A stretch of DNA of 64,000 nucleotides from Aphanomyces cochlioides (Eukaryota; Oomycota; Saprolegniomycetes; Saprolegniales; Verrucalvaceae): the NCBI GenBank assembly GCA_019828595.1, contig JAHQRK010000014.1, forward strand, positions 1,302,001-1,366,000, in the 5' to 3' direction. This document shows positions 1 through 64,000 of this stretch, piece after piece. A program made the position numbers and the translations under genes. The notes below the pieces were generated by a model. The model made no database searches. It was not told the DNA's origin and saw nothing but the letters and a program-made list of their open reading frames with translations. Numbering within the stretch: the first letter of the stretch is position 1; each line of letters opens with the position of its first letter.

Positions 1-977
1 GGCCAAATGCTGAACGTCATCATGGTCTCGTCGTTGTCGGTGATGAAGCTATAAGATCCCTTGTGCTGCATGTCGCCAAAAGATTGCGTGGTCAGGATGG
101 CGCGCTTCGTCAGATTGCGAATCCACGGGTAGACGCTTCGGTAGAATGCGAACAATTCGCGTTGAGAGAGAGTTGGGTTGGGAGTTCTCTGGGGCTCGTT
201 CAAGAGGCCGAGGCCGAGGAACGCATCATCATCTTTGTATCGGTTGATGATGAACTTGACCAAGTCTGTCGTCGCGTTGTACGCCAATTTGTTTTGAGCA
301 AGGTCAAAGTCTCTGCCAGATGTGACGGGGGCGGAACTAGGCTTCGAGTTCTGAGCTCCCAACGCAGCTGTGATATCGACGAGCACGGAGATGTTGTGCG
401 TCTTGGCCCATTCTTTGATGAGCTTGTCAAGGTAGTCAGCAGATCCTGCAGTAAACATCGAGTAGTGGAGGGGCAACCAATTCGTCGGGTCGTTCGTAAT
501 CGACTCCGTGTAGTTGGTGCCTGTGATCCAGAACCCAATGGGGACGCGTACTGTGTTCAATTTTGCTGCCGCAATGGCTCTGATGTCGTCTTCGGTGATC
601 CATGTATCTCGGTGGGTTTTGAACTTGGCGTCCATTTCGGTTTTCTTGTTGTTGTTCTTATACCAGTCCGCAACAGCAAACTCTCCAAGCGCTGAGACGT
701 TTGCTGGAACTCCTTGGTAAATGACGGACGAAGGAGTGACTTCATAGTCGGCAACGAGCCAGCCCGCAAGGTTAACACCTTGGACTTTCACGTGTCTTTC
801 AGTAATTGCGTACGACATGTGATAGTTGGGTGGATCTGGACGCTGCGAGATGCTCAGCAGGATGCAAACACCGATAACAACACCAAGTGGTAGACAGAAC
901 CATAAAAGACGGCGCAGAATCACCACGGAGGAGCTTACTTTGGCCACGGGTTCATCCAGAGCTGGGTCGTTCTTCAT
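1..977 (-). CDS. GH5-family exo-1,3-beta-glucanase-like protein, C-terminus cut by window edge
   Basis: The minus strand reads open from an ATG at 977 to the window edge (about 325 codons seen). A short acidic cytosolic stretch is followed by a hydrophobic segment (about residues 18-40) that looks like a type II signal anchor, then a glycosidase domain with GVNLAGWLVADY, the RVPIGFWI strand and, near residue 260, LLNEP, whose Glu is the expected GH5 acid/base. The nucleophile Glu would lie beyond the edge. Known relatives are oomycete and fungal glucan 1,3-beta-glucosidases, which trim beta-1,3-glucan of cell walls; that role is inferred here. The same frame stays open upstream of 977 to a TAG near 1183 but contains no further Met, so 977 is the best start. 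Confidence 0.85.
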   Translation of the reverse strand, partial: MKNDPALDEPVAKVSSSVVILRRLLWFCLPLGVVIGVCILLSISQRPDPPNYHMSYAITERHVKVQGVNLAGWLVADYEVTPSSVIYQGVPANVSALGEFAVADWYKNNNKKTEMDAKFKTHRDTWITEDDIRAIAAAKLNTVRVPIGFWITGTNYTESITNDPTNWLPLHYSMFTAGSADYLDKLIKEWAKTHNISVLVDITAALGAQNSKPSSAPVTSGRDFDLAQNKLAYNATTDLVKFIINRYKDDDAFLGLGLLNEPQRTPNPTLSQRELFAFYRSVYPWIRNLTKRAILTTQSFGDMQHKGSYSFITDNDETMMTFSIW

Positions 978-2226
978 CTCGACGGCGCCAGAGCAGAATC
1001 GAAAACTGGTCTGCAGTTCTGCATCGAGCTGGGCTCTTGCATCTGATTGGTGGAAATATGGAATGCTCGACGGGGAATTTTCCCACTGGATTGTCAAGGT
1101 GAACCATACAATTCGGAAACTCTGTGCCGTTTGAATAACCGTTGAATAACCAGCACCCAAGCACTCATGACTGTGATTCTATTCAAAGTGGTGTGCGAAG
1201 GAGATTCAAAACTTGAGGGAAAATGTTCTTAAATATCAAGACTAGTGTTGACTTGTGATCACGTGGATTGTGTAGGTCCAGTGGTCAGTCTGCACCCAGG
1301 TGAGTAGAAATCATCTGCAAGCAACAACGAAATGGGAAGAATCCGAATGTATTGAGTGGAATACTCCTAGTCAAGAGATCCAAATTTTCAGGTCTGGCGT
1401 GTGCAACAACCACGGCAATAATTTATTGCACCCAAATTTCCAAAAACAATTCTTGAAATTGATGTCTTAATTGCAGTATCAGGAATTTCGCACTTGTGGA
1501 TTGTCCAAGCAAGCAGTGCAAGTCGGACGCAGGTCGAATGTAGGAGACACTGGTTCATGTGTTGGTTTCATTTAGCGCAGAGTGTTCTCGTTTTTGTGTC
1601 TCAAATTCTGCCGACCAGCATTTTATACTTTTTCGAAAAATGTAATTTTTGGTTTTATTTTCATATTTTATGGTGATTTTTATTCTTTTTCGCAAAAATC
1701 GTTTCTGGTGCTTGTCTATTCAACCAAGCAAAGATGGAATTTTCCAACACATGACGTGTTGTCTCGACTCTGTAGATATCGCTGTGACGGAAGAAATGAC
1801 TCCAGAGGCGGTGCTCCATCATTCCTTTTATGGACACACCAATTTAGAAGCAAGTGTGTGGGAGTTGTTGGGGCCGCGGTATGTACCAACACTTCCCAAT
1901 GCAATTCGTAGTCTGAATTCAAACCTTGTGGCAGGCTCTATCGTGTTTCTCTCGGATTTGCTCATAGTTACAGGTTGCAAGTCGATGAATAGTCTTGGTT
2001 GCCCATGCTAGTTCTTCTCGCCGCTGTCCTATTTAGAAAACCTTAATGTTTAGATGTGTTGGTGGCGACGACCTCCCAAGGCCATGATACTTTACTATAG
2101 TACATCAGGAATCAAGATAAGTGCAATGATTCTATTCATGTCAGTCTACTTGGTGGAGATGCATGACTTGCTGCTTGTTTCGTTCCAGCAAGGCAATGCA
2201 GAATATCGCTTGGAATGCCCAACAAC
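978..2226. other. Intergenic region, no supported gene
   Basis: About 1.25 kb, partly AT-rich (1580-1720). A plus-strand reading frame at 1649-2011 (120 codons) has a reasonably protein-like second half (about 1755-1960) but no recognisable motif and a very hydrophobic, AT-rich start. I do not call it a gene. No repeats or RNA genes were seen. Confidence 0.4.
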
Positions 2227-2940
2227 TTACTTGTCCTTCTTCGCTTCCACGACGTACTTGCGAATGCAATCTTCTTTCAACTTGGCAAAACCATTCGGGA
2301 GCGACGCATAAGCTTCGACAGCTTTAGGCACACGGATCACGTTAGCAGGTGCATGTTCAGCGTAAAAGTTGGTCAACCATGCCGTCATTTGGCGATGTTT
2401 TCGCATTCGCCACAACCAGGGAACCACGAAAAACACACTGCTACAAAGGAGGCCAACCATAACAGCGCCAGTCATGCCATCTCCAAACAAGTAGCGCATC
2501 GCCATATTGAACGCAATCCAGGACATGTTGTACCACGTTAGCATGGCTTGGACTTTTTCAGGGCTCAACTTGGAATCAATATCTTTGGGTAAGTTCGAAC
2601 CCGTGGCTTTCAGCAAGGATCCAATTTGGTCGTGGACAATCTTGTTGACGGATTGCAAGCCACGTAGGTCCCCAGGAAATGCATTATTTGCGACAGCTGA
2701 TCCCTCGGATTTGCCTCGGGTTTCTTCCTTCACGTCATCCGTTGTCATCAATGCTTGAATTTGCGAGACTTGTTCAGGGCTGAGGACATACGCTGCCATG
2801 TCCGTGTCATCAGCGTTGATAGCCCCCAGGTCGACATTTAAACTTCCATCCACGTAGACATCCTTGGTAATAGCTCTTTCTTCAGCTCGCAAAGAGCAGA
2901 TCGCCGCCACGAGGAAGCCAACAAGCGCGACAAAGTGCAT
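2227..2940 (-). CDS. Secretory-pathway membrane protein of unknown function
   Basis: A single-exon ORF of 237 aa. It starts with a classical signal peptide (residues 1 to about 19, ending near SLRA) and continues with a hydrophilic, Asp/Glu-rich lumenal part. A hydrophobic segment follows at about residues 145-178 (AVMVGLLCSSVFFVVPWLW), then a basic patch RMRKHR and a C-terminal tail ending KKDK. This layout suggests a type I membrane protein. The KKDK end resembles the KKxx/KxKxx dilysine ER-retrieval signals but is not a perfect match, so ER residence is only a possibility. I do not recognise the family. The gene is divergent from the thioredoxin-fold gene, with about 440 bp between starts. 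Confidence 0.75.
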   Translation of the reverse strand: MHFVALVGFLVAAICSLRAEERAITKDVYVDGSLNVDLGAINADDTDMAAYVLSPEQVSQIQALMTTDDVKEETRGKSEGSAVANNAFPGDLRGLQSVNKIVHDQIGSLLKATGSNLPKDIDSKLSPEKVQAMLTWYNMSWIAFNMAMRYLFGDGMTGAVMVGLLCSSVFFVVPWLWRMRKHRQMTAWLTNFYAEHAPANVIRVPKAVEAYASLPNGFAKLKEDCIRKYVVEAKKDK

Positions 2941-3379
2941 CTTCTCTTGCTGCAGATTTCAAAAATGACCGAAAGATCGCTTTTTCGAAAAACCTCTCAG
3001 AGCGTATGCTCTTCGAAACTCTAATAATTTATATATGGAGAAGACATTTCACCTATGTGCATTGTCAAAGTGAATATCAAGTTTTGGAAAATTTCCGTAG
3101 AATGGCATGGCGCCGCAAGGACGACGCAATGGGCAGAAGAAGACAACGCAATTGACGCTGCATGGCGTATTTCGACTGATGATGTTTGTTAGATGATGGC
3201 AAGATGGCACGCCCGTCCTGACGCTGAGAGAACGGATGGACAAGGCGGAACCTGATTGCTGCTGATGTTTCGGTAAACGACTCGGGCTCACGATGTCAAG
3301 CTAATGAGGCTACACCTCGCGAACGCTAGGAAGATTCAATGTCGGCGTATAGAAAGCTCTCCGCCTATGGCTTCAGCTC
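2941..3379. promoter_or_regulatory. Shared divergent promoter region
   Basis: About 440 bp between two divergent starts (2940 on minus, 3380 on plus). It includes an AT-rich patch near 3020-3040. No specific element could be identified. Confidence 0.35.
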
Positions 3380-4145
3380 ATGCAACCATTTCAGTTGCTG
3401 AGATCTCTCAAAACCGCAAAGATGATGCAGATTGGAGCGGAACTTTCGCGGCAGTTACAGGACTACAAAGGTGTAACTGCCAGCTGGCCACTAGACGCAG
3501 AACCACCTCCAACCATGGCAAGCATCATTGTCAACTCGACGGCGCCGGACTTTGACATTGTCGACCTCGAGACAGGAGCAACATACTCGTTCTGTGACAT
3601 CGCATTGAATGGCAATCCGACAGTCGTCATGTTCTACGCCACGTGGTGCAACTCGTGCGTCCCCGCCGTCGAAGAGTTTGAGATGTGGTCCAAGCACAAC
3701 ATCCCGACGCCTTACATCAACTTTGTCTTGATCAACGTCGACAAGCACGTACGTCATCGCATGACGGACTTTGATCTTGACTCCATGGTGCGCTGTAGAT
3801 TGGCAATGCGATGAAATTCGTGTCAGAAATCAACCCAAAGACCAAGAAACCACGCGTGTGCACGGAATATCGCGGCGATGGCGACATGCCGACGGTCATC
3901 CATGTCGGCTGTGAAGATATTCCCGAGGGTATAGCGCTCGAACTGCTCGAATTTCCCATGACGTAGGCTATGGTGTGCATGTCGTGCCGCACAAGTTGGT
4001 CATCGACCAGAATGGCGTCGTCGTGCGCAACTTTGACGATTTCCACTGGGATGACATTGCGGGACTTTTCAAACATCGCTTTGAAGAAGACAACAAGTGC
4101 CACTGGACGCCGTTCCTCTTCCCAGACGCGACGCCCGCCATGTAG
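3380..4145 (+). CDS. Thioredoxin-fold (TlpA/nucleoredoxin-like) protein
   Basis: Three exons. The first carries a redoxin-type fold with the strand VVMFYATWCNSC, a CxxC redox motif (CNSC) after the usual Trp, then VPAVEEFEMW. Introns are inferred at about 3749-3798 (gtacgtcatc...ctgtag) and 3930-3966 (gtatagcg...gacgtag). The last exon gives a Tyr-Gly-Val...HKLVIDQNGVVV strand and ends at TAG 4143-4145. The size (about 210 aa) fits single-domain thioredoxin-like proteins that reduce disulfides. No signal peptide is evident. Met at 3380, 3421 or 3424 could be the start; I chose the first. The stop is only about 24 bp from the end of the convergent cyclic-nucleotide-binding gene. Confidence 0.8.
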
Positions 4146-4169
4146 ATTCATGCGTTAATCCTTGGTAAA

Positions 4170-6254
4170 TCACTCTCGCGAGTTTCCTCGCCATCTTGCA
4201 ACGTCGTCGGCGGCGGTTTGATGATCGGTGCTGCAATGACCTCAGTCGAGAACCTCCGCAAGGCACACTTACTTGACAATGAGCGACCCATTTTCGTCGT
4301 CGATGGCCGTAGATAGCATTGACTTTGCGCATTCGCAACGGCATTGTTCGGTGCGGTCCATATCGTCCTGGCCAATGCTGGGAATTGCAGCACGGGGTGG
4401 ATCTCCTGCGTCTCAGGGTGCTTCTGGCACGCGACAATGGGATGCTCTGTCGACACGTTCGTCAGTTGATGGAAAGCAGCAGCAGGGAGCGACCTTGCGT
4501 GTATCCTCTCGCACTCTTTTGGGCTTTGTTGTACGCTCGCACTTGAGCCGTCGTGGATTGCAGTGTTGCATTCCATATCAAGCGATACCTTCACGCGAAT
4601 CAACTCATGACCGAGAGGAAGAACGACGCCGTACCGCTCGCAGAGCTTGTCGATCGCTTTCACACTGAACGAATGGACCGTCGATGCGCAATGCACTTTG
4701 TCAATCACGACTAAATGGGCTTCTGTCTTGACGACTGCAGTGTGCACGCGCGTTGGCATCTAGACTCTCGTCATGATCACATTGCATGGATAGCAAGCTC
4801 AATCAACCTTGACAAAGTATTCCATGCCAAAGCAGCCCGTCGGTTCCACGACATAGCTCGGCACTTGGATGTGTGTTTTGTGCGACTGGACTGCCCAACT
4901 GTTGACGCTGGTCGGTCGACGGTGTTTCGTCTCGAACAGGACGTTCTTCTCGAGGGAAATCGTGCCTAGCATGGATCATTAGCTCCTTGGAATGAATGGA
5001 TGGCTGTGGATCGTACCAGATTTGACGATATACAGCGCGTCGACTTCTTCGCCTTCCATGTAGACGCAATTCCCAGCGTGCAAGAAGAGATCAACCGAGA
5101 CGGACTCAAAGTAGCGCAGCTTGTTGTCTGAAAAGTCGCGGAAGATCGACACGTCCGTGCGGAGCCACTTTGTGAGCTTCTTCCGGCGCTTCGCTTGGTA
5201 CCGATAGACGTTCTTCTGGTAGTCTTCGCCGCGAATGACGAGCAAGTCGGCGGGACACGTCTCCGTCACTTGAATATCCGCCGTCCGTTTGGCATCTTCA
5301 TGCTCGAGCGCCACTTCGCCAAAGCTCATGCCTTTCTTGAGCGTCCCAACCTTCTCGTTGTTGACGATAATGTCAACCTATGACGTTTTCAGTATCATAG
5401 ATCGCCGCTCTGCCGCTTACTTCGCCATTGACGATGATGTAGCATGCATCGCCGACGTCACCTTTCCGAAAGATGATTTGGTTTGGGGAATATGAGGCCC
5501 AGCGCATGCGTTTGGCGATTTCGCCCGCTTGGACGGCGTTGAGCGCTTTGAGTGACGGGACGTAGACAAGCCACTTGGAGAGCAATTGAATGTCAATCCC
5601 ATTGCGCTTCTCGGGCTCTTTCTGCGCGGCGAGGCGGACCTTCTCGTCTTCGCTGCATGCGCGATTGCTGAAGCGAGGAAAGAACGACTGAAAGTCCTTG
5701 CGCTCCGTGAGCCACTACAAGTCCAAGCCGTAACTCGAAACTACCGAGGAAGATGCAGTACCTGTGGAAAGATTGGCGTCGATTTCGTTCGTGCCAGCGA
5801 CGAGGCTGCTTGTAGATCATGGCTCTGCACTGGCTCGCCGCTCATTGACCGCATGTCAAGTGGTGGCCTTAATATAGTCACCGCCGAAACTGTCAAGTAT
5901 GCTGCTTCCCTCATCAAATCAGTGTGAAGCCACAAACTCCATCGAGGTCGTCAAAAGGAGCTCCCCCAGTGGCTCCATTAGCATTGCGCAGGTCATGCTA
6001 GTGACTCCAGAGCTAAAGACTTTGGGTAGACGTCGATAGAGGGCTGCCAAGAACGTGTGGACGTCGTGGAATTCGTGGCGAGTAATGTCCTAACGTCATC
6101 CGACTCGTGGCTTCAGCGTTTCCTCGATATCATTTGTTTCATCATCCACTTGACCAGGTGACAGCTCTTGGGATGGCTCCAGCAGTGAAGAATTGCCATG
6201 TTGACGGAGCTTGTGGTGGGTTTCAAGTCGTCCTCCAGAGTGTTTCTCAGCCAT
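4170..6254 (-). CDS. Cyclic-nucleotide-binding-domain protein
   Basis: Multi-exon minus-strand gene. It begins at ATG 6254 (MAEKHSGG...). An exon with ITRHEFHDVHTFLAALYRRLPKVF follows, and then a CNB domain split over exons: IIFRKGDVGDACYIIVNGE in 5373-5585, and MSFGEVALEHEDAKRTADI plus ADLLVI in 4979-5372. The FGEVAL segment is the phosphate-binding cassette, but the Arg that normally contacts the phosphate is followed here by an insertion-like EHEDAKRTA, so ligand binding is likely but not certain. A second, weaker CNB-like strand (CVYMEGEEVDALYIVKSG) follows. The family includes PKA regulatory subunits and uncharacterised protist CNB proteins. C-terminal exons are ambiguous: the best frame ends at TGA 4170-4172, an alternative at 4148. 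Confidence 0.7.
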
Positions 6255-6579
6255 TGAACGGTATCTGAGCGTCAGAACTCGACGTTTTCAGGTGGGTTGA
6301 CCACAAGTGATGCAGGGAAGGAAAAGCCAGCAGCTGAAAGCGTTTCATGCTTGAGAACAGTCCGTGAAGCTTTGGCGAGAGAAGGCTCTTCTCGACAAGA
6401 TCGCACGTGTCCAACGGGAAGTTTCACAACCGTCGGTTTCGCCCTTGTCAATGCCCCACGTCGACACTTTAGACTTGAAGTTTGTATACTTTTGGGATTT
6501 TGAGCGCCAGAATCAAGCGTTTCAAGCAGGACCCTGCGGATCTTGCATCGGGTTTGCGCTTCACAACTCATTGCTCTCG
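6255..6579. promoter_or_regulatory. Divergent intergenic promoter region
   Basis: 325 bp between the start of the CNB gene (minus) and the leishmanolysin-like gene (plus). Short ORFs overlap on both strands, but none shows family features. No element was resolved. Confidence 0.3.
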
Positions 6580-9500
6580 ATGCGACGCACCCTTGAGGCC
6601 GTTCTTGCGGCCGCGGCGGTGGTTCTCGCGCACGGTGGTCATGACTGCATGCACGACTATCAACTGAATCGCTTTGAGGTACTTTTCACCACGTTTGAGT
6701 CGCATGTTTGACCAAGTTGTCCACGGCAGCGGTCTGTCAACTTGGACACGCTCACGAACGAACAAGTACTCGAGACGCCAGGATCGCGCCGTCTCGCTGA
6801 CGCTTCGAAGCTCTTTCAACCGATTCGCATCTCGTTTGACGTGTCCAAACTCACCAGGTAGACAGCTCTCCCTCGGAGTCGACTGATGGAGTCCGTCGTA
6901 GTGATCCAGGATATCTCTGTTCCAAGGCGGGAGACGTCGTTACGCGTGATGGATCTTCATACACATGCACGCAAAACGATCTCCTGACCAAGGACAAAGC
7001 GGATTTCATCATCACGGTGCTCCTCCCTGCCGTCAAGACTTACTTTTCCAACGTCTTGTCCGTCCAGCCCGTCATTGGTCCCTTGATCGTGCGTCACTTA
7101 TCTGGAGCGATGACCATGGAGCTCATCGCTCTTCCGTAGATCTCTGGCATTGGATGCCAGTCGAATGAATGGGCGTGCTGTTCGTCGTCCATTCCATCCT
7201 ACTTGTCCAAGACTGGGGTTGCCAACACGGACTTCATAATCCACGTCACGGCGCGACCGACTTCTGGCGCTGTCCTGGCGTGGGCTCTTCCCTGCAACAT
7301 TGATCAATATGGCCGTCCGATCTCTGGCCAAGCCAACTTTGGTCCCAATCGGTCTGTGCTTCAACCCTTCAACTGGCTGACACTGCAACGTAGACTCGAC
7401 ACGCAAGCGGCCAGTCGCGCGGGTCAAATCGGCACGGCCATTCATGAAATCACGCACGCGCTGGCCTTCTCGTCGTCGCGCTTTGGCGATTTCCGTCAAC
7501 CTCTCAACGGTCCTCAGTGGGGCTCGGCAAATGTCATCTCCCAGACGCAGCAGAATGGCATCTACGTGACGAAACTCATCACGCCGCAAGTCGTCAAACA
7601 AGTCAAGCTGCAGTTCAACTGCCCCAACTGGTACACTGACGCTCTCGCGAGCATGCTGACGAAATGGTAGGCCTGGAGCTGGCGCCGAGTTGGAAAATGG
7701 ACCGACGGGATCGAGCGCATACTCGAGCCACTGGGAGAAGCGCCTCTTCCACAACGAGTACATGACGGCGACGAGCTCGTCGAATCCAGTCTTCTCGGCC
7801 ATCACGCTCGCCTTCTTTGAGGACACGGGTTGGTACACTGCCAACTACTCGACGGCGCAGACGTTGTCGTGGGGATATCTCGAAGGCTGCGACTTTGCAA
7901 CGTAAGATGCATTACCTTTGACTTACTAGGCTCATGGAGATGACTTGTAGCGGCCGATGCTCAGGATGGAGCAGCGACTACTTCTGTTCTAGCGCCAGTG
8001 AGCACTGCTCAGCGACGCGGGATGCCAAGGGCTACTGTGACGTTACGAGCTACACATCGAGCATCCCATCGGGCTTCCAGTACTTCAGCAACGTCGCATT
8101 TGGCGGTCAAGACTCGTATTCCGACTACTGCCCGACGTATCAAGGCTACAGCAACGGCGCTTGCTCCGACACGGTACCGCTCCTGCCTTTGTCCGTCGGC
8201 GCTGATGTTTGCTTGTCCTCCAGACGACGTACATGGACACGGATCTCGGCGAAGAGCTAGGGCCAGCGAGTCAGTGCTTTCAATCAAAACTGACCAAGAG
8301 CGGCTCGAGGAGCTCCTCACCGGCGTGCTATCCCGTTGTGAAATGCGATCAACGGAGCATGTACATCCGCGTGGGCGGGCAAGTCGTGGCGTGTCCATTG
8401 GCGGGCGGTGAGATTTCAGTTCCAGGCTTTGTTGGCACTGTGACGTACGTCGTTCGTCGCCTTCCTTCCCTCGTCTGACTCTACTTGTAGATGTCCGGCA
8501 GCAAACAAGATGTGTCAGCGCCTTCAGACGCAATGTTCAGGCCAGGGAATTCTCCAAGTCGATGGAACTTGTGCATGCAGCGCTGGTTTCCACGGCACCG
8601 ACTGCTCGCGCAAGGACTGTCCAGCGACGAACGGTGTCTCTTGCTCTGGCCACGGCACCTGCGACGACAAAGTCGGTGTTTGTACCTGTGACGCCGCCTA
8701 CACTGGTCTGGCTTGCTCGGATCTGCTCTGTCCAGTCGTCGCGGGCGACAAATTCACCGGCAAGCAATGCTCTGGCCATGGCACATGCAACTACGCGTCG
8801 GGAACTTGTACCTGCGCCAGTGGATATTCAGGTTTGCCACTCCGTTGAGCATCATGAGCTCATGTAACTCGTAGGCAAAGCTTGTGAGTGCGTCCCTGGC
8901 TGCACGACGTGCCAAAACGCTGGCTCGTGCGACTGCATGACTGGTAAATCGCGCTCTCCTTGCTCTTCATGTCTAACTTGCAAGCGCAGGCTCGTGTGTT
9001 TGTCCTGCTGGGTCGTATGGAAGCAAGTGCCAAACTCTCGGCGATGCACCGATCACGACGCTCCAGTTGGACGGTGGAGCGACCGTCCAGAGCAGCGTTC
9101 CTGCCAAGGTAAGCTCGTGATGGAGACGTTCGCATGGCGCTCATCCGATGCCAATCGTAGACGTATGCTTACTTCAAAGTGCTCTTGAATTCCAGCTCGT
9201 CGGACATCACTGCCGTGCTCAAGTCTGTCTCTGGCGGTACGTCCGCGCAGGGAGCGGCATGGAACGTAACACGGCGACTTGCATGTAGATGCTGACTTGT
9301 ACGGTTCATTTGCCGACACATATCCCGGTCCAGCGTCGCGCCGCACATCTCTCTTCATCAGCAACGCGAATCGAACGGATGGACTGGATGAAATCCAGCT
9401 CTGCGGCACGCTGGGCGAGTTCCCAAGAGCGCTCAACGACACGTTCCGCTTCTGCAGTCAGCCCAACACACTGCTCGTCCAAGGCGCGCCCGGGTATTTC

Positions 9501-12051
9501 TACATTGCGGTCTTTGGGTTCACTGCCGCGACGTTCGAACTCCACGTCGAGTCGGATCCATGCGTGAATGAATCCTGCTCCAACCATGGCCAATGCGGCA
9601 AAGTAAGCAACGCATTCCTTGAGCTCGTCGTCATGTCTTCCGTTAGTACTATGCCGGGGTCTGTGCTTGCGATCGCTTCTGGTCGGGGGAGCAATGTTCA
9701 ACGCCGCAATGCCGTCCGGATTGCATTGACTTCAACACGTGCAATTCTCCAGTAAGTTCTCCATGATCTCACCCCCTCTGGATGGATGCTGACGTGTTCC
9801 TAGTCGTCGCCGCCGTCGTTGTTTTCAGGCTTGCGCAATTCGACGCAGTGCTACGGCAATGGCGAATGCGTCGTCATGACGGACTCCAAAGGCGTCGAGC
9901 AGCCGACATGCGTCTGCGACGAAGCTTTCTCGTACGCCAACCCGACAGACGACCAGTCGATTTGCAAAGTTCCCATCCCGTCCATCGACTTCATCCAGCA
10001 TTTCAACGGCCCCTTTACAATTCAAGGCACGACGCTCGACAATCAGGTCTCCGTCGGCGTCTGGGCGATCTACACGTTGACGATTCAGCCGTCGTGGCAG
10101 TTTGTCTACGTCCAACTGGAACGCCTCTCGGACGGCAGCGATCCTCTTCTTGTCGTCCGCAAGACAAAACTCCCCTCGCTTGATCTTGCGCATCCGTATC
10201 CCCTCCAAGCTGCCGATCCCGCCGCTTGGACAAGTGCGTCTCGCATCCAGCGCGTCATGCTCACCCGAGCGAGTTCAACGGTGACAAACGACTTGCTCTA
10301 CATTGGCGTCTACAACTCTCGCTATGCTCGCAATGCCCTTGCGTTCACACTCACCGTCCAGACCAACTCGACGTGCGACGGACCAACGACCGCCGCATGT
10401 GGTGGAAACTGCGACGTTGCAACGCCCAAGTTATGTCAGTGCGGAGCCAATGCGACGGGAGATTTCTGCGACTTGGTCAACATTCCCCACCAAAGTCTCA
10501 TGCTCTCCCAGCCGTTGTCCATCGCGCCGTCCATCGTGCTCTACGAAGGAGGCTGGCAGGTACTGTCGTCGTCGTCGTCATCACCGAGCGGTGGAGCTTA
10601 CTTTTCTCGGTAGTATTTGACATTTGACGTCGTGGATCCACTCGTGGAGTTTGTCAAAGTCGAGCTCACGATGAGCAAGAGCAGCCCAAATATCAAGCCA
10701 CTGGTTCTCGTACGAGGTACAGAGCGCTGTCTCCTTCGTCGCCGCTGACATGGACCGCAGGACCGCTTGAAACGGGCTTTCCATCGTTGGATTTGAGCTC
10801 CGCCATGGATTTCAACGGCACGACGACGGCAGATTCGACGTCGCAAGTCGTGCTCGTGCCCGTGACCACGTCATGTCGAGGCCCCCAGTGCTACAAAGTT
10901 GCAATCCACAACAAAATCTACTCGGACGGCGTCTTGCAAGCCAACGTGACCATCTCCGGCATCGCGTCGGCCACAGATGCATTCCCAAGGACAGAATGTC
11001 CGAGCACTACGGGCGACGACTTGTACGTCTCCCAGCATCTCTGACGCGGCTAAGCTGTTCTTCTCTGTAGGAACTGCCATGGCCGCGGCACATGTGTCCT
11101 CGTGTCTTCTCAACCGACGTGCAAGTGCAAGAATGGCTGGAGCGGCGTCCGATGTAATTCGCCGCGAGCCTTTGCGATTTCGCAACTTTGGGCGGCGGCG
11201 GCCAACATTACCTTCCTCTGCAGTCTTTGTCAAGCGACGTTTACCCTCGCCAATGGCGCCGTTGCGATGTACATGCTGCCACAGAGCATGCAGCCCAACA
11301 CAGGCCTCCAGGTGCGCGTACGAGCTTCAGGAACGTCGTCGGTCTCGCCAAACATTTACGTGTCGGAGGTACGTCTTGCAGCCATGCCATAAATAATTTG
11401 ACTGACCGGTGACTTGTAGGTTCTCCCGCGATCCATATATGATTTCACCACGGTTTCCTTCTCGGTACTTCCATCACTGACGCTCTGGACGCTCAAGGAG
11501 AGCTGGCATAGGACGCAAGCGAAGAAGTCGTGCAGCTGACTACTCAACCACTTGAAGGGCATTTCTGGATTGCCATTTACTCGGAAGCGCCGCTCGCGAT
11601 GGATGCCAGCACGAGCAACTGGACGACATTCACGATCGAGTCAAGTTTGCTCCCGCTCAACACGACCACGATCGACAAACGATTGATCACGACGACGAGC
11701 TTCTTTGCCTCGGTCATGACGTGGTTGACCACAAATCCGTTTGGCATTGTCGTGTTGAGTCTCTTTTTGATCTTCCTCGGTCTCGCCATCTTTTACTTTG
11801 TCTGGCGTACGTTCCGCGCTCCAGACAACCAAGACAGCGCGGTACGAATCCATTTCATAGCCTTTCTTGATAGTTCTGTGTAGATCAGCACCCTTGCGGC
11901 AGATTTAGGCGAAGCAGCAGCACGAAGCGAGGAAGCGCGCGAACGACCGACGTCTCCACTGCGATCTGGCCGTTCTTTGAGCGACGCAATCACACCAAGC
12001 GCACCTCCAGCCGATCTAGATGTCGAACTCGCCCAAGTCGATCGCATTTGA
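6580..12051 (+). CDS. Leishmanolysin-like (peptidase M8) metalloprotease with EGF repeats and C-terminal TM anchor
   Basis: Large gene with roughly 18 short introns, most beginning gta/gtg and ending tag/cag. Exon 1 (6580-6679) encodes a signal peptide; exon 2 (6730-6857) continues with NLDTLTNEQVLE. The zinc motif HEITH lies near 7447-7461 in GTAIHEITHAL. A His in YSSHWEKRLF about 77 residues later is the likely third ligand. Cys-rich EGF-like modules follow (CSGHGTC pattern near 8640-8790, again near 9580). Later modules resemble lectin or beta-sandwich pre-peptidase C-terminal repeats. A single TM helix (about 11735-11800, IVVLSLFLIFLGLAIFYFVW) and an acidic cytosolic tail end at TGA 12049-12051. 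Expected role: surface zinc protease. A paralog lies at 49526-52220. Confidence 0.88.
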
Positions 12052-12276
12052 GCGTCGTAGCGTCTAGATTTATGATTTATGAACCTTGTCTTTGAATGAC
12101 TTTCCATCGTGTCGTCGACTTCAACAAAAGGAGAAAATGCGGGAGAAAGGAAGTTTTGATTGGACAAAAATCAATTTTTGGACGAATTTTATTGGTTTTC
12201 ATTTTATTTAGAGACTTTTGATTGGTTAATTTTGGTCAAATAGTTTTAACTGTTCATTTTGCAATAAGATCTGAAG

Positions 12277-13600
12277 ATGGAACATGATGGGATGACGACC
12301 GATATATGGATGGATTGGATCGATGGAGACATTCTGGATGGAGATATTGAGAGCCTACTCTATCTAGAAGACCTACAACCTGTAAATGAGCGAATGGACG
12401 CGATTACGTCGAGTGCAACAGCGACAATGACGTTTCCAGAGCGAGAACGATTGCGCAAGATGCTTTACAGACGACGACAAAAGAACGACACATTTGAGTT
12501 GAAGGAGACATGTAAAAGACTCGAAGCACGCCGAAATGAGCTCATACGACGAAAAGAACGCCGTCTACGTCAAACAAGTGCTGAAAAGGCAGCGATTGCG
12601 CAATTGGCGACGACAGTCCAGGTATGGAAACCAACCACTTGCCGTTCAAAAGTATGATCTCGGGTTTGCAAAGACGATGCGCCGAGAAACCACAACCATG
12701 ATTGAGTTCAACACGACTCTCCGTGAATCGATACGGCAGCAGATACTTCTGGCCATGTCGTATCAGCGCACAATGCGCCATGCTCTCCGTCAGGCGGTAT
12801 GCGACCTTGTATTATCCATGGTTAGGCAAGGATGTAGAGTATGCCTCTTGGCAAACAAGTCAACAAGGATAACATGCTTTATGCCTTGGAAGAACAGAAG
12901 TGCGAGCTCGATCGCATTCAGCTGAAATGGGTATGAAGAATTGTCGGAGCTATTTCCAACGTATTGTAGCATGGCATCTCTGAGGGCAACGACGTTTGTC
13001 AAATCAAGTTGAATGCATCCCAGACAAACATAGAGTTCGTGGAAATACTTCGCCATCGGCGTTTTGAATGCACAGCAGCATCAACCATCGGCAACCGTAT
13101 CTGGTCGCACTTGACGGGTGAATCAACACAGGTCGGCAGCACTTCACGGATTGCTCAAGTACATATCTCATCTCTTGCAACACAAGCTTTATGCCATGTT
13201 TGTCTAGAGGCTGGATACGATTGATCCTATTACTACAGTCTACACACGAGTATACATGTGCGATGACGTCGCTCCATTCGGACTCAACATTGTCCAGCAT
13301 CGGTTTGCTTATGCTTGAATTCTTCAGCTGATTTGGAAATGGTTAGGCAAATGTGCAGCGACGATCGTTGGTTGATCATGTATCAAACCATGGACATGCA
13401 TGAATGCTTTGACGACGTGCTCAAGTGGAAAGTTGTCGGCTGGTTCGACAAGAGCTCGATGATGGAAATATAACAGGACATTGTCTAGGCTCGATGTGTC
13501 GTCGGATGGTGATGATACACTTGTGAAGGAATGCATACGCTACACGCAACTTGGCGAGACAGCATTGTTGCCAGCGCTTCTTGGCTGTAAGAACATTTGA
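12277..13600 (+). CDS. bZIP-like / M96-type regulatory protein
   Basis: The first exon encodes an acidic N-terminus followed by a basic-zipper-like helix (RERLRKMLYRRRQKNDTFELKETCKRLEARRNEL), as seen at the N-terminus of the oomycete M96 mating-specific family. Introns inferred near 12622, 12799, 12931, 13131, 13298 and 13410 join exons reading TMRRETTTMIEFN, GKQVNKDNMLYALEEQ, EFVEILRHRRFE, RLDTIDPITTVYTRVYM and MCSDDRWLIMYQ. The middle part resembles the START-like region of that family. The preferred end is TGA 13598-13600 through a 64-nt intron; without that intron the ORF would stop at 13473. Regulation of transcription is inferred from the basic helix only. The C-terminus is shorter than I would expect for the family. 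Confidence 0.6.
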
Positions 13601-13719
13601 AAAATGTTGCATGCTGTAGATTTTCCTGTAGGCGATCTAACCGACGACGCAACGAGGCAAACGAAATTGCGGGAATGGATGCACCAAGTGATTTCAAAAT
13701 TGTACAGTGGTTGCAAAAA

Positions 13720-15474
13720 TTAATCGTCCGGAGCGAGAATGACCTCGCCGTCACGAGTGACGCAGTGACCTTTCAAATACGTGGCACGATGGTATGCAAG
13801 CTTGAGCTCTTGGAGCAATTGATCAGCTACATAATGAACATTTGAAAAATGTAGAAGTCCGAGGACGTACGCGGTGGTGACCATGTGAGGCTCGTCGTCC
13901 CTGGATTCCTTGCCATTATCCTGGCTTGGCGGTACTCATCACACTGCCGTCGAACCTTATCGATGCGCTCGAAATTGGTCATTAAACTGGCTGCGTCGCG
14001 ATAATTATGGGCGTAATCCAGCGCGGATTTGCCATGGCGGTCTTGAATTGATGGATCGGCGCCTTTCTAAAGAATCCACGACAGTCAGTTCTTTCGCTTC
14101 CAAGGCTAAGGACGTACGTGAAGCAATTTTTCGACGGCATCAAGGACGCCTCGTTTAGCTGCTAGATGCAGCGGCGTTTCATTGAATGCATTCTAGCCAT
14201 TGTGTTGGATCTAAAGACAGAAGTATGCCGTCAGTTTACCACTGACTTGGCTAGAGCTCCATGCTCAAGCAACGCATCGACAATCGAGCATGCTTTTTGA
14301 GCTTCAATTGTCCACTTGAGCGAGATGAGATACGTCTTGAGCGGCTTGATGTTGTGCCAAACGTAGTGGAGAGGCGTATCACCAGTTACGTTGGCAACGT
14401 TTGGATCGGCTCCGTGGAAAAGCAGCTCCATGACGACGTCGCCGTTGAGGAATCTTGCTGCTGCCATCAGTGGAGTCAAACTGCGCAATGAATCAAAGCA
14501 GAAGTTGCGGATTTGCACACCTGTGGCTCTTGGTGGTGTCTATGGTGATATTGGATCCATTTAATACGACTGCGACGTCCAAGTCGACAAATTCCTTCTG
14601 CGTGATGAGCAGAACTGCCTCCCTGCAGTCGAAACCTCAGTGCTGCAAGGCAACTACACATCGCACCTCGTTCGTCCAGCGATGAGATGGCTCCAAAACA
14701 GCTTGATGCCATCGATAGACCCTTTTGGAGTCGCTAACCGATGGCTCCGTGCGATCTTTTCCTTGGCCAAGAGCTGCCTGTGGTAGTGCATGAGTTGATG
14801 GACCGAAAGTGGCGAGGTAGACTTACTCTTGTTGTGAAATGACGTTAAGCATTGACGTCGCCATGAAGTGAAGCTTGCCAGTCTAATAAAATCGACAATA
14901 CTTTAACGGACGACGAGATAATTCCACCTCGAGAGTGCGAAGACAGTCTTCGTGGGCGCTTTTGCTAGCATGGATGGGTAACTTCGGCTCACTCGAAGAC
15001 GACGCAAGTTTGATGCTAATGGAGAGCTTCTTGGCGAGCGCAGTGTCCATTCTTTGCTTTTCCTTCAGGAGCTAGAGCAACAACGCCTCAGCCATTGGAC
15101 GTCATGAAGTCTTTGTGTACTTGGCTTCCTGGTATCGGATAAGGATGCTTGATAGATCGCAGGTGGTATTTCCCTGATATATCTGCAGGCCCAAGCGGAA
15201 TCAATGGATTCTCGGCCAGCGCGAGCGTCTCTTCCTTGGTCCATTGCGTCGAGTCTCGATACATGCCGGTGTACAAAGTGGCATCGTTTGGTTGCGTGTC
15301 TCGAACGATCGCACGAAGTTGAGCTCGTGTCTGCTTGGCCTGGGCATTCCGAGAGTCCTATTCCACCTGTGAGATGGCAGAATTAGCGTGGAGAAGGACC
15401 GTCTCCTCTTGGATTCGCTTGAACGTCTCGAGCTCTCCTTTGGTCAGCTGCCGCTTGCGTGTCGACGACCACAT
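13720..15474 (-). CDS. Ankyrin-repeat protein
   Basis: Minus-strand multi-exon gene starting MWSSTRKRQL at 15474. The N-terminal third is helical and charged. The middle and C-terminus contain clear ankyrin units: SLTPLMAAARFLNGDVVMELL with FHGADPNVANVTGDTPLHY (14231-14490), then NETPLHLAAKRGVLDAVEKLL (about 14110-14200), then KGADPSIQDRHGKSALDYA (about 14000-14060). The end is at TAA 13720-13722 after LAYHRATYLKGH and VILAPDD. Inferred introns are short, two of them only about 35 nt. The first exon is followed by an in-frame TAG (15358-15360), which a 36-nt intron (gtggaatagg...aagcag) would remove. Ankyrin repeats mediate protein binding; the partner is unknown. Confidence 0.72.
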
Positions 15475-15908
15475 CGGTTTTGTCAGTTACAAAATTGACC
15501 AATCAGGTTGTAAACAGGCATGTAAACTATATTTTAAATAATAATGTTTGCGTAATCAAATTTCCAATACATTTATTAAAGTAAATAGGGTGAATTATTG
15601 TTGATTTGATACGAATTTCCAGACCCCGTTCAATCGAATCACGCCGGCGGATCGATTCACCAATCGACGCCATTGGCTAATAAATATTTTAGGCGATTAT
15701 GATTGGCTGAATAAAATTCTAAAGAAAGTACAGTTTCCATGAGAGAAAGTACTGTTCTAATTTTCATTCATCCAATGTATTGGCGCGATTGGAGATTGAT
15801 ACAAAAAACGAATCCAAATTGGGAAATTTCTAGCGAATCCACAATAAAAGTTTGTTTTTTAAATGCAATTGACGACCATCACGACCAACCAAGTGCGCTT
15901 TGACCACG
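15475..15908. promoter_or_regulatory. AT-rich divergent intergenic region with ATTGG boxes
   Basis: About 430 bp between divergent starts. Contains CCATTGGCTAAT near 15672 and TGATTGGCTGA near 15698, possible CCAAT-type boxes. No gene seen. Confidence 0.35.
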
Positions 15909-17028
15909 ATGCTCCTGACGCTAGCAGTCGACTTCCTCGCGGACATTTACAAGCAGATTGGGCCGAAGGAGACCCCTTCGAACCCACATCTTCCGTTGGA
16001 ATACCGCGCGTAAGCCTCCTTGCACGCGTCATCTCGTAACTCTTGTGCTGGTTGTAGGGAATGGTACTTGACGCCACACCACCATGCCTTGGAAACGATC
16101 GTGTTTGGAAGTCTGTACATGCTCATTGCGTTGTTCATGCATCGCTCGATCACTCAAAAGGACAAGTGGAAGGAACTTGCACCTGCACGATCGCCAACGA
16201 CGTCTGACTGGGTTTGGTTCGTCATTGCAATCACTTCGTGGGGCGTGGTATGCATACTCAATGAGTGCCAGATCACTGCAACGTTGCTAGGCGTACTATT
16301 ACAGGCACATCGTCCCTGGTTATTGGCGCCTTGCTTACATGCTCCAGCCATGCCACATGCTCACGGGATCGTTTGCGATTTTGTGTCTTTGGCCAGGACG
16401 CACATCCAACTACATCTTCCAAGTACGTCTTGAAGCATGCAATGGGATCTCAATGGCCTTAGGTCTGCGTCTCTCTCACGTGGTCGTCTGTGATTGCCAT
16501 TGTGTTTCCAGACATGAGCGATTACACTGAATGGGTAAAGCTTGCATTTATCGCTCCGGCTTAACTTGTCTTGCAGGCTGACATGTTCAACTACTGGTAC
16601 GAACATGCCTTGATCTTACTCATTCCCATCATGCTCTGTGTACGTCCATCAGCTCGCTTCCAAGCTCACCTAGCGAACCATTTTCTAGCGTGCTGGACGC
16701 TTTGTCTATCTTGGCGACTGGCATTTCATCGTCCTTGGGTATGCTGTCACAGGCATTTACCACAGCGTTGTGTTGCAAGTGGCATGTTTGGTAACTGAAG
16801 TCAACATTGCCACCATGGCGGTACGCTCCACCTGCTCATGCCTCTTCAAGATACCAATGACTCTTCCTGTAGGTTCCTCCAGCCATGTTGGCTCACTTGG
16901 GCATTTACTACCGTGCGATTCAATACGGCATTTGTTTTACGCTTCATTTGGTCTACAACTTGCTCATCCTCGTCGGTGTCTCCATGGTTACGTCGCTCAC
17001 TCGACGAAAGCCCATCAAGCAAGAGTAG
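15909..17028 (+). CDS. TMEM164-like multi-pass membrane protein, copy A
   Basis: At least seven exons. The starting exon encodes MLLTLAVDFLADIYKQIGPKE. Then come WYLTPHHHALETIVF, a TM helix, DWVWFVIAITSWGVV, YWRLAYMLQPCHMLT, WSSVIAIVFPDMSDY, YEHALILLIPIMLC, a seventh helix region with VVLQVACLVTEVNIATM, and a C-terminal hydrophobic stretch ending RRKPIKQE at TAG 17026-17028. The pattern WYLTPxxHAxET, QPCHMLT and the helix with EH resembles the TMEM164 family, whose human member is a membrane acyltransferase. Family assignment is from memory of the motif layout and needs a profile search. Copy B follows in the same orientation with the same exon order, so this is a tandem duplication. Confidence 0.65.
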
Positions 17029-17827
17029 ATTTCTCGCTAGATTCGATTTTGAATCTACAGCTGTCGTTTTGTGAAGTTCTTGTCGCGACATCCAAATCAA
17101 AGTCGAGCTCTACTACAGGCTGCTGCATCCGCTGAGCTCCTTCTTTGTCATTCTATTGCAAGGGTCAGCAAGAAAGCTGCTCCTCTCGTCAAGGTTCATT
17201 GACATCGATGTCAATCAACCCAAAGTGGAAAATGTGATATCCTCATCATAATTCCCCATACGATGGAATGTAGGAAATGTCCTACGATTTGTCAACAATT
17301 CCGATGAAATGAGAGGGATATTTCCTGATGTAATAACCACGCAGGAACAAAAGCATTGACCATTTCCCCAATCCAATTCAAAGCGCCAAGCCTCCAAATT
17401 GGCTAAGATGTATTGCTAAGCGCGGCCATTAAAACAGCCCTCCATGAACACCAAGAACTATAAGAGGGAGAGAGACTCAGTAAATCGATTTCATCAAGAG
17501 TTTGAGCTCAGAGACCACGTCCTTTAATGAATAAAATCAAGAATCTGCTCACTGTGAATACGAACATGTGCTGTATCAATCGAATTTCAATACATCCATG
17601 GCATGAGTGCAATCTACCATGATGCATTAACAGCATGAAGAGCATTAGACAGAGTTGAAAAGCATTCAGTTGTGGTTTCCAAACGAAATCGATTAAAAGT
17701 AATGAAACTCGGAACAACTCTATAAAATAATACTAGGAATGCAACTCTAAGAATTTATTAGGCATAAAAGGAATTTTCCCCGTGTCTGATTGTAGTCTAG
17801 GAGTTTCGCCAGTCAAAAGCAGCGACG
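17029..17827. other. Intergenic region, no supported gene
   Basis: About 800 bp between the two TMEM164-like copies. AT-rich in its second half. Short ORFs on the minus strand (17215-17397, 17508-17717) show no family features. No repeats were recognised. Confidence 0.4.
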
Positions 17828-18975
17828 ATGGTTGTCCATCATGCGATCGACTTCCTCGAAGACTTGTTCATCAGCATTGGGCCAAAGGACGCGCCAAAAC
17901 TGCCGCATGTGCCGAAAGCTCTACGAAGGTGCTCTCCGCCGTCGCGATTCTGTCCTCTCATCTGACAATCGCTCTAGTGTTTGGTACTTGACGCCACGTC
18001 AGCATGCGATTGAAACCATTGCGTACGTGACGCTCTTCATCCCCATGAGTATATTCGCGTACCGCCAAGCGATCAAGCATCCCAAGTGGACGAACCAGCG
18101 CCCCATACGCGCTCCCAATGCGCTCGATTGGCTCTTGGCTTTCTTGACGATGGGATCCTTCATGGGGGTACGCACACCCATCTATCTTACCATTGCTCAT
18201 GGACGCGTGGCGTAGATGTGCTACTACAAGGCGCACTCGACGTACGGCTGGCGCTTGCTCTACATGTTTCAACCGTGCCATGTCATGACGTTCATGCTGT
18301 CGTTGCTTTGCATCCTGCGTGGACGGACGGCCAATTTCCTCTTTCAGGTAGCCTTTCTCGACCATTTGATGGAATTGACTGATCGTCATGTAGGTCTACG
18401 TCGCCATGACTTGGTCTTCCGTCTGTGCGCTGGCGTTCCCAGACATGACCGACTACGTCTATGCGGTAAGTCCGTCACGCTCCCATCTCTCCAGAGAGCA
18501 CCTCGGTTGACTCATTCTCGCTAGGGCGACATTTTCAACTTCTACTTTGAGCATTACATGATGCTTCTCGTGCCGTTCATTCTCTGCGTACGTCCTCTCC
18601 TCGCCATCGTCATGATGCATCTCGTAGGCCTCTGGCCGATACGACTACATTGGCAGCCCGAGCTGGATCCTCTTTGGCTTCACGGTCATTGCGCTCTACC
18701 ACGCGACTGTCTTGCAGCTTGCCTGCCTGATCACTGAAGTCAACATTGCAACGCTCATGGTGCGTCGTCATGCGATCTCTTGCAAGTCTCACGGGAATGC
18801 CTTGATGTAGTCGCCGCCCAAGCCGCTCGTCAGTCTCGGTGAGATCTACCGCCCTGCGCAATACTCGCTCTGCTTCGTCCTCCACTGGATCTACAACTTG
18901 TCCATCTCTGGCGTCGCGTCGCTCGTGACTTCGTCCAAGATTCTCAAGCCGTTGACGTCTCCCAAGCAACATTAA
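17828..18975 (+). CDS. TMEM164-like multi-pass membrane protein, copy B
   Basis: Same architecture as copy A. Exon 1 begins MVVHHAIDFLEDLFISIGPKD. A 50-nt intron leads to VWYLTPRQHAIETIAYV, then DWLLAFLTMGSFMG, YGWRLLYMFQPCHVMTF, TWSSVCALAFPDMTDY, FNFYFEHYMMLLVPFILC, TVLQLACLITEVNIATLM and SLCFVLHWIYNLSISG, ending SPKQH at TAA 18973-18975. Seven or more hydrophobic segments are apparent. Introns sit at equivalent points in both copies, which supports duplication after intron gain. The sequence has diverged enough that the copies are not recent. Confidence 0.68.
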
Positions 18976-19000
18976 CATGATAAAGCGTGCATCGTTGTCG

Positions 19001-19327
19001 TTAATGCGGTGGTCGTTCGATCTTGACTAGACATGTGAGTGCGACTTCGCTCAGGAGAGCAAGCGAGCTCGCGCCATCTTCGTCGACGCTGCTCTTGGTA
19101 GTTCGATGCTTGCGCCACCACTCCTTGAAGTAGAGATGGCGCCTCGCTTTGTTCTTTTCGCGCCATTCTTTCATCTTCTCGAGTCGATGCGCTTTGTTCT
19201 TGGCATGGTTTTCTCTCTTGTACGCCAATCGCCTCTCTCGGTTCTTGATGTGGTACTGCTTGCACTGCTCATTGCGCTTCAATCGCTTCGCTTCGGCTTC
19301 TTCGGGAGTCAAGACCTTCTTGGCCAT
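19001..19327 (-). CDS. Small highly basic helical protein of unknown function
   Basis: A 108-aa ORF whose first 75 residues are almost entirely Lys, Arg, Glu, His and Asn with an aromatic every 8-12 residues (KRNEQCKQYHIKNRER, KRENHAKNKAHRLEK, REKNKARRHLYFKEWW). This looks like one long charged helix built from an imperfect repeat of about 15 residues, as in some nucleic-acid-binding proteins. The last 30 residues are unrelated and Ser/Leu-rich. I do not recognise the family. It is convergent with TMEM164-like copy B, with a 25-bp gap. Confidence 0.55.
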   Translation of the reverse strand: MAKKVLTPEEAEAKRLKRNEQCKQYHIKNRERRLAYKRENHAKNKAHRLEKMKEWREKNKARRHLYFKEWWRKHRTTKSSVDEDGASSLALLSEVALTCLVKIERPPH

Positions 19328-19823
19328 GGCGCTCTCTTGCCACTCTGTGTGAAATCCCGAAGTGTGTGTGGAGATCTTGAGATCTTTCTCAAGTTGGTCG
19401 TGGGAGTTTCAAAGATTCGCACTCGACAACAACATCAACGACACCACAAGAGTCGAGAACCAATCTTCAAGGGGGTCCTTGCGCTCATGGCGATGTCTGG
19501 GGACCACAAACGAACAGGTCGTCGATTAGTCATCTAGGATCGCGCTCACAGCTCTCGCGTAGGTGAAAAGTCGCCGCCGAGATCGTCAGGGACGTTCATT
19601 TCGCCGTGCTGATCGAGAGCAATGGAGCCAATACAGGAGAGAGGACGAGGATCACAGATACATGGACGGAATGCTCAAGGACAAGAGAGGAGGGATAGCC
19701 GCTCGTGTGATGGGGGAGGCCCTGTCATTGTCCGTGAGGAGGTTGTTTCTATTACTAGTGCTAATTCATTGCGGATCTAACTGGTGACGTCATCGGCGGC
19801 ATTGGCACGCCGTCATGTGGCTG
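19328..19823. other. Intergenic region, no supported gene
   Basis: About 500 bp. ORFs here are short and lack motifs. Nothing else seen. Confidence 0.35.
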
Positions 19824-20441
19824 CTATGTGAGCGACAAGTAGAGGCAGAGAAGCTCTTCGTCTTCTTTCTTGACGAAGCGTCCTTTGACACGTAATCGCG
19901 AGTCGGCAAAGTTTTTCCGCACGCCATAATTGATTTTGCGTCCCCACGTTCGATGCTTTCGTTTCTCGAGGTATCTCTGAATCCGCTCGGCTCTGTCCTC
20001 TGGCGAATAACTTCCTATCTTCTTTGTCGTCGTGGCTTCGCTGTCGTTGGAGGACCACGACGAGACGGACATCTTGCGCACTCGATCGTCGTCATGGTCG
20101 GTGTATTCGTCGTCAGGATGGCTGTAATGACCGTCAAGACTCAATTCTTCGACTTTCATGCGTTTCAAGCCTTGTTCCATCTTGGAGACCGACGCAATCG
20201 TCCACGATTCATCCACCCCCGTCGGGCTCTTCATAAACTTGAATTCCTCTTGTGCCAAGCGCGTCAAGCGAATCAACGACGATGTGTCGTCTTGTTCCGA
20301 CTCGTCGGACGAGCCAGCAGCAGGATTCTCATCACCCGACGTCGCTGGCGATCCATGCACATACTCGGCTTTGGTCAGCGTAATCAACGTTTCAGCGATA
20401 TCAATGTTATCCACGGCGTCCACAGCATGAAGGAGCAACAT
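19824..20441 (-). CDS. CCT-motif protein (CONSTANS/TOC1-like domain)
   Basis: Single ORF of 205 aa. The N-terminal two thirds are acidic and Ser-rich (ESEQDD, HPDDEYTDHDDD). Near residues 144-196 lies a CCT motif: the RAERIQRYLEKRKHRTW helix, KINYGVRKNFADSRLR, then KGRFVKKE, matching the conserved Arg/Lys pattern of the domain. CCT domains bind DNA or NF-Y-type partners in plants, and oomycetes carry uncharacterised members. Transcriptional regulation is inferred. A TTATCCGGAA motif lies about 100 bp upstream of the start (20541-20550). Confidence 0.82.
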   Translation of the reverse strand: MLLLHAVDAVDNIDIAETLITLTKAEYVHGSPATSGDENPAAGSSDESEQDDTSSLIRLTRLAQEEFKFMKSPTGVDESWTIASVSKMEQGLKRMKVEELSLDGHYSHPDDEYTDHDDDRVRKMSVSSWSSNDSEATTTKKIGSYSPEDRAERIQRYLEKRKHRTWGRKINYGVRKNFADSRLRVKGRFVKKEDEELLCLYLSLT

Positions 20442-22611
20442 GACGCAAACCGCGCGGCAGACGTATCTTCTACGTGAGGAGGAAGCGAATGGGAGACTGC
20501 CGTCAGATCCGTATCACATGACAAGGAATGCATGTTTTCGTTATCCGGAAAATTCTATAATGTCATATCTTGTGAAAATAAATTCCTAGTAAATTCAAAA
20601 ATAAAATAAAAATAATCTTGATTTTATATATTTTTCGAGAATAAATACTATACCGCGCAATGTTGGTCTCTGGTCCACAGGGATTTCTAGGCTTTTTTTC
20701 CTCAGAAGATTTATCGATGTGGGTTGAAACAGCGTGTTACATTGAACTTGACGTTCGTTCTTCGACGGAAATAACACGACCAGTGTATCTATCTATCGAC
20801 CGCCCTTCCTTCCATTGGTCAAAGACAAGGCGACGACGCGTGTCTTGCGCAGTGTCTGTCGTGCTCGTCATTTTTTTGCTCGAAGAGGCACACACTGTGT
20901 GAGGAGATACGACAGAGCGCAAGCTTTTCTTTACGAGAAAAATATTGCACGGCAGCGAATCCTGATCTAGAAAATAAAATTCAAAATTTATCATTGGACT
21001 TGAAAAATGTATTGAATTGGGCCAAGAGGGAATAAAAATACACGCTGAATCTCACATTCCACAACGAGATTCGCCTACCACCGAATCGGATTTCTAAGGC
21101 CTAATTAGGCATTTTGATTTTTTTTCGAGAAACATCTCGCGATTGCGTCGATCCAAGCATCGCCGTGACGATGAGCTTCCATCGCGCGGCCGAAGAAGAA
21201 TGACTTTGAAGAAAAATCGTCCGACTTGAGTGGGAACGACAGCTCTGTGTGATATAGAACGACAAAGATGACCTGGAGTGACTGACGTGGACGATAAGAG
21301 ACCTGTCAGGGGAAAGGAGAGAGAAAAACATGCAGATTCAAGTTATGTCGATGTCGCAATGGGAACGAATGCGAATGGGATCTATGCAATCCAAAGAGAG
21401 TTCGCGAAGGCCGAGCATGCGTCGTTCGTGTGTGGAGAACTTGAAACTGGACCCAAACTCGTGGGTGCAGAGTGCATCCAAGGAAGAGCGGTGGAGAGAT
21501 TAGGAAAAGACTGAAGGCCTGGTGTTGGCGTAAGGTTGCCATATCGCGAGTTTCTACACTAAACGAGCAGTAACGGGTTTGTGGACACAAACAACGTGAA
21601 CAAGCAATAGCCAGGTTGTTACATCCTGACAATGGAGAAAGTCGACTGAAGAGAGCGCGCGATTCCTCGCAGTACATCATGATTGCGCATGGCGTGAGCA
21701 AGATCGCGGGGATTCACGTTTGGCACCCAGCTTTCTCTTAGTGTATCGACGACGCAGGTGCATCTATCCAAGACTAACGTTATCACCAAGTCATTTGCAC
21801 TGTATAAAACGTTACAACATCGTGGATGATCATGTGCACTTCCACCGATGCGATCAAAAAGCAGACTTTCCCATGCAGTCACGCGGTGACCAAGGAGCTT
21901 GAGGGAGATCCATAGCCCAACGATATCGCGATACTAATCGAGTTTGTTGACACGCTCCCGCCGTGATGATGTACATGCGGGTTTGGGGGTACGGGAGTCG
22001 AGAGAGTACGTGTCCCTTTGTCTTCTACGTTGCTTGGCCTGCTCCGATTGCATGACCGAGGTCTCTCACGGGCGAACTTTCATCCTTCCATGCTCTCTGC
22101 TTCATCCTTGACAGCCAAGTTCGCGCGCGAAATTTGAATCCTAATTTGAAATTATCCGGATAACACACACTTCCTGAGGCCAGCATCGTTTCGGAGCTGG
22201 TGATGTCATTCAGTCGTATTTCTTTCCATGGAGGTTTCGCCCGTGACACCTTTCTTGTCACGGCTAATATTCCTGCCAATGGGACGGATATAAGATGATC
22301 ATACTGTAGTGTCCAAAGGTCAACCTTCTATCGACGAATGCCAAGTCTTGACCAATCTTCATTCGAATTATCCGGATGCCGAATTATCCGGATACAAATA
22401 TGCTTTGCCGGATATTATCCGTAATTCGGTTAATATCCGGATAGCGACGCTTGGCATTTTCGTCGAACATCCGATTTGGGGCGTTTCACCATCAAGCCAA
22501 TGGGCGACGAGTGCGGCAGTCTGTGACGTGTTTGGAACATGAGGATTGCCAAATTGGAATGTTTGGCTCACGAGGGGACGGCCGACAGGTTGCAGACGAT
22601 GGCATTTCGGA
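20442..22611. other. Long intergenic region with CCGGATAA palindromes and a possible gene relic
   Basis: About 2.2 kb. 20530-21120 is AT-rich. On the minus strand 21619-21882 reads as a protein-like string (VLDRCTCVVDTL, NVNPRDLAHAMRNHDVLRGI) that vaguely recalls the end of an ankyrin array; there is no clear start or partner exons, so it may be a relic. 22151-22443 carries repeated ATTATCCGGATA-like palindromes (separate entry). Nothing else supported. Confidence 0.35.
22366..22443. promoter_or_regulatory. Cluster of CCGGATAA palindromes upstream of the Myb gene
   Basis: Within 78 bp there are four close variants of ATTATCCGGATA (22366-22380, 22382-22395, 22408-22424, 22432-22443), with one more at 22151-22164. 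The core TATCCGGATA is a perfect palindrome. They lie 170-460 bp upstream of the Myb start. Function is unknown; candidates are a dimeric transcription-factor site or repeat-derived sequence. Confidence 0.5.
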
Positions 22612-23409
22612 ATGTTCAAGTTGTATGACATGACAGAGCGCAAGGTAGCCGTCTTGTCGCGACTGAAAACGCCACCGAATGGCGGTCGGTGGTCCGACCA
22701 CGAGCATCGCCTCTTCTTGCAAGGCATTGAAATGTATGGCAAAGATTGGCGGCGCATTGCGCGGCTCGTACAAACTCGAACGACAGTGCAGACGCGGAGT
22801 CATGCGCAGAAACACTTTGATCGGCTCGAGAAAGAAAAACGGGGAGACGACACCACCAAGAAACCTCCCATCAAACACAAAAAGACCCATGACAAAGTCC
22901 AAGCCAACGTCATGTTTCCCCCGCGAAGCATGCTCGAAGACCAAATGTTTCAATACTTGCATGGTCCTCCTGCCGCTGCTGCTGTCGTCGTCGACCACGT
23001 CGCACCACTGGCCAAGCCGTCGTCGCTCGACAGCAGTCTGCCGCCTCCCGTCGCGTTCATGTCGAGCTTGGACTACTTTTCGTTCGCGAGCGACGTCATG
23101 TCCATGCCGACAGTCACAGACGACGACCAGCAGCATCGCCAAGACGTTGAGTTTCTTCTTGAAGACGACATGTCGCCGCGCGATCTCGATGTTATGTTGG
23201 AGTCCAAGGACTTGCTGGCGCCGTTGCATTTCCTAGACACGACGCCGCGGTCTCATACGCCGCAGGACGACGGCGCGGCAGCGTGTGAGCCGCCTTCCAT
23301 GTCGCCCATGCACCGAATCAACCATCATGCGCCCAAGATCGTGCCGTGGAACGACGACAAGGGCGCGATGGCCCACGATATTTATGTCGAACGCAGTGCG
23401 CAGTTTTGA
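22612..23409 (+). CDS. SHAQKHF-type single-repeat Myb protein
   Basis: One-exon gene. The Myb repeat is complete: GGRWSDHEHRLFLQGIEMYGKDWRRIARLV then RTTVQTRSHAQKHFDRL. The SHAQKHF signature replaces the plant SHAQKYF form and defines the class common in oomycetes and plants (CCA1/MYB1R-like). The rest is low-complexity Pro/Asp/Ala-rich sequence, likely an activation region. The frame is open upstream to an ATG at 22546, but the start at 22612 (MFKLYDMTERK) or 22630 fits better because the upstream part is not protein-like. Role: DNA-binding regulator. It is convergent with the coiled-coil gene, only 9 bp between stops. Confidence 0.83.
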   Translation: MFKLYDMTERKVAVLSRLKTPPNGGRWSDHEHRLFLQGIEMYGKDWRRIARLVQTRTTVQTRSHAQKHFDRLEKEKRGDDTTKKPPIKHKKTHDKVQANVMFPPRSMLEDQMFQYLHGPPAAAAVVVDHVAPLAKPSSLDSSLPPPVAFMSSLDYFSFASDVMSMPTVTDDDQQHRQDVEFLLEDDMSPRDLDVMLESKDLLAPLHFLDTTPRSHTPQDDGAAACEPPSMSPMHRINHHAPKIVPWNDDKGAMAHDIYVERSAQF

Positions 23410-23418
23410 GTGTCTTGT

Positions 23419-26400
23419 TCATGTGTTAAAGCGTTGTCGAGTAATGGATTGTTTTGTCTGGTCCAGTGCCGCGATCACATGCGCGTTGCCGCTGCTGCTC
23501 TCGGCAAAAAGCTGTCGTCGGTGCGTCATGCTCCTCTCTAAGCTCTCGAGCGCTTTCCGCCGCATGAACGGCGACTGCGATGGCACGCCTTTAAATACCA
23601 TCACGGCGTCCTTGTCAGTCGTCGTCTCGGTTTTTTTCGGCACCGGCGTCTCCGCGGGTGGACGGCGCGACGTCGAGGCGCCAACACACGCTTGGACTTG
23701 CCGGAGATACCTACAGAACTCGTGAATCCACGCTCGATGGAGCAGAAGATGTACCGCTGGCGTTCTTCTATCGACACCATGGAGAGATCGGTTGGGAAGA
23801 GCGCGGCATGGGCCGTCAGATCACCGTCTTTGACCGTCCTGGGGCTTGTTGCTGCTGTTGTTGGTGTCGAGATGGCCGGAGGAGCGGTAGCTAGTGGCCT
23901 CCTCGTCTCCTGTTTACTACTGGCGTGGAGAGTCGTCGCTGGTTGGGATCGTGGCGTCAAGGAATTGTAGCAGACGAGCGCATCGAGGCAGTGCATCCAT
24001 GTTTGATGTTGTTCTCGCTGGAGACTCTCATGCGTCTTTGAGAAAGCGGCTCGTTTCGTGGTCATGCGACGACGGAGACGGATGAGCGCTTGGTCGGCGG
24101 ATGCCGAGGCGCTCATATCAACTTTGAGCACGTCTTCCATGCGCTTGAGGCCAAGGCACTTGAGCACACAATGCCATTTGTTCCAGTTGATGCGCTCGCG
24201 GAGGGTCGAGAGCGACGTCGCGTAGTCTTCGAGGAGGGTTTCGATGCGACTTGGGGATGCCATCGACGGTGGCGGCGGCTGCGTCGCGTAGTAGAATCGC
24301 GTCTCCATTCGTCGAGCACCTCCCGTCGACTCAAAGCAAGACGCTGACTCCAGCGTCGATGGAATTTCGCTGTCGTCGAGGAGACTCGTGCCGCGGAGGA
24401 CATACTTGGACAGCGATTGATGCGGCAGTTCTTCGTCGACTTGCGGCATTTCTGCCTCTTGCGCTGGAGTCCAATCGTTGTTGTTCACTTGCGTGCTTGC
24501 GTGGCGCATGCTCGGCCTTGCAACCACCTTGACATGGATGGGCACTTCTTCCATCGGCGGTGGAGTTTCCATCTTCTTCCACAGCAGCAACGAGCAGATC
24601 TCCGGCGGCGGCGGTTCTGGCTGCGGCAATGAAATGTCGAGCTGTGGCGTCTTCACCACTTCGACTTGAGGCGGCGGCGGCGGCACTTCTTCCTCGCGCA
24701 CTTGTTTCTTGGGCGGCTCCTTAGTCGTTTGCTCGTTGATCGTATGTTCGTTGGTCGTTTGTTCGTTTGCTGGAGCAGTCGTTGGTTCGTTCTCGTCGGA
24801 TGTCATTTCGTCGGTGGGAGGCAACGACGGCGACCGCGATTGCTTCGCCGCTATGGACTCCATATCCTTGCGGAGCTGGAGGATCTTGGACCGTCGTGTT
24901 TCGATGAGTCGCTTCGTCACGCGTTTCGCCGCGACGAGGGAGAACGTCGTCCGGAGGATCTTCTTGACCGTCTGGACTTCTTCGCTCGGCTACAAGAGAG
25001 AATGTGTGGCTGGAAATCAACGAAGAAGAGGACCTGGAGAGGACGCGCGTCGTCGTTCAAGTGTTTGTAGAGCGCTTTGATCGTCGCCTTGGCTTCCTTC
25101 AAGAGCTTGTCCTTGTCGTCGAGGAGTTTGCCATATTTCGTCTCGGCGATCTCAGTGATGCGCACGACTTCCGCGCGGTGCTTCTTGATGATCTCGACCG
25201 CTTTCTTCTCGTACTGCGCGATCATGTCTTGACGGAATCCGATCATGGAATCGATGAACTTCCGCTTCAGTTTGGTCTTCTCGGCTTCAAACGCCGCTTT
25301 CAGACGGACGATGCGTTCGTCGGCGGAGAATTGAGACTCGTGGTCCATGTCGTCAACGTTGAAGTTGGCACCATCGTCACCATCCAACGGGCCGGTTCGT
25401 TCCAGAGATGTCAAATCGTGCGACGAAATGCTCCCTCGAAGACTCCGTCGTCTTGACGTCTGCGCCACAAACAGCGGCGGCTCTACGCCGTCGTGGCCAT
25501 GCGACGGACCTACAACTTTGCGTCAACATTGCATGCCAGGAGCGTACTCACGGCGTGATATTGTCGTCAGGTCGATCAAATCGGACGGCGGCACGATGCT
25601 CGCTAGCGCATGGCCCACTGAGCCTTCGACAAACACTTGGTGGATCAATCCCGACAGTTTATGATGGATTTGCAGCTCCTGCGCGCTCGGATTCCGCTGC
25701 CACGCTGTAGAGCCGTCATGCGACGGCGTTTGTCCATGCTTGGCGTCATGATCGTCGTCTTCATCGTCGCTTATACTGGGTCCATCTTCATCTCCACTGT
25801 CGTCTTCCTCCTTGCTGTCGTCTTGAAGTGTATCTTGGCTCAAGGGATCAATCTGGTCCACAAGTTCAAGCTGCAACGGCATTGGCGGTTCCTGCGTCGG
25901 AGGCGGTCCCAACTGCATCGCCACGTCGACAAACTTCATCGGGGTGTTGTGCTGTGCTTCCACGACAAGCTGCGCGTGCGCGTCTTGCCTGGCTCTCTCA
26001 ATCGCGTCGTGCATGTCGAGCGCATGACGTTCGAGTTCTTGCTCATGTTCTCGCCGGACGGTCGTCAACTTCTCCTGCGTGTCTCGGAGTTGACTCCTCA
26101 AGATGTGGATCTCCCGTTCGAATGACGAGACATCGACCGAATTGCTCGGTGGCGGCAGTGTTTCCTGCTTGGCTCCGTGACTTGACAAGTATGTTTCATG
26201 GAGCTGCCGCTCGAGATGCGCTTGGTGGTCTTGCAGTTGTCGGATTTGCGCCGCCAAGTCTTCGTTCTGCTTGGACAAGTCGCGCTGCCTCGATTCGCCT
26301 TGCTGGTGAGCGGCAGACAGCGCTGCGTACTTTTCTTTCCACAGAGCGACGGTCTTGTCCGTGTCGGCCGTCGTGTGTTTGGCTTCGTCCGTGTGCTTGA

Positions 26401-27479
26401 GGAAGAGATCCGTCTTGAGCTTCATCATTTGATCCGCCTGCGCTTCCATGACCGTCTGCAGTCGCTTCACTTCTCGCTCGCGCTCTTTCACCACCTCGGC
26501 GATCGTCGTGTACATGTTGGACGTCTCTGCGAGCTGGCTCATCAAGATCGACTTTTCATTCTGGAGGCGTTGAATGGTTGCCTTTGTCGATTCGTCGGGC
26601 GGTCCGCTCCCTGTCGCGGGTCCGACCGTGCCGCTGCTGCTGCTGCTGTTTGGCTTGGCGAGCTGCGCCGCTTGCAATGCGTGGTGGCTGTAGTAGTTGT
26701 TGCGGTCCGAGTCTTGAAGCTCCTGAAGCATTTGGACTGTTTTGTGGAAGAGTCGCGTCATTTTCCGCATCGCGGGCGTGTTTTCATGCGCCCATTCGTC
26801 GACGACCGCTTGGGCATCGCGGGACATGAGCACTTTGACTTCGTCCATGTCCTACAAGCATTCCATGACGATCTCTCCAGATGATCCTAGCGTGCCTTTG
26901 TGAAGAGACGCTCGTTGAAGCCGGACGCCATCGCGAGTGACTCGTGCGTCGCCATGAGGATTTCCCCGAGACGCCACGACACCGAGGACGGCGCCGATGT
27001 CGTCGATGATTCATAAAACGACGTATCGAATCCATTCGGCGATTGCGCCATGGACGCATCAAACGCCGTCATGACCTACTCGCCCATCCACGTCATTCCT
27101 TGTGCCTTGCATGACTTACATGATGGACGCGTCCTTGGATCGTTTTGAGCGCGATGAGTTCTCTCGACGTCGGCGGCAATACGTCGCTGTCGCTCTTGTC
27201 GTCCTGGTGGTGATTCTCATCGTCGTATTCGAGCGGCAATGGGTCGTGTTCCCCTTGATGGGTCGACGCCACGCTACGGCTGCGGGGAAACGGCATGTCG
27301 TCTTCCGGCGTTCCATTGCCGTCAAAATCATGGCTGTGGTCGTATTTGCTCCGTCCTTTGGCTTTGAACAACTGGAGCCTCGACCCTCGTTTGACTGGCG
27401 CCGGTGGTCTGCCTCGGACTTGCGTCGAAGGCGGCGCGACGGGATGGAGCTGGACGTTGGTCGGCCGCTTGCGGTGCAT
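23419..27479 (-). CDS. Large coiled-coil protein of unknown function
   Basis: I join six exons from ATG 27479 (MHRKRPTNVQ) to TGA 23419. Exon 1 is basic/acidic low complexity. Exon 2 (MTAFDASMAQS... GEILMATHESLAMASGFNERLF) leads into a 440-residue exon (25568-26851) with heptad-rich stretches around ATIQRLQNEKSILMSQL and EIHILRSQLRDTQEKLTTVR, then an acidic run SDDEDDDHDAK. Exon 4 has another helix, KAAFEAEKTKLKRKFIDSM to KDKLLKEAKATIKALYKHL. Exon 5 is Pro-rich with a helical segment (TLRERINWNKWHCVLKCLG), and the last exon ends in MRRKALESLERSM. Such proteins are often cytoskeletal or centrosomal, but no family is recognised. One intron (26852-26895) appears to use a GC donor. Confidence 0.7.
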
Positions 27480-27615
27480 GTCCGCCGCTTTGAAACCGAC
27501 TTTTGAGTGGCAGTTTCAACCAAAATTTTGTAACCGATTGTAGAAAGTGCGTCGTCTATAGATTGGATCTCATTTTACAAAAGTCTATCGGAGGCGGATC
27601 TCAATTTACAAAAGT

Positions 27616-28890
27616 CTATCGGATGCGCACAGGCGACTTGGGTGGGCTCCGCACGGGACTCTGCGGCGGACTGTTGGATTGTTTCTGCGCGACGAGGTAG
27701 TCGCCCTGCGGATTGATCGTGAGCTTCTTGTTGGGGGCTGGACGGCCGACGGTGGCTTTGCCCGGCATCAAGAGCGTCAGCGCTCCTTTCTTCATCGACG
27801 TCATGATGTTTGCACTTTCCGAGGATTTCCGAGGCTGCGGCAACGTTGTAAACTCCGACTCGTCGCTCGTTCCGCTTGGCAATGTCGCGGCATTGCGCAT
27901 CAAATCTTGGACTTCCTCCATGAAATCCTGCTGCGGGCCAATGACACTGCCAGGACGACACAAGCGCAGCCAGCCGATGACTTCGCGCGCTGTAAACTGT
28001 TCATGCTTCATCATGTAGCAGCCGATGCAAGTCCCCGTGCGGCCAAGACCAGCTTTGCAGTGCACCGCGACGGCGCCAGGCGTGCGCTCGGACGCTTGGA
28101 TGAACTGTTTGAGGATATGCATGGGGGCGTTCGTGCCGTCGGGGTAATACAAGTCCAAGTGGTCGATCCCCGCCGAGACAAAGCGGTTGCGGTCGTAGCA
28201 CTTGTCATTGAGGCGTACGACGAGCGTGACGTTCATCTTCTTAAAGTAAGGCACGTAGTGCTCGGGCGTCAGTGTGATCTGCCCATTCTTGGTCGAGAAC
28301 TTGTTGTGCGGCCCCGCGAACGCGATGAACTTGGGCGACACCCAGCTCAAGTCGCCGTTCTCGACCTTCTCGTAGAACTGGTACTCGTCCACGTTGAACG
28401 TCGCGACGTCAATGTACTTGTGGCGCTTGGCGCGCTCGAGACCGTCGAGGCAGTTCTTGATGTTGAGGTCGTACGTGCATTCAAAGTCGGTGGCGTCGTG
28501 GAATGGTGGAAAGCGCAGGTCGACAAAGGGTGCCCAAGCTCGAGCGGCGTCCATGTCCTTGAAGAGAATGCCCCAACAGCCGAGAAGACACACGGCGTTG
28601 GCGCGGCGCTGGCCATTCGTGCTCGAGTACATGACGACACGGGCGTGGTGCTTGGCGGCGTGCGCGAGATGTTCTTGGACAATGTCGTTGAAGCGGAAGA
28701 CGTGGCCAATGTTGAGCGGCCCAAAGTCGAGGCAGTAGTTCCAGTAGATGAGCTGGTTGTCAATGGAAAAGTAGATCGTGTCGTCGGTCAACTTTGGCGT
28801 CGTCGAGACGGCGGTGTAGTAGAGCTCGCCGGGGAGGAATTCGATGAGCGACACGGACGAGAAACGTTCGGGGGACGACCGCGCGCTCAT
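27616..28890 (-). CDS. CDC14: CDC14-type dual-specificity protein phosphatase
   Basis: Single exon, about 424 aa from ATG 28890 (MSARSSPERFS). An in-frame ATG at 28986 adds 32 weak residues. The N-terminal domain has the CDC14 features FLPGELYYTAV, YFSIDNQLIYWNYCLDFGPLN and FPPFHDATDFECTYDL. The catalytic domain has WVSPKFIAFAGPH, the WPD-loop region DLYYPDGTNAP and the P-loop HCKAGLGRTGT with catalytic Cys and Arg, then RPGSVIGPQQ, a CDC14 hallmark. CDC14 removes phosphates from CDK sites and, in flagellated oomycetes, is linked to spores and basal bodies. The C-terminal tail is Pro/Ser-rich with PPQSPVRSPPKSPVR, containing SP-type sites. Confidence 0.93.
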   Translation of the reverse strand: MSARSSPERFSSVSLIEFLPGELYYTAVSTTPKLTDDTIYFSIDNQLIYWNYCLDFGPLNIGHVFRFNDIVQEHLAHAAKHHARVVMYSSTNGQRRANAVCLLGCWGILFKDMDAARAWAPFVDLRFPPFHDATDFECTYDLNIKNCLDGLERAKRHKYIDVATFNVDEYQFYEKVENGDLSWVSPKFIAFAGPHNKFSTKNGQITLTPEHYVPYFKKMNVTLVVRLNDKCYDRNRFVSAGIDHLDLYYPDGTNAPMHILKQFIQASERTPGAVAVHCKAGLGRTGTCIGCYMMKHEQFTAREVIGWLRLCRPGSVIGPQQDFMEEVQDLMRNAATLPSGTSDESEFTTLPQPRKSSESANIMTSMKKGALTLLMPGKATVGRPAPNKKLTINPQGDYLVAQKQSNSPPQSPVRSPPKSPVRIR

Positions 28891-29210
28891 GGTGGATGCA
28901 AATTGCCAATGACATTTCCCATGACTTGTCCAGGAGACTCTGTCGTTGGACGTTGATGGCGAAAAACTCCATCTGACCGGAGCCACAACGAGCCACTCAG
29001 AGGCTGCAAGCTCAAAATAGCCGCCTCAATGCAACATGGAAACGTTCCCACGACTATATTAAGAGCCGCCTCTCAACGCAACAAGGAGCGCGGTGGTTTT
29101 ACAGCTACGCGACTGACGGTCGCAACGCTTCCGTTCGGTCAGAGAACCTTGGGGAGGAATCGTGTCGTCGCCGGTTCAATCTTGTGTGTCGGCATCAAGT
29201 TTCCGTCGAA

Positions 29211-29576
29211 TCAAGAGCCAGTCGTCATCACATAATGCTGGATCGCATTGATCGTGCGTGGATGCAATGTGCTCAAGTCCAAGTCGATCTCGTCGCTGCT
29301 GTCTTGAGCTTGCCGCCACGGAGGTTCGTACCGCGACACGAGGCAGACCAAACCGTACAAGGCGTCACTGGATAGCATCGTGACTTGGTGACCAAGCTTT
29401 TGGAGCTGGCTCTGGTGAAGCATCCAGGATGTGCTGCGTGTAGCATCCATCGCGCAAGTTTTCATATGGCATGACAAGGACGACCTGCGAGTATGCTTCG
29501 TCCGGGAACTTCCGCATGCTTCGTCCGAGGTCGCAATGATGGTGCACGACCAGCAGCAGCAGTAGGTACTTCCCAC
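29211..29576 (-). CDS. Small NET-domain-like protein, minus copy
   Basis: The C-terminal part reads LSSDALYGLVCLVSRYEPPW, then DEIDLDLSTLHPRTINAIQHYV, which matches the layout of the BET-family NET (extra-terminal) domain: a leucine helix, an acidic DELDLD-like loop, then a helix ending in YV. The upstream part (Cys- and Ser-rich) is doubtful and may contain a 50-nt intron (gtcgtccttg...cacgcag, about 29432-29481), leaving MLHQSQLQKLGHQ as core start. It pairs with the plus-strand NET-like gene at 30969. Known NET domains bind chromatin regulators; a free-standing NET with no bromodomain is unusual. Confidence 0.55.
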   Translation of the reverse strand: MGSTYCCCWSCTIIATSDEACGSSRTKHTRRSSLSCHMKTCAMDATRSTSWMLHQSQLQKLGHQVTMLSSDALYGLVCLVSRYEPPWRQAQDSSDEIDLDLSTLHPRTINAIQHYVMTTGS

Positions 29577-30968
29577 ATTGTCCCACGTGTGTATGTCTCT
29601 CCTCCAGCAGAACTTTCCAGTTGAGCTCTTTTGTCGAGGTTTTTCCTCTTGAGAACGGCAGGTTCTTTATTTTATTATACTTCAACTCCAGCCAATCAAA
29701 TTCCTCTATTATTAATTTTAGCCAATCAACAAGCTTTAAATGGACTTTCTATACATTCCCAAGGAATAAAAATATTAACACACCCAACTGAATGAATATG
29801 CCCCATTGTTTCGCCTCCACTTTGATAAATATGTAATAAAATATATTATATTATTGTGCTTTTGATACAAAATTGTGAGGATTTCCGAATCGAACGGGCT
29901 TCTCTGATTGGCTAGAATTAAAAATTAAAATTAATCAGCCAATCAGAATCGATCAGCCACCTGACTCACGCAAAACACACACTGTTTGAAAATGAATTCG
30001 CTTTTTGGTCAAAACCACAAATTTGGTTGAAAATGACAATATACAGTTTATTTAATTTCAACACATAGCTAATTTATCCGTTTCGCTATATATATTAATA
30101 ATATATTTGAATGCATTTATAAAATTTATAAAATTATAAAGTATTTGGAGTCTCGTGGAGGACTGTTTATCTCTCGTCAATGAATTCCAACGGATGTCTG
30201 GAAGAATCTCTTCCTTCATCTTTACCCACACATCCGACCAAGTTCGTTGATGGATACAGCGATGTACCAAGCCGTGACATGAATAGTCATATTCGTGGTG
30301 GAGAGAGAACCGTAATCAAGCGATGGGGATACACGTGTCGTCCAGGCTCGATTGCCGCCAATGTCCCAGCCACTCGACGGTGTGTTTTGTGTGCGTTTTG
30401 GAGTATTTCCCACCCGAAGCGACACCGTGGCCTTTGGCGGTTGATGTTTCCCACCAACGGTCGTTGTGTGGTTGGATGTTTGAACCTCAACGAGTGGACG
30501 CGGTTTAAAGAGAAAACCTCACGAGAGAAACGTCAGCTCTGTCGATAGAACGTCTGGTCTTTCACAGTCACATCGTTTTGACTCGTGCGTTGAATTCCAT
30601 CACTTGCATAAACCACGTTCTGCCCGTTTACTAATGGTCGATCTACGGACCCGTTGGTTTGAAAAATTTCATGCTTTTTTAGTTATTTTTTAATTATACT
30701 TGATTATAAGAAACGAATTTAAAAATACTAAAAAGAGTTTAATTTATAGGTGATCTATTATAATTTTAGATTAAACTTGAAGTTTGTATAGTTGTGAATT
30801 GTACCAAGTGTTACAATTATATTGCACCAGAACAAGACTCGTGAAAAAGATTCGCGAAAGCGTGTGACCAGCGCATCCTTGAGATGACATCGTGCGAATG
30901 TTCAAGATCTGTTGACGATGGGTGGAGTCTAGTCTCGTCGCAATCCACTTCTCATTAGACCAACTCCA
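29577..30968. other. AT-rich intergenic region with inverted CCAAT-containing repeats
   Basis: About 1.4 kb between the two divergent NET-like genes. Contains several CCAATCA/TGATTGG boxes (29691, 29716, 29908, 29938). The pair at about 29905-29950 is inverted (CTGATTGGCT...AGCCAATCAG) and could form a hairpin. A plus ORF at 30180-30548 lacks protein features. No gene supported. Confidence 0.4.
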
Positions 30969-31310
30969 ATGCAAGTCGACTCGTACGCCTCGATTGTCGA
31001 TATCCCGCTCTCGACCTGCGACCAAGGACGCCCCACACAAGCCGAGCTTGAGTTCCTCGTGGGCCAGATCAATCAACTCCCCGCCGACACCGTCGAAGAA
31101 ATGCTCTACATTGTCACGGCGTATGAACCCCAATGGATGGATGTGCTCCAGAACAGCAAGGGCGTTGACTTTGACGTCGACTCATTGAGCCCGCTCGCGA
31201 TTGAAGTCATGCAGCATTATGTCTATACGCATCTCGCGTGCTGTTTTGTCGTTGCGATGGATGACGCCGCCAACACAACGGACGATGAAGACGACGACGT
31301 GGAAATGTAG
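30969..31310 (+). CDS. Small NET-domain-like protein, plus copy
   Basis: 113 aa, single exon. Residues about 25-87 form a NET-like domain: LVGQINQLPADTVEEMLYIV, then GVDFDVDSLSPLAIEVMQHYV. The C-terminus is very acidic (DDEDDDVEM). The same order and the final QHYV are shared with the minus copy at 29211, so they are paralogs arranged divergently about 1.4 kb apart. In BET proteins this domain recruits effectors via an acidic groove. The gene carries no bromodomain, and none is nearby. Confidence 0.65.
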   Translation: MQVDSYASIVDIPLSTCDQGRPTQAELEFLVGQINQLPADTVEEMLYIVTAYEPQWMDVLQNSKGVDFDVDSLSPLAIEVMQHYVYTHLACCFVVAMDDAANTTDDEDDDVEM

Positions 31311-31724
31311 ATGGCTGAGCGAGCTGTGTAAATTACTCTTATTTATAGCTCATGATTTAGAGTTGTTTTACTTGTCGTCCATGCCTCGATGAATCGGCGG
31401 ACTTTAATCGCACTGTACAGGAGGCGGCCATTTTTAGCACACAAGATTTAAAAAACGACCGTGCGACATAGGTCGCCAGGAGCTTCTAGATCTCCTCGGA
31501 ACACATACAGTGGAGCATTTCTCGACCAGAGTGAGAGTAATGGCGTGCTGCTTTGTTGGCTTCTCGTCTGATGGCCACGAGATCGACGACACATGAAAGT
31601 TGCTGTCGCATCATCGTTTCTTGACAACTTCAACGAGGAGATTCCGGATACGACATTATCCGGATAAAGAAGGATAAAATCCAGTAGACATTTCAAACAT
31701 GTGACATTATTTTTCGAATGGTGT
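31311..31724. other. Convergent intergenic region
   Basis: About 410 bp. Contains ATTCCGGATA (31641) and ATTATCCGGATA (31655-31666). No gene seen. Confidence 0.35.
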
Positions 31725-33098
31725 TTACAACATGTGCTGGAAGAAACGATTGACAAGCTCGAGTGCAACAGCGGGTTGATCCACAGGCACAGCGTGGCCG
31801 GCATGAAAGACACGGACAAAGGACAAACCTCCGCTGGATCGGATCTCACCGGCTGACTCGCCCGCGACCTCGAGCAGTCGCACAGACGCACCGTTGTATG
31901 CCGCACGACCAGGCCACTCGAGTAGCTTGGCAAACGCGCCAATGCCTTTCCAATCGCAGATCAAGTCGGCATCGCCTGCATACAAGAGCACGCGAACGCC
32001 AGCAGCAAGTACGTCGGGAAGGAAGTGTACTGTGGATTTTGCAAAGTCGACGGTGTAGGCGTCAAAGACTGTCGCGTTGTTCCATGCAAACACTTTATCC
32101 ACACCGAGGATACGTTGAACGTCGCCGCGGTTGAGAAAGACTTCAGTCTTTGCCATGCCGTATTCTTTGCATGATGGCACACACGGATCTCGAAGATCGT
32201 ACTCGTTGTGGTCGGGATTGGTTATCATCGGTGTCAAGATCTTGTCGTTCCACATATCGTGCGCGTCAAGGCATGCTTGGGTCTCATTGGGATTTTGGCA
32301 TTTCATGACGACAGCTTCCAGCGCCTTGGAGTCTTTTTGTAATTGCTCGAGCACACTTGGTGTCACGAGTGTTCTGTTGTAGGTGTTGGAGACAGCCATG
32401 TCGACTGTTCTGGGCATTTGAACCACAGTATCCGTCGAGCCATTTCCAATTGCGATTCCTTGCAAGTTTATGCGCAAGTTCGCATCATCCTTGGCATGTT
32501 TGACAATGTAACTCGCCGCTGCCGGAATGTAGTGGCCACCATAACTTTGACCCGCTAGGAAGAGCGGTCTCGATCGAAATGGAGGGTGCTTGTCTAGCCA
32601 GCCTTGCAAAAAGGCGTGGACATTTCGACCGACATCGTCTTCATTCGAATCGCCGTCGCGAGCATCTCCAATCGAAAACCCAACGCCAGTTGGTTGATCG
32701 AGCCAAATCATACTTGCGTTCGATGTCCACGAGTATGGATTGGGCACAGTCCAGCTTGAATCGTCCGCAATCTTGCATGGCCCATTAACATTAAACAGAG
32801 CCCACGTCGACGACGACCCAGGACCACCTTCTAGCCACACCACGAGAGGATCCTCGTCAAGTTTGTTTCGCGATTGAAAGAACGAGTAAAAGAAGCTGTC
32901 GTTGACTTTGTGAGGCAGACGAACGTAGCCAAACTCATGAGGTGCTGTGTCACAGAATTCCAGAGTTGGTGGCGACTTTGGCATCAAGAAGGCGTAAGTG
33001 CCGCCGATTACAGCGACGAGCGCAAGGGCGGCAAGAGCCCATATTCCCTTCATTTGACGCTCTTGAGGCTTGGGAATGAGAGGTTTGTCCTCGGCCAT
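31725..33098 (-). CDS. Serine carboxypeptidase (peptidase S10), membrane-anchored
   Basis: Single exon; ATG 33098 (MAEDKPLIPK) preferred over 33155. A signal-anchor helix lies at about residues 19-39 (IWALAALALVAVIGGTYAFL). The catalytic domain shows DPLVVWLEGGPGSSS (oxyanion loop), WLDQPTGVGFS, the nucleophile loop LAGQSYGGHYIP (GxSYGG, with Gln where Glu is usual), the Asp region LLYAGDADLICDWKG and the His region FHAGHAVPVDQP. All three catalytic residues are present. About 457 aa is normal for the family. Members remove C-terminal residues in the secretory pathway, vacuole or outside the cell. The acidic N-terminal dileucine-like LIPKP may route it, but that is inference. Confidence 0.92.
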   Translation of the reverse strand: MAEDKPLIPKPQERQMKGIWALAALALVAVIGGTYAFLMPKSPPTLEFCDTAPHEFGYVRLPHKVNDSFFYSFFQSRNKLDEDPLVVWLEGGPGSSSTWALFNVNGPCKIADDSSWTVPNPYSWTSNASMIWLDQPTGVGFSIGDARDGDSNEDDVGRNVHAFLQGWLDKHPPFRSRPLFLAGQSYGGHYIPAAASYIVKHAKDDANLRINLQGIAIGNGSTDTVVQMPRTVDMAVSNTYNRTLVTPSVLEQLQKDSKALEAVVMKCQNPNETQACLDAHDMWNDKILTPMITNPDHNEYDLRDPCVPSCKEYGMAKTEVFLNRGDVQRILGVDKVFAWNNATVFDAYTVDFAKSTVHFLPDVLAAGVRVLLYAGDADLICDWKGIGAFAKLLEWPGRAAYNGASVRLLEVAGESAGEIRSSGGLSFVRVFHAGHAVPVDQPAVALELVNRFFQHML

Positions 33099-33412
33099 GA
33101 CGACGCTTGTTGTCAAATGACTGCAGCGGCAACATTTCAATGGTGGCTTCAACAATCCACCAACATTTCCATGTCAATCCCACAGCGAAAAGCTGATTCT
33201 ATCAATTAATACAGTATACCACTTCTAAAACTATTTATTTATACAGGTCATTAAAACTTGATATATTATAAAGAAACCTTTTATAACTAATATATCATAA
33301 AATATGCGATCTGACAAGATAACAAATTGCGCGTCACAAGCACATTAAACACAGATGGATTGTTGGTTTGATTAATGTGAAGATGTCGAAAAGCCTGACA
33401 TGACGATGAAGC

Positions 33413-35035
33413 TCAAGTTGATTTGGCCGTTTGGTTGCTTGCGAAAGCTTTCTCAAAGTCGTATGGCGGCGTCTCTGTGCCGACTGGAATGGATGGTTTG
33501 CCCGTCATGTAGTCGGCCACCATGTTTTGAAAGCGATGGATGGTTTCTTCAAACCGAAAAGTCATTCGTCCGCCTTGGTAGGCTCGAGCCCCCACGCCAA
33601 CTTGAACGCGCTCGCAGATATTGAAGTCTTCTTGGTTCGTCCGGTCGTAAAATGCCCACATCTTGTCGAGTTTTTCTCGATGATCTACAGCAAACTGTCG
33701 GACAAGATCTTCCCAAACCAAGAGCGTACCTGGTACGTCGAATACGTTGGGGTGGACAAACAATTCAGCATGTTCCACAGATGTCTTGGGCCCTACAGAT
33801 GCATGAAGTGATTGGAATTGGCGTTGAGAGGCTCACCTGTAGGCTCGAGAATCACGGTGAACAAACCATGTGGGAGCAAAAAGTAAAATGCGTTGGGGAA
33901 GTAATGGTGAAACCAAGCGGTGACTTTGTTTGCTCCTGTCAGGCCAGGCATTGCAGGCAGGACGTCCAAATCCAGTGGTGTTCCGCCATTTGTGAGCGGA
34001 GAAGTAACAAAACCAATGTAGCTCCCAGTTCCCTGCGACTTCCTGTCAAGATGAATCGTTCATTTGGCGTACCTGAGCACGATGATGATCGTCCACGCCA
34101 GAAACATCACATAACTCAGGGTGTACGGCAGGGAGATGGTAGTACTCCATAAAGTTTTCCGCCAAGAGCTTCCAATTACTTCCCACGCTGACCGTCGTCT
34201 TCTTGTAAGAAACTAATTCGTCAAAAGGGTATTCACTCAAAGATTGTTGGAGATCTCCCAAATATGTCGACAGAGGTGGCGCGTCGCCACTGACGTTTGC
34301 GTAGACAAACGGACCAAAGGTATCGATACGCACGGGCAAAAGGCCATAGTCCTTCTTGTTGAAGTTTTTCACGCACTCGGTTGAAAATGCCTGCGAAAAA
34401 GCTAAATCCCATGTAATACGGGGTATTGACGTACCTCTTTGATCGCGGGAGATGGTTCACGTTCCTCCTTGGGCAATAAAGAATCGGATACGCCATCCCC
34501 TTTGAACATGGGCGTGGCGATGAGTCGACCGTCCAATCCGTAGCCCCATCGATGGTATGGGCAGCTGATAACGGGGAAACGTCCATGCTTTGCAACGAGT
34601 TGAGCTCCCCGGTGGCGGCAAACGTTATAAAAGCCACGGATCTTATTATCCTTGGCCTTTGTTACGAGAATAGGCTGACCTGCCGCCGTCCCAACAATCG
34701 TGTCTCCGGGTTGGCGGAGCCCCTACTCAATTCAATCCGTGAAATAACTGGAAGAGGATTTTGGAACTCACTGCAGTGTAGCCCACGACTTGCCAACTCT
34801 TGGCGAAGACGAGCTCTTGTTCTCGTTCATAGAAGACTTGGGATTGATACACTTCCGGATTCATAGTCGTTGCTTCCAAAACTGGACGGCGCAGAGAGGA
34901 ATAGTAACTTTCATGTTCAAATCGCTTGCCACGGTAGTCTTCCTCCTCCAAAGCATGGGCTGCTCTGAGTTCTCCCAGCCTCGTTCTTGAAGAAGTCACG
35001 AAGTGACGGGTGCGGCGAAAACAGGACGCCAGCAT
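33413..35035 (-). CDS. Rieske-type ring-hydroxylating oxygenase (choline monooxygenase-like), probably mitochondrial
   Basis: Five exons. The start MLASCFRRTRHFVTSSRTR at 35035 looks like a mitochondrial presequence. Exon 2 holds the Rieske centre: YNVCRHRGAQLV followed by ISCPYHRWGYGLDG, giving the CxH...CxxH ligands. Exon 3 holds the mononuclear iron site NFMEYYHLPAVHPEL. Later exons read WNLHWFCYF-type sequence, then FVHPNVFDVPGTLLVW. Introns lie near 34720-34767, 34390-34433, 34040-34073 and 33794-33838. Overall size about 450 aa fits alpha subunits. Choline monooxygenase or carnitine oxygenase activity is possible; substrate cannot be told from the sequence. It is transcribed in the same direction as the carboxypeptidase but shows no sign of functional link. 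Confidence 0.85.
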
Positions 35036-35837
35036 GTTGCAGATCAAAAAGTGATCTTTCACTCTTCCGAAATAAGAATTGTTTCCTTCTATATTATATT
35101 AATTTATAGAGGTTATTTAGTGGATCTTCAAGAAAAGCTGGTTCCGTTGAGAAGACCAGCAATGCCATGGAGGTTTCACAGAGAAGTCCAACAAAGAAGT
35201 CCAGCTCAAGACGACGCCAGGCACGAGGCTGGCGTCGGGATATCTTGCAATACTCTCCAATATGTTAATAGTGACGGAACGACTAGACTGCTACGATAGA
35301 AAACTCGATCAAGCTACGTCAGGGGAACCCAGATCGCGCAAACGCATCAGAATCAAAACTTGCGTAGGACTTGGCCATCCAAGGACATTACGGCAAAATG
35401 CCATTGTCTGTAGGTTCTTTCCACTTTTCTCGATTGACAATCGCCAAATCGTACTGTGGCTTGGATGGGTTAACTTCAAGTTTGATGGACCGGCTAGCCA
35501 AGTGCTTGCGATATCAAGCAGTAAATCATGTCGCCAAGCTACAGCATCTGACTAACGCAGGCTTGTGGTGGATGTATTGCCGAAGGCGGCTCTGGAAGCA
35601 GCAAGAGCCTGACTGGCAGACCATGTTGGACCAACAGACAAGAAATTGTGTCAACTTCATGAATCCGGATAATGTGATGCACTGATAAATCACCCGGATA
35701 ACTGCATCATCTTCCGGATATCATCCGTACAAGCACCGGATAATGCATTGCTTCCGGATAATTGTGTCGTGTTTTGATTGGTGCAAAGGTGCGCCAACCA
35801 TTCGAGCCACACCACATTCAACAAGGAGGTCGAAGCT
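35036..35837. promoter_or_regulatory. Divergent intergenic region with CCGGATAA motif cluster
   Basis: About 800 bp. At 35661-35763 there are at least six CCGGATA/TATCCGG motifs (35664, 35694, 35714 with an inverted half at 35721, 35736, 35754), 75-180 bp upstream of the WDR12 start. A plus ORF at 35371-35685 looks unlikely to be a gene. Confidence 0.45.
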
Positions 35838-37337
35838 ATGAGTGACGGTGCGCAGGTTGAGCCTCTGCAGCATGAACACAGCGAATTGACGTGAGCTTAT
35901 GCCTAGATCCGTGTCAAGTTTGTGACGAAGAATCCAGCAATCCGCGTGACGGAAACGCCGTTCGCTGTGCCGATCAAATTGGCGCGAGCTGGGCTTTCCC
36001 AAGTCGTGAATCATTTGCTCAACACGACGACGCCAAAACCGTTCGACTTCTTGATCGACAATCAGTTTCTCCGCACGACGTTGGAAAAGTATATCGTGAA
36101 CAACAACTTGACGGACGAAGCTGTGCTTACGCTCGAATACGTCGAAGCTGAAGTTGAACCCCAAGAAAATCAAACCCAGAATCATCCAGATTGGATCAGC
36201 GCCGTTGCAAGCAGCCGCGAGTACTTCTATGGCTCAGAAACGGCAACTCACTAAATTTACTACGTAGAGTCGTTGTCACAGGTTGCTACGATGGCATCTT
36301 GCGAGTTTTCTCCAAGTCAGGCGAACCTTTGAGCCAAGTAAAGGCTCATGACAGCGTCATCAAGTCGATTGCAATTTACGACGACATTATTGTCACGGGC
36401 GGCAAAGACCAAAGTGCTAAGGTGTGGAAGATTGACGAGGATCACTCTGTGCACCCTGTGAGTGCTTGCATTGGACACTTGAACAGTGTTGACGCTGTGG
36501 CAGTCTCCGGCGACCAGGTAGTTCTGCATCACTTGAACATCGTTCTCATACGCTTTGAAGGTTCTTACTGGTAGCTGGGACAATACAGTGAGAGTGTGGA
36601 CAACAGGTGCATCCGAGACTGATACGAAGCGCAAGAAGACTTCAGAGAGCTCGAAGCAATCGACCATGACAGAACAAGAGGCTAAGATCGTTCTTCCTGG
36701 GTATCTAACGATATTGGTTGTATCATTTAAGGCAAACTTGTAGCCACACAGCAGCTGTGCTAGCAGTCGCCTTCGACTCGACCCAATCTCACATCGCTTA
36801 CTCTGCTTCGATGGATCGCTCAATTAAGCTCTGGGATTTGACTACTCAACAATGCACACAGACCATGGTACGTCATGACGACGAATAATAGCTCACTTCT
36901 CCAGGTTGGCAGCAGCACATTGTCTGACATCAGTGTTTCGTCGGCTGGTACGGTCTTGAGTGCACATCCAGACAATGCTATTCGATTGTGGGATCCACGT
37001 GCAGCCAAATCTGGCACAACTCTTGTCCAAGCCACGTTCCAATCGCACAAGCAGTGGGTTAGCGCTGTGGAGTGGTCGCCATCTCATGCCCATCAATTTG
37101 TGTCGTGTGGATACGACGGTGCTGTCAAGCTTTGGGATGCACGAAGCTCAATCCCCTTGTTCACATTGGCCGCTCACACAGGAAAAGCATTGGATGTGGC
37201 TTGGCTTTCCAATGCAAAACCAGCCTTCGCCAGCGGTACGACCATCCCTCATCGATTGCCAGAAAGAGCTCATGGCACGTTTGTCGTGATTAGGTGGCGA
37301 AGATTGCCAGCTCAAGTTCTATGCCACTGGTGAATAG
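35838..37337 (+). CDS. WDR12: Ribosome biogenesis protein WDR12/YTM1
   Basis: Starts MSDGAQ, then a 54-nt intron (gttgagcctc...cctag) to an N-terminal NLE domain (VKFVTKNPAIRVTETPFAVP, PFDFLIDNQFLRTTLEKYI). Six or seven WD40 units follow over further exons: VVTGCYDGILRVFSKSG, VTGGKDQSAKVWKI, VLTGSWDNTVRVWTTG, AYSASMDRSIKLWDL, LSAHPDNAIRLWDPR and FVSCGYDGAVKLWDARS. The final exon ends QLKFYATGE at TAG 37335-37337. The NLE domain binds the MIDAS domain of the AAA-ATPase Rea1/midasin during 60S subunit maturation in the nucleolus. The NLE plus WD40 combination could also be NLE1/RSA4, but the short NLE and the WD spacing fit WDR12 better. Confidence 0.85.
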
Positions 37338-37761
37338 ATCCATAATTTTCAAGATTGCCATTGCAACTTTTTAAGTTTCTGTACGTAAACTTGACGTATA
37401 GTAAGTGTAGCTTCTGTACACTTGACATAAAGCACCGCAGCAGACAATCTCAGATGGGCTAAAGTGCACTTGGACAACGAGAGTGTCGGACACCTTCTTT
37501 GATCTCCACAGTTGGCCAGCTTGCTGGGCACAACATTAGACACAACGTAAGACTGATAGACTGAGAGTCATGTCAGTGAAGTATGTCATTGCAAGATAAT
37601 TTTACGGTAAAGTTATTGTGCTTCTCCAACATACATAAGATTTCCACCAATGAAAAGCGTTTATTTCAAATTACATCATTTTGATTGGTCAGAATGACCT
37701 TCATTCATCCCGCCCATACAAAAGAGAGAGTGCGGTTTGTCAATCAGAAAAGTGAATCCTC
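37338..37761. other. Intergenic region upstream of DBP5-like gene
   Basis: About 420 bp. Contains TTGATTGGTCAG near 37681, a possible CCAAT box about 80 bp before the helicase start. No gene seen. Confidence 0.35.
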
Positions 37762-39509
37762 ATGGCCACTCCTGCCGCTGAAGTTCCTGCCGTCGTCGAA
37801 GAAGAAAAGGCCGCCGCGCCGCCTGCTCCAACCGATGCATTTTCGACAGGTTTCTCACCTCCAGATCAAGCTCAACTGATGTATGTGCGACCATTTAGAT
37901 GAGATTTCCCACTCACTCGATTACATCATGGCGATGGGACAAGGTCTTGATGCGGATAAGGAATACACCGCGACTTTGGATGTAATTGACTGAAAATGCG
38001 CGACTCTCATGAAAGCCTGGTAGATTGTTCGGTCTAACCCCAACTCGCACTTGTTTTCGGCCGTCTCGTTTGAAGAACTCAATTTGTACGATTCACGTCT
38101 GTGACCTTTCTGTACTGACAAGCTTTGTAGGCCAGAGCCACTCCTGAAAGGTGTGTATGCAATGAAATTTAACAAGCCATCGAAGATCCAAACCGTCGCA
38201 TTGCCTATGATCTTGACCAAGTATGAATCCCTCTTCGAACCTCTTGTGAATTTGACGTGAACAGTCCTCCGGAGAACCTTATCGGTCAGGCACAGAGTGG
38301 CAGTGGCAAAACCGCAACGTTTGTACTCGGTATGCTCTACCGTGCGATTCAGGACAAGACGAAGAAAGTCCAATCTCTGTGTCTCGCGCCGACTCGCGAA
38401 TTGGCTCGTCAAATTATGGCTGTGGTCAATGTGATGGGCTCCTTCTGTGGTGTTGAGACGTTCCTTGCGATTCCCGGGAACGAAGTCGAAAAGGGCGAGA
38501 CTATCACAGCTCAAATTGTCGTCGGTACCCCAGGTCGTGTCGAATCGCTTATCAAGAAGCGTACCCTTGACTTGCGCAACCTAAAGGTCGGTTCTGCTCT
38601 TTCCTCTAGCCCTGACATAAACATTTCGCCTAGATCTTTGTCTTGGACGAAGCAGATGTCATGATTGATGAATCTGGCATGCGAGACCGCTCGCTAGCCA
38701 TCAAAAAGTACGCGGGTTTCTCATTTTCAGGTCTAAACGTGAGAGTTTAGGATGATCAAGAACCCTAATTGCCAAATCCTCCTCTTTTCTGCCACGTACG
38801 CCGATGAAGTGCGTGAATTTGCCGAGAAGATGGTCCCCAACCACAACACAATCATGGTCAAGAAGGAGCGACTTTCCCTTGACGAAATCAAACAATTTTG
38901 GATCGATTGCAAGAGCCAAGAGAAGAAATATGAGATTCTGAGCGACATTTTCGGTCTCCTAAATGTCGGGAAGAGTGTCATCTTCGTCCAAGCGCGTGAG
39001 ACAGCCAAGAAATTGACTGCCTTCATGCGAGAAAAGGGTCATTCCGTCGGCATTCTCCACGGTGCCGACATGGCTAAAGAAGTTCGTGATCAAGTGCTCG
39101 ACGATTTCCGTTTGGGCACGACCAAAGTCCTCATCACGACCAATGTACAACATCATTCTTTGAACTCTTTGTGACTGGAAACTGTAGGTTTTGGCTCGTG
39201 GTATTGACGTCCTTGGCGTTTCACTCGTCGTTAACTTTGACATCCCCGTGAATCGCGAAGGCCATCCCGTAAAACATCTTACGTGATGAACTTGAAGGCT
39301 TACTGGGCTTTACGTAGGATCCCGAGACTTATTTGCACCGCATTGGGCGCACGGGCCGTTTTGGACGCAAGGGTGCTGCTATCAACTTTGTCTATGACAA
39401 CAAGTCCAAGATGGATTTGGCATTTATTGAAAATCATTACGAGAAGAAGATCGAAGAAGCGCCTGCCGATGACTTGGAAGCGTTGGAGAAATTGCTCGCG
39501 TGGACGTAA
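37762..39509 (+). CDS. DBP5: DEAD-box RNA helicase DBP5/DDX19
   Basis: About nine exons. N-terminus [12 protein letters not shown] is followed, after a 50-nt intron, by [16 protein letters not shown] and FSAVSFEEL. Helicase motifs: Q motif [10 protein letters not shown], Walker [24 protein letters not shown] as [11 protein letters not shown] as [10 protein letters not shown], then ILHGADM, TTNVLARGID and [11 protein letters not shown]. It ends [24 protein letters not shown] at TAA 39507-39509. DBP5 remodels mRNPs at the nuclear pore with Gle1 and IP6. The last 110 bp are part of a palindrome and are repeated in reverse at 40754-40863. Confidence 0.93.
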
Positions 39510-39532
39510 TGAGTCAATAAGAGAGTCGCACG

Positions 39533-40072
39533 TTATGAAGTGTAGAGTCGGTCTTTCTCGTCGATTGGAATGTCGTTGCCGCTCATGTCGCGGTGTTGCA
39601 TGTATCCTTGTTCGTCGAATTGCCAGAGTTCATTGCCGTGGCAGCGGAACCACTGACCGTCCGACACACGTTGGTATTCGTACGTGAAGCGCACGGCAAT
39701 GCGGTTTCCGTCGTAGCACCATAGATTCTTGACGAGCTTGTAGTTGGTCTCACCAACCCATTTGCGGGTGAGGAACTCGACGACCGCGTCGCGTCCGACG
39801 AAAATTTCATCGCGGTTGCGCCACACAGTGTCTTGGGTGTAGGCAAGGGAGACACGTGCCGCATCTCGGGAGTTCCATGCATCTTCGGCCGCTTTGACTT
39901 TTTGAAGCGCAGTTTCGCGTGTGAACGGTGGGAACGGCGCACGTGGTGTCTCGACGTTGGCAGCAAAGTCTCGAAGCGGTCCTTTGGCTGTCTCGGCCGT
40001 GTACAACGTGGACTTGGCGCTCTTCGAGAGCGCGTTCAAATGCGCCAAGGATTTCCAGCTTGCTCAGGTCAT
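39533..40072 (-). pseudogene. SnoaL-like (DUF1348) protein gene, left palindrome copy with early stop
   Basis: Identical in sequence to the right copy except at codon 3. The minus strand reads ATG (40072-40070), ACC, then TGA (40066-40064), where the right copy has CGA. From codon 4 onward the frame is open to the stop at 39533, and the domain is complete ([57 protein letters not shown]). There is no in-frame Met near the N-terminus downstream of the stop, so translation would need an upstream start, readthrough or a TTG at 40048. It is convergent with the helicase gene, 23 bp between stops. Confidence 0.7.
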
Positions 40073-40076
40073 GGGC

Positions 40077-40187
40077 AATTCCAAAATGGAAAAAGATTCT
40101 TGGACACTTTCCAGCATCATTTTGGAATTGACACTTTCCAAAATGGAAAAAGATTCTTGGACACTTTCCAGCATCATTTTGGAATTG
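40077..40187. repeat. 57-bp tandem duplication at the palindrome apex
   Basis: The unit around CCAAAATGGAAAAAGATTC begins at 40081 and again at 40138 (period 57). Each unit itself ends CATTTTGGAATTG, the complement of its start, so the apex is a stack of nested hairpins. The spacer (40089-40174) lies within it. Confidence 0.85.
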
Positions 40188-40190
40188 CCC

Positions 40191-40730
40191 ATGACCCGAG
40201 CAAGCTGGAAATCCTTGGCGCATTTGAACGCGCTCTCGAAGAGCGCCAAGTCCACGTTGTACACGGCCGAGACAGCCAAAGGACCGCTTCGAGACTTTGC
40301 TGCCAACGTCGAGACACCACGTGCGCCGTTCCCACCGTTCACACGCGAAACTGCGCTTCAAAAAGTCAAAGCGGCCGAAGATGCATGGAACTCCCGAGAT
40401 GCGGCACGTGTCTCCCTTGCCTACACCCAAGACACTGTGTGGCGCAACCGCGATGAAATTTTCGTCGGACGCGACGCGGTCGTCGAGTTCCTCACCCGCA
40501 AATGGGTTGGTGAGACCAACTACAAGCTCGTCAAGAATCTATGGTGCTACGACGGAAACCGCATTGCCGTGCGCTTCACGTACGAATACCAACGTGTGTC
40601 GGACGGTCAGTGGTTCCGCTGCCACGGCAATGAACTCTGGCAATTCGACGAACAAGGATACATGCAACACCGCGACATGAGCGGCAACGACATTCCAATC
40701 GACGAGAAAGACCGACTCTACACTTCATAA
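40191..40730 (+). CDS. SnoaL-like (DUF1348) protein, right palindrome copy
   Basis: About 179 aa starting [17 protein letters not shown] at 40191. The domain runs from about residue 50: [24 protein letters not shown], then [70 protein letters not shown] and IDEKDRLY. This matches the DUF1348 family, small NTF2/SnoaL-fold proteins of bacteria and eukaryotes with no settled function. The conserved Trp, Arg and acidic positions are all present. The upstream frame stays open through the palindrome apex, but that stretch is just repeat sequence; ATG 40191 is the natural start. Confidence 0.82.
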
Positions 40731-40753
40731 CGTGCGACTCTCTTATTGACTCA

Positions 40754-40863
40754 TTACGTCCACGCGAGCAATTTCTCCAACGCTTCCAAGTCATCGGCAG
40801 GCGCTTCTTCGATCTTCTTCTCGTAATGATTTTCAATAAATGCCAAATCCATCTTGGACTTGT
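40754..40863 (-). pseudogene. Duplicated 3' end of the DBP5-like helicase gene
   Basis: This minus-strand segment repeats the last about 110 bp of the helicase [21 protein letters not shown] through LLAWT and the stop. It is joined upstream (40864-41016) to unrelated sequence, the 3' flank of the ankyrin kinase. It cannot encode a helicase. It could provide antisense complementarity to helicase mRNA if the kinase transcript reads through. Confidence 0.85.
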
Positions 40864-41016
40864 CATAAAGTCGAGGAGGGCCATTTAAGTTGATGGCATC
40901 GTTCTTGGCAGCACCAATCTGCCAATCTGCAGGATGCAAGTGGTTGCATAAGATTGATGTGGATGTTGACTGCACACTCGTGTATTCATTTCGTTGACAA
41001 AAGTTTATAAACGTAT

Positions 41017-44000
41017 CTACATCATCGAACAATACTTTCGCTTCCACTTGGGGAGACAGCTCGAGTCGTCCTCTCCAACTTGGCTTGGCTGCCCAACGCG
41101 CTTCTTCAACGGCTTATCTTCCTCTTCTAGAAGACTTGTTAAAATTGTTTGCAGCGTCACGTCGTCATCTCCATCTTCAACTTCCTCCTCGCCGCTCTTT
41201 TTTCTCCATATGAATCGGCCATCAGTCGTTTCGACGCGCTCAAGACCAGCAAATGTATGACATGGGTCATGCAAATCGAACCAGAGTTTTAATTGACGCA
41301 GTGCTGCACGACGAACTTGTCCCGAGGATGGCAAGTGGCTGCCACCCAGCGTTTTCTCAAACATTTCAAACGTCACCAAAGGGGTTGCAACATAGTTCAC
41401 AAATGTTTCCCTCGTTGCTGACTGTGGCGCATTTCCACGGGATGGCAGCAATCCTGAAATGCCATTTTTCTTCAGCAAGGTGTTCAGACTTTGTTGGACC
41501 AACGGTAAACTCATGGCAAGAAAGGCGTAGTCATGTGGCGACACTTCTAGCGGATATAAGCCAGTCTCAGTCAACGCAAGAGTGCAAGAGAGGTCGTCCA
41601 TCAAGTACAAGTACATGGGCTGGCCACTCGTCCACTGTGCTAAGGCTGGTCCAATTGGTTTACCATTGCGCACGTCGTCTGAAAAGCGCGAGCACACTTT
41701 GGTGAACTGCGAAACATAGTTGCTGACCCTACTTGCGGCTTCATTTGGTTGCAAATCAGTCGGGCGGAAGGGCAGCAAGACGAGACTTGTCGGAGTTTCT
41801 GCCACGACGGACGGCACATCGGCTGCTTCTTCTAGCAACGACAAGGCCTCTTGTTTGTTGGTTTGAGCTTGGAGAAGAGGCTCTGGTTGGACCACTATAG
41901 TTGCTTGACCAGTGAAATATGAATGATGAAGCACATTTTCCAATTCCAAGCGTTGAGATGGATCTACAACAAGGAGCTGGCGCAATAAATGGCGCGCCGT
42001 CGAATCAGCAATATTGGCTTCGACACGGTCATGCAAAGTTGCCGTTGTCCATGATGCAGCTTCATGGACGCGGTCCGCCACAACATCTTCGTTGACATCC
42101 GTTGGGACCAATTCCTGTCCCGAGAGCATTTCATACATCATGCAGCCAAAGGCCCAACTATCAACAGCCGGGGAAGCAGCAATCAGAGAGTAGGGCAACT
42201 GAGATGTAGCAGCCATATCTGCACTTCGATGGAATGTCTTGACGACGTATCGCCCCATCTTGGGTTTGACCTTTTCCCACTCGACCCCGTCGTTATGTGT
42301 CTTCCAGTACGCTTCATACTTGGCCAATTCGTCATCCGATTCGAGCTTGTAAAACATCTCTGGAGGCAAAATGCCCGAGCTAAACTTGGCCCCAATGGAG
42401 TCGCCTATGCGCGCCGCAGCATCAAAGTCGATAAGTTTCAACTGACCCCGAACGCGCATGATGTTCAGTTTCTTGAGATCGCCGTGAACAAAATTGTTGG
42501 CATGGAGGTGAGCCAAGCCTGCAGCGACCTCTTCAAGCATTGATCGCACTGCATTGGCACTAGGTCGTTCCTTGAGGAAAATGTCTTCCAAACTGCGAGT
42601 AGCTGCTGGCATGACGATAACATGAGGATAATCTGACATGCAAATTTGATCATCGCCGCAATCCAGAGTCACTTCATGGACATGTTTGTCCAGGAACGAC
42701 TTGTCCTCAGTGGGAGCGAGGCCCAGGACATGCTTGGAATTCAAATTCTGTCTCGTCCACAGTTCACGAGCATACTCGTCTCCATTTTTCATAAACTTGA
42801 TGGCAACTTGAAGGAGCCCAAAGCGTCGTTGGCAGTAAGCCATGAACGAGCTATCATCGATTGTGCCTGTGTTGCTAGTGTCCATCGAGTCAAATTCCCG
42901 CATCCACATATCCATGTCGGATGATGATGCCTACATCAGAACAGTAAATCAAGTGCAACGGAATGGTTTTGTGCGTACCCGTCGTAGGGAGCGACTGCTA
43001 CGACCACCGCGACTCAATTGCTCCAGGACAGCATTGCAGCTGAGGAATCCATCCACATCAAGTGTTCCATCTTGCTTTGCATATTCTGCAAATACTTGGT
43101 CGCAAATGCCATGGTCGTTGGCCAAAACGACAACTGCGGTTGCACTCACATGGACGGGGGAGCCTTCGAGGATTTCATATCGTCCTGCAAAGCAAAGCAA
43201 ACGGTGCAAGAAGAGTCGAGTGTCCTGATCAGCAAGTGTCCACGCCTCTCGCTCGTGGGCGTCAAATGCATAGACCAATTCATGGGCTAGCACATGTCGA
43301 CTCACACCTTGAAACATCGGATGGTTTAGGATGGCTTCGACGACGGCTTTCTTTGAGACATCATCGCAGACAGAGACACGAGCGTCAAGAAATGTTGTCC
43401 AAGAATAAGATTGATCAGGTCGTGGCACAAGTGTATTGTCAACTACTTGGAATGGTAGATCGTGGAGGAGCATGGAAACAAGTCCACCGAGTGACAAGTA
43501 ACGAGCCACATTTGGAAGAACAAGTCGACCCTAGGTGAAACCATGAGGTGTTATACTTTCTCGGTCTGTACCTGAAACTTAGGGTCGACATTTGCACCGA
43601 GATCAATCAAACGAGCAACGAGCTCATACTTTTGACCTTGTAGAGCGGTTTGGACACACTAACCAACATGTCAGTTGAAAGTACAAGCACCTAAGACGTA
43701 CTCTATCACGACTTGCATCGCCAACGCGGTCCCAGAGAAGCTCCACGATGGTAATGTAGCCTAGACTTGCAGCCTTTTGAATAGCACATTGATTCTTCTA
43801 CAAGTGCGCACGTGAGGAAACACAGTCTACTTCGGCACAAGAACCTCTGATTTGAGATTTACATCAATCTCTGGACACGTCAAGAGCATCTGAACCACAT
43901 CTTCGTGTCCTTTGCTGCAAGCTCGAATCAAAGGGGTGGCCATTTTCTAACACCCATTAGTCAAATCCAGATCTGAGGGAAGCATGCTTACTTTTGACTC

Positions 44001-44263
44001 GGGACGATTAATTTCGATATCATCACGCCCTAACAATGCTTTCACAATGTCCACATGACCCAATTCCGCCGCGAGCATGAGCGGTGTCATTTCGTCCTGT
44101 CCTTTCCGTGTCAACCGCCAACAACACAGTTCGTTTGTACCTTTTGTACTTTCCTGATCGCATTCACATCTGCTGTCGATGCCTGTGCAAGGATCTCTTC
44201 AAATTGTTCAGCATCTCCTTCCTTGATGGCGGTAAACAGAGCTTCGGACGTCTGCGGCGCCAT
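41017..44263 (-). CDS. Ankyrin-repeat protein kinase of divergent HGDLK type
   Basis: Starts MAPQTSEALFTAIKEGDAEQF at 44263. Several short exons give ankyrin units (MTPLMLAAELGHVDIVKALL, TPLIRACSKGHEDVVQMLL, AIQKAASLGYITIVELL, TALQGQKYELVARLIDLGANV). A 560-nt exon (42949-43509) holds a linker with FDAHEREAWTLADQ. The last exon (41017-42915) begins with an EF-hand-like loop (MDTSNTGTIDDSSF). It then encodes a kinase domain: AIKFMK (VAIK Lys), VHGDLKKLNIM as catalytic loop, LIDFDAA in place of DFG, and SWAFGCMMYEMLSG. A C-terminal regulatory part follows, ending KRKYCSMM. HGD and DFD forms recur in oomycete ankyrin kinases, so activity is possible but Mg binding is altered. Confidence 0.85.
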
Positions 44264-45053
44264 GACGATTGCAGGATCTGAGGTGCTTCAAGTATGGCTG
44301 CTGCTTGACCCAAACCAGCACGAAATCGAAGTTCGAATTGAAGGAATCATCCGGATAAAATTATTATTCATCAGTTCTTCCGGAAAAATTGCATCCATTA
44401 CCTCTTAACATAAATATATTGTCTAAATTTATAACTTTTATTGACTTTAAATTTTACGAGTTATCTCAAGCCCATTCAAAGATTAGATTTATGCCAAGTC
44501 GATTCAATCAATAGCAATGCTATCAAGTGTATTAGTAGTCGTCATCTTGTCAAAGTAGTCGAGGACATGTCCAAGCTTGGTTTTAGATTAAATACTACCA
44601 CATGGAGGATCCTTATAAAAATGAATCCTTTCTATACTCTATAACCTGATACAGTTTGCAGGATAAGTTGGGTGGAAAATAGAACAGAAGGTACCATGGA
44701 CACTACCACCACAAACGCTATACTCGTGAAGGCTATTCGATAAAAAGTACAGCATCGACGTCGTAGAATAAAGGGACTCACTAAAGAAGATTTCAAAAAT
44801 TGGACAGGTATGTCAAATCCCAGCCTGGAACGTTAAGTTAGCCTGCGACTATAAAGTTCATACTGTAAATATGTCAACTTTGTATCTTTTGAGACAAAAG
44901 ATATTAAACTCAATCTTAAATTTCGAATGACACTTCGAACTTCGACGCGCTGTTGAATTGTTGAATTCGCCGGGGAGAGGACGGCTGCGAGAAATGCATC
45001 CAAAAAGATTGAAAACCCAGTGCGTCCCACCGACAGAGTGAAGCTCTGACCAA
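44264..45053. other. AT-rich intergenic region
   Basis: About 790 bp. Contains ATCATCCGGATAAA (44346) and CTTCCGGAA near the kinase start. No ORF with protein features seen; 44833-45053 is part of a weak minus-strand ORF. Confidence 0.35.
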
Positions 45054-46231
45054 TCAAACTTTGATGCGGCAGTGCCGGTGCGTCCATTCGCTCGGCGCGG
45101 TGAGTTGAATGATATGAGGAAGTTGACGTTCTTGCCAGACTCCCTGTCGCTTTTCTTGCTCGTTGTCTATGACGATCGCGTCGATCGCACGCCATGAACA
45201 CACAAAACGACTGCAACGCTTCGCAAAGTCAAAGGACGGAACATCCATCACAGTCTTCACTGATTGGAACTCCACTCGACACTGCGTGGTTTTATCGAAG
45301 ATTGGAGTACAGTAAGCTTGACCTGCGAAAGAATCTTGGATGAAGCAACAAGGAACTGTGGATGAACTACCCTTATTGCTCCATGAGATCATGGTTGAGC
45401 GCGATTCAATTGCTGATATGGTTGTCGCTAGTTGTGAATAAGAGACGGCATGAAACATCCACCGGCTCATTCTGTCTAAGTTCAATCTGCAAGATCCCCC
45501 CTGATGCCATGTTTTGGGATCCTTGAGGGTGAACATGGAGCACCATCGAGCAGGACGTTTCCACCCATCCCCACGCAAGGAGCTCTGATGAATGCGCACT
45601 CCATTGTTGTCGCTCAAGGAAATGACCCCTGCCCCCCCCTTCCAAGCGCAAATTACGCTTCAGATTGGCATAGTATTTCTCCTCGACGGTGCAAACTACT
45701 GGACGTTCTGTACTGATAGGAGGCATAATGACTCAAAGGCGATTTTCAAATCGAGATGGAACCTTGGACTTGGTACTGCTATCGGCGGATTCGTTGGAAA
45801 TACTTGTTCATTGCGAGCAAAGGCGCATTCATGGCAAACCGCACTGGGATTTCATTTGTCTGGCTGCGTGGCTGAACCTCTCGCATGGCTCTTTCGCTGC
45901 AGAGGCGGTCATCGTGAGCAACAAATGTATCTTGTGCAACTCAATGCAACATTTTCACCAATTGATATCATACCTCAATCTTTTAGCGTCATCATGCATC
46001 AAGCCAGCAGAGTACAGTACCCGTTCATAAGGCCAACGTATTGCCCCCCCCCCCCTCTTTGATTTCCATAAGTGATCGAACGCCTCTCGGCTGCATGAAG
46101 AAGCTCCAGCCGTCCTTTTCAACGAGATCTTGGTCAGAATCCTCCCATCGAAGCTTGGAAATTTGTGTCCCGCAGATCAAGTGAAGGTGTTTGTGTTGCA
46201 GTTGAGAAGATGAAAGACGAGTAGTCGACAT
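45054..46231 (-). CDS. Possible multi-exon gene or gene relic, function unknown
   Basis: Three minus-strand stretches look protein-like: HLHLICGTQISKLRWEDSD and EKDGWSFFMQPRGVRSLM (46070-46200), MPPISTERPVVCTVEEKYYANL with KRNLRLEGGGRGHFL (45610-45726), and VMDVPSFDFAKRCSRFVCSW with AIDAIVIDNEQEKRQ (45140-45260). Between them are stops and frame changes, which may be introns or decay. A C13 homopolymer at about 46044-46056 interrupts the first piece. I do not recognise a family. Treat as unresolved. Confidence 0.3.
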
Positions 46232-46445
46232 ATAGAAGGGGAGGGTCGTGCCAAGCTAAAGCGAAGCCAGCGTTGATGAGGCGAGAGAGGCCGTGGTCAA
46301 GCCGAGGGAGCATATTCGTTTCTATGAGGATGCCCTGAACATGGAAACTATAATTTTTTATTCATTGGATAAAAGTTTAAAGTTCGATTCGAGTTTTAGC
46401 GAGCAATTCTTCACCATTGAAACCACACCATCCAAAATCGGTCCG

Positions 46446-47480
46446 ATGTCTCGCGCGCGTGTATATGCGGACGTGTGTGAATCGAGGCCTCGCGAGTATT
46501 GGGACTATGAGAACCTGAATGTGAGCTGGGGGGACCAGGATTCGTACGAAGTTTGCCGAAAAATTGGCCGCGGAAAGTACAGCGAAGTGTTTGAAGGGGT
46601 GAATGTGGTAAACGGCAGCAAATGTGTGATCAAGATCCTCAAGCCTGTCAAGAAGAAGAAGATCAAGCGTGAAATCAAGATCCTTCAAAATCTCAGCGGT
46701 GGAACCAACATTGTCCAGCTGCTTGATGTCGTACGCGATCCTCAATCGAAGACCCCATCCCTCGTCTTTGAGTATGTCAACAATGCCGACTTCAAAACTC
46801 TGTACCCGACGTTCACAGATTTTGATATCCGCTACTATATGTTTGAACTCCTCAAGGCTTTGGATTTCTGTCACTCAAATGGTATTATGCACCGAGATGT
46901 GAAGCCACACAATGTCATGATCGACCACGAAAAGCGTCAATTGCGACTAATTGACTTTGGTCTGGCTGAATTCTACCACCCCAACCGCGAATACAACGTC
47001 CGTGTTGCATCCCGTTATTTCAAGGGACCAGAATTGCTCGTGGACATGCAAGAATACGATTACTCCCTCGACATGTGGAGTGTCGGTTGTGTATTGGCCG
47101 CGATGATTTTCAAGAAAGAGCCATTTTTCCATGGACATGACAACTGTGACCAGCTCGTGAAAATCGTCAAGGTCAAGGGGACGGAAGAGCTTTTTGACTA
47201 CTTGACCACGTATGATTTGGAATTGGATCCCCAGTACGATGGCATTTTGGGCACGCACACCAAGAAGCCGTGGGAAAAATTCATCACTCCCGAAAACAAG
47301 CACTTGGTGTCCCCCGAAGCGCTTGATTTCTTGGACGGTTTGTTGAAATTCGACCACCAAGAGCGTTTGACTGCTAAAGAAGCGATGGCCCATCCTTACT
47401 TTCAACCCATCCGTGAGTACCACGAGAACAAAGGCAAGCAACCAGATTTCACGTCAAGTCCTTCTGATGCGAGTTCATAG
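46446..47480 (+). CDS. Casein kinase II catalytic subunit alpha, copy 1
   Basis: Intronless, 344 aa from ATG 46446 ([10 protein letters not shown]). The upstream in-frame ATG 46293 adds non-conserved sequence. CK2 features: [21 protein letters not shown] (Gly loop), [21 protein letters not shown] (Lys-rich strand), [39 protein letters not shown] and KPWEKFI. The usual CK2 magnesium-loop triplet DWG is DFG here ([12 protein letters not shown]), as it is in copy 2. CK2 is a pleiotropic acidophilic Ser/Thr kinase. The C-terminal tail after [10 protein letters not shown] is short. Tandem with copy 2, 925 bp apart. Confidence 0.93.
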
Positions 47481-48405
47481 ATAAGAAAACAAGTGCATAA
47501 CTCTTTCATGGCTTGTTTATGTCGCCTCTAAGCATGCATGGCGGCTTTGGGCGGGACTAACATCCACATTTCTCCACGACGCCCTTGACACTCTTACTGC
47601 CACATCAAGGACCGAGTTGGCAGAAATCGCAATGCATGAACCCAATCCGCTGACACCATCGAAGAGGTCAAAAATGTTCAAATCTCCATTTGAGGTGTCT
47701 TCATGCTGAGACTGTTTTGGTCTCCCCTGTCGTGTCCAACACGCCGACACCATCGAGGAGACCGATGATTTCATGATTTCATGACACCATCGAAGAGGCA
47801 TAAAGTACAACTTCTTGAGCTTTGGTGCGAGGGTTAATTAGTGGTCTCCTCGATGATGTCGATAATTCTCTCATGGCCAATTTGCAGCATTTCGGAGCAA
47901 GAATCACTCCTGTTGCATTTCGGAAGGCTTTGCAGTGAAGCTTGGAACAGTGCCCTGAAGCTCCATTCGTTCACAACAGCAAGCCATCCAAGATGACAGA
48001 AACATGCACCCTACGGTACCACAGGGAGCTTGGAAACTGTCCAAGTTCAGTTCATGACATCACATTTGATGAAAATTCTGCCAACATTGTACAAAGCGTG
48101 GAATGATTGACTCTGCTTCAATAGCTCTCCGCTTTCTTCTCAATGCTGAGAGTTTTGGAGGCTATAAAGAGCTCCCCGTGCACTTCAAAGTGGATGTTCT
48201 CCCTCTCGAATGTTCATGTGGATCATCTCATGGAGCTGTCAGGATGTTTTTGATTGAAAATTATGTCGAGAAAGTAGAAAACGTGAAAAATATATACAAA
48301 AATGAGCGATTTTTGTCCATTTTTTCAAAAATAAAAATATTTCGACAGCTTGACATGCTGGTGCAGTGACCAGGTTTTCCACGACGACGGCTGGTCTCCA
48401 GTGGC
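47481..48405. other. Intergenic region between CK2 copies, with short dispersed repeat
   Basis: About 925 bp. Contains GACACCATCGA(A/G)GAG three times (about 47652, 47748, 47782) in the same orientation, with shorter variants nearby. No gene supported. Confidence 0.4.
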
Positions 48406-49440
48406 ATGTCACGAGCTCGAGTCTACGCCGATGTAAATGAAACGCGACCTCGCGAGTATTGGGATTATGAAAACATGAGCATTAGTTGGGGCGATCAGGA
48501 CTCGTACGAAGTTTGCCGGAAGATTGGCCGCGGAAAGTACAGCGAAGTGTTTGCAGGGGTGAATGTGGCAAACGGAAGCAAATGTGTGATCAAGATCCTC
48601 AAGCCAGTCAAGAAGAAGAAGATCAAGCGTGAAATCAAGATCCTTCAAAATCTCAGCGGCGGACCGAATATTGTCCAGTTGCTTGACGTCGTGCGCGATC
48701 CGCAATCGAAAACCCCGTCGCTCGTGACTGAATATGTCAACAACGCGGACTTCCGAACGCTCTACCCAACATTCACCGACTTTGATGTTCGCTACTACAT
48801 GTATGAACTGCTCAAGGCCCTCGACTTTTGCCACTCGAATGGTATCATGCATCGCGACGTCAAGCCCCATAATATCCTGATCGACCATGAAAAGCGCCAG
48901 TTGCGACTCATCGACTTTGGTCTGGCGGAATTCTACCACCCCAACCGCGAGTACAACGTCCGTGTCGCTACTCGCTGCTACAAGGGGCCAGAATTGCTTG
49001 TTGACATGCAAGAATACGATTATTCCCTTGATATGTGGAGCTTGGGGTGTGTCTTGGCTGCCATTATCTTCAAGAAGGACCCGTTCTTCCACGGCCAGGA
49101 CAATTACGATCAACTCGTCAAGATCGTCAAGGTCAAGGGGACGGAAGAGCTCTTTGACTACTTGACGACGTACGATCTGGAATTGGATCCGCAATTTGAC
49201 GGCATTTTGGGCACGCACTCGAAAAAGCCGTGGGAAAAGTTCATCACGGCGGACAACAAGCACTTGGTGTCCCCCGAAGCGCTTGATTTCTTGGACGGTT
49301 TGTTGAAATTCGACCACCAAGAGCGTTTGACTGCCAAGGAAGCGATGGCCCATCCTTACTTTCAACCGATCCGAGACTTCCATCTCAACGAAGACAAACA
49401 TCCCGACGTCACATCCAGTTCGTCCGACGCGAGTTCATAG
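48406..49440 (+). CDS. Casein kinase II catalytic subunit alpha, copy 2
   Basis: Intronless, 344 aa, the same length as copy 1 and closely similar, ending SDASS in both. Differences cluster in functional loops: [12 protein letters not shown], and [14 protein letters not shown] where copy 1 keeps the canonical [14 protein letters not shown]; also [17 protein letters not shown]. The magnesium loop is DFG. The activation-segment changes (Ser to Thr, Tyr to Cys, Phe to Tyr) are unusual because this stretch is nearly invariant in CK2. The 5' flank shows little similarity to copy 1 before the ATG. Likely a duplicated gene drifting in specificity. Confidence 0.92.
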
Positions 49441-49525
49441 ATTCATCATGCTACAGTAGTAAATTTGGTTTTGCTTCTAGGCTTGCAAGCGCGACGAACA
49501 ACCACCGAGATGGGAACGAAGTCGG

Positions 49526-52220
49526 TTAAATTAGTGGATTTAGCCATTGAGGGGCATAACTTTGTTCGTCGCCGTGCCGTAGGAAGGTGCCGTGGTGGCC
49601 TACAAGAGGGCAAAATGCTTCAGAGGCCAATTCGACAGAGACTGTTACCTGGAGCTTAATCTTCTGTGGAGGCGCTGGCACATTTCGACGCTTGCGGATG
49701 TAGGCAGCAGCGACAAAACCAAGGAGGAGGCCTCCGCTCTGTGCAAGATGGCTCAGAGTGAGCAGACTAAATGATAGAGGTACCGCGGCAAGAATTGGAT
49801 TTTTATTGTCCACGATGGTGGTCACGACCAACTTGGTAAATGCAATAGGGCGAGTGCAGATGACGCCCGTGGCATTCGCAAAGCACTGAAGCAGTGGATT
49901 GAGACGATCATGGAGGGGAGATAGATGTACCTGGCAGGCGCCACCGACGCATTTGCCATTGTTGCCACATACTTGGTTTTGGCTGTCGCGGGGGCACTGC
50001 AGCTCCGAGCAGTTGGCACCAGTGTAGCCAGGATTGCAGATGCATCCATAAGGAGTCCACACGCCAAGATTCGAGCATTGGTTTACATTGCACATGTCGC
50101 GAGGATTCGAGGGGCATCTAAACCCTCAACTTAGTGCGTGAAGAGCATCCAGGACGTACGTGATGGAACCTGTGTAGCGCGCACCTTTTTCATCTTGCAC
50201 GTTGACTGTGACGGAGGCGGCATCGAATGGACAGGAAACAATTGTAGTGCCGACTGCAATCTGCAATGCATCCGCCGTGCAACCCTGTACTGCAAAGCAG
50301 TAGGACGCCGTTGGAGATCTACACAATTTGTGAGGTCGTCGCCCACGGACAGGATTCGCACGGTTGGGTTGTCTTTGACAATGATCCACGAAAGCAAAGG
50401 CTGGTCGACCCAATGGCTTCAAGGAGCGAGCCACGTGCTGCAGGCTATAGAGAACGTATGAGTCCCCTGGCTCTTGGGAGAACATTGTCTACCGTGCTCC
50501 CAATTCCTCGGCAATCCATGCCAGCAAGGGGAACAAAGCGTGGACAATAGTCAGCATATGTGTCCGTGCCACCTACGACCATACTGTGATTTTACAAGAC
50601 TCTGGAGCTCTCATACCGATGTTGGGGCTGTCAAAGTAGCGAAAGGCAGCGGGAACTTGGGATTGCAACGTCGCAATATTGCAAATACCCTTGGCGGTGT
50701 TGTCTGGTGTGCAGTCTGTGGCTTGGGAGCTGTAGCACAGCGGTGTCTTCCAGTCTGTGCAGCGGCCACTACGTTAAAAACGTCAGGTTACTGGAGCGAC
50801 AAGGTGTGCGCTTACGTGGCAAGTCCACAGCCGGCCAAATGACCATATCGAAGTGTCTACAACTTGCAGTGAGCTCAGGCGTCAATGGCCGCCGTACTTG
50901 AGCTCGAGTGTAGTTGACTTGGTACCAGCCACTGTCTTCAAACGCAGCCAATGTAAAGTTGGAGTAGAGCGGCACGTTGGACGTCGTGGCCATCATGTAT
51001 TCTATGCCAAGTCAGTAAAATCGTCCAGGGAAGACAAAGCTACCATTGAGGAAAACGCGCTTCGCCCAGTGACTGCTGTACGAGACCAAGTTTGAATTCT
51101 GGAGCTCGCTGCCAGTGACTTCAGAGCAGTTGAAGTATTCCCGAGCGACTTGACGCACTTTCGGTGTGATCAAGCGTGTGACTTTGGATCCATTCGGTCC
51201 ATTGGTAACTTGCACGACGTTGTTAGCTCCCCAAGGCAGACCATTGTTGGGGCGGCGATACGAGCCAAAGAGCGACTGCGAGAAGCCAAGAGCATGGGAG
51301 AGTTCATGGATGATCGTGGCAATTTGAGAAGACCGACGTCCTGGATCGGAGCTCAATCTAATGGACAATGAGAATTGCAATGCCGGTGGGGGATTGACTA
51401 CTTTCGAGGACCAAAGTTGGCTTGGGCGGAAATCGGACGGCCAAATTGATCCGTGTTGCATGGAATCGCCCACGCAATGACGCCAGGTTGAACTGGACGA
51501 GCGGAAACGTGGAGGAGGAAGTCCGCATCGGTAATGCCAGGGGATTTATACAAAGCAGGGAAGCTTCCAGCGCAGCATGCCCAATCGTTCACATTGCCAC
51601 AGCCAGTGCCAGGAATCTACTCATGATTTCAGAAGCAACGACGTCACTGGAGCTACCTTGAGACGCTCGACAGGGTGGACGGACAGAATGGAGCTAAAGT
51701 AGTCTTGGGCCGCGGGGAGGAGGACGCCCGTGATGAAGTCAAGTTTGTCCTGGAAGAGAAGTTCAATGGAGGAAGTTTCAGAAGGTTCTACCTGTGTGAT
51801 GACATCGTCTGCTGTGCAAGTATACGTGGAGCCATCGAGAGCGATCTTGTCTCCAGCTTTGAAGCACGCCATCACGTCACTAGAAGCAATGGTCACGATG
51901 GCGCATTTTCGAAGTGTGTACCTGTAGAGCTTGGACAAGTCGAAGGCGATGCGGAGTGGTTTGAACACTTCTGTTGAGGAGGCGCCAGCATCTTGAGAGC
52001 TCAGTTGGCGGTGGTGTGGATCTTCCATCAGAGCTTGTGGCGCAATCAGCGAGTCTTGCTCAATCGAAGTCTACCACGATCACATGGTAAGCTCATCGTC
52101 TCGCAACCAAAATGCTACCGTGAATTGATCCAAAACAGCTTCGTGGCCACACTGTTCATGCGCCATGGCGGTCGCAATAACGAGTCCAAGTGTTGTGCCG
52201 AGCGTCAGGAACGATTTCAT
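49526..52220 (-). CDS. Leishmanolysin-like (peptidase M8) metalloprotease, second locus
   Basis: Start MKSFLTLGTTLGLVIATAMAHEQ at 52220 (signal peptide). Early exons read VFKPLRIAFDLSKLY and FITGVLLPAAQDYFSSILSV. Then come DWACCAGSFPALY, DADFLLHVSARP, and CNTDQFGRPISAQANFGPR. The zinc motif is HELSH in IIHELSHALGFS; YSSHWAKRVF provides the third His. One EGF-like repeat (CNPGYTGANCSELQC, CGNNGKC) precedes a TM segment (about 49700-49790) and a basic tail RKRRNV. Introns are about 45-60 nt. Compared with the paralog at 6580 it is shorter and has fewer EGF modules. Convergent with CK2 copy 2. Confidence 0.87.
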
Positions 52221-52450
52221 CGTAACGAACTGAGCTCGAACTGAAAGAATCGGAAATGGACCGTGCTTGCCTTGGCCATGTCTCTTCAAGATCCACACTC
52301 AAGAATGTCATCTCGCCCCCAACGGCACATTCTCCCAACGCGTCAAAACCGTCAGCCCGTTGGCAAAATGTTGGCATTGATGCTAGAACTGCAATGCAAT
52401 TCAGTCGGTCCGATCGGCCAAACCACGAGCGGAAGGTGAGAACGCGGGCT

Positions 52451-52732
52451 CTAGAGCACTCCTGGAGGATGTGAAGGTCGCGTTGAAGACCTCCTGCGAT
52501 CGCGAGAGATCGATCTACGGTAGCGGTGGAGAAATGAAATCAATGTGGCGCCAGTCGCATGGCATCCTTCCAGTTCGTAATGTTTGACAAGGCACTTGGA
52601 ACAAAGCGTCGTGAAACTGCCGCCATCGTCGACGTCAACCCAAGAGAATTTCACTGTATAATTTGATACAATAATTGGATAAGATATCACAGGTTTATCC
52701 GGAATTTCAGGAGAAATCAAATTTTGAGCCAT
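52451..52732 (-). CDS. Possible small gene or exon, function unknown
   Basis: From ATG 52732 (MAQNLISPEIPDKP) the frame reads VKFSWVDVDDGGSFTTL, then CSKCLVKHYELEGCH, with a Cys/His pattern that could be a small zinc site. The frame stays open upstream to 52924. No family recognised. It lies upstream of the second leishmanolysin-like gene, in the same orientation. It could be a 5' exon of another gene or a chance ORF. Confidence 0.3.
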   Translation of the reverse strand: MAQNLISPEIPDKPVISYPIIVSNYTVKFSWVDVDDGGSFTTLCSKCLVKHYELEGCHATGATLISFLHRYRRSISRDRRRSSTRPSHPPGVL

Positions 52733-52945
52733 GCCCCGCCTTTGTGAAACGCAAATGATGGAGAAACGATCGTTGTTGTCGCAAAGGAAGACGCCAATAA
52801 CGCTCGTTGAAGTGGCGATCATTGAGGGGAAAATTGGCCCCTTTTGCATGTGTAATCCAGCCGTTCCCTTAAGTACAAGTGCCAGGGGCGAATGTCGCGA
52901 AGCCGCTGAGCTTAGATTGCACAAAATTCAACCACATGCACAGAG

Positions 52946-53260
52946 TACTGCCTGTGAACAAGTGTAAGGTCTACATGGAGCCCCCCAATGCAAGCCCCCT
53001 TGTAAGTAACGATATCTAGCCAGGTTCGGTGATCGTGTAGACACGGCCTAGCAGCTCGAATCCTTGACAACCAATAACAAACTCGAAGGCAGAATACTCT
53101 TATTACCTGTGAACAAGCGTGAGATCCACATGAAGCCCCCAATTCAATCCCCCATGCCATATCATTGACGATGAATAGTCTGGTTCGATGATTGTCAAGA
53201 CACGGCAAAGGAGCTTGAATCCATGACAACAATAACAAAAACTTGGCAGAATCCTCTGCT
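52946..53260. repeat. Two imperfect direct repeats of about 155 bp
   Basis: CCTGTGAACAAG starts at 52951 and again at 53106. Both units continue with a matching series: ccacatg(a/g)agccccc, ggttcg(a/g)tgat, agacacggc, gcttgaatcc and aataacaaa. Non-coding, diverged tandem duplication at the boundary of the repeat-rich part. Confidence 0.75.
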
Positions 53261-53757
53261 CGCGTTGGACATTATGGTCTCGAGTGGTAAGCGTCACAAG
53301 ATGTAACCACGACCGATCTTGTTGAAGTCCAAGCCTTCCATCAATGCAATCACAACCACGATCATTGAGTGAGTGATGGAGTTTCAACTCCCAGATACTT
53401 CGAAGTAATCAAGTTAACACTGTCATAATTCATACTATTCGATAACTTATTTCGTGTGAAAATCAATACTAGTACTGTTGATGTTCATCGTGGATAAGGA
53501 CTTGATTACGACTTCGTTGCGGGCCACTGAAGATGGTGGCATCCACGTGCTTGAACTATCGTGCTAAGACAGGTGTGGTCCAAGCAAGATCTGTCCAAGC
53601 ACGAGAGTGTAGCGACGTTCAATAAGAGATACAATCGACATGCCATTCTAGTGCAAATAGGTATGTACTAGTACATTTCATTTCAACCAATCAAATCACT
53701 ACGAATCGCTACTGTAATAGAAGAGGTAAAAATAGTCCCGAAAAGCTTCATATATTA
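53261..53757. other. Intergenic, no feature seen
   Basis: About 500 bp of unassigned sequence. No gene or repeat recognised. Confidence 0.3.
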
Positions 53758-53887
53758 GGGGGAATCAAATTAGAAAAATCGGCTGCTTATGCGTTTCGAC
53801 TTTGCTTTTCGAAGGAACAAAAAAATTATGCTTTTCGAAGAGATCGAAAACAAAAAGGAAAAGCAAATTCTCTAATTTGATTCCCCC
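53758..53887. mobile_element. 130-bp MITE (TA target)
   Basis: Perfect 17-bp terminal inverted repeats GGGGGAATCAAATTAGA at both ends, flanked by TA dinucleotides (53756-53757, 53888-53889). The interior has a smaller inverted CTTTTCGAAG pair. Non-coding. Fits a Tc1/mariner-type non-autonomous element. Confidence 0.85.
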
Positions 53888-53988
53888 TATTTTATTGCAC
53901 TTTCCTCCTGTGAGATGGAGGGACATCAATAATTTAAAAAAAATCGTCAATTTTATTAAAAAATATTGCTCAAAATCTTTTTTAAATA

Positions 53989-54408
53989 CTTCCTCTGTTT
54001 CACTTTACCGCCGACATTACACTTCAATATGACCCCAAAAAATCAAATCATGTTATTTTTTTATGATCGATATCACGTTGGTAAGACAATCAATAGCTAG
54101 AGAGAGTGTCTATTGACTGCAAAGAGGGAGAACAACGTTTTGTACTTCATAGAAATCATCCAGTTTTAAAAATGCAATATATAAAAAATTCAGTAAAAAA
54201 CTACGGTCCCTAGAGCAAATGCACCATGTGGTTTGGATTTGCCATATGTTGAATGATCAAATTCATCCATTTCAGACTGGATGACTGTCAAGGTTTTTAA
54301 CCAATAACATGCACTTATTTCATTTTTTGGCCAATTATTGTGCATTGTCGGTGGTAAAGTGGAACAAGTTGCATTTTGTCTGTCGGTGGCAAAGTGAAAC
54401 AGAGGAAG
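53989..54408. mobile_element. 420-bp MITE with about 30-bp TIRs (TA target)
   Basis: The left end CTTCCTCTGTTTCACTTTAC matches the reverse complement of the right end (GTGAAACAGAGGAAG) over about 28 bp with two mismatches. Flanked by TA at 53987-53988 and 54409-54410. The right TA is also the left target site of the adjoining Tc1-like element. Part of the right TIR is present twice (about 54348 and 54380). Non-coding. Confidence 0.78.
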
Positions 54409-54410
54409 TA

Positions 54411-55955
54411 CAGTATCGGAAATGGACATACGGACACCTCCATTTTTTAATTATTTCTTTACAATTGTGGAAAACGTTTTTCGAAATATATCAGTATAAA
54501 GAGAATTTCAAGACAAATCCAACAATGCATTTCTTGGTCAAAACAGAAAGCTTGGTGCAGTGAAACCATAAATTTTCAGAGGTGGAAGTAGATATAAGGA
54601 CATTCACGTTATCATGAATATTAAGCAAAAACAAGCTAATCAGTACCCAATTTTGTGTCCTTTCGCCTCGATCACGTCCAAACAACGGCGCTCCATGCTC
54701 TCAACAAGATTTGTCAAAGTTTCCTGTGGAATCTCCGACCAACAACGGACGATTTAGGCTTTCAACTCCACCAAGCTTTGGTACTGACGGCCATTCAGGT
54801 AAACTTTTCGGGCTAAGATGCCCCACAGGTTCTCTATAGGATTCAAGTCAGGACTAAGAGCTGGCCACTCAAGAACATTCAATTTTCTTCCCTGTAGCCA
54901 AGTTGTTGTTTCCTTGGAGGTGTGGATGGGGCGTTGTCGTGTTGAAAAACAACAGAAGGGCCATGATTCTCAGTGATAAAGGGAGTAGATGTTCAGATAA
55001 GGTTGAAATACACTTGGCAGAGTTTTGTTTTCCATCCAAAAATACAATTTTAGTCTTTCCGGACATGCTGAACGCAGCCAAATCATCACTCCGCCACCAC
55101 CATTTTGTCTCTTCGAATACATTTCATTTTCACGCCAAAGGTCAGCCCAATAGTACTTGAAACCATCCGGTCCATCGAGATTAAACTTCTCGTCGCTAAA
55201 CACAATTTCAGACCATATCTCCTTCAAGAATATGTTCTTCTTGGCAAATTTGAGACGTGCCTCCAGATGTCGTTTTTGGAGGGAAGGACAGGGTTTTCTT
55301 TTCTTGTCATTGAAACACGGGGAGGCATGCAAGATTTGTCGGACGCGACGATCAGTGATGGCAAGCTTTAAGGAGTCTTTGAGGTGCGTAGAGCTAGCTC
55401 CAGTGGAGGAAACTTCCTTGAAAAGTCGACGAACAGTTCTCTCGTCAACTTTTGGCTTTGGTCCAGGCCGTTGAATTGCTCCATATGCAGTTGGGTTGGA
55501 TAAAAACGATGCAATTACACTCTTAGAACGACCTGTCCTGCTTGCAATCTGCCTATAGGACAACTGGCATTCTGCATAAGCCAAAATCTTCTCGCGCTCG
55601 GCTTCACTGAGTGTTTGACCTCTTGGCATCCAAATGAAAAGTGATATGGGATGATGGGGTATGTTCGTACTCAGAATCGTGATTAGTATTCAATTATTTA
55701 GCGTAAACATGGCAAAAGTTGAAGTGACAGACGAAATAGCCCATCAAAACAAGTGTCCTTATATCTACTTCCACCTCTGAAAATTTATACTTGAGAGGTT
55801 TAACTGTACCAAGCTTTCTGTTTTGACCAAGAAATGCATTGTTGGATTTGTCTTGAAATTCTCTTTATACTGATATATTTCGAAAAACGTTTTCCACAAT
55901 TGTAAAAAAAAATAATTAAAAAATGGAGGTGTCCGTATATCCATTTCCGATACTG
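54411..55955. mobile_element. Tc1/mariner-like transposon with about 200-bp TIRs
   Basis: Ends CAGTATCGGAAATGGA... are inverted: left TIR 54411-54602, right TIR 55754-55955, with a few mismatches and a small indel. Flanked by TA (54409-54410, 55956-55957). The length of 1545 bp is normal for Tc1 elements. It carries a degenerate transposase on the minus strand. Confidence 0.9.
54640..55629 (-). pseudogene. Degenerate Tc1-like transposase
   Basis: Starts MPRGQTLSEAEREKILAYAE at 55629. HTH region: SYRQIASRTGRSKSVIASFL, then PGPKPKVDERTVRRL. The DDE domain begins with IVFSDEKFNLDGPDG (first Asp), continues out of frame with HDNAP (second Asp), and later DLNPIENLWG (Glu). The intact frame ends at 54970; the rest is recovered only by frame changes, and there is an in-frame TAA after SLVELKA. 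The end is GHKIGY at 54640. The protein is therefore not functional as read. Confidence 0.88.
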
Positions 55956-56783
55956 TACATGATTGGTGGTGTATACTGAGTACTACGTAGTATTAATACT
56001 ACAACATTTACAAATGTTTCTTTAAGCTCCAAAATGTCTGACTTGCTGCTTAAAAATACTAACAGTAAACAAGACATTTCCCATTGCGATTCCTTTTCGT
56101 TGGAACATAGCAAAAAGAACAGTCTACAGCTGAGTACAACGAAATCCAGATTGAAAATGGTTTGAATGTGGGTTTTTTAATGTAAAGTTAAAAGAAACTT
56201 CTAAAAACTCCGACTTTGACATTATAAAAAACAAACAAGACATGACAAAAGTTGATGTTTCTCGACTGATATCCCCATGAACTGTGTTGTCCTGAAGTGT
56301 CAAGCTTTGAATCGTTTGGGAAGTGTGGGTTTTTTAGGTCGTTTTGCAAGTTACTTTTTATAATCCTATTGTCTTTTTCACCCAAATTTGTATTTTTCTA
56401 CCAAAATTGAATTCATTTCCAAATCGATTCCATCATACTGAAGTTAAGTATAAATGAAAAGTACGGTAAATTGGCCAAATAAAATTCACGTGTGTTTTGG
56501 TGTGTTTTGCGTGAACTTGGTAAATAATCGATTCTGATTGGCTGATCGATTTGCAGATCGATTTGAAAAATCGATACATTTGAGACCCCTCTCACAATTT
56601 AGAATGAAATCGACAATAAAAGAATCCTAAAAAGAATCTCGAAGAAACATTTATTTAAATTTGGGAATAATTTTTTAAATTACTGGCCATGACCAAACTG
56701 CATTCTGAGCATTATGGAACAGAATAATGATAATTCTATTAATTTTACTTAAAGTCATGAATTCCCGCGTCTCCCTAACTGTA
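55956..56783. other. AT-rich intergenic region
   Basis: About 830 bp, no gene. Contains a CTGATTGGCTGATCGATT stretch near 56534 with overlapping inverted GATCGATTT units (56545-56577). Confidence 0.35.
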
Positions 56784-57488
56784 CTACTCTGTCCGGCATC
56801 AATTGTCCACTTTGACTTTGGGATGTCCGCAAAAATCAGAGAAATTTTTTATGAAGCTATGATTGGTTCTAAATGATTGCCTTTACAAAGGAGATTGGAT
56901 TGCGCAAAGAATTTCGAAGATTTATGTCGAATTGGATGAGATATCCATGTTCAAGAAGTTGACTTGATAAATGTATGCAATTAATAACCACTGCACCCCC
57001 GACCTCAAACACAGTTCAGCCTGAGATCGCCTTGTGCATAGCCTTGTCTTAGCCGAAATCAGCAAGACTACATACAAACACACGTACATGATGTATACAT
57101 CGCATCATGGTGGCGGCATCGACCCAAGTTTTGATGTGGCATCTCTGTGAATACCAAGAGGTGTTGTCACAGGCAAACGTCGACACGACTTTGAGTAATC
57201 TACAGAGTTTTCAAACGCATAGTTAGGCAAAATAGATGGTTTTGAGCAAAGTACTCATGCTTCAGACAGAGAGTCGAGAGGATAGACCTGTCGACCCGTG
57301 ATATGATCGTGTTCACTCTGACGCCGATCCGTCGTCCTGTGAGCACACCACTTTCATCACAAATAGGACTCAAATATCTATCAATTAGATCAAACAGAGT
57401 TGATTTTCATCCAATCAAATCTATAGTGGACAAGTTAACCCGGACAAGTCGAATTTCCAAAGTGGACAATTGAAGCCGGACGGAGTAG
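56784..57488. mobile_element. 705-bp Stowaway-like MITE (TA target)
   Basis: Ends CTACTC(T/C)GTCCGGC(A/T)TCAATTG and GTCCACTTTG are inverted over about 32 bp with few mismatches. Flanked by TA (56782-56783, 57489-57490). The start CTACTCCGTCC recalls Stowaway/Tc1-type termini. No transposase ORF inside. It lies 120 bp upstream of the Crinkler-like gene. Confidence 0.78.
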
Positions 57489-57608
57489 TACTAAATACTA
57501 TTATAGTATCTATTTCTTTATTTTCTCCTGAGCTGTTTCTATTTCTTTATTTTCTTGAAAAGTTTCATGTTTGTGTCATATCTCAATTTGCCCCGACAAC
57601 AGAAAGTG

Positions 57609-58553
57609 ATGAAAACGTTGATGTGTCTGGTGGTCAGAGATGGATCCATGCTCGTCGTGGACATCGATGATCAGAAGCAGGTTGGACATCTGAAGGACGC
57701 GATCAAGGAAAAGAAGATGTACGACTTCCCCGCGGATCAACTTACGCTATACGTCGCGAAGAAGGACGGGAACTGGCTGAAGTCGGAAGATCCTGATGTG
57801 ATGGTGTTGGAGAATGGCGAGATTCCCACAACAATCAATGATATCATGACAAAGGAGAACAAAATGTTTCCAGGCCAATTTGTCAGCAATTCCAAGTTCA
57901 GTTTTCCTGATGGAGGCGCCGCTGAAGAAGATGATATCCACATGCTTGTGAAATTCCCAGGAGCTGGTTCAGCGAGTGAGACAGCTACGGTGACGCATTT
58001 GGTCAAGGAAATTCATGGTCAAGATATAAAGACACAGTATAAGCGAATTGCCCATTCGAAGATGGGCTCCAGTGATTACAAGAGCCTCAAACAAGTTTTC
58101 AACATTCATGTGGACGTAATGCGAACTGTCCATCTCACTGCTGGAAAGTTCAGTTCAACTGAGGCGTTTCAGTGGGGAAGTATTTGCGATGAAAGTGGTA
58201 AAACCATTGTGCTCACCGAGGAGCAGCAGAGAGAAAGATATCGAGCATATGTGGAAGACAATATTGGCGATGTGCTCACGAATAACAAGCTTTGCGTGGT
58301 CGGCGTGGAAAAGGGCCAGGATATCCTCACAGTTCGAGTTCCAGGTCACCGTATTGAGCTAGCCGGACGCACGGATCTCCTCATTTTGAGTGATCTCGTC
58401 AAGGAGAACCCTTCCGATTTGCAATACTTGCCTGCAGTGAAGATGCTGATCGAGGTGAAGAGAGAAGTCAAACCAAGCGATGACTCCCAGACATTGTCAG
58501 AGCTGATTGCTCTGGAACTACTCACTAGTATATTTTTCATCAATAATGAATAA
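57609..58553 (+). CDS. Crinkler-like (CRN) protein, probably truncated at 3' end
   Basis: From ATG 57609 (MKTLMCLVV) the protein has an N-terminal ubiquitin-like CRN domain with DQLTLYVAKKDG, a variant of the LxLYLAK motif. A DI-type helix and HMLVKFPGAG follow, in the place of the HVLVxxP border motif. The C-terminal domain has ELAGRTDLLIL and MLIEVKREVK, resembling the Asp...ExK core of PD-(D/E)xK nuclease-like CRN C-termini. The frame then runs into AT-rich sequence and stops (TSIFFINNE), so the last part of the domain is missing. There is no signal peptide, as is common in saprolegnialean CRNs. In other oomycetes CRNs enter host nuclei; that role is inferred only. Confidence 0.82.
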   Translation: MKTLMCLVVRDGSMLVVDIDDQKQVGHLKDAIKEKKMYDFPADQLTLYVAKKDGNWLKSEDPDVMVLENGEIPTTINDIMTKENKMFPGQFVSNSKFSFPDGGAAEEDDIHMLVKFPGAGSASETATVTHLVKEIHGQDIKTQYKRIAHSKMGSSDYKSLKQVFNIHVDVMRTVHLTAGKFSSTEAFQWGSICDESGKTIVLTEEQQRERYRAYVEDNIGDVLTNNKLCVVGVEKGQDILTVRVPGHRIELAGRTDLLILSDLVKENPSDLQYLPAVKMLIEVKREVKPSDDSQTLSELIALELLTSIFFINNE

Positions 58554-59049
58554 AATAGATAAAAGTAAACGCTCTTACAAAGAAAATAATTCTTCATCAA
58601 GTCTTCCACTTCAAATGAATAATACAAAAGCAAATTCATGCAAAATAGATAATTCTCTAAAGATGAATAATTTACGATATTTTTACCCAATCGTTATTAA
58701 GGAATGAACAATTTTAGCCAATCAAAAACAAAAATATCAAGCTTTACCAAACCTTCTATAGATCACATGAATGGCTCAAAATTGCTGCAATCAGTTCCAT
58801 TGAATAAATACAATCTGTTAAGTATAGTCAAACGTTCTTGGCATCATTTCTCAATTCATGAGCAACGCACTACATCCCTCCGAAATTCTGCGCGGCCGCG
58901 ACTTGGCGGAGCTATTACTTGCAGGGCTCGTTCGAGTAAAGTAGGTTTGGATCTGCAAATGTGGGACGAAACGTTCCCAAAATGGCTCGGGATACACCAA
59001 CCTCTGCTCACATATTATGTCTAGCCAGGTAAAACCAACACTCTTACCA
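58554..59049. other. AT-rich intergenic region
   Basis: About 500 bp, no supported gene. Contains AGCCAATCA near 58729. Confidence 0.3.
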
Positions 59050-59379
59050 ACATTCAGGTCGAGAGTGTGGGTCGTTTGAAAATCGAAGTGTCAGCAACAA
59101 CGACAGCGGCGGACTCGCCTGGTCGGCGATTGAGTCTTGCAGAGAGCGAAGAAGCGGTTCAAATCGGCCCATGTGGATGACATGTACTGGGACTGCCGCT
59201 TCATACGTCCGACGTCCAACATGTGTGAACGTCTATTTTCCCTAACCAAATGGGCCCTCTCTGACCACCGTCGTGGAATTTCTCCGCAGACTTTCGAGCA
59301 GCAAATATTTTTGAAAGAAAACGCTGAGCTATGGGGCATATGTGATGTCCAAGAGATCATGGAGAAGAAACAAGAGTAA
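59050..59379 (+). pseudogene. hAT-type transposase C-terminal remnant
   Basis: The ORF 59137-59379 reads CRFIRPTSNMCERLFSLTKW, then LSDHRRGISPQTFEQQIFLK, ENAELWGI. This is the hAT dimerisation region found in many oomycete BED-finger/hAT proteins. An upstream stretch (VGRLKIEVSATTTAADSP) lies in another frame, so the copy is frameshifted and lacks the DDE core. Confidence 0.72.
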
Positions 59380-59919
59380 GCTGAATGCTCAATGCAATGT
59401 GCAAGAGATTATCAAGTAGGAACAGGCGTAAGCATAATACACACTTCACGTTTTGATTGAATTACTCGATTAACTTACTCTAGAGCAAGCTCATGGGAAA
59501 TGAATAATTCCTGAATATCCTATGTAGAGTAAGTGATTCGCCTCCTTGTCGTGAAGGAATGAATAATTTGATCAGCTCATGGTGAAGAACAGGTTTGGAA
59601 TAGTATTTTGAGGGGGACTGGCAGGGATGCCCCAAGCATCTGGGAGAAATTCTGATCTTTTTATTGTGTTTTTGTTCCGAAATTGTGAAAGGCAAGCCAA
59701 ACCGGTCAGTCAAAGAGTCGGGCAAAATGTCGGAACACCAATCAGAGACGAGTATTTCTGATGACGTAATCACCGTTTTCCAATCGGCCAGCCAATGAAG
59801 TTGAATCTCTGTCCATCTCTTCACGATTTCTGCTCATCATTGGCTGAAAATTTTATTTTTTCCGGAACAAACAGTTTGGCTTTTCCTTCAAAACTACAAA
59901 GTTTTGACAAAAAAGACAA
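59380..59919. other. Intergenic, no supported gene
   Basis: About 540 bp. A minus ORF at 59480-59824 has no recognisable features. Confidence 0.3.
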
Positions 59920-60006
59920 TAGAGGCTTTGCACAAATCGTGATTATACTATAGATTATACTATAGAACATAGTCAGTTCTAGACTATAATTCCCAAAAAT
60001 TTTGGA

Positions 60007-61112
60007 TTGCGCAAAATAAAAAACACTATAATTGTGACTATAACGATGTATTCATATTCGGGAGGTCAAGTCAGTTCTCTCTGTCCAATGAATCCGAAAC
60101 TGCTGGCCATCGTCGTCGCCGAGGACGACGATCTCACGATGTTGCTTCTCAAGCGCTCCCTCCGTGAGAGGTTGCTGATACCACAAGTGCGATTCAAGCT
60201 CTCTACGATATGCAACCAGACTTGCATTCCGTTGTTCCGATTCTCAAAGTCAGATATTCAACGCCTTCTTGTTGGTATGCGTCTTCCTGACATCATCATC
60301 ACGAACAACAGGCTCAAGGCTCATGCCGAAGAAGCTCTATTAATCCTTCTTAGGCGTTTATGCTATCCTAATAGATGGATCGAGATTGCAATGACGTTTG
60401 GACGTGAACCAACCGAGCTGTGTAGAATATGCATGCATATTCTGGACATACTGTTCGAAAAGTACAAGAAAAGCTTGACTTCGACGCTGCCATGCTGACA
60501 GAATACGGTGCAGTTTCACGAGATGCAATTTCATCAAAATCTGGAGTACAAACGTCATGCGCGGCATTTATTGACGGCACAGTAAGGCTTATTGCAACCT
60601 TTTTTCAAAAACAAGCGTACAACGGACACAAGCGGGTACATTCTATTAAGTTTCAAAGCGTTATTCTGGCTAATGGGCTTATTCTATCCATGTATGGATC
60701 AATTGAAGGAAGACGTCATGATGTGATTTTGCTCAAACGGAGCAATATTGGCCACAAGTGGCAGCGCTACGCTTCCCCTGGATCATTCACCTTTGGCGAC
60801 CCAGCCTATCCGCTGCGTTCATGGCTCATCTCACCATTCAAAGGCCCGACTCTTACCTCTGCTCAATCCAGTTTCAACAAAAAGATGAGCTCTGTGCGTG
60901 TCTCGGTCGAGTGGTGCTTTGGATCAATTTTGTGCTTTTGGGCATTTCTCGACTACAAAAAAAACCTCCGTGTTTCTGACTCCAGTTGCAAAGATGTACC
61001 TCATGGGTGTGCTCTTCACAAACTGTCTAACCTGCGCCAATGGTGGAAACCAGACAAGCCGCTTCTTCAATCTTCCACCATCTTCACTTGAGCACTATAT
61101 TGGAGCAAATTA
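60007..61112 (+). pseudogene. Harbinger transposase (DDE_Tnp_4-like), frameshifted
   Basis: The first frame covers the N-terminal part up to HILDILFEKYKKS (60498). The second frame (60429-61091) continues with LDFDAAMLTEYGAVS, CAAFIDGTVRLIA (first Asp), GRRHDVILL, FTFGDPAYPLRSWL (second Asp) and VRVSVEWCFGSI (Glu). The C-terminus LTPVAKMYLMGVLFTNCLTC is in a third frame ending at 61112. Both breaks lie close to A-runs (about 60470 and 60957-60964), so sequencing error is an alternative to decay. All DDE residues are still present. Confidence 0.82.
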
Positions 61113-61157
61113 ATAATATTCCCCGATTTCAGCCTGGAGTTCCTTACTTTAGGTTTC

Positions 61158-61610
61158 TACGTTTTCTGTACTCCCTCCTGTGCCTTGCGGTCGTTATACA
61201 GCTCATCGTAGGCCTCCAGTAGCTGTGTTTTTTCGTCCGGTGTCTCGTCAACACCTACGTTCAGCGTTTTAGTCCATGATTTAATGACAAAGCACAACTC
61301 GATTCATACCCGATGATTTTTTTGACTTCAGTGTCGCTGAGCAGTATGCTTCGTGGATTGTTTTCAGACGACGTCTAAGACTATGCTCACTGACGTCCAT
61401 TCCACTTCGTTGTAAGCGCTCGTGGACTCCATGCCAGAGATGTGATTCCTTTGCTCCTTCGGTGAAGATGCCATCATCACCGAGGACTTCTTTCAATAAC
61501 TTGATATCATCGCTATTCTTGTACGCGAAGCGTGTCTTCCGCTCCTTCTTGATGCCTTGAACGACCACCGAGTCATTGTAGCTATCGGCGTCACCAGAGG
61601 AGTTCATCAT
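61158..61610 (-). CDS. Harbinger-associated Myb/SANT-like DNA-binding protein
   Basis: Starts MMNSSGDADSYNDS at 61610. A conserved Myb/SANT-like region follows: RFAYKNSDDIKLLKEVL, WHGVHERLQRSG, HSLRRRLKTIHEAY. A 59-nt intron (gtatgaatcg...acgtag, about 61254-61312) joins SKKSSG to VDETPDEKTQLLEAYDEL, ending GVQKT at TAG 61158-61160. No disabling change is visible, unlike the transposase on the other strand. In autonomous Harbingers this partner takes the transposase to the nucleus and the ends. Confidence 0.7.
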
Positions 61611-61901
61611 CCAACGAAATTTACATGTGAATGTGAGCCATCCGGTGTACCCTTGAAAAGACTATTTATGCTATATATCAAATCATAAAATATCATATTT
61701 AGAAGGGAACTATAAATGCCGGTTTATAGTCACTTTTCACAACTTGCGTGACTACAGAAAATCTATTTTCACAGGTACTTGTGACATTCGATCTCTATAA
61801 TCAATTTTATAGTATAATCACGATTTGCGCAAAGTCTCTAATATCATGAGTTGACCGCACGAGCGACGACCTAACCCTAAAAAGTGAAAATATTAAAATT
61901 A

Positions 61902-62460
61902 GGGCGGGTCTGGATGCCACCAAAAATGGCGTAAAAATGCCAAAAAATGCCATAATTCGAAATATGCCATAATTTTCAATTTTGACTGTCTGGATGCCAC
62001 CTTTTCAAAGAATTTTTTGTTACAATTTTCTGGAGTTTTGGCCAAATTATGCCATAAAAGAAATGGACCAAATTGGTCTATTTTATTTATGACATATTTT
62101 CGTCATGAACGCACAAGCGTGAGATTCAGCTTGTCATCTCTACAAAAATACACGCACACACTATATATTATCGCTGTTGCATGTTCTAACACTCTAAGAA
62201 GCGTTGTGATCGAGCCTTGCTCATCTCTGGCTCATTTCAAAGTTTCCGGCAGGAAGTGACAGACACAGCAGTTTGACAACAATCGTCTGTACCGGTAATG
62301 TTGAAGTTTCTTGTCGGCCACAAGTTGTGGCTTCCAGACAAATAACAAATTCTTCAACTATTCCATGTTAAATTGTGAATTTGGAACTTTGGAAAAATTT
62401 TGCAAAATGTCATTTCAGTTTTATGGAATAAAAAAAATTGATGGGCATCCAGACCAGCTC
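61902..62460. mobile_element. 559-bp Tourist/Harbinger-type MITE (TTA target)
   Basis: Ends GGGCGGGTCTGGATGCC and AGAGCTGGTCTGGATGCC (right end, inverted), flanked by TTA on both sides (61899-61901, 62461-62463). The GGTCTGGATGCC end fits PIF/Harbinger termini. AT-rich and non-coding, with internal ATGCCA-rich repeats in the left 90 bp. Confidence 0.85.
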
Positions 62461-62463
62461 TTA

Positions 62464-63340
62464 ATTGGATAAAATATTGTGAATTCCGTCAAAATTTGCC
62501 AATTTCAGGCGATATGTCCAATCGCCTGGAAATCGTCCGGACAACATGATTGGCTAAAAATAATTTTTACTATCAATTGATTGGCTGAAAACTGGCCTAA
62601 GTTTGTGAGAGAAAAGCTGCAAATCTCACGTCATCTCTATGACTCTGAACAACCTTACAGAGCGACCCCACCTCGAAGAGAATTCCAGGTTATTAAGCGC
62701 TCCTCACGTTAAGCATAAATCGAGTAGAGAGGCCTCTGGCCTCGCCAGTGCAGCGACGAAGCTTCGTCGATTTCGTGTACCATCCCAATCAAGACTTCAA
62801 CCAAAGGTCAAAATAACCATCTAAAGTTGATATTAGTATTATATTTTGGAGGTCCGGCGATTTGCCGGCGGTTGATTCAACTAATCGCCGGAAGAAATTT
62901 TGAGTAGAACACACAATATTGTGCTTCGAGAAGAAAATCCATTTTGACGCAAAAATCGCGCAATACAAACTTCAAGTGAAATGAAACTGAACGCTTCGAA
63001 CATGTTTTTAAAACATTCAAAACGCTTGAAATTACACTATATAATGTTCATTAGCTCGAGCTTTGAGATAAAATGCTTACGAAAAACTTAAATAGTGTTA
63101 GAGCCAAAGAAATGAAACAGTTTCGAAACATGTTAAAATTCCAGTTTTGCCCTCAAACGACAATATTCTACCAGAGAACTTTCGCAAGCCAAAGATCTTT
63201 GACGATTCAGATTCAGATAGAGATAGATGTTTTAGGGGAATTTTTCTCTCTATCTCAATTCCAAGAGGGGTAGGTTTCAGACAAGGCGAATCTGAATTCC
63301 GTGAGTGGTTTCAGATATCCTCAGAGGAGGCGGCTGCCCA
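62464..63340. other. Intergenic region with a small hairpin
   Basis: About 880 bp. At 62867-62892 TCCGGCGATTTGCCGGCGG and AATCGCCGG form inverted repeats. Two TGATTGGCT boxes lie at 62548 and 62577. 63147-63340 may be the 5' part of the Harbinger gene to the right. Otherwise nothing seen. Confidence 0.35.
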
Positions 63341-64000
63341 ATGGTATTCAAAGGACCAAAGCTGACAGGAGATCAAGCAATCGAGATTCTTGCTGCTGCA
63401 TGGACTCTTTCGCGGCGGAAGAAGAAGCGTTTCATAGAAATAATGCGCATTTTGATGGCGGCGCATTGCTTCCGGCTACGAGAGGCGCAGCCAAATGTGG
63501 ACAAGTCCAATGTCTTTGACGACTTGACAGATCACGCAGTTACAGTAGCTCGATATCGCTTTTCAATACCACAACTACGCGAGCTTGCTCAAAAGCTTGG
63601 CCTTCCCGAAGGTGCCGTAAAAACAAAGGAACGGGATCATGTATCTCGCTTGGAGGTATTGGCGCTCGTCTGTGGGTGTCTCTCTGAAGCATGCAAGCTA
63701 TTTACGATTTCTTGTTAGTTCGGGCGCTCAACAGCCGCCTGCAGCCGGATCATCAAGGTCACCGTGGCATTATTATATCAAAACCACCAGCACCTTCTCT
63801 ATTTTAACCATGAGATAGTGCGCGCAAGAATCACAAGATATTGTCAAGTCATCCATCTCGAAGGTGCCCCATTGCGCTGTTGCTTGGGATTTATTGATGG
63901 AACTCGACAATATGTAGCACGTCCGAGTGTACGTGGAACTATGACAAAAGCTCACAAGAATCTACAGGAATCCTTGTTCAATGGACATCCGTGTCGGCAC
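63341..64000 (+). pseudogene. Second Harbinger-type transposase with one in-frame stop, cut by window edge
   Basis: From ATG 63341 (MVFKGPKLTGDQAIEIL) the frame continues with RKKKRFIEIMRILMAAH, YRFSIPQLRELAQKLG, and LEVLALVCGCLSEACKL, then TAG at 63716-63718. The same frame is open after the stop: FGRSTAACSRIIKV, LLYFNHEIV, CCLGFIDGTRQYVARPS (first DDE Asp) to the edge. Only one base change separates it from an open frame. An intron covering the TAG is possible but no good splice pair was evident. Confidence 0.75.

Follow-up and report, generated by a model that had tools for sequence, protein, structure and literature searches.

A near-perfect gene palindrome beside a DBP5-type helicase gene in Aphanomyces cochlioides, probably an old inverted duplication kept homogeneous by gene conversion between its arms

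For Drosophila the account in PMC3924832 describes palindromic gene pairs whose copies conversion keeps alike, namely Hsp70Aa/Ab, Hsp70Ba/Bb and Amy-p/Amy-d, and the hsp16 heat-shock modules of C. elegans, an inverted repeat with a 416-bp unique centre, appear in PMC3966223 as a cited conversion case. In the palindromes of the primate X and Y chromosomes arm-to-arm gene conversion keeps the arms more than 99% alike, as related in PMC3723533 and PMC8981503. A literature search by title, covering few subscription journals, gave no paper on a gene palindrome in any oomycete, Aphanomyces included. Near-perfect palindromes are commonly taken as fresh events or assembly faults, and the age of one can be revealed by the protein end of a neighbouring gene in another species.

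The stretch of A. cochlioides DNA analysed here, called the window (64 kb), contains a left arm (39400..40088, + strand) and a right arm (40175..40863, − strand) of 689 bp each around an 86-bp spacer (40089..40174) with a GC content of 36%, against 53% in the arm. Compared base by base, the arms show one mismatch and no indels, and these figures, including the gap of 86 bp, are identical to those of the first-pass annotation, which had also reported two SnoaL-like genes and a copied helicase tail. Each arm contains a DUF1348/SnoaL-like gene and the 110-bp end of the helicase gene. With two inverted, near-identical arms and a short spacer the locus is a gene palindrome. The gene order on the + strand is helicase (ending at 39509), SnoaL-like gene (−), centre, SnoaL-like gene (+), helicase tail (−) and kinase (−), and the flanks differ, with the helicase gene to the left and the kinase gene to the right, both of unique sequence.

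Among the six inverted pairs of at least 40 nt listed for the window the 689-bp arms are by far the longest, the runner-up having arms of 114 nt with 1229 nt between them. A 1701-bp query spanning the palindrome, searched against the whole assembly (76.2 Mb, 94 contigs) by a method that ignores very common words, matched one locus, on both strands. An inverted-repeat transposable element was considered and ruled out because the palindrome is found at a single place in the assembly. As a control 20 stretches of 10 kb were sampled from the same assembly (200 kb in total); inverted pairs with arms of at least 60 nt are present in 4 of the 20 (7 pairs), arms of at least 300 nt with a spacer below 300 nt in none, and the sole control pair of at least 300 nt, in stretch L016, has arms of 354 nt that are 3352 nt apart and is clipped by the stretch end. 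Two inverted pairs adjoin each other at 54408-55958 of the window, one with 114-nt arms (97%) and one with 53-nt arms (96%), the arms lying about 1.2-1.4 kb from each other; they resemble the ends of a DNA transposon. An A/T-rich inverted repeat with a MITE-like look is located at 8337-8997 of stretch L022; its arms measure 116 nt (97%) and 91 nt (91%), and its centre about 290 nt. Stretch L016 has inverted arms of 354 nt (100%) at 5941-10000 and of 155 nt (99%) at 1-4045, 3.4 and 3.7 kb apart respectively, each clipped by the stretch end.

The last exon of the helicase gene occupies 39318..39509 (+ strand), and the final 110 bp of the gene (39400-39509), including the TAA stop codon, lie inside the left arm. 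The helicase matches A. euteiches P0156 at 96%, P0160 carries the name DBP5 in Achlya, and by its close likeness to such named members the gene is assigned to the DDX19/DBP5 type. The copy of the tail in the right arm (40754..40863, − strand) is identical at 110 of 110 bp and is situated just past the kinase gene. The protein kinase open frame (41017..42915, − strand, 632 aa) is probably not the whole gene. A candidate intron of 132 nt with GT...AG ends (40904..41035, − strand) would link the kinase transcript to the tail copy in the way that the A. euteiches gene model predicts. If the frame is spliced in this way, a TAA codon follows KTMPST ahead of the tail. The predicted splices therefore suggest that a fused kinase-tail end is not kept in the A. 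cochlioides window, though the tail DNA is, and tail DNA kept without a fused frame would be expected from conversion by the real helicase exon with no selection on the fusion. The kinase has an ortholog of 97% in A. euteiches and other best matches of at most 44%, as might be seen in a fast-turning kinase family in Aphanomyces.

The proteins of the window are nearest to those of A. euteiches, with 96% for the SnoaL-like protein, 96% for the helicase and 97% for the kinase. In that species the C terminus of the helicase forms the end of the kinase ortholog P0121 (tag Ae201684P_004865, 97% identity; longest contig 2.03 Mb), which is identical there to the A. euteiches helicase P0156 over 35 residues. 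P0121 is one sequence of a 7-member cluster and the tail was read from that one predicted protein; its last exon is a gene prediction, and the comparison with A. euteiches is made at the protein level. Strain ATCC201684 was sequenced by PacBio long reads according to the genome description in PMC8780586, and the letter P in the tag Ae201684P_004865 appears to mark that assembly. By this predicted protein the kinase gene adjoins the right arm's outer end in a second species too, in a separate assembly, and since a tail copy ends the A. euteiches kinase the duplication would predate the split of A. cochlioides and A. euteiches. The ancestral state may have been a single, unrearranged pair of helicase and SnoaL genes. 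The outgroup layout on the helicase side fits this, as A. invadans has the SnoaL gene H310_04515 and the helicase gene H310_04516 under consecutive tags, and in A. stellatus the SnoaL gene and the helicase are both on contigs of 23,866 bp.

The inverted duplication of helicase tail and SnoaL gene proposed in the first-pass annotation is thus supported as an event, but not its dating as very recent, which predicts a tail copy peculiar to this genome, while A. euteiches P0121 ends in the same tail. Had the inverted duplication happened very recently in this lineage, through template switching or priming from a fold-back at the central repeat, youth would explain the arm identity, in agreement with the single difference in 689 bp, the lack of indels and the presence of a 13-bp central inverted repeat as a possible priming site. 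The tail copy that already ends the kinase in A. euteiches makes this quite unlikely, as two independent duplications would have to share almost one and the same outer end. The first-pass annotation had also allowed for a chimeric fold-back read in the assembly, in which case the palindrome would not exist at all. Long reads are known to contain fold-back chimeras as errors, which counts in favour of this, but such a read is hard to reconcile with unique sequence flanking both sides, similar structures occur in none of the 20 sampled stretches, and the same tail stands next to the A. euteiches kinase, so that an artefact of this kind is extremely improbable.

If the arms are that old, their likeness must be accounted for. 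A comparison of A. cochlioides with A. euteiches gives 6 differences in 179 residues for the SnoaL protein, 7 in 355 for the helicase and 21 in 627 for the kinase; within the window the arms differ at 1 of 689 bases, as against those 6 of 179 SnoaL residues between the species, and at all six of these residues both copies in the window show the state of their own species. Arms that had been separate since before the split should have accumulated several residue changes and many silent ones, and the single difference therefore favours conversion; the Poisson probability of at most 1 difference when 6 are expected is 0.017, a loose bound that counts residues alone. We consider an old inverted duplication, ancestral with A. 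euteiches and homogenised by arm-to-arm gene conversion, to be the best reading of the locus, with a probability of roughly 0.78. In A. euteiches MF1 one identical SnoaL protein (P0002) stands under the consecutive tags AeMF1_009901 and AeMF1_009902, which agrees with a homogenised pair there and is given little weight, because MF1 is a short-read draft according to its published description and other paired tags of that strain (P0122, P0136) look like duplicate contigs. Another source of likeness would be a real palindrome in which reads mapping to both arms led consensus building or polishing to over-equalise the arms or to create the one difference. Long identical arms do draw ambiguous reads, yet one arm difference survived and homogenised proteins are suggested in A. 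euteiches as well (P0002), and we regard such an error as very unlikely. An older conversion boundary would leave diverged homology outside the arms. Anchored flank alignment gave a score that 127 of 5000 shuffles and 391 of 9680 genomic stretches equalled or exceeded, and in another flank-homology test beyond the arm ends 40 of 1000 shuffles did so; the signal is weakly above chance in both tests and was set aside as support.

The left DUF1348/SnoaL-like copy (39533..40072, − strand) has a stop at codon 3, and the right copy (40191..40730, + strand) is an intact frame of 179 aa. The protein matches PF07080 (DUF1348) with 201.8 bits at a cut-off of 22.1 and SnoaL_2 (PF12680) with 40.3 bits at a cut-off of 27; it belongs to the NTF2/SnoaL-like group, with 2imj as one solved relative, and no copy was found in the assembly beyond the palindrome pair. 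Cercospora nicotianae 71cR, studied for resistance to the toxin cercosporin, has DUF1348 as its domain, and PMC4608573 gives the biochemical function as unknown. The stop is the sole arm difference, at position 40066, where the base is A and the partner 40197 is G on the complement, and on the left coding strand it is a change from CGA to TGA at a CpG. Codon 3 is CGA (Arg) in the right copy, with the same residue in A. euteiches P0001, and by this comparison TGA is the derived state. The next methionine in frame is residue 158 of 179, and the left copy is therefore probably non-functional as assembled. The stop may reflect a genuine recent mutation, or it may be a polymorphism or an error in the consensus.

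Under the old, homogenised duplication the following course may be envisaged. In a common ancestor of A. cochlioides and A. euteiches the helicase tail and the SnoaL-like gene would have been duplicated in inverted orientation next to the kinase gene, the short inverted repeat of the centre possibly serving as the site of a fold-back or template switch. Afterwards non-reciprocal recombination would act between the inverted copies, a break or nick in either arm being repaired from its partner; we infer both the conversion itself and its rate. Conversion could then erase the stop codon of the left copy or spread it.

The centre contains a 13-bp short inverted repeat at 40076, 40118 and 40175, and a 52-bp direct repeat in two copies (40079-40130 and 40136-40187) made up of the spacer and the arm ends, with no further copy anywhere in the assembly when up to 3 mismatches are allowed. 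Between the SnoaL start codons lie 118 bp. Folded as RNA, the central 164 nt reach -87.3 kcal/mol (z -13.67, none of 200 shuffles equally low), and by this measure the giant hairpin expected in the first-pass annotation holds as a potential of the sequence. In A. euteiches P0007 the upstream peptide KDSWTLTFLHHFGIDHDPSK resembles that preceding the right SnoaL copy. The orientation of the spacer was tried as a pointer to the original SnoaL copy and dropped, as the P0007 peptide does not decide the matter and the orientation of the centre is uninformative because crossing over from arm to arm would invert the spacer.

The palindrome might further tie the essential helicase gene to two others and provide a permanent route by which exons are captured and mutations pass between genes, with hairpin transcripts that may feed small-RNA silencing; this reading we think unlikely. 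If it held, the true DBP5-type last exon would still be engaged in conversion with a copy free of selection, and the tail copy in A. euteiches would have turned into the last exon of a kinase.

As a conversion-kept gene palindrome the locus would add a small, compact oomycete case to those described. Since its arm extends into an essential gene, conversion could repair the helicase as well as endanger it. It is like the Drosophila Hsp70 and Amy pairs, as these are presented in the account cited above, in having adjacent mirror-image genes whose copies are alike within the species; unlike them it includes in its arm the last exon of an unrelated DBP5-type helicase gene, has a spacer of just 86 bp, and carries a stop in one copy. 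With hsp16 of C. elegans, in the cited treatment, it shares the inverted repeat around a short centre, but the genes are others and the hsp16 centre is longer. The primate palindromes are by their cited descriptions large and located on sex chromosomes, whereas the palindrome in the window is 1.5 kb long and belongs to an oomycete.
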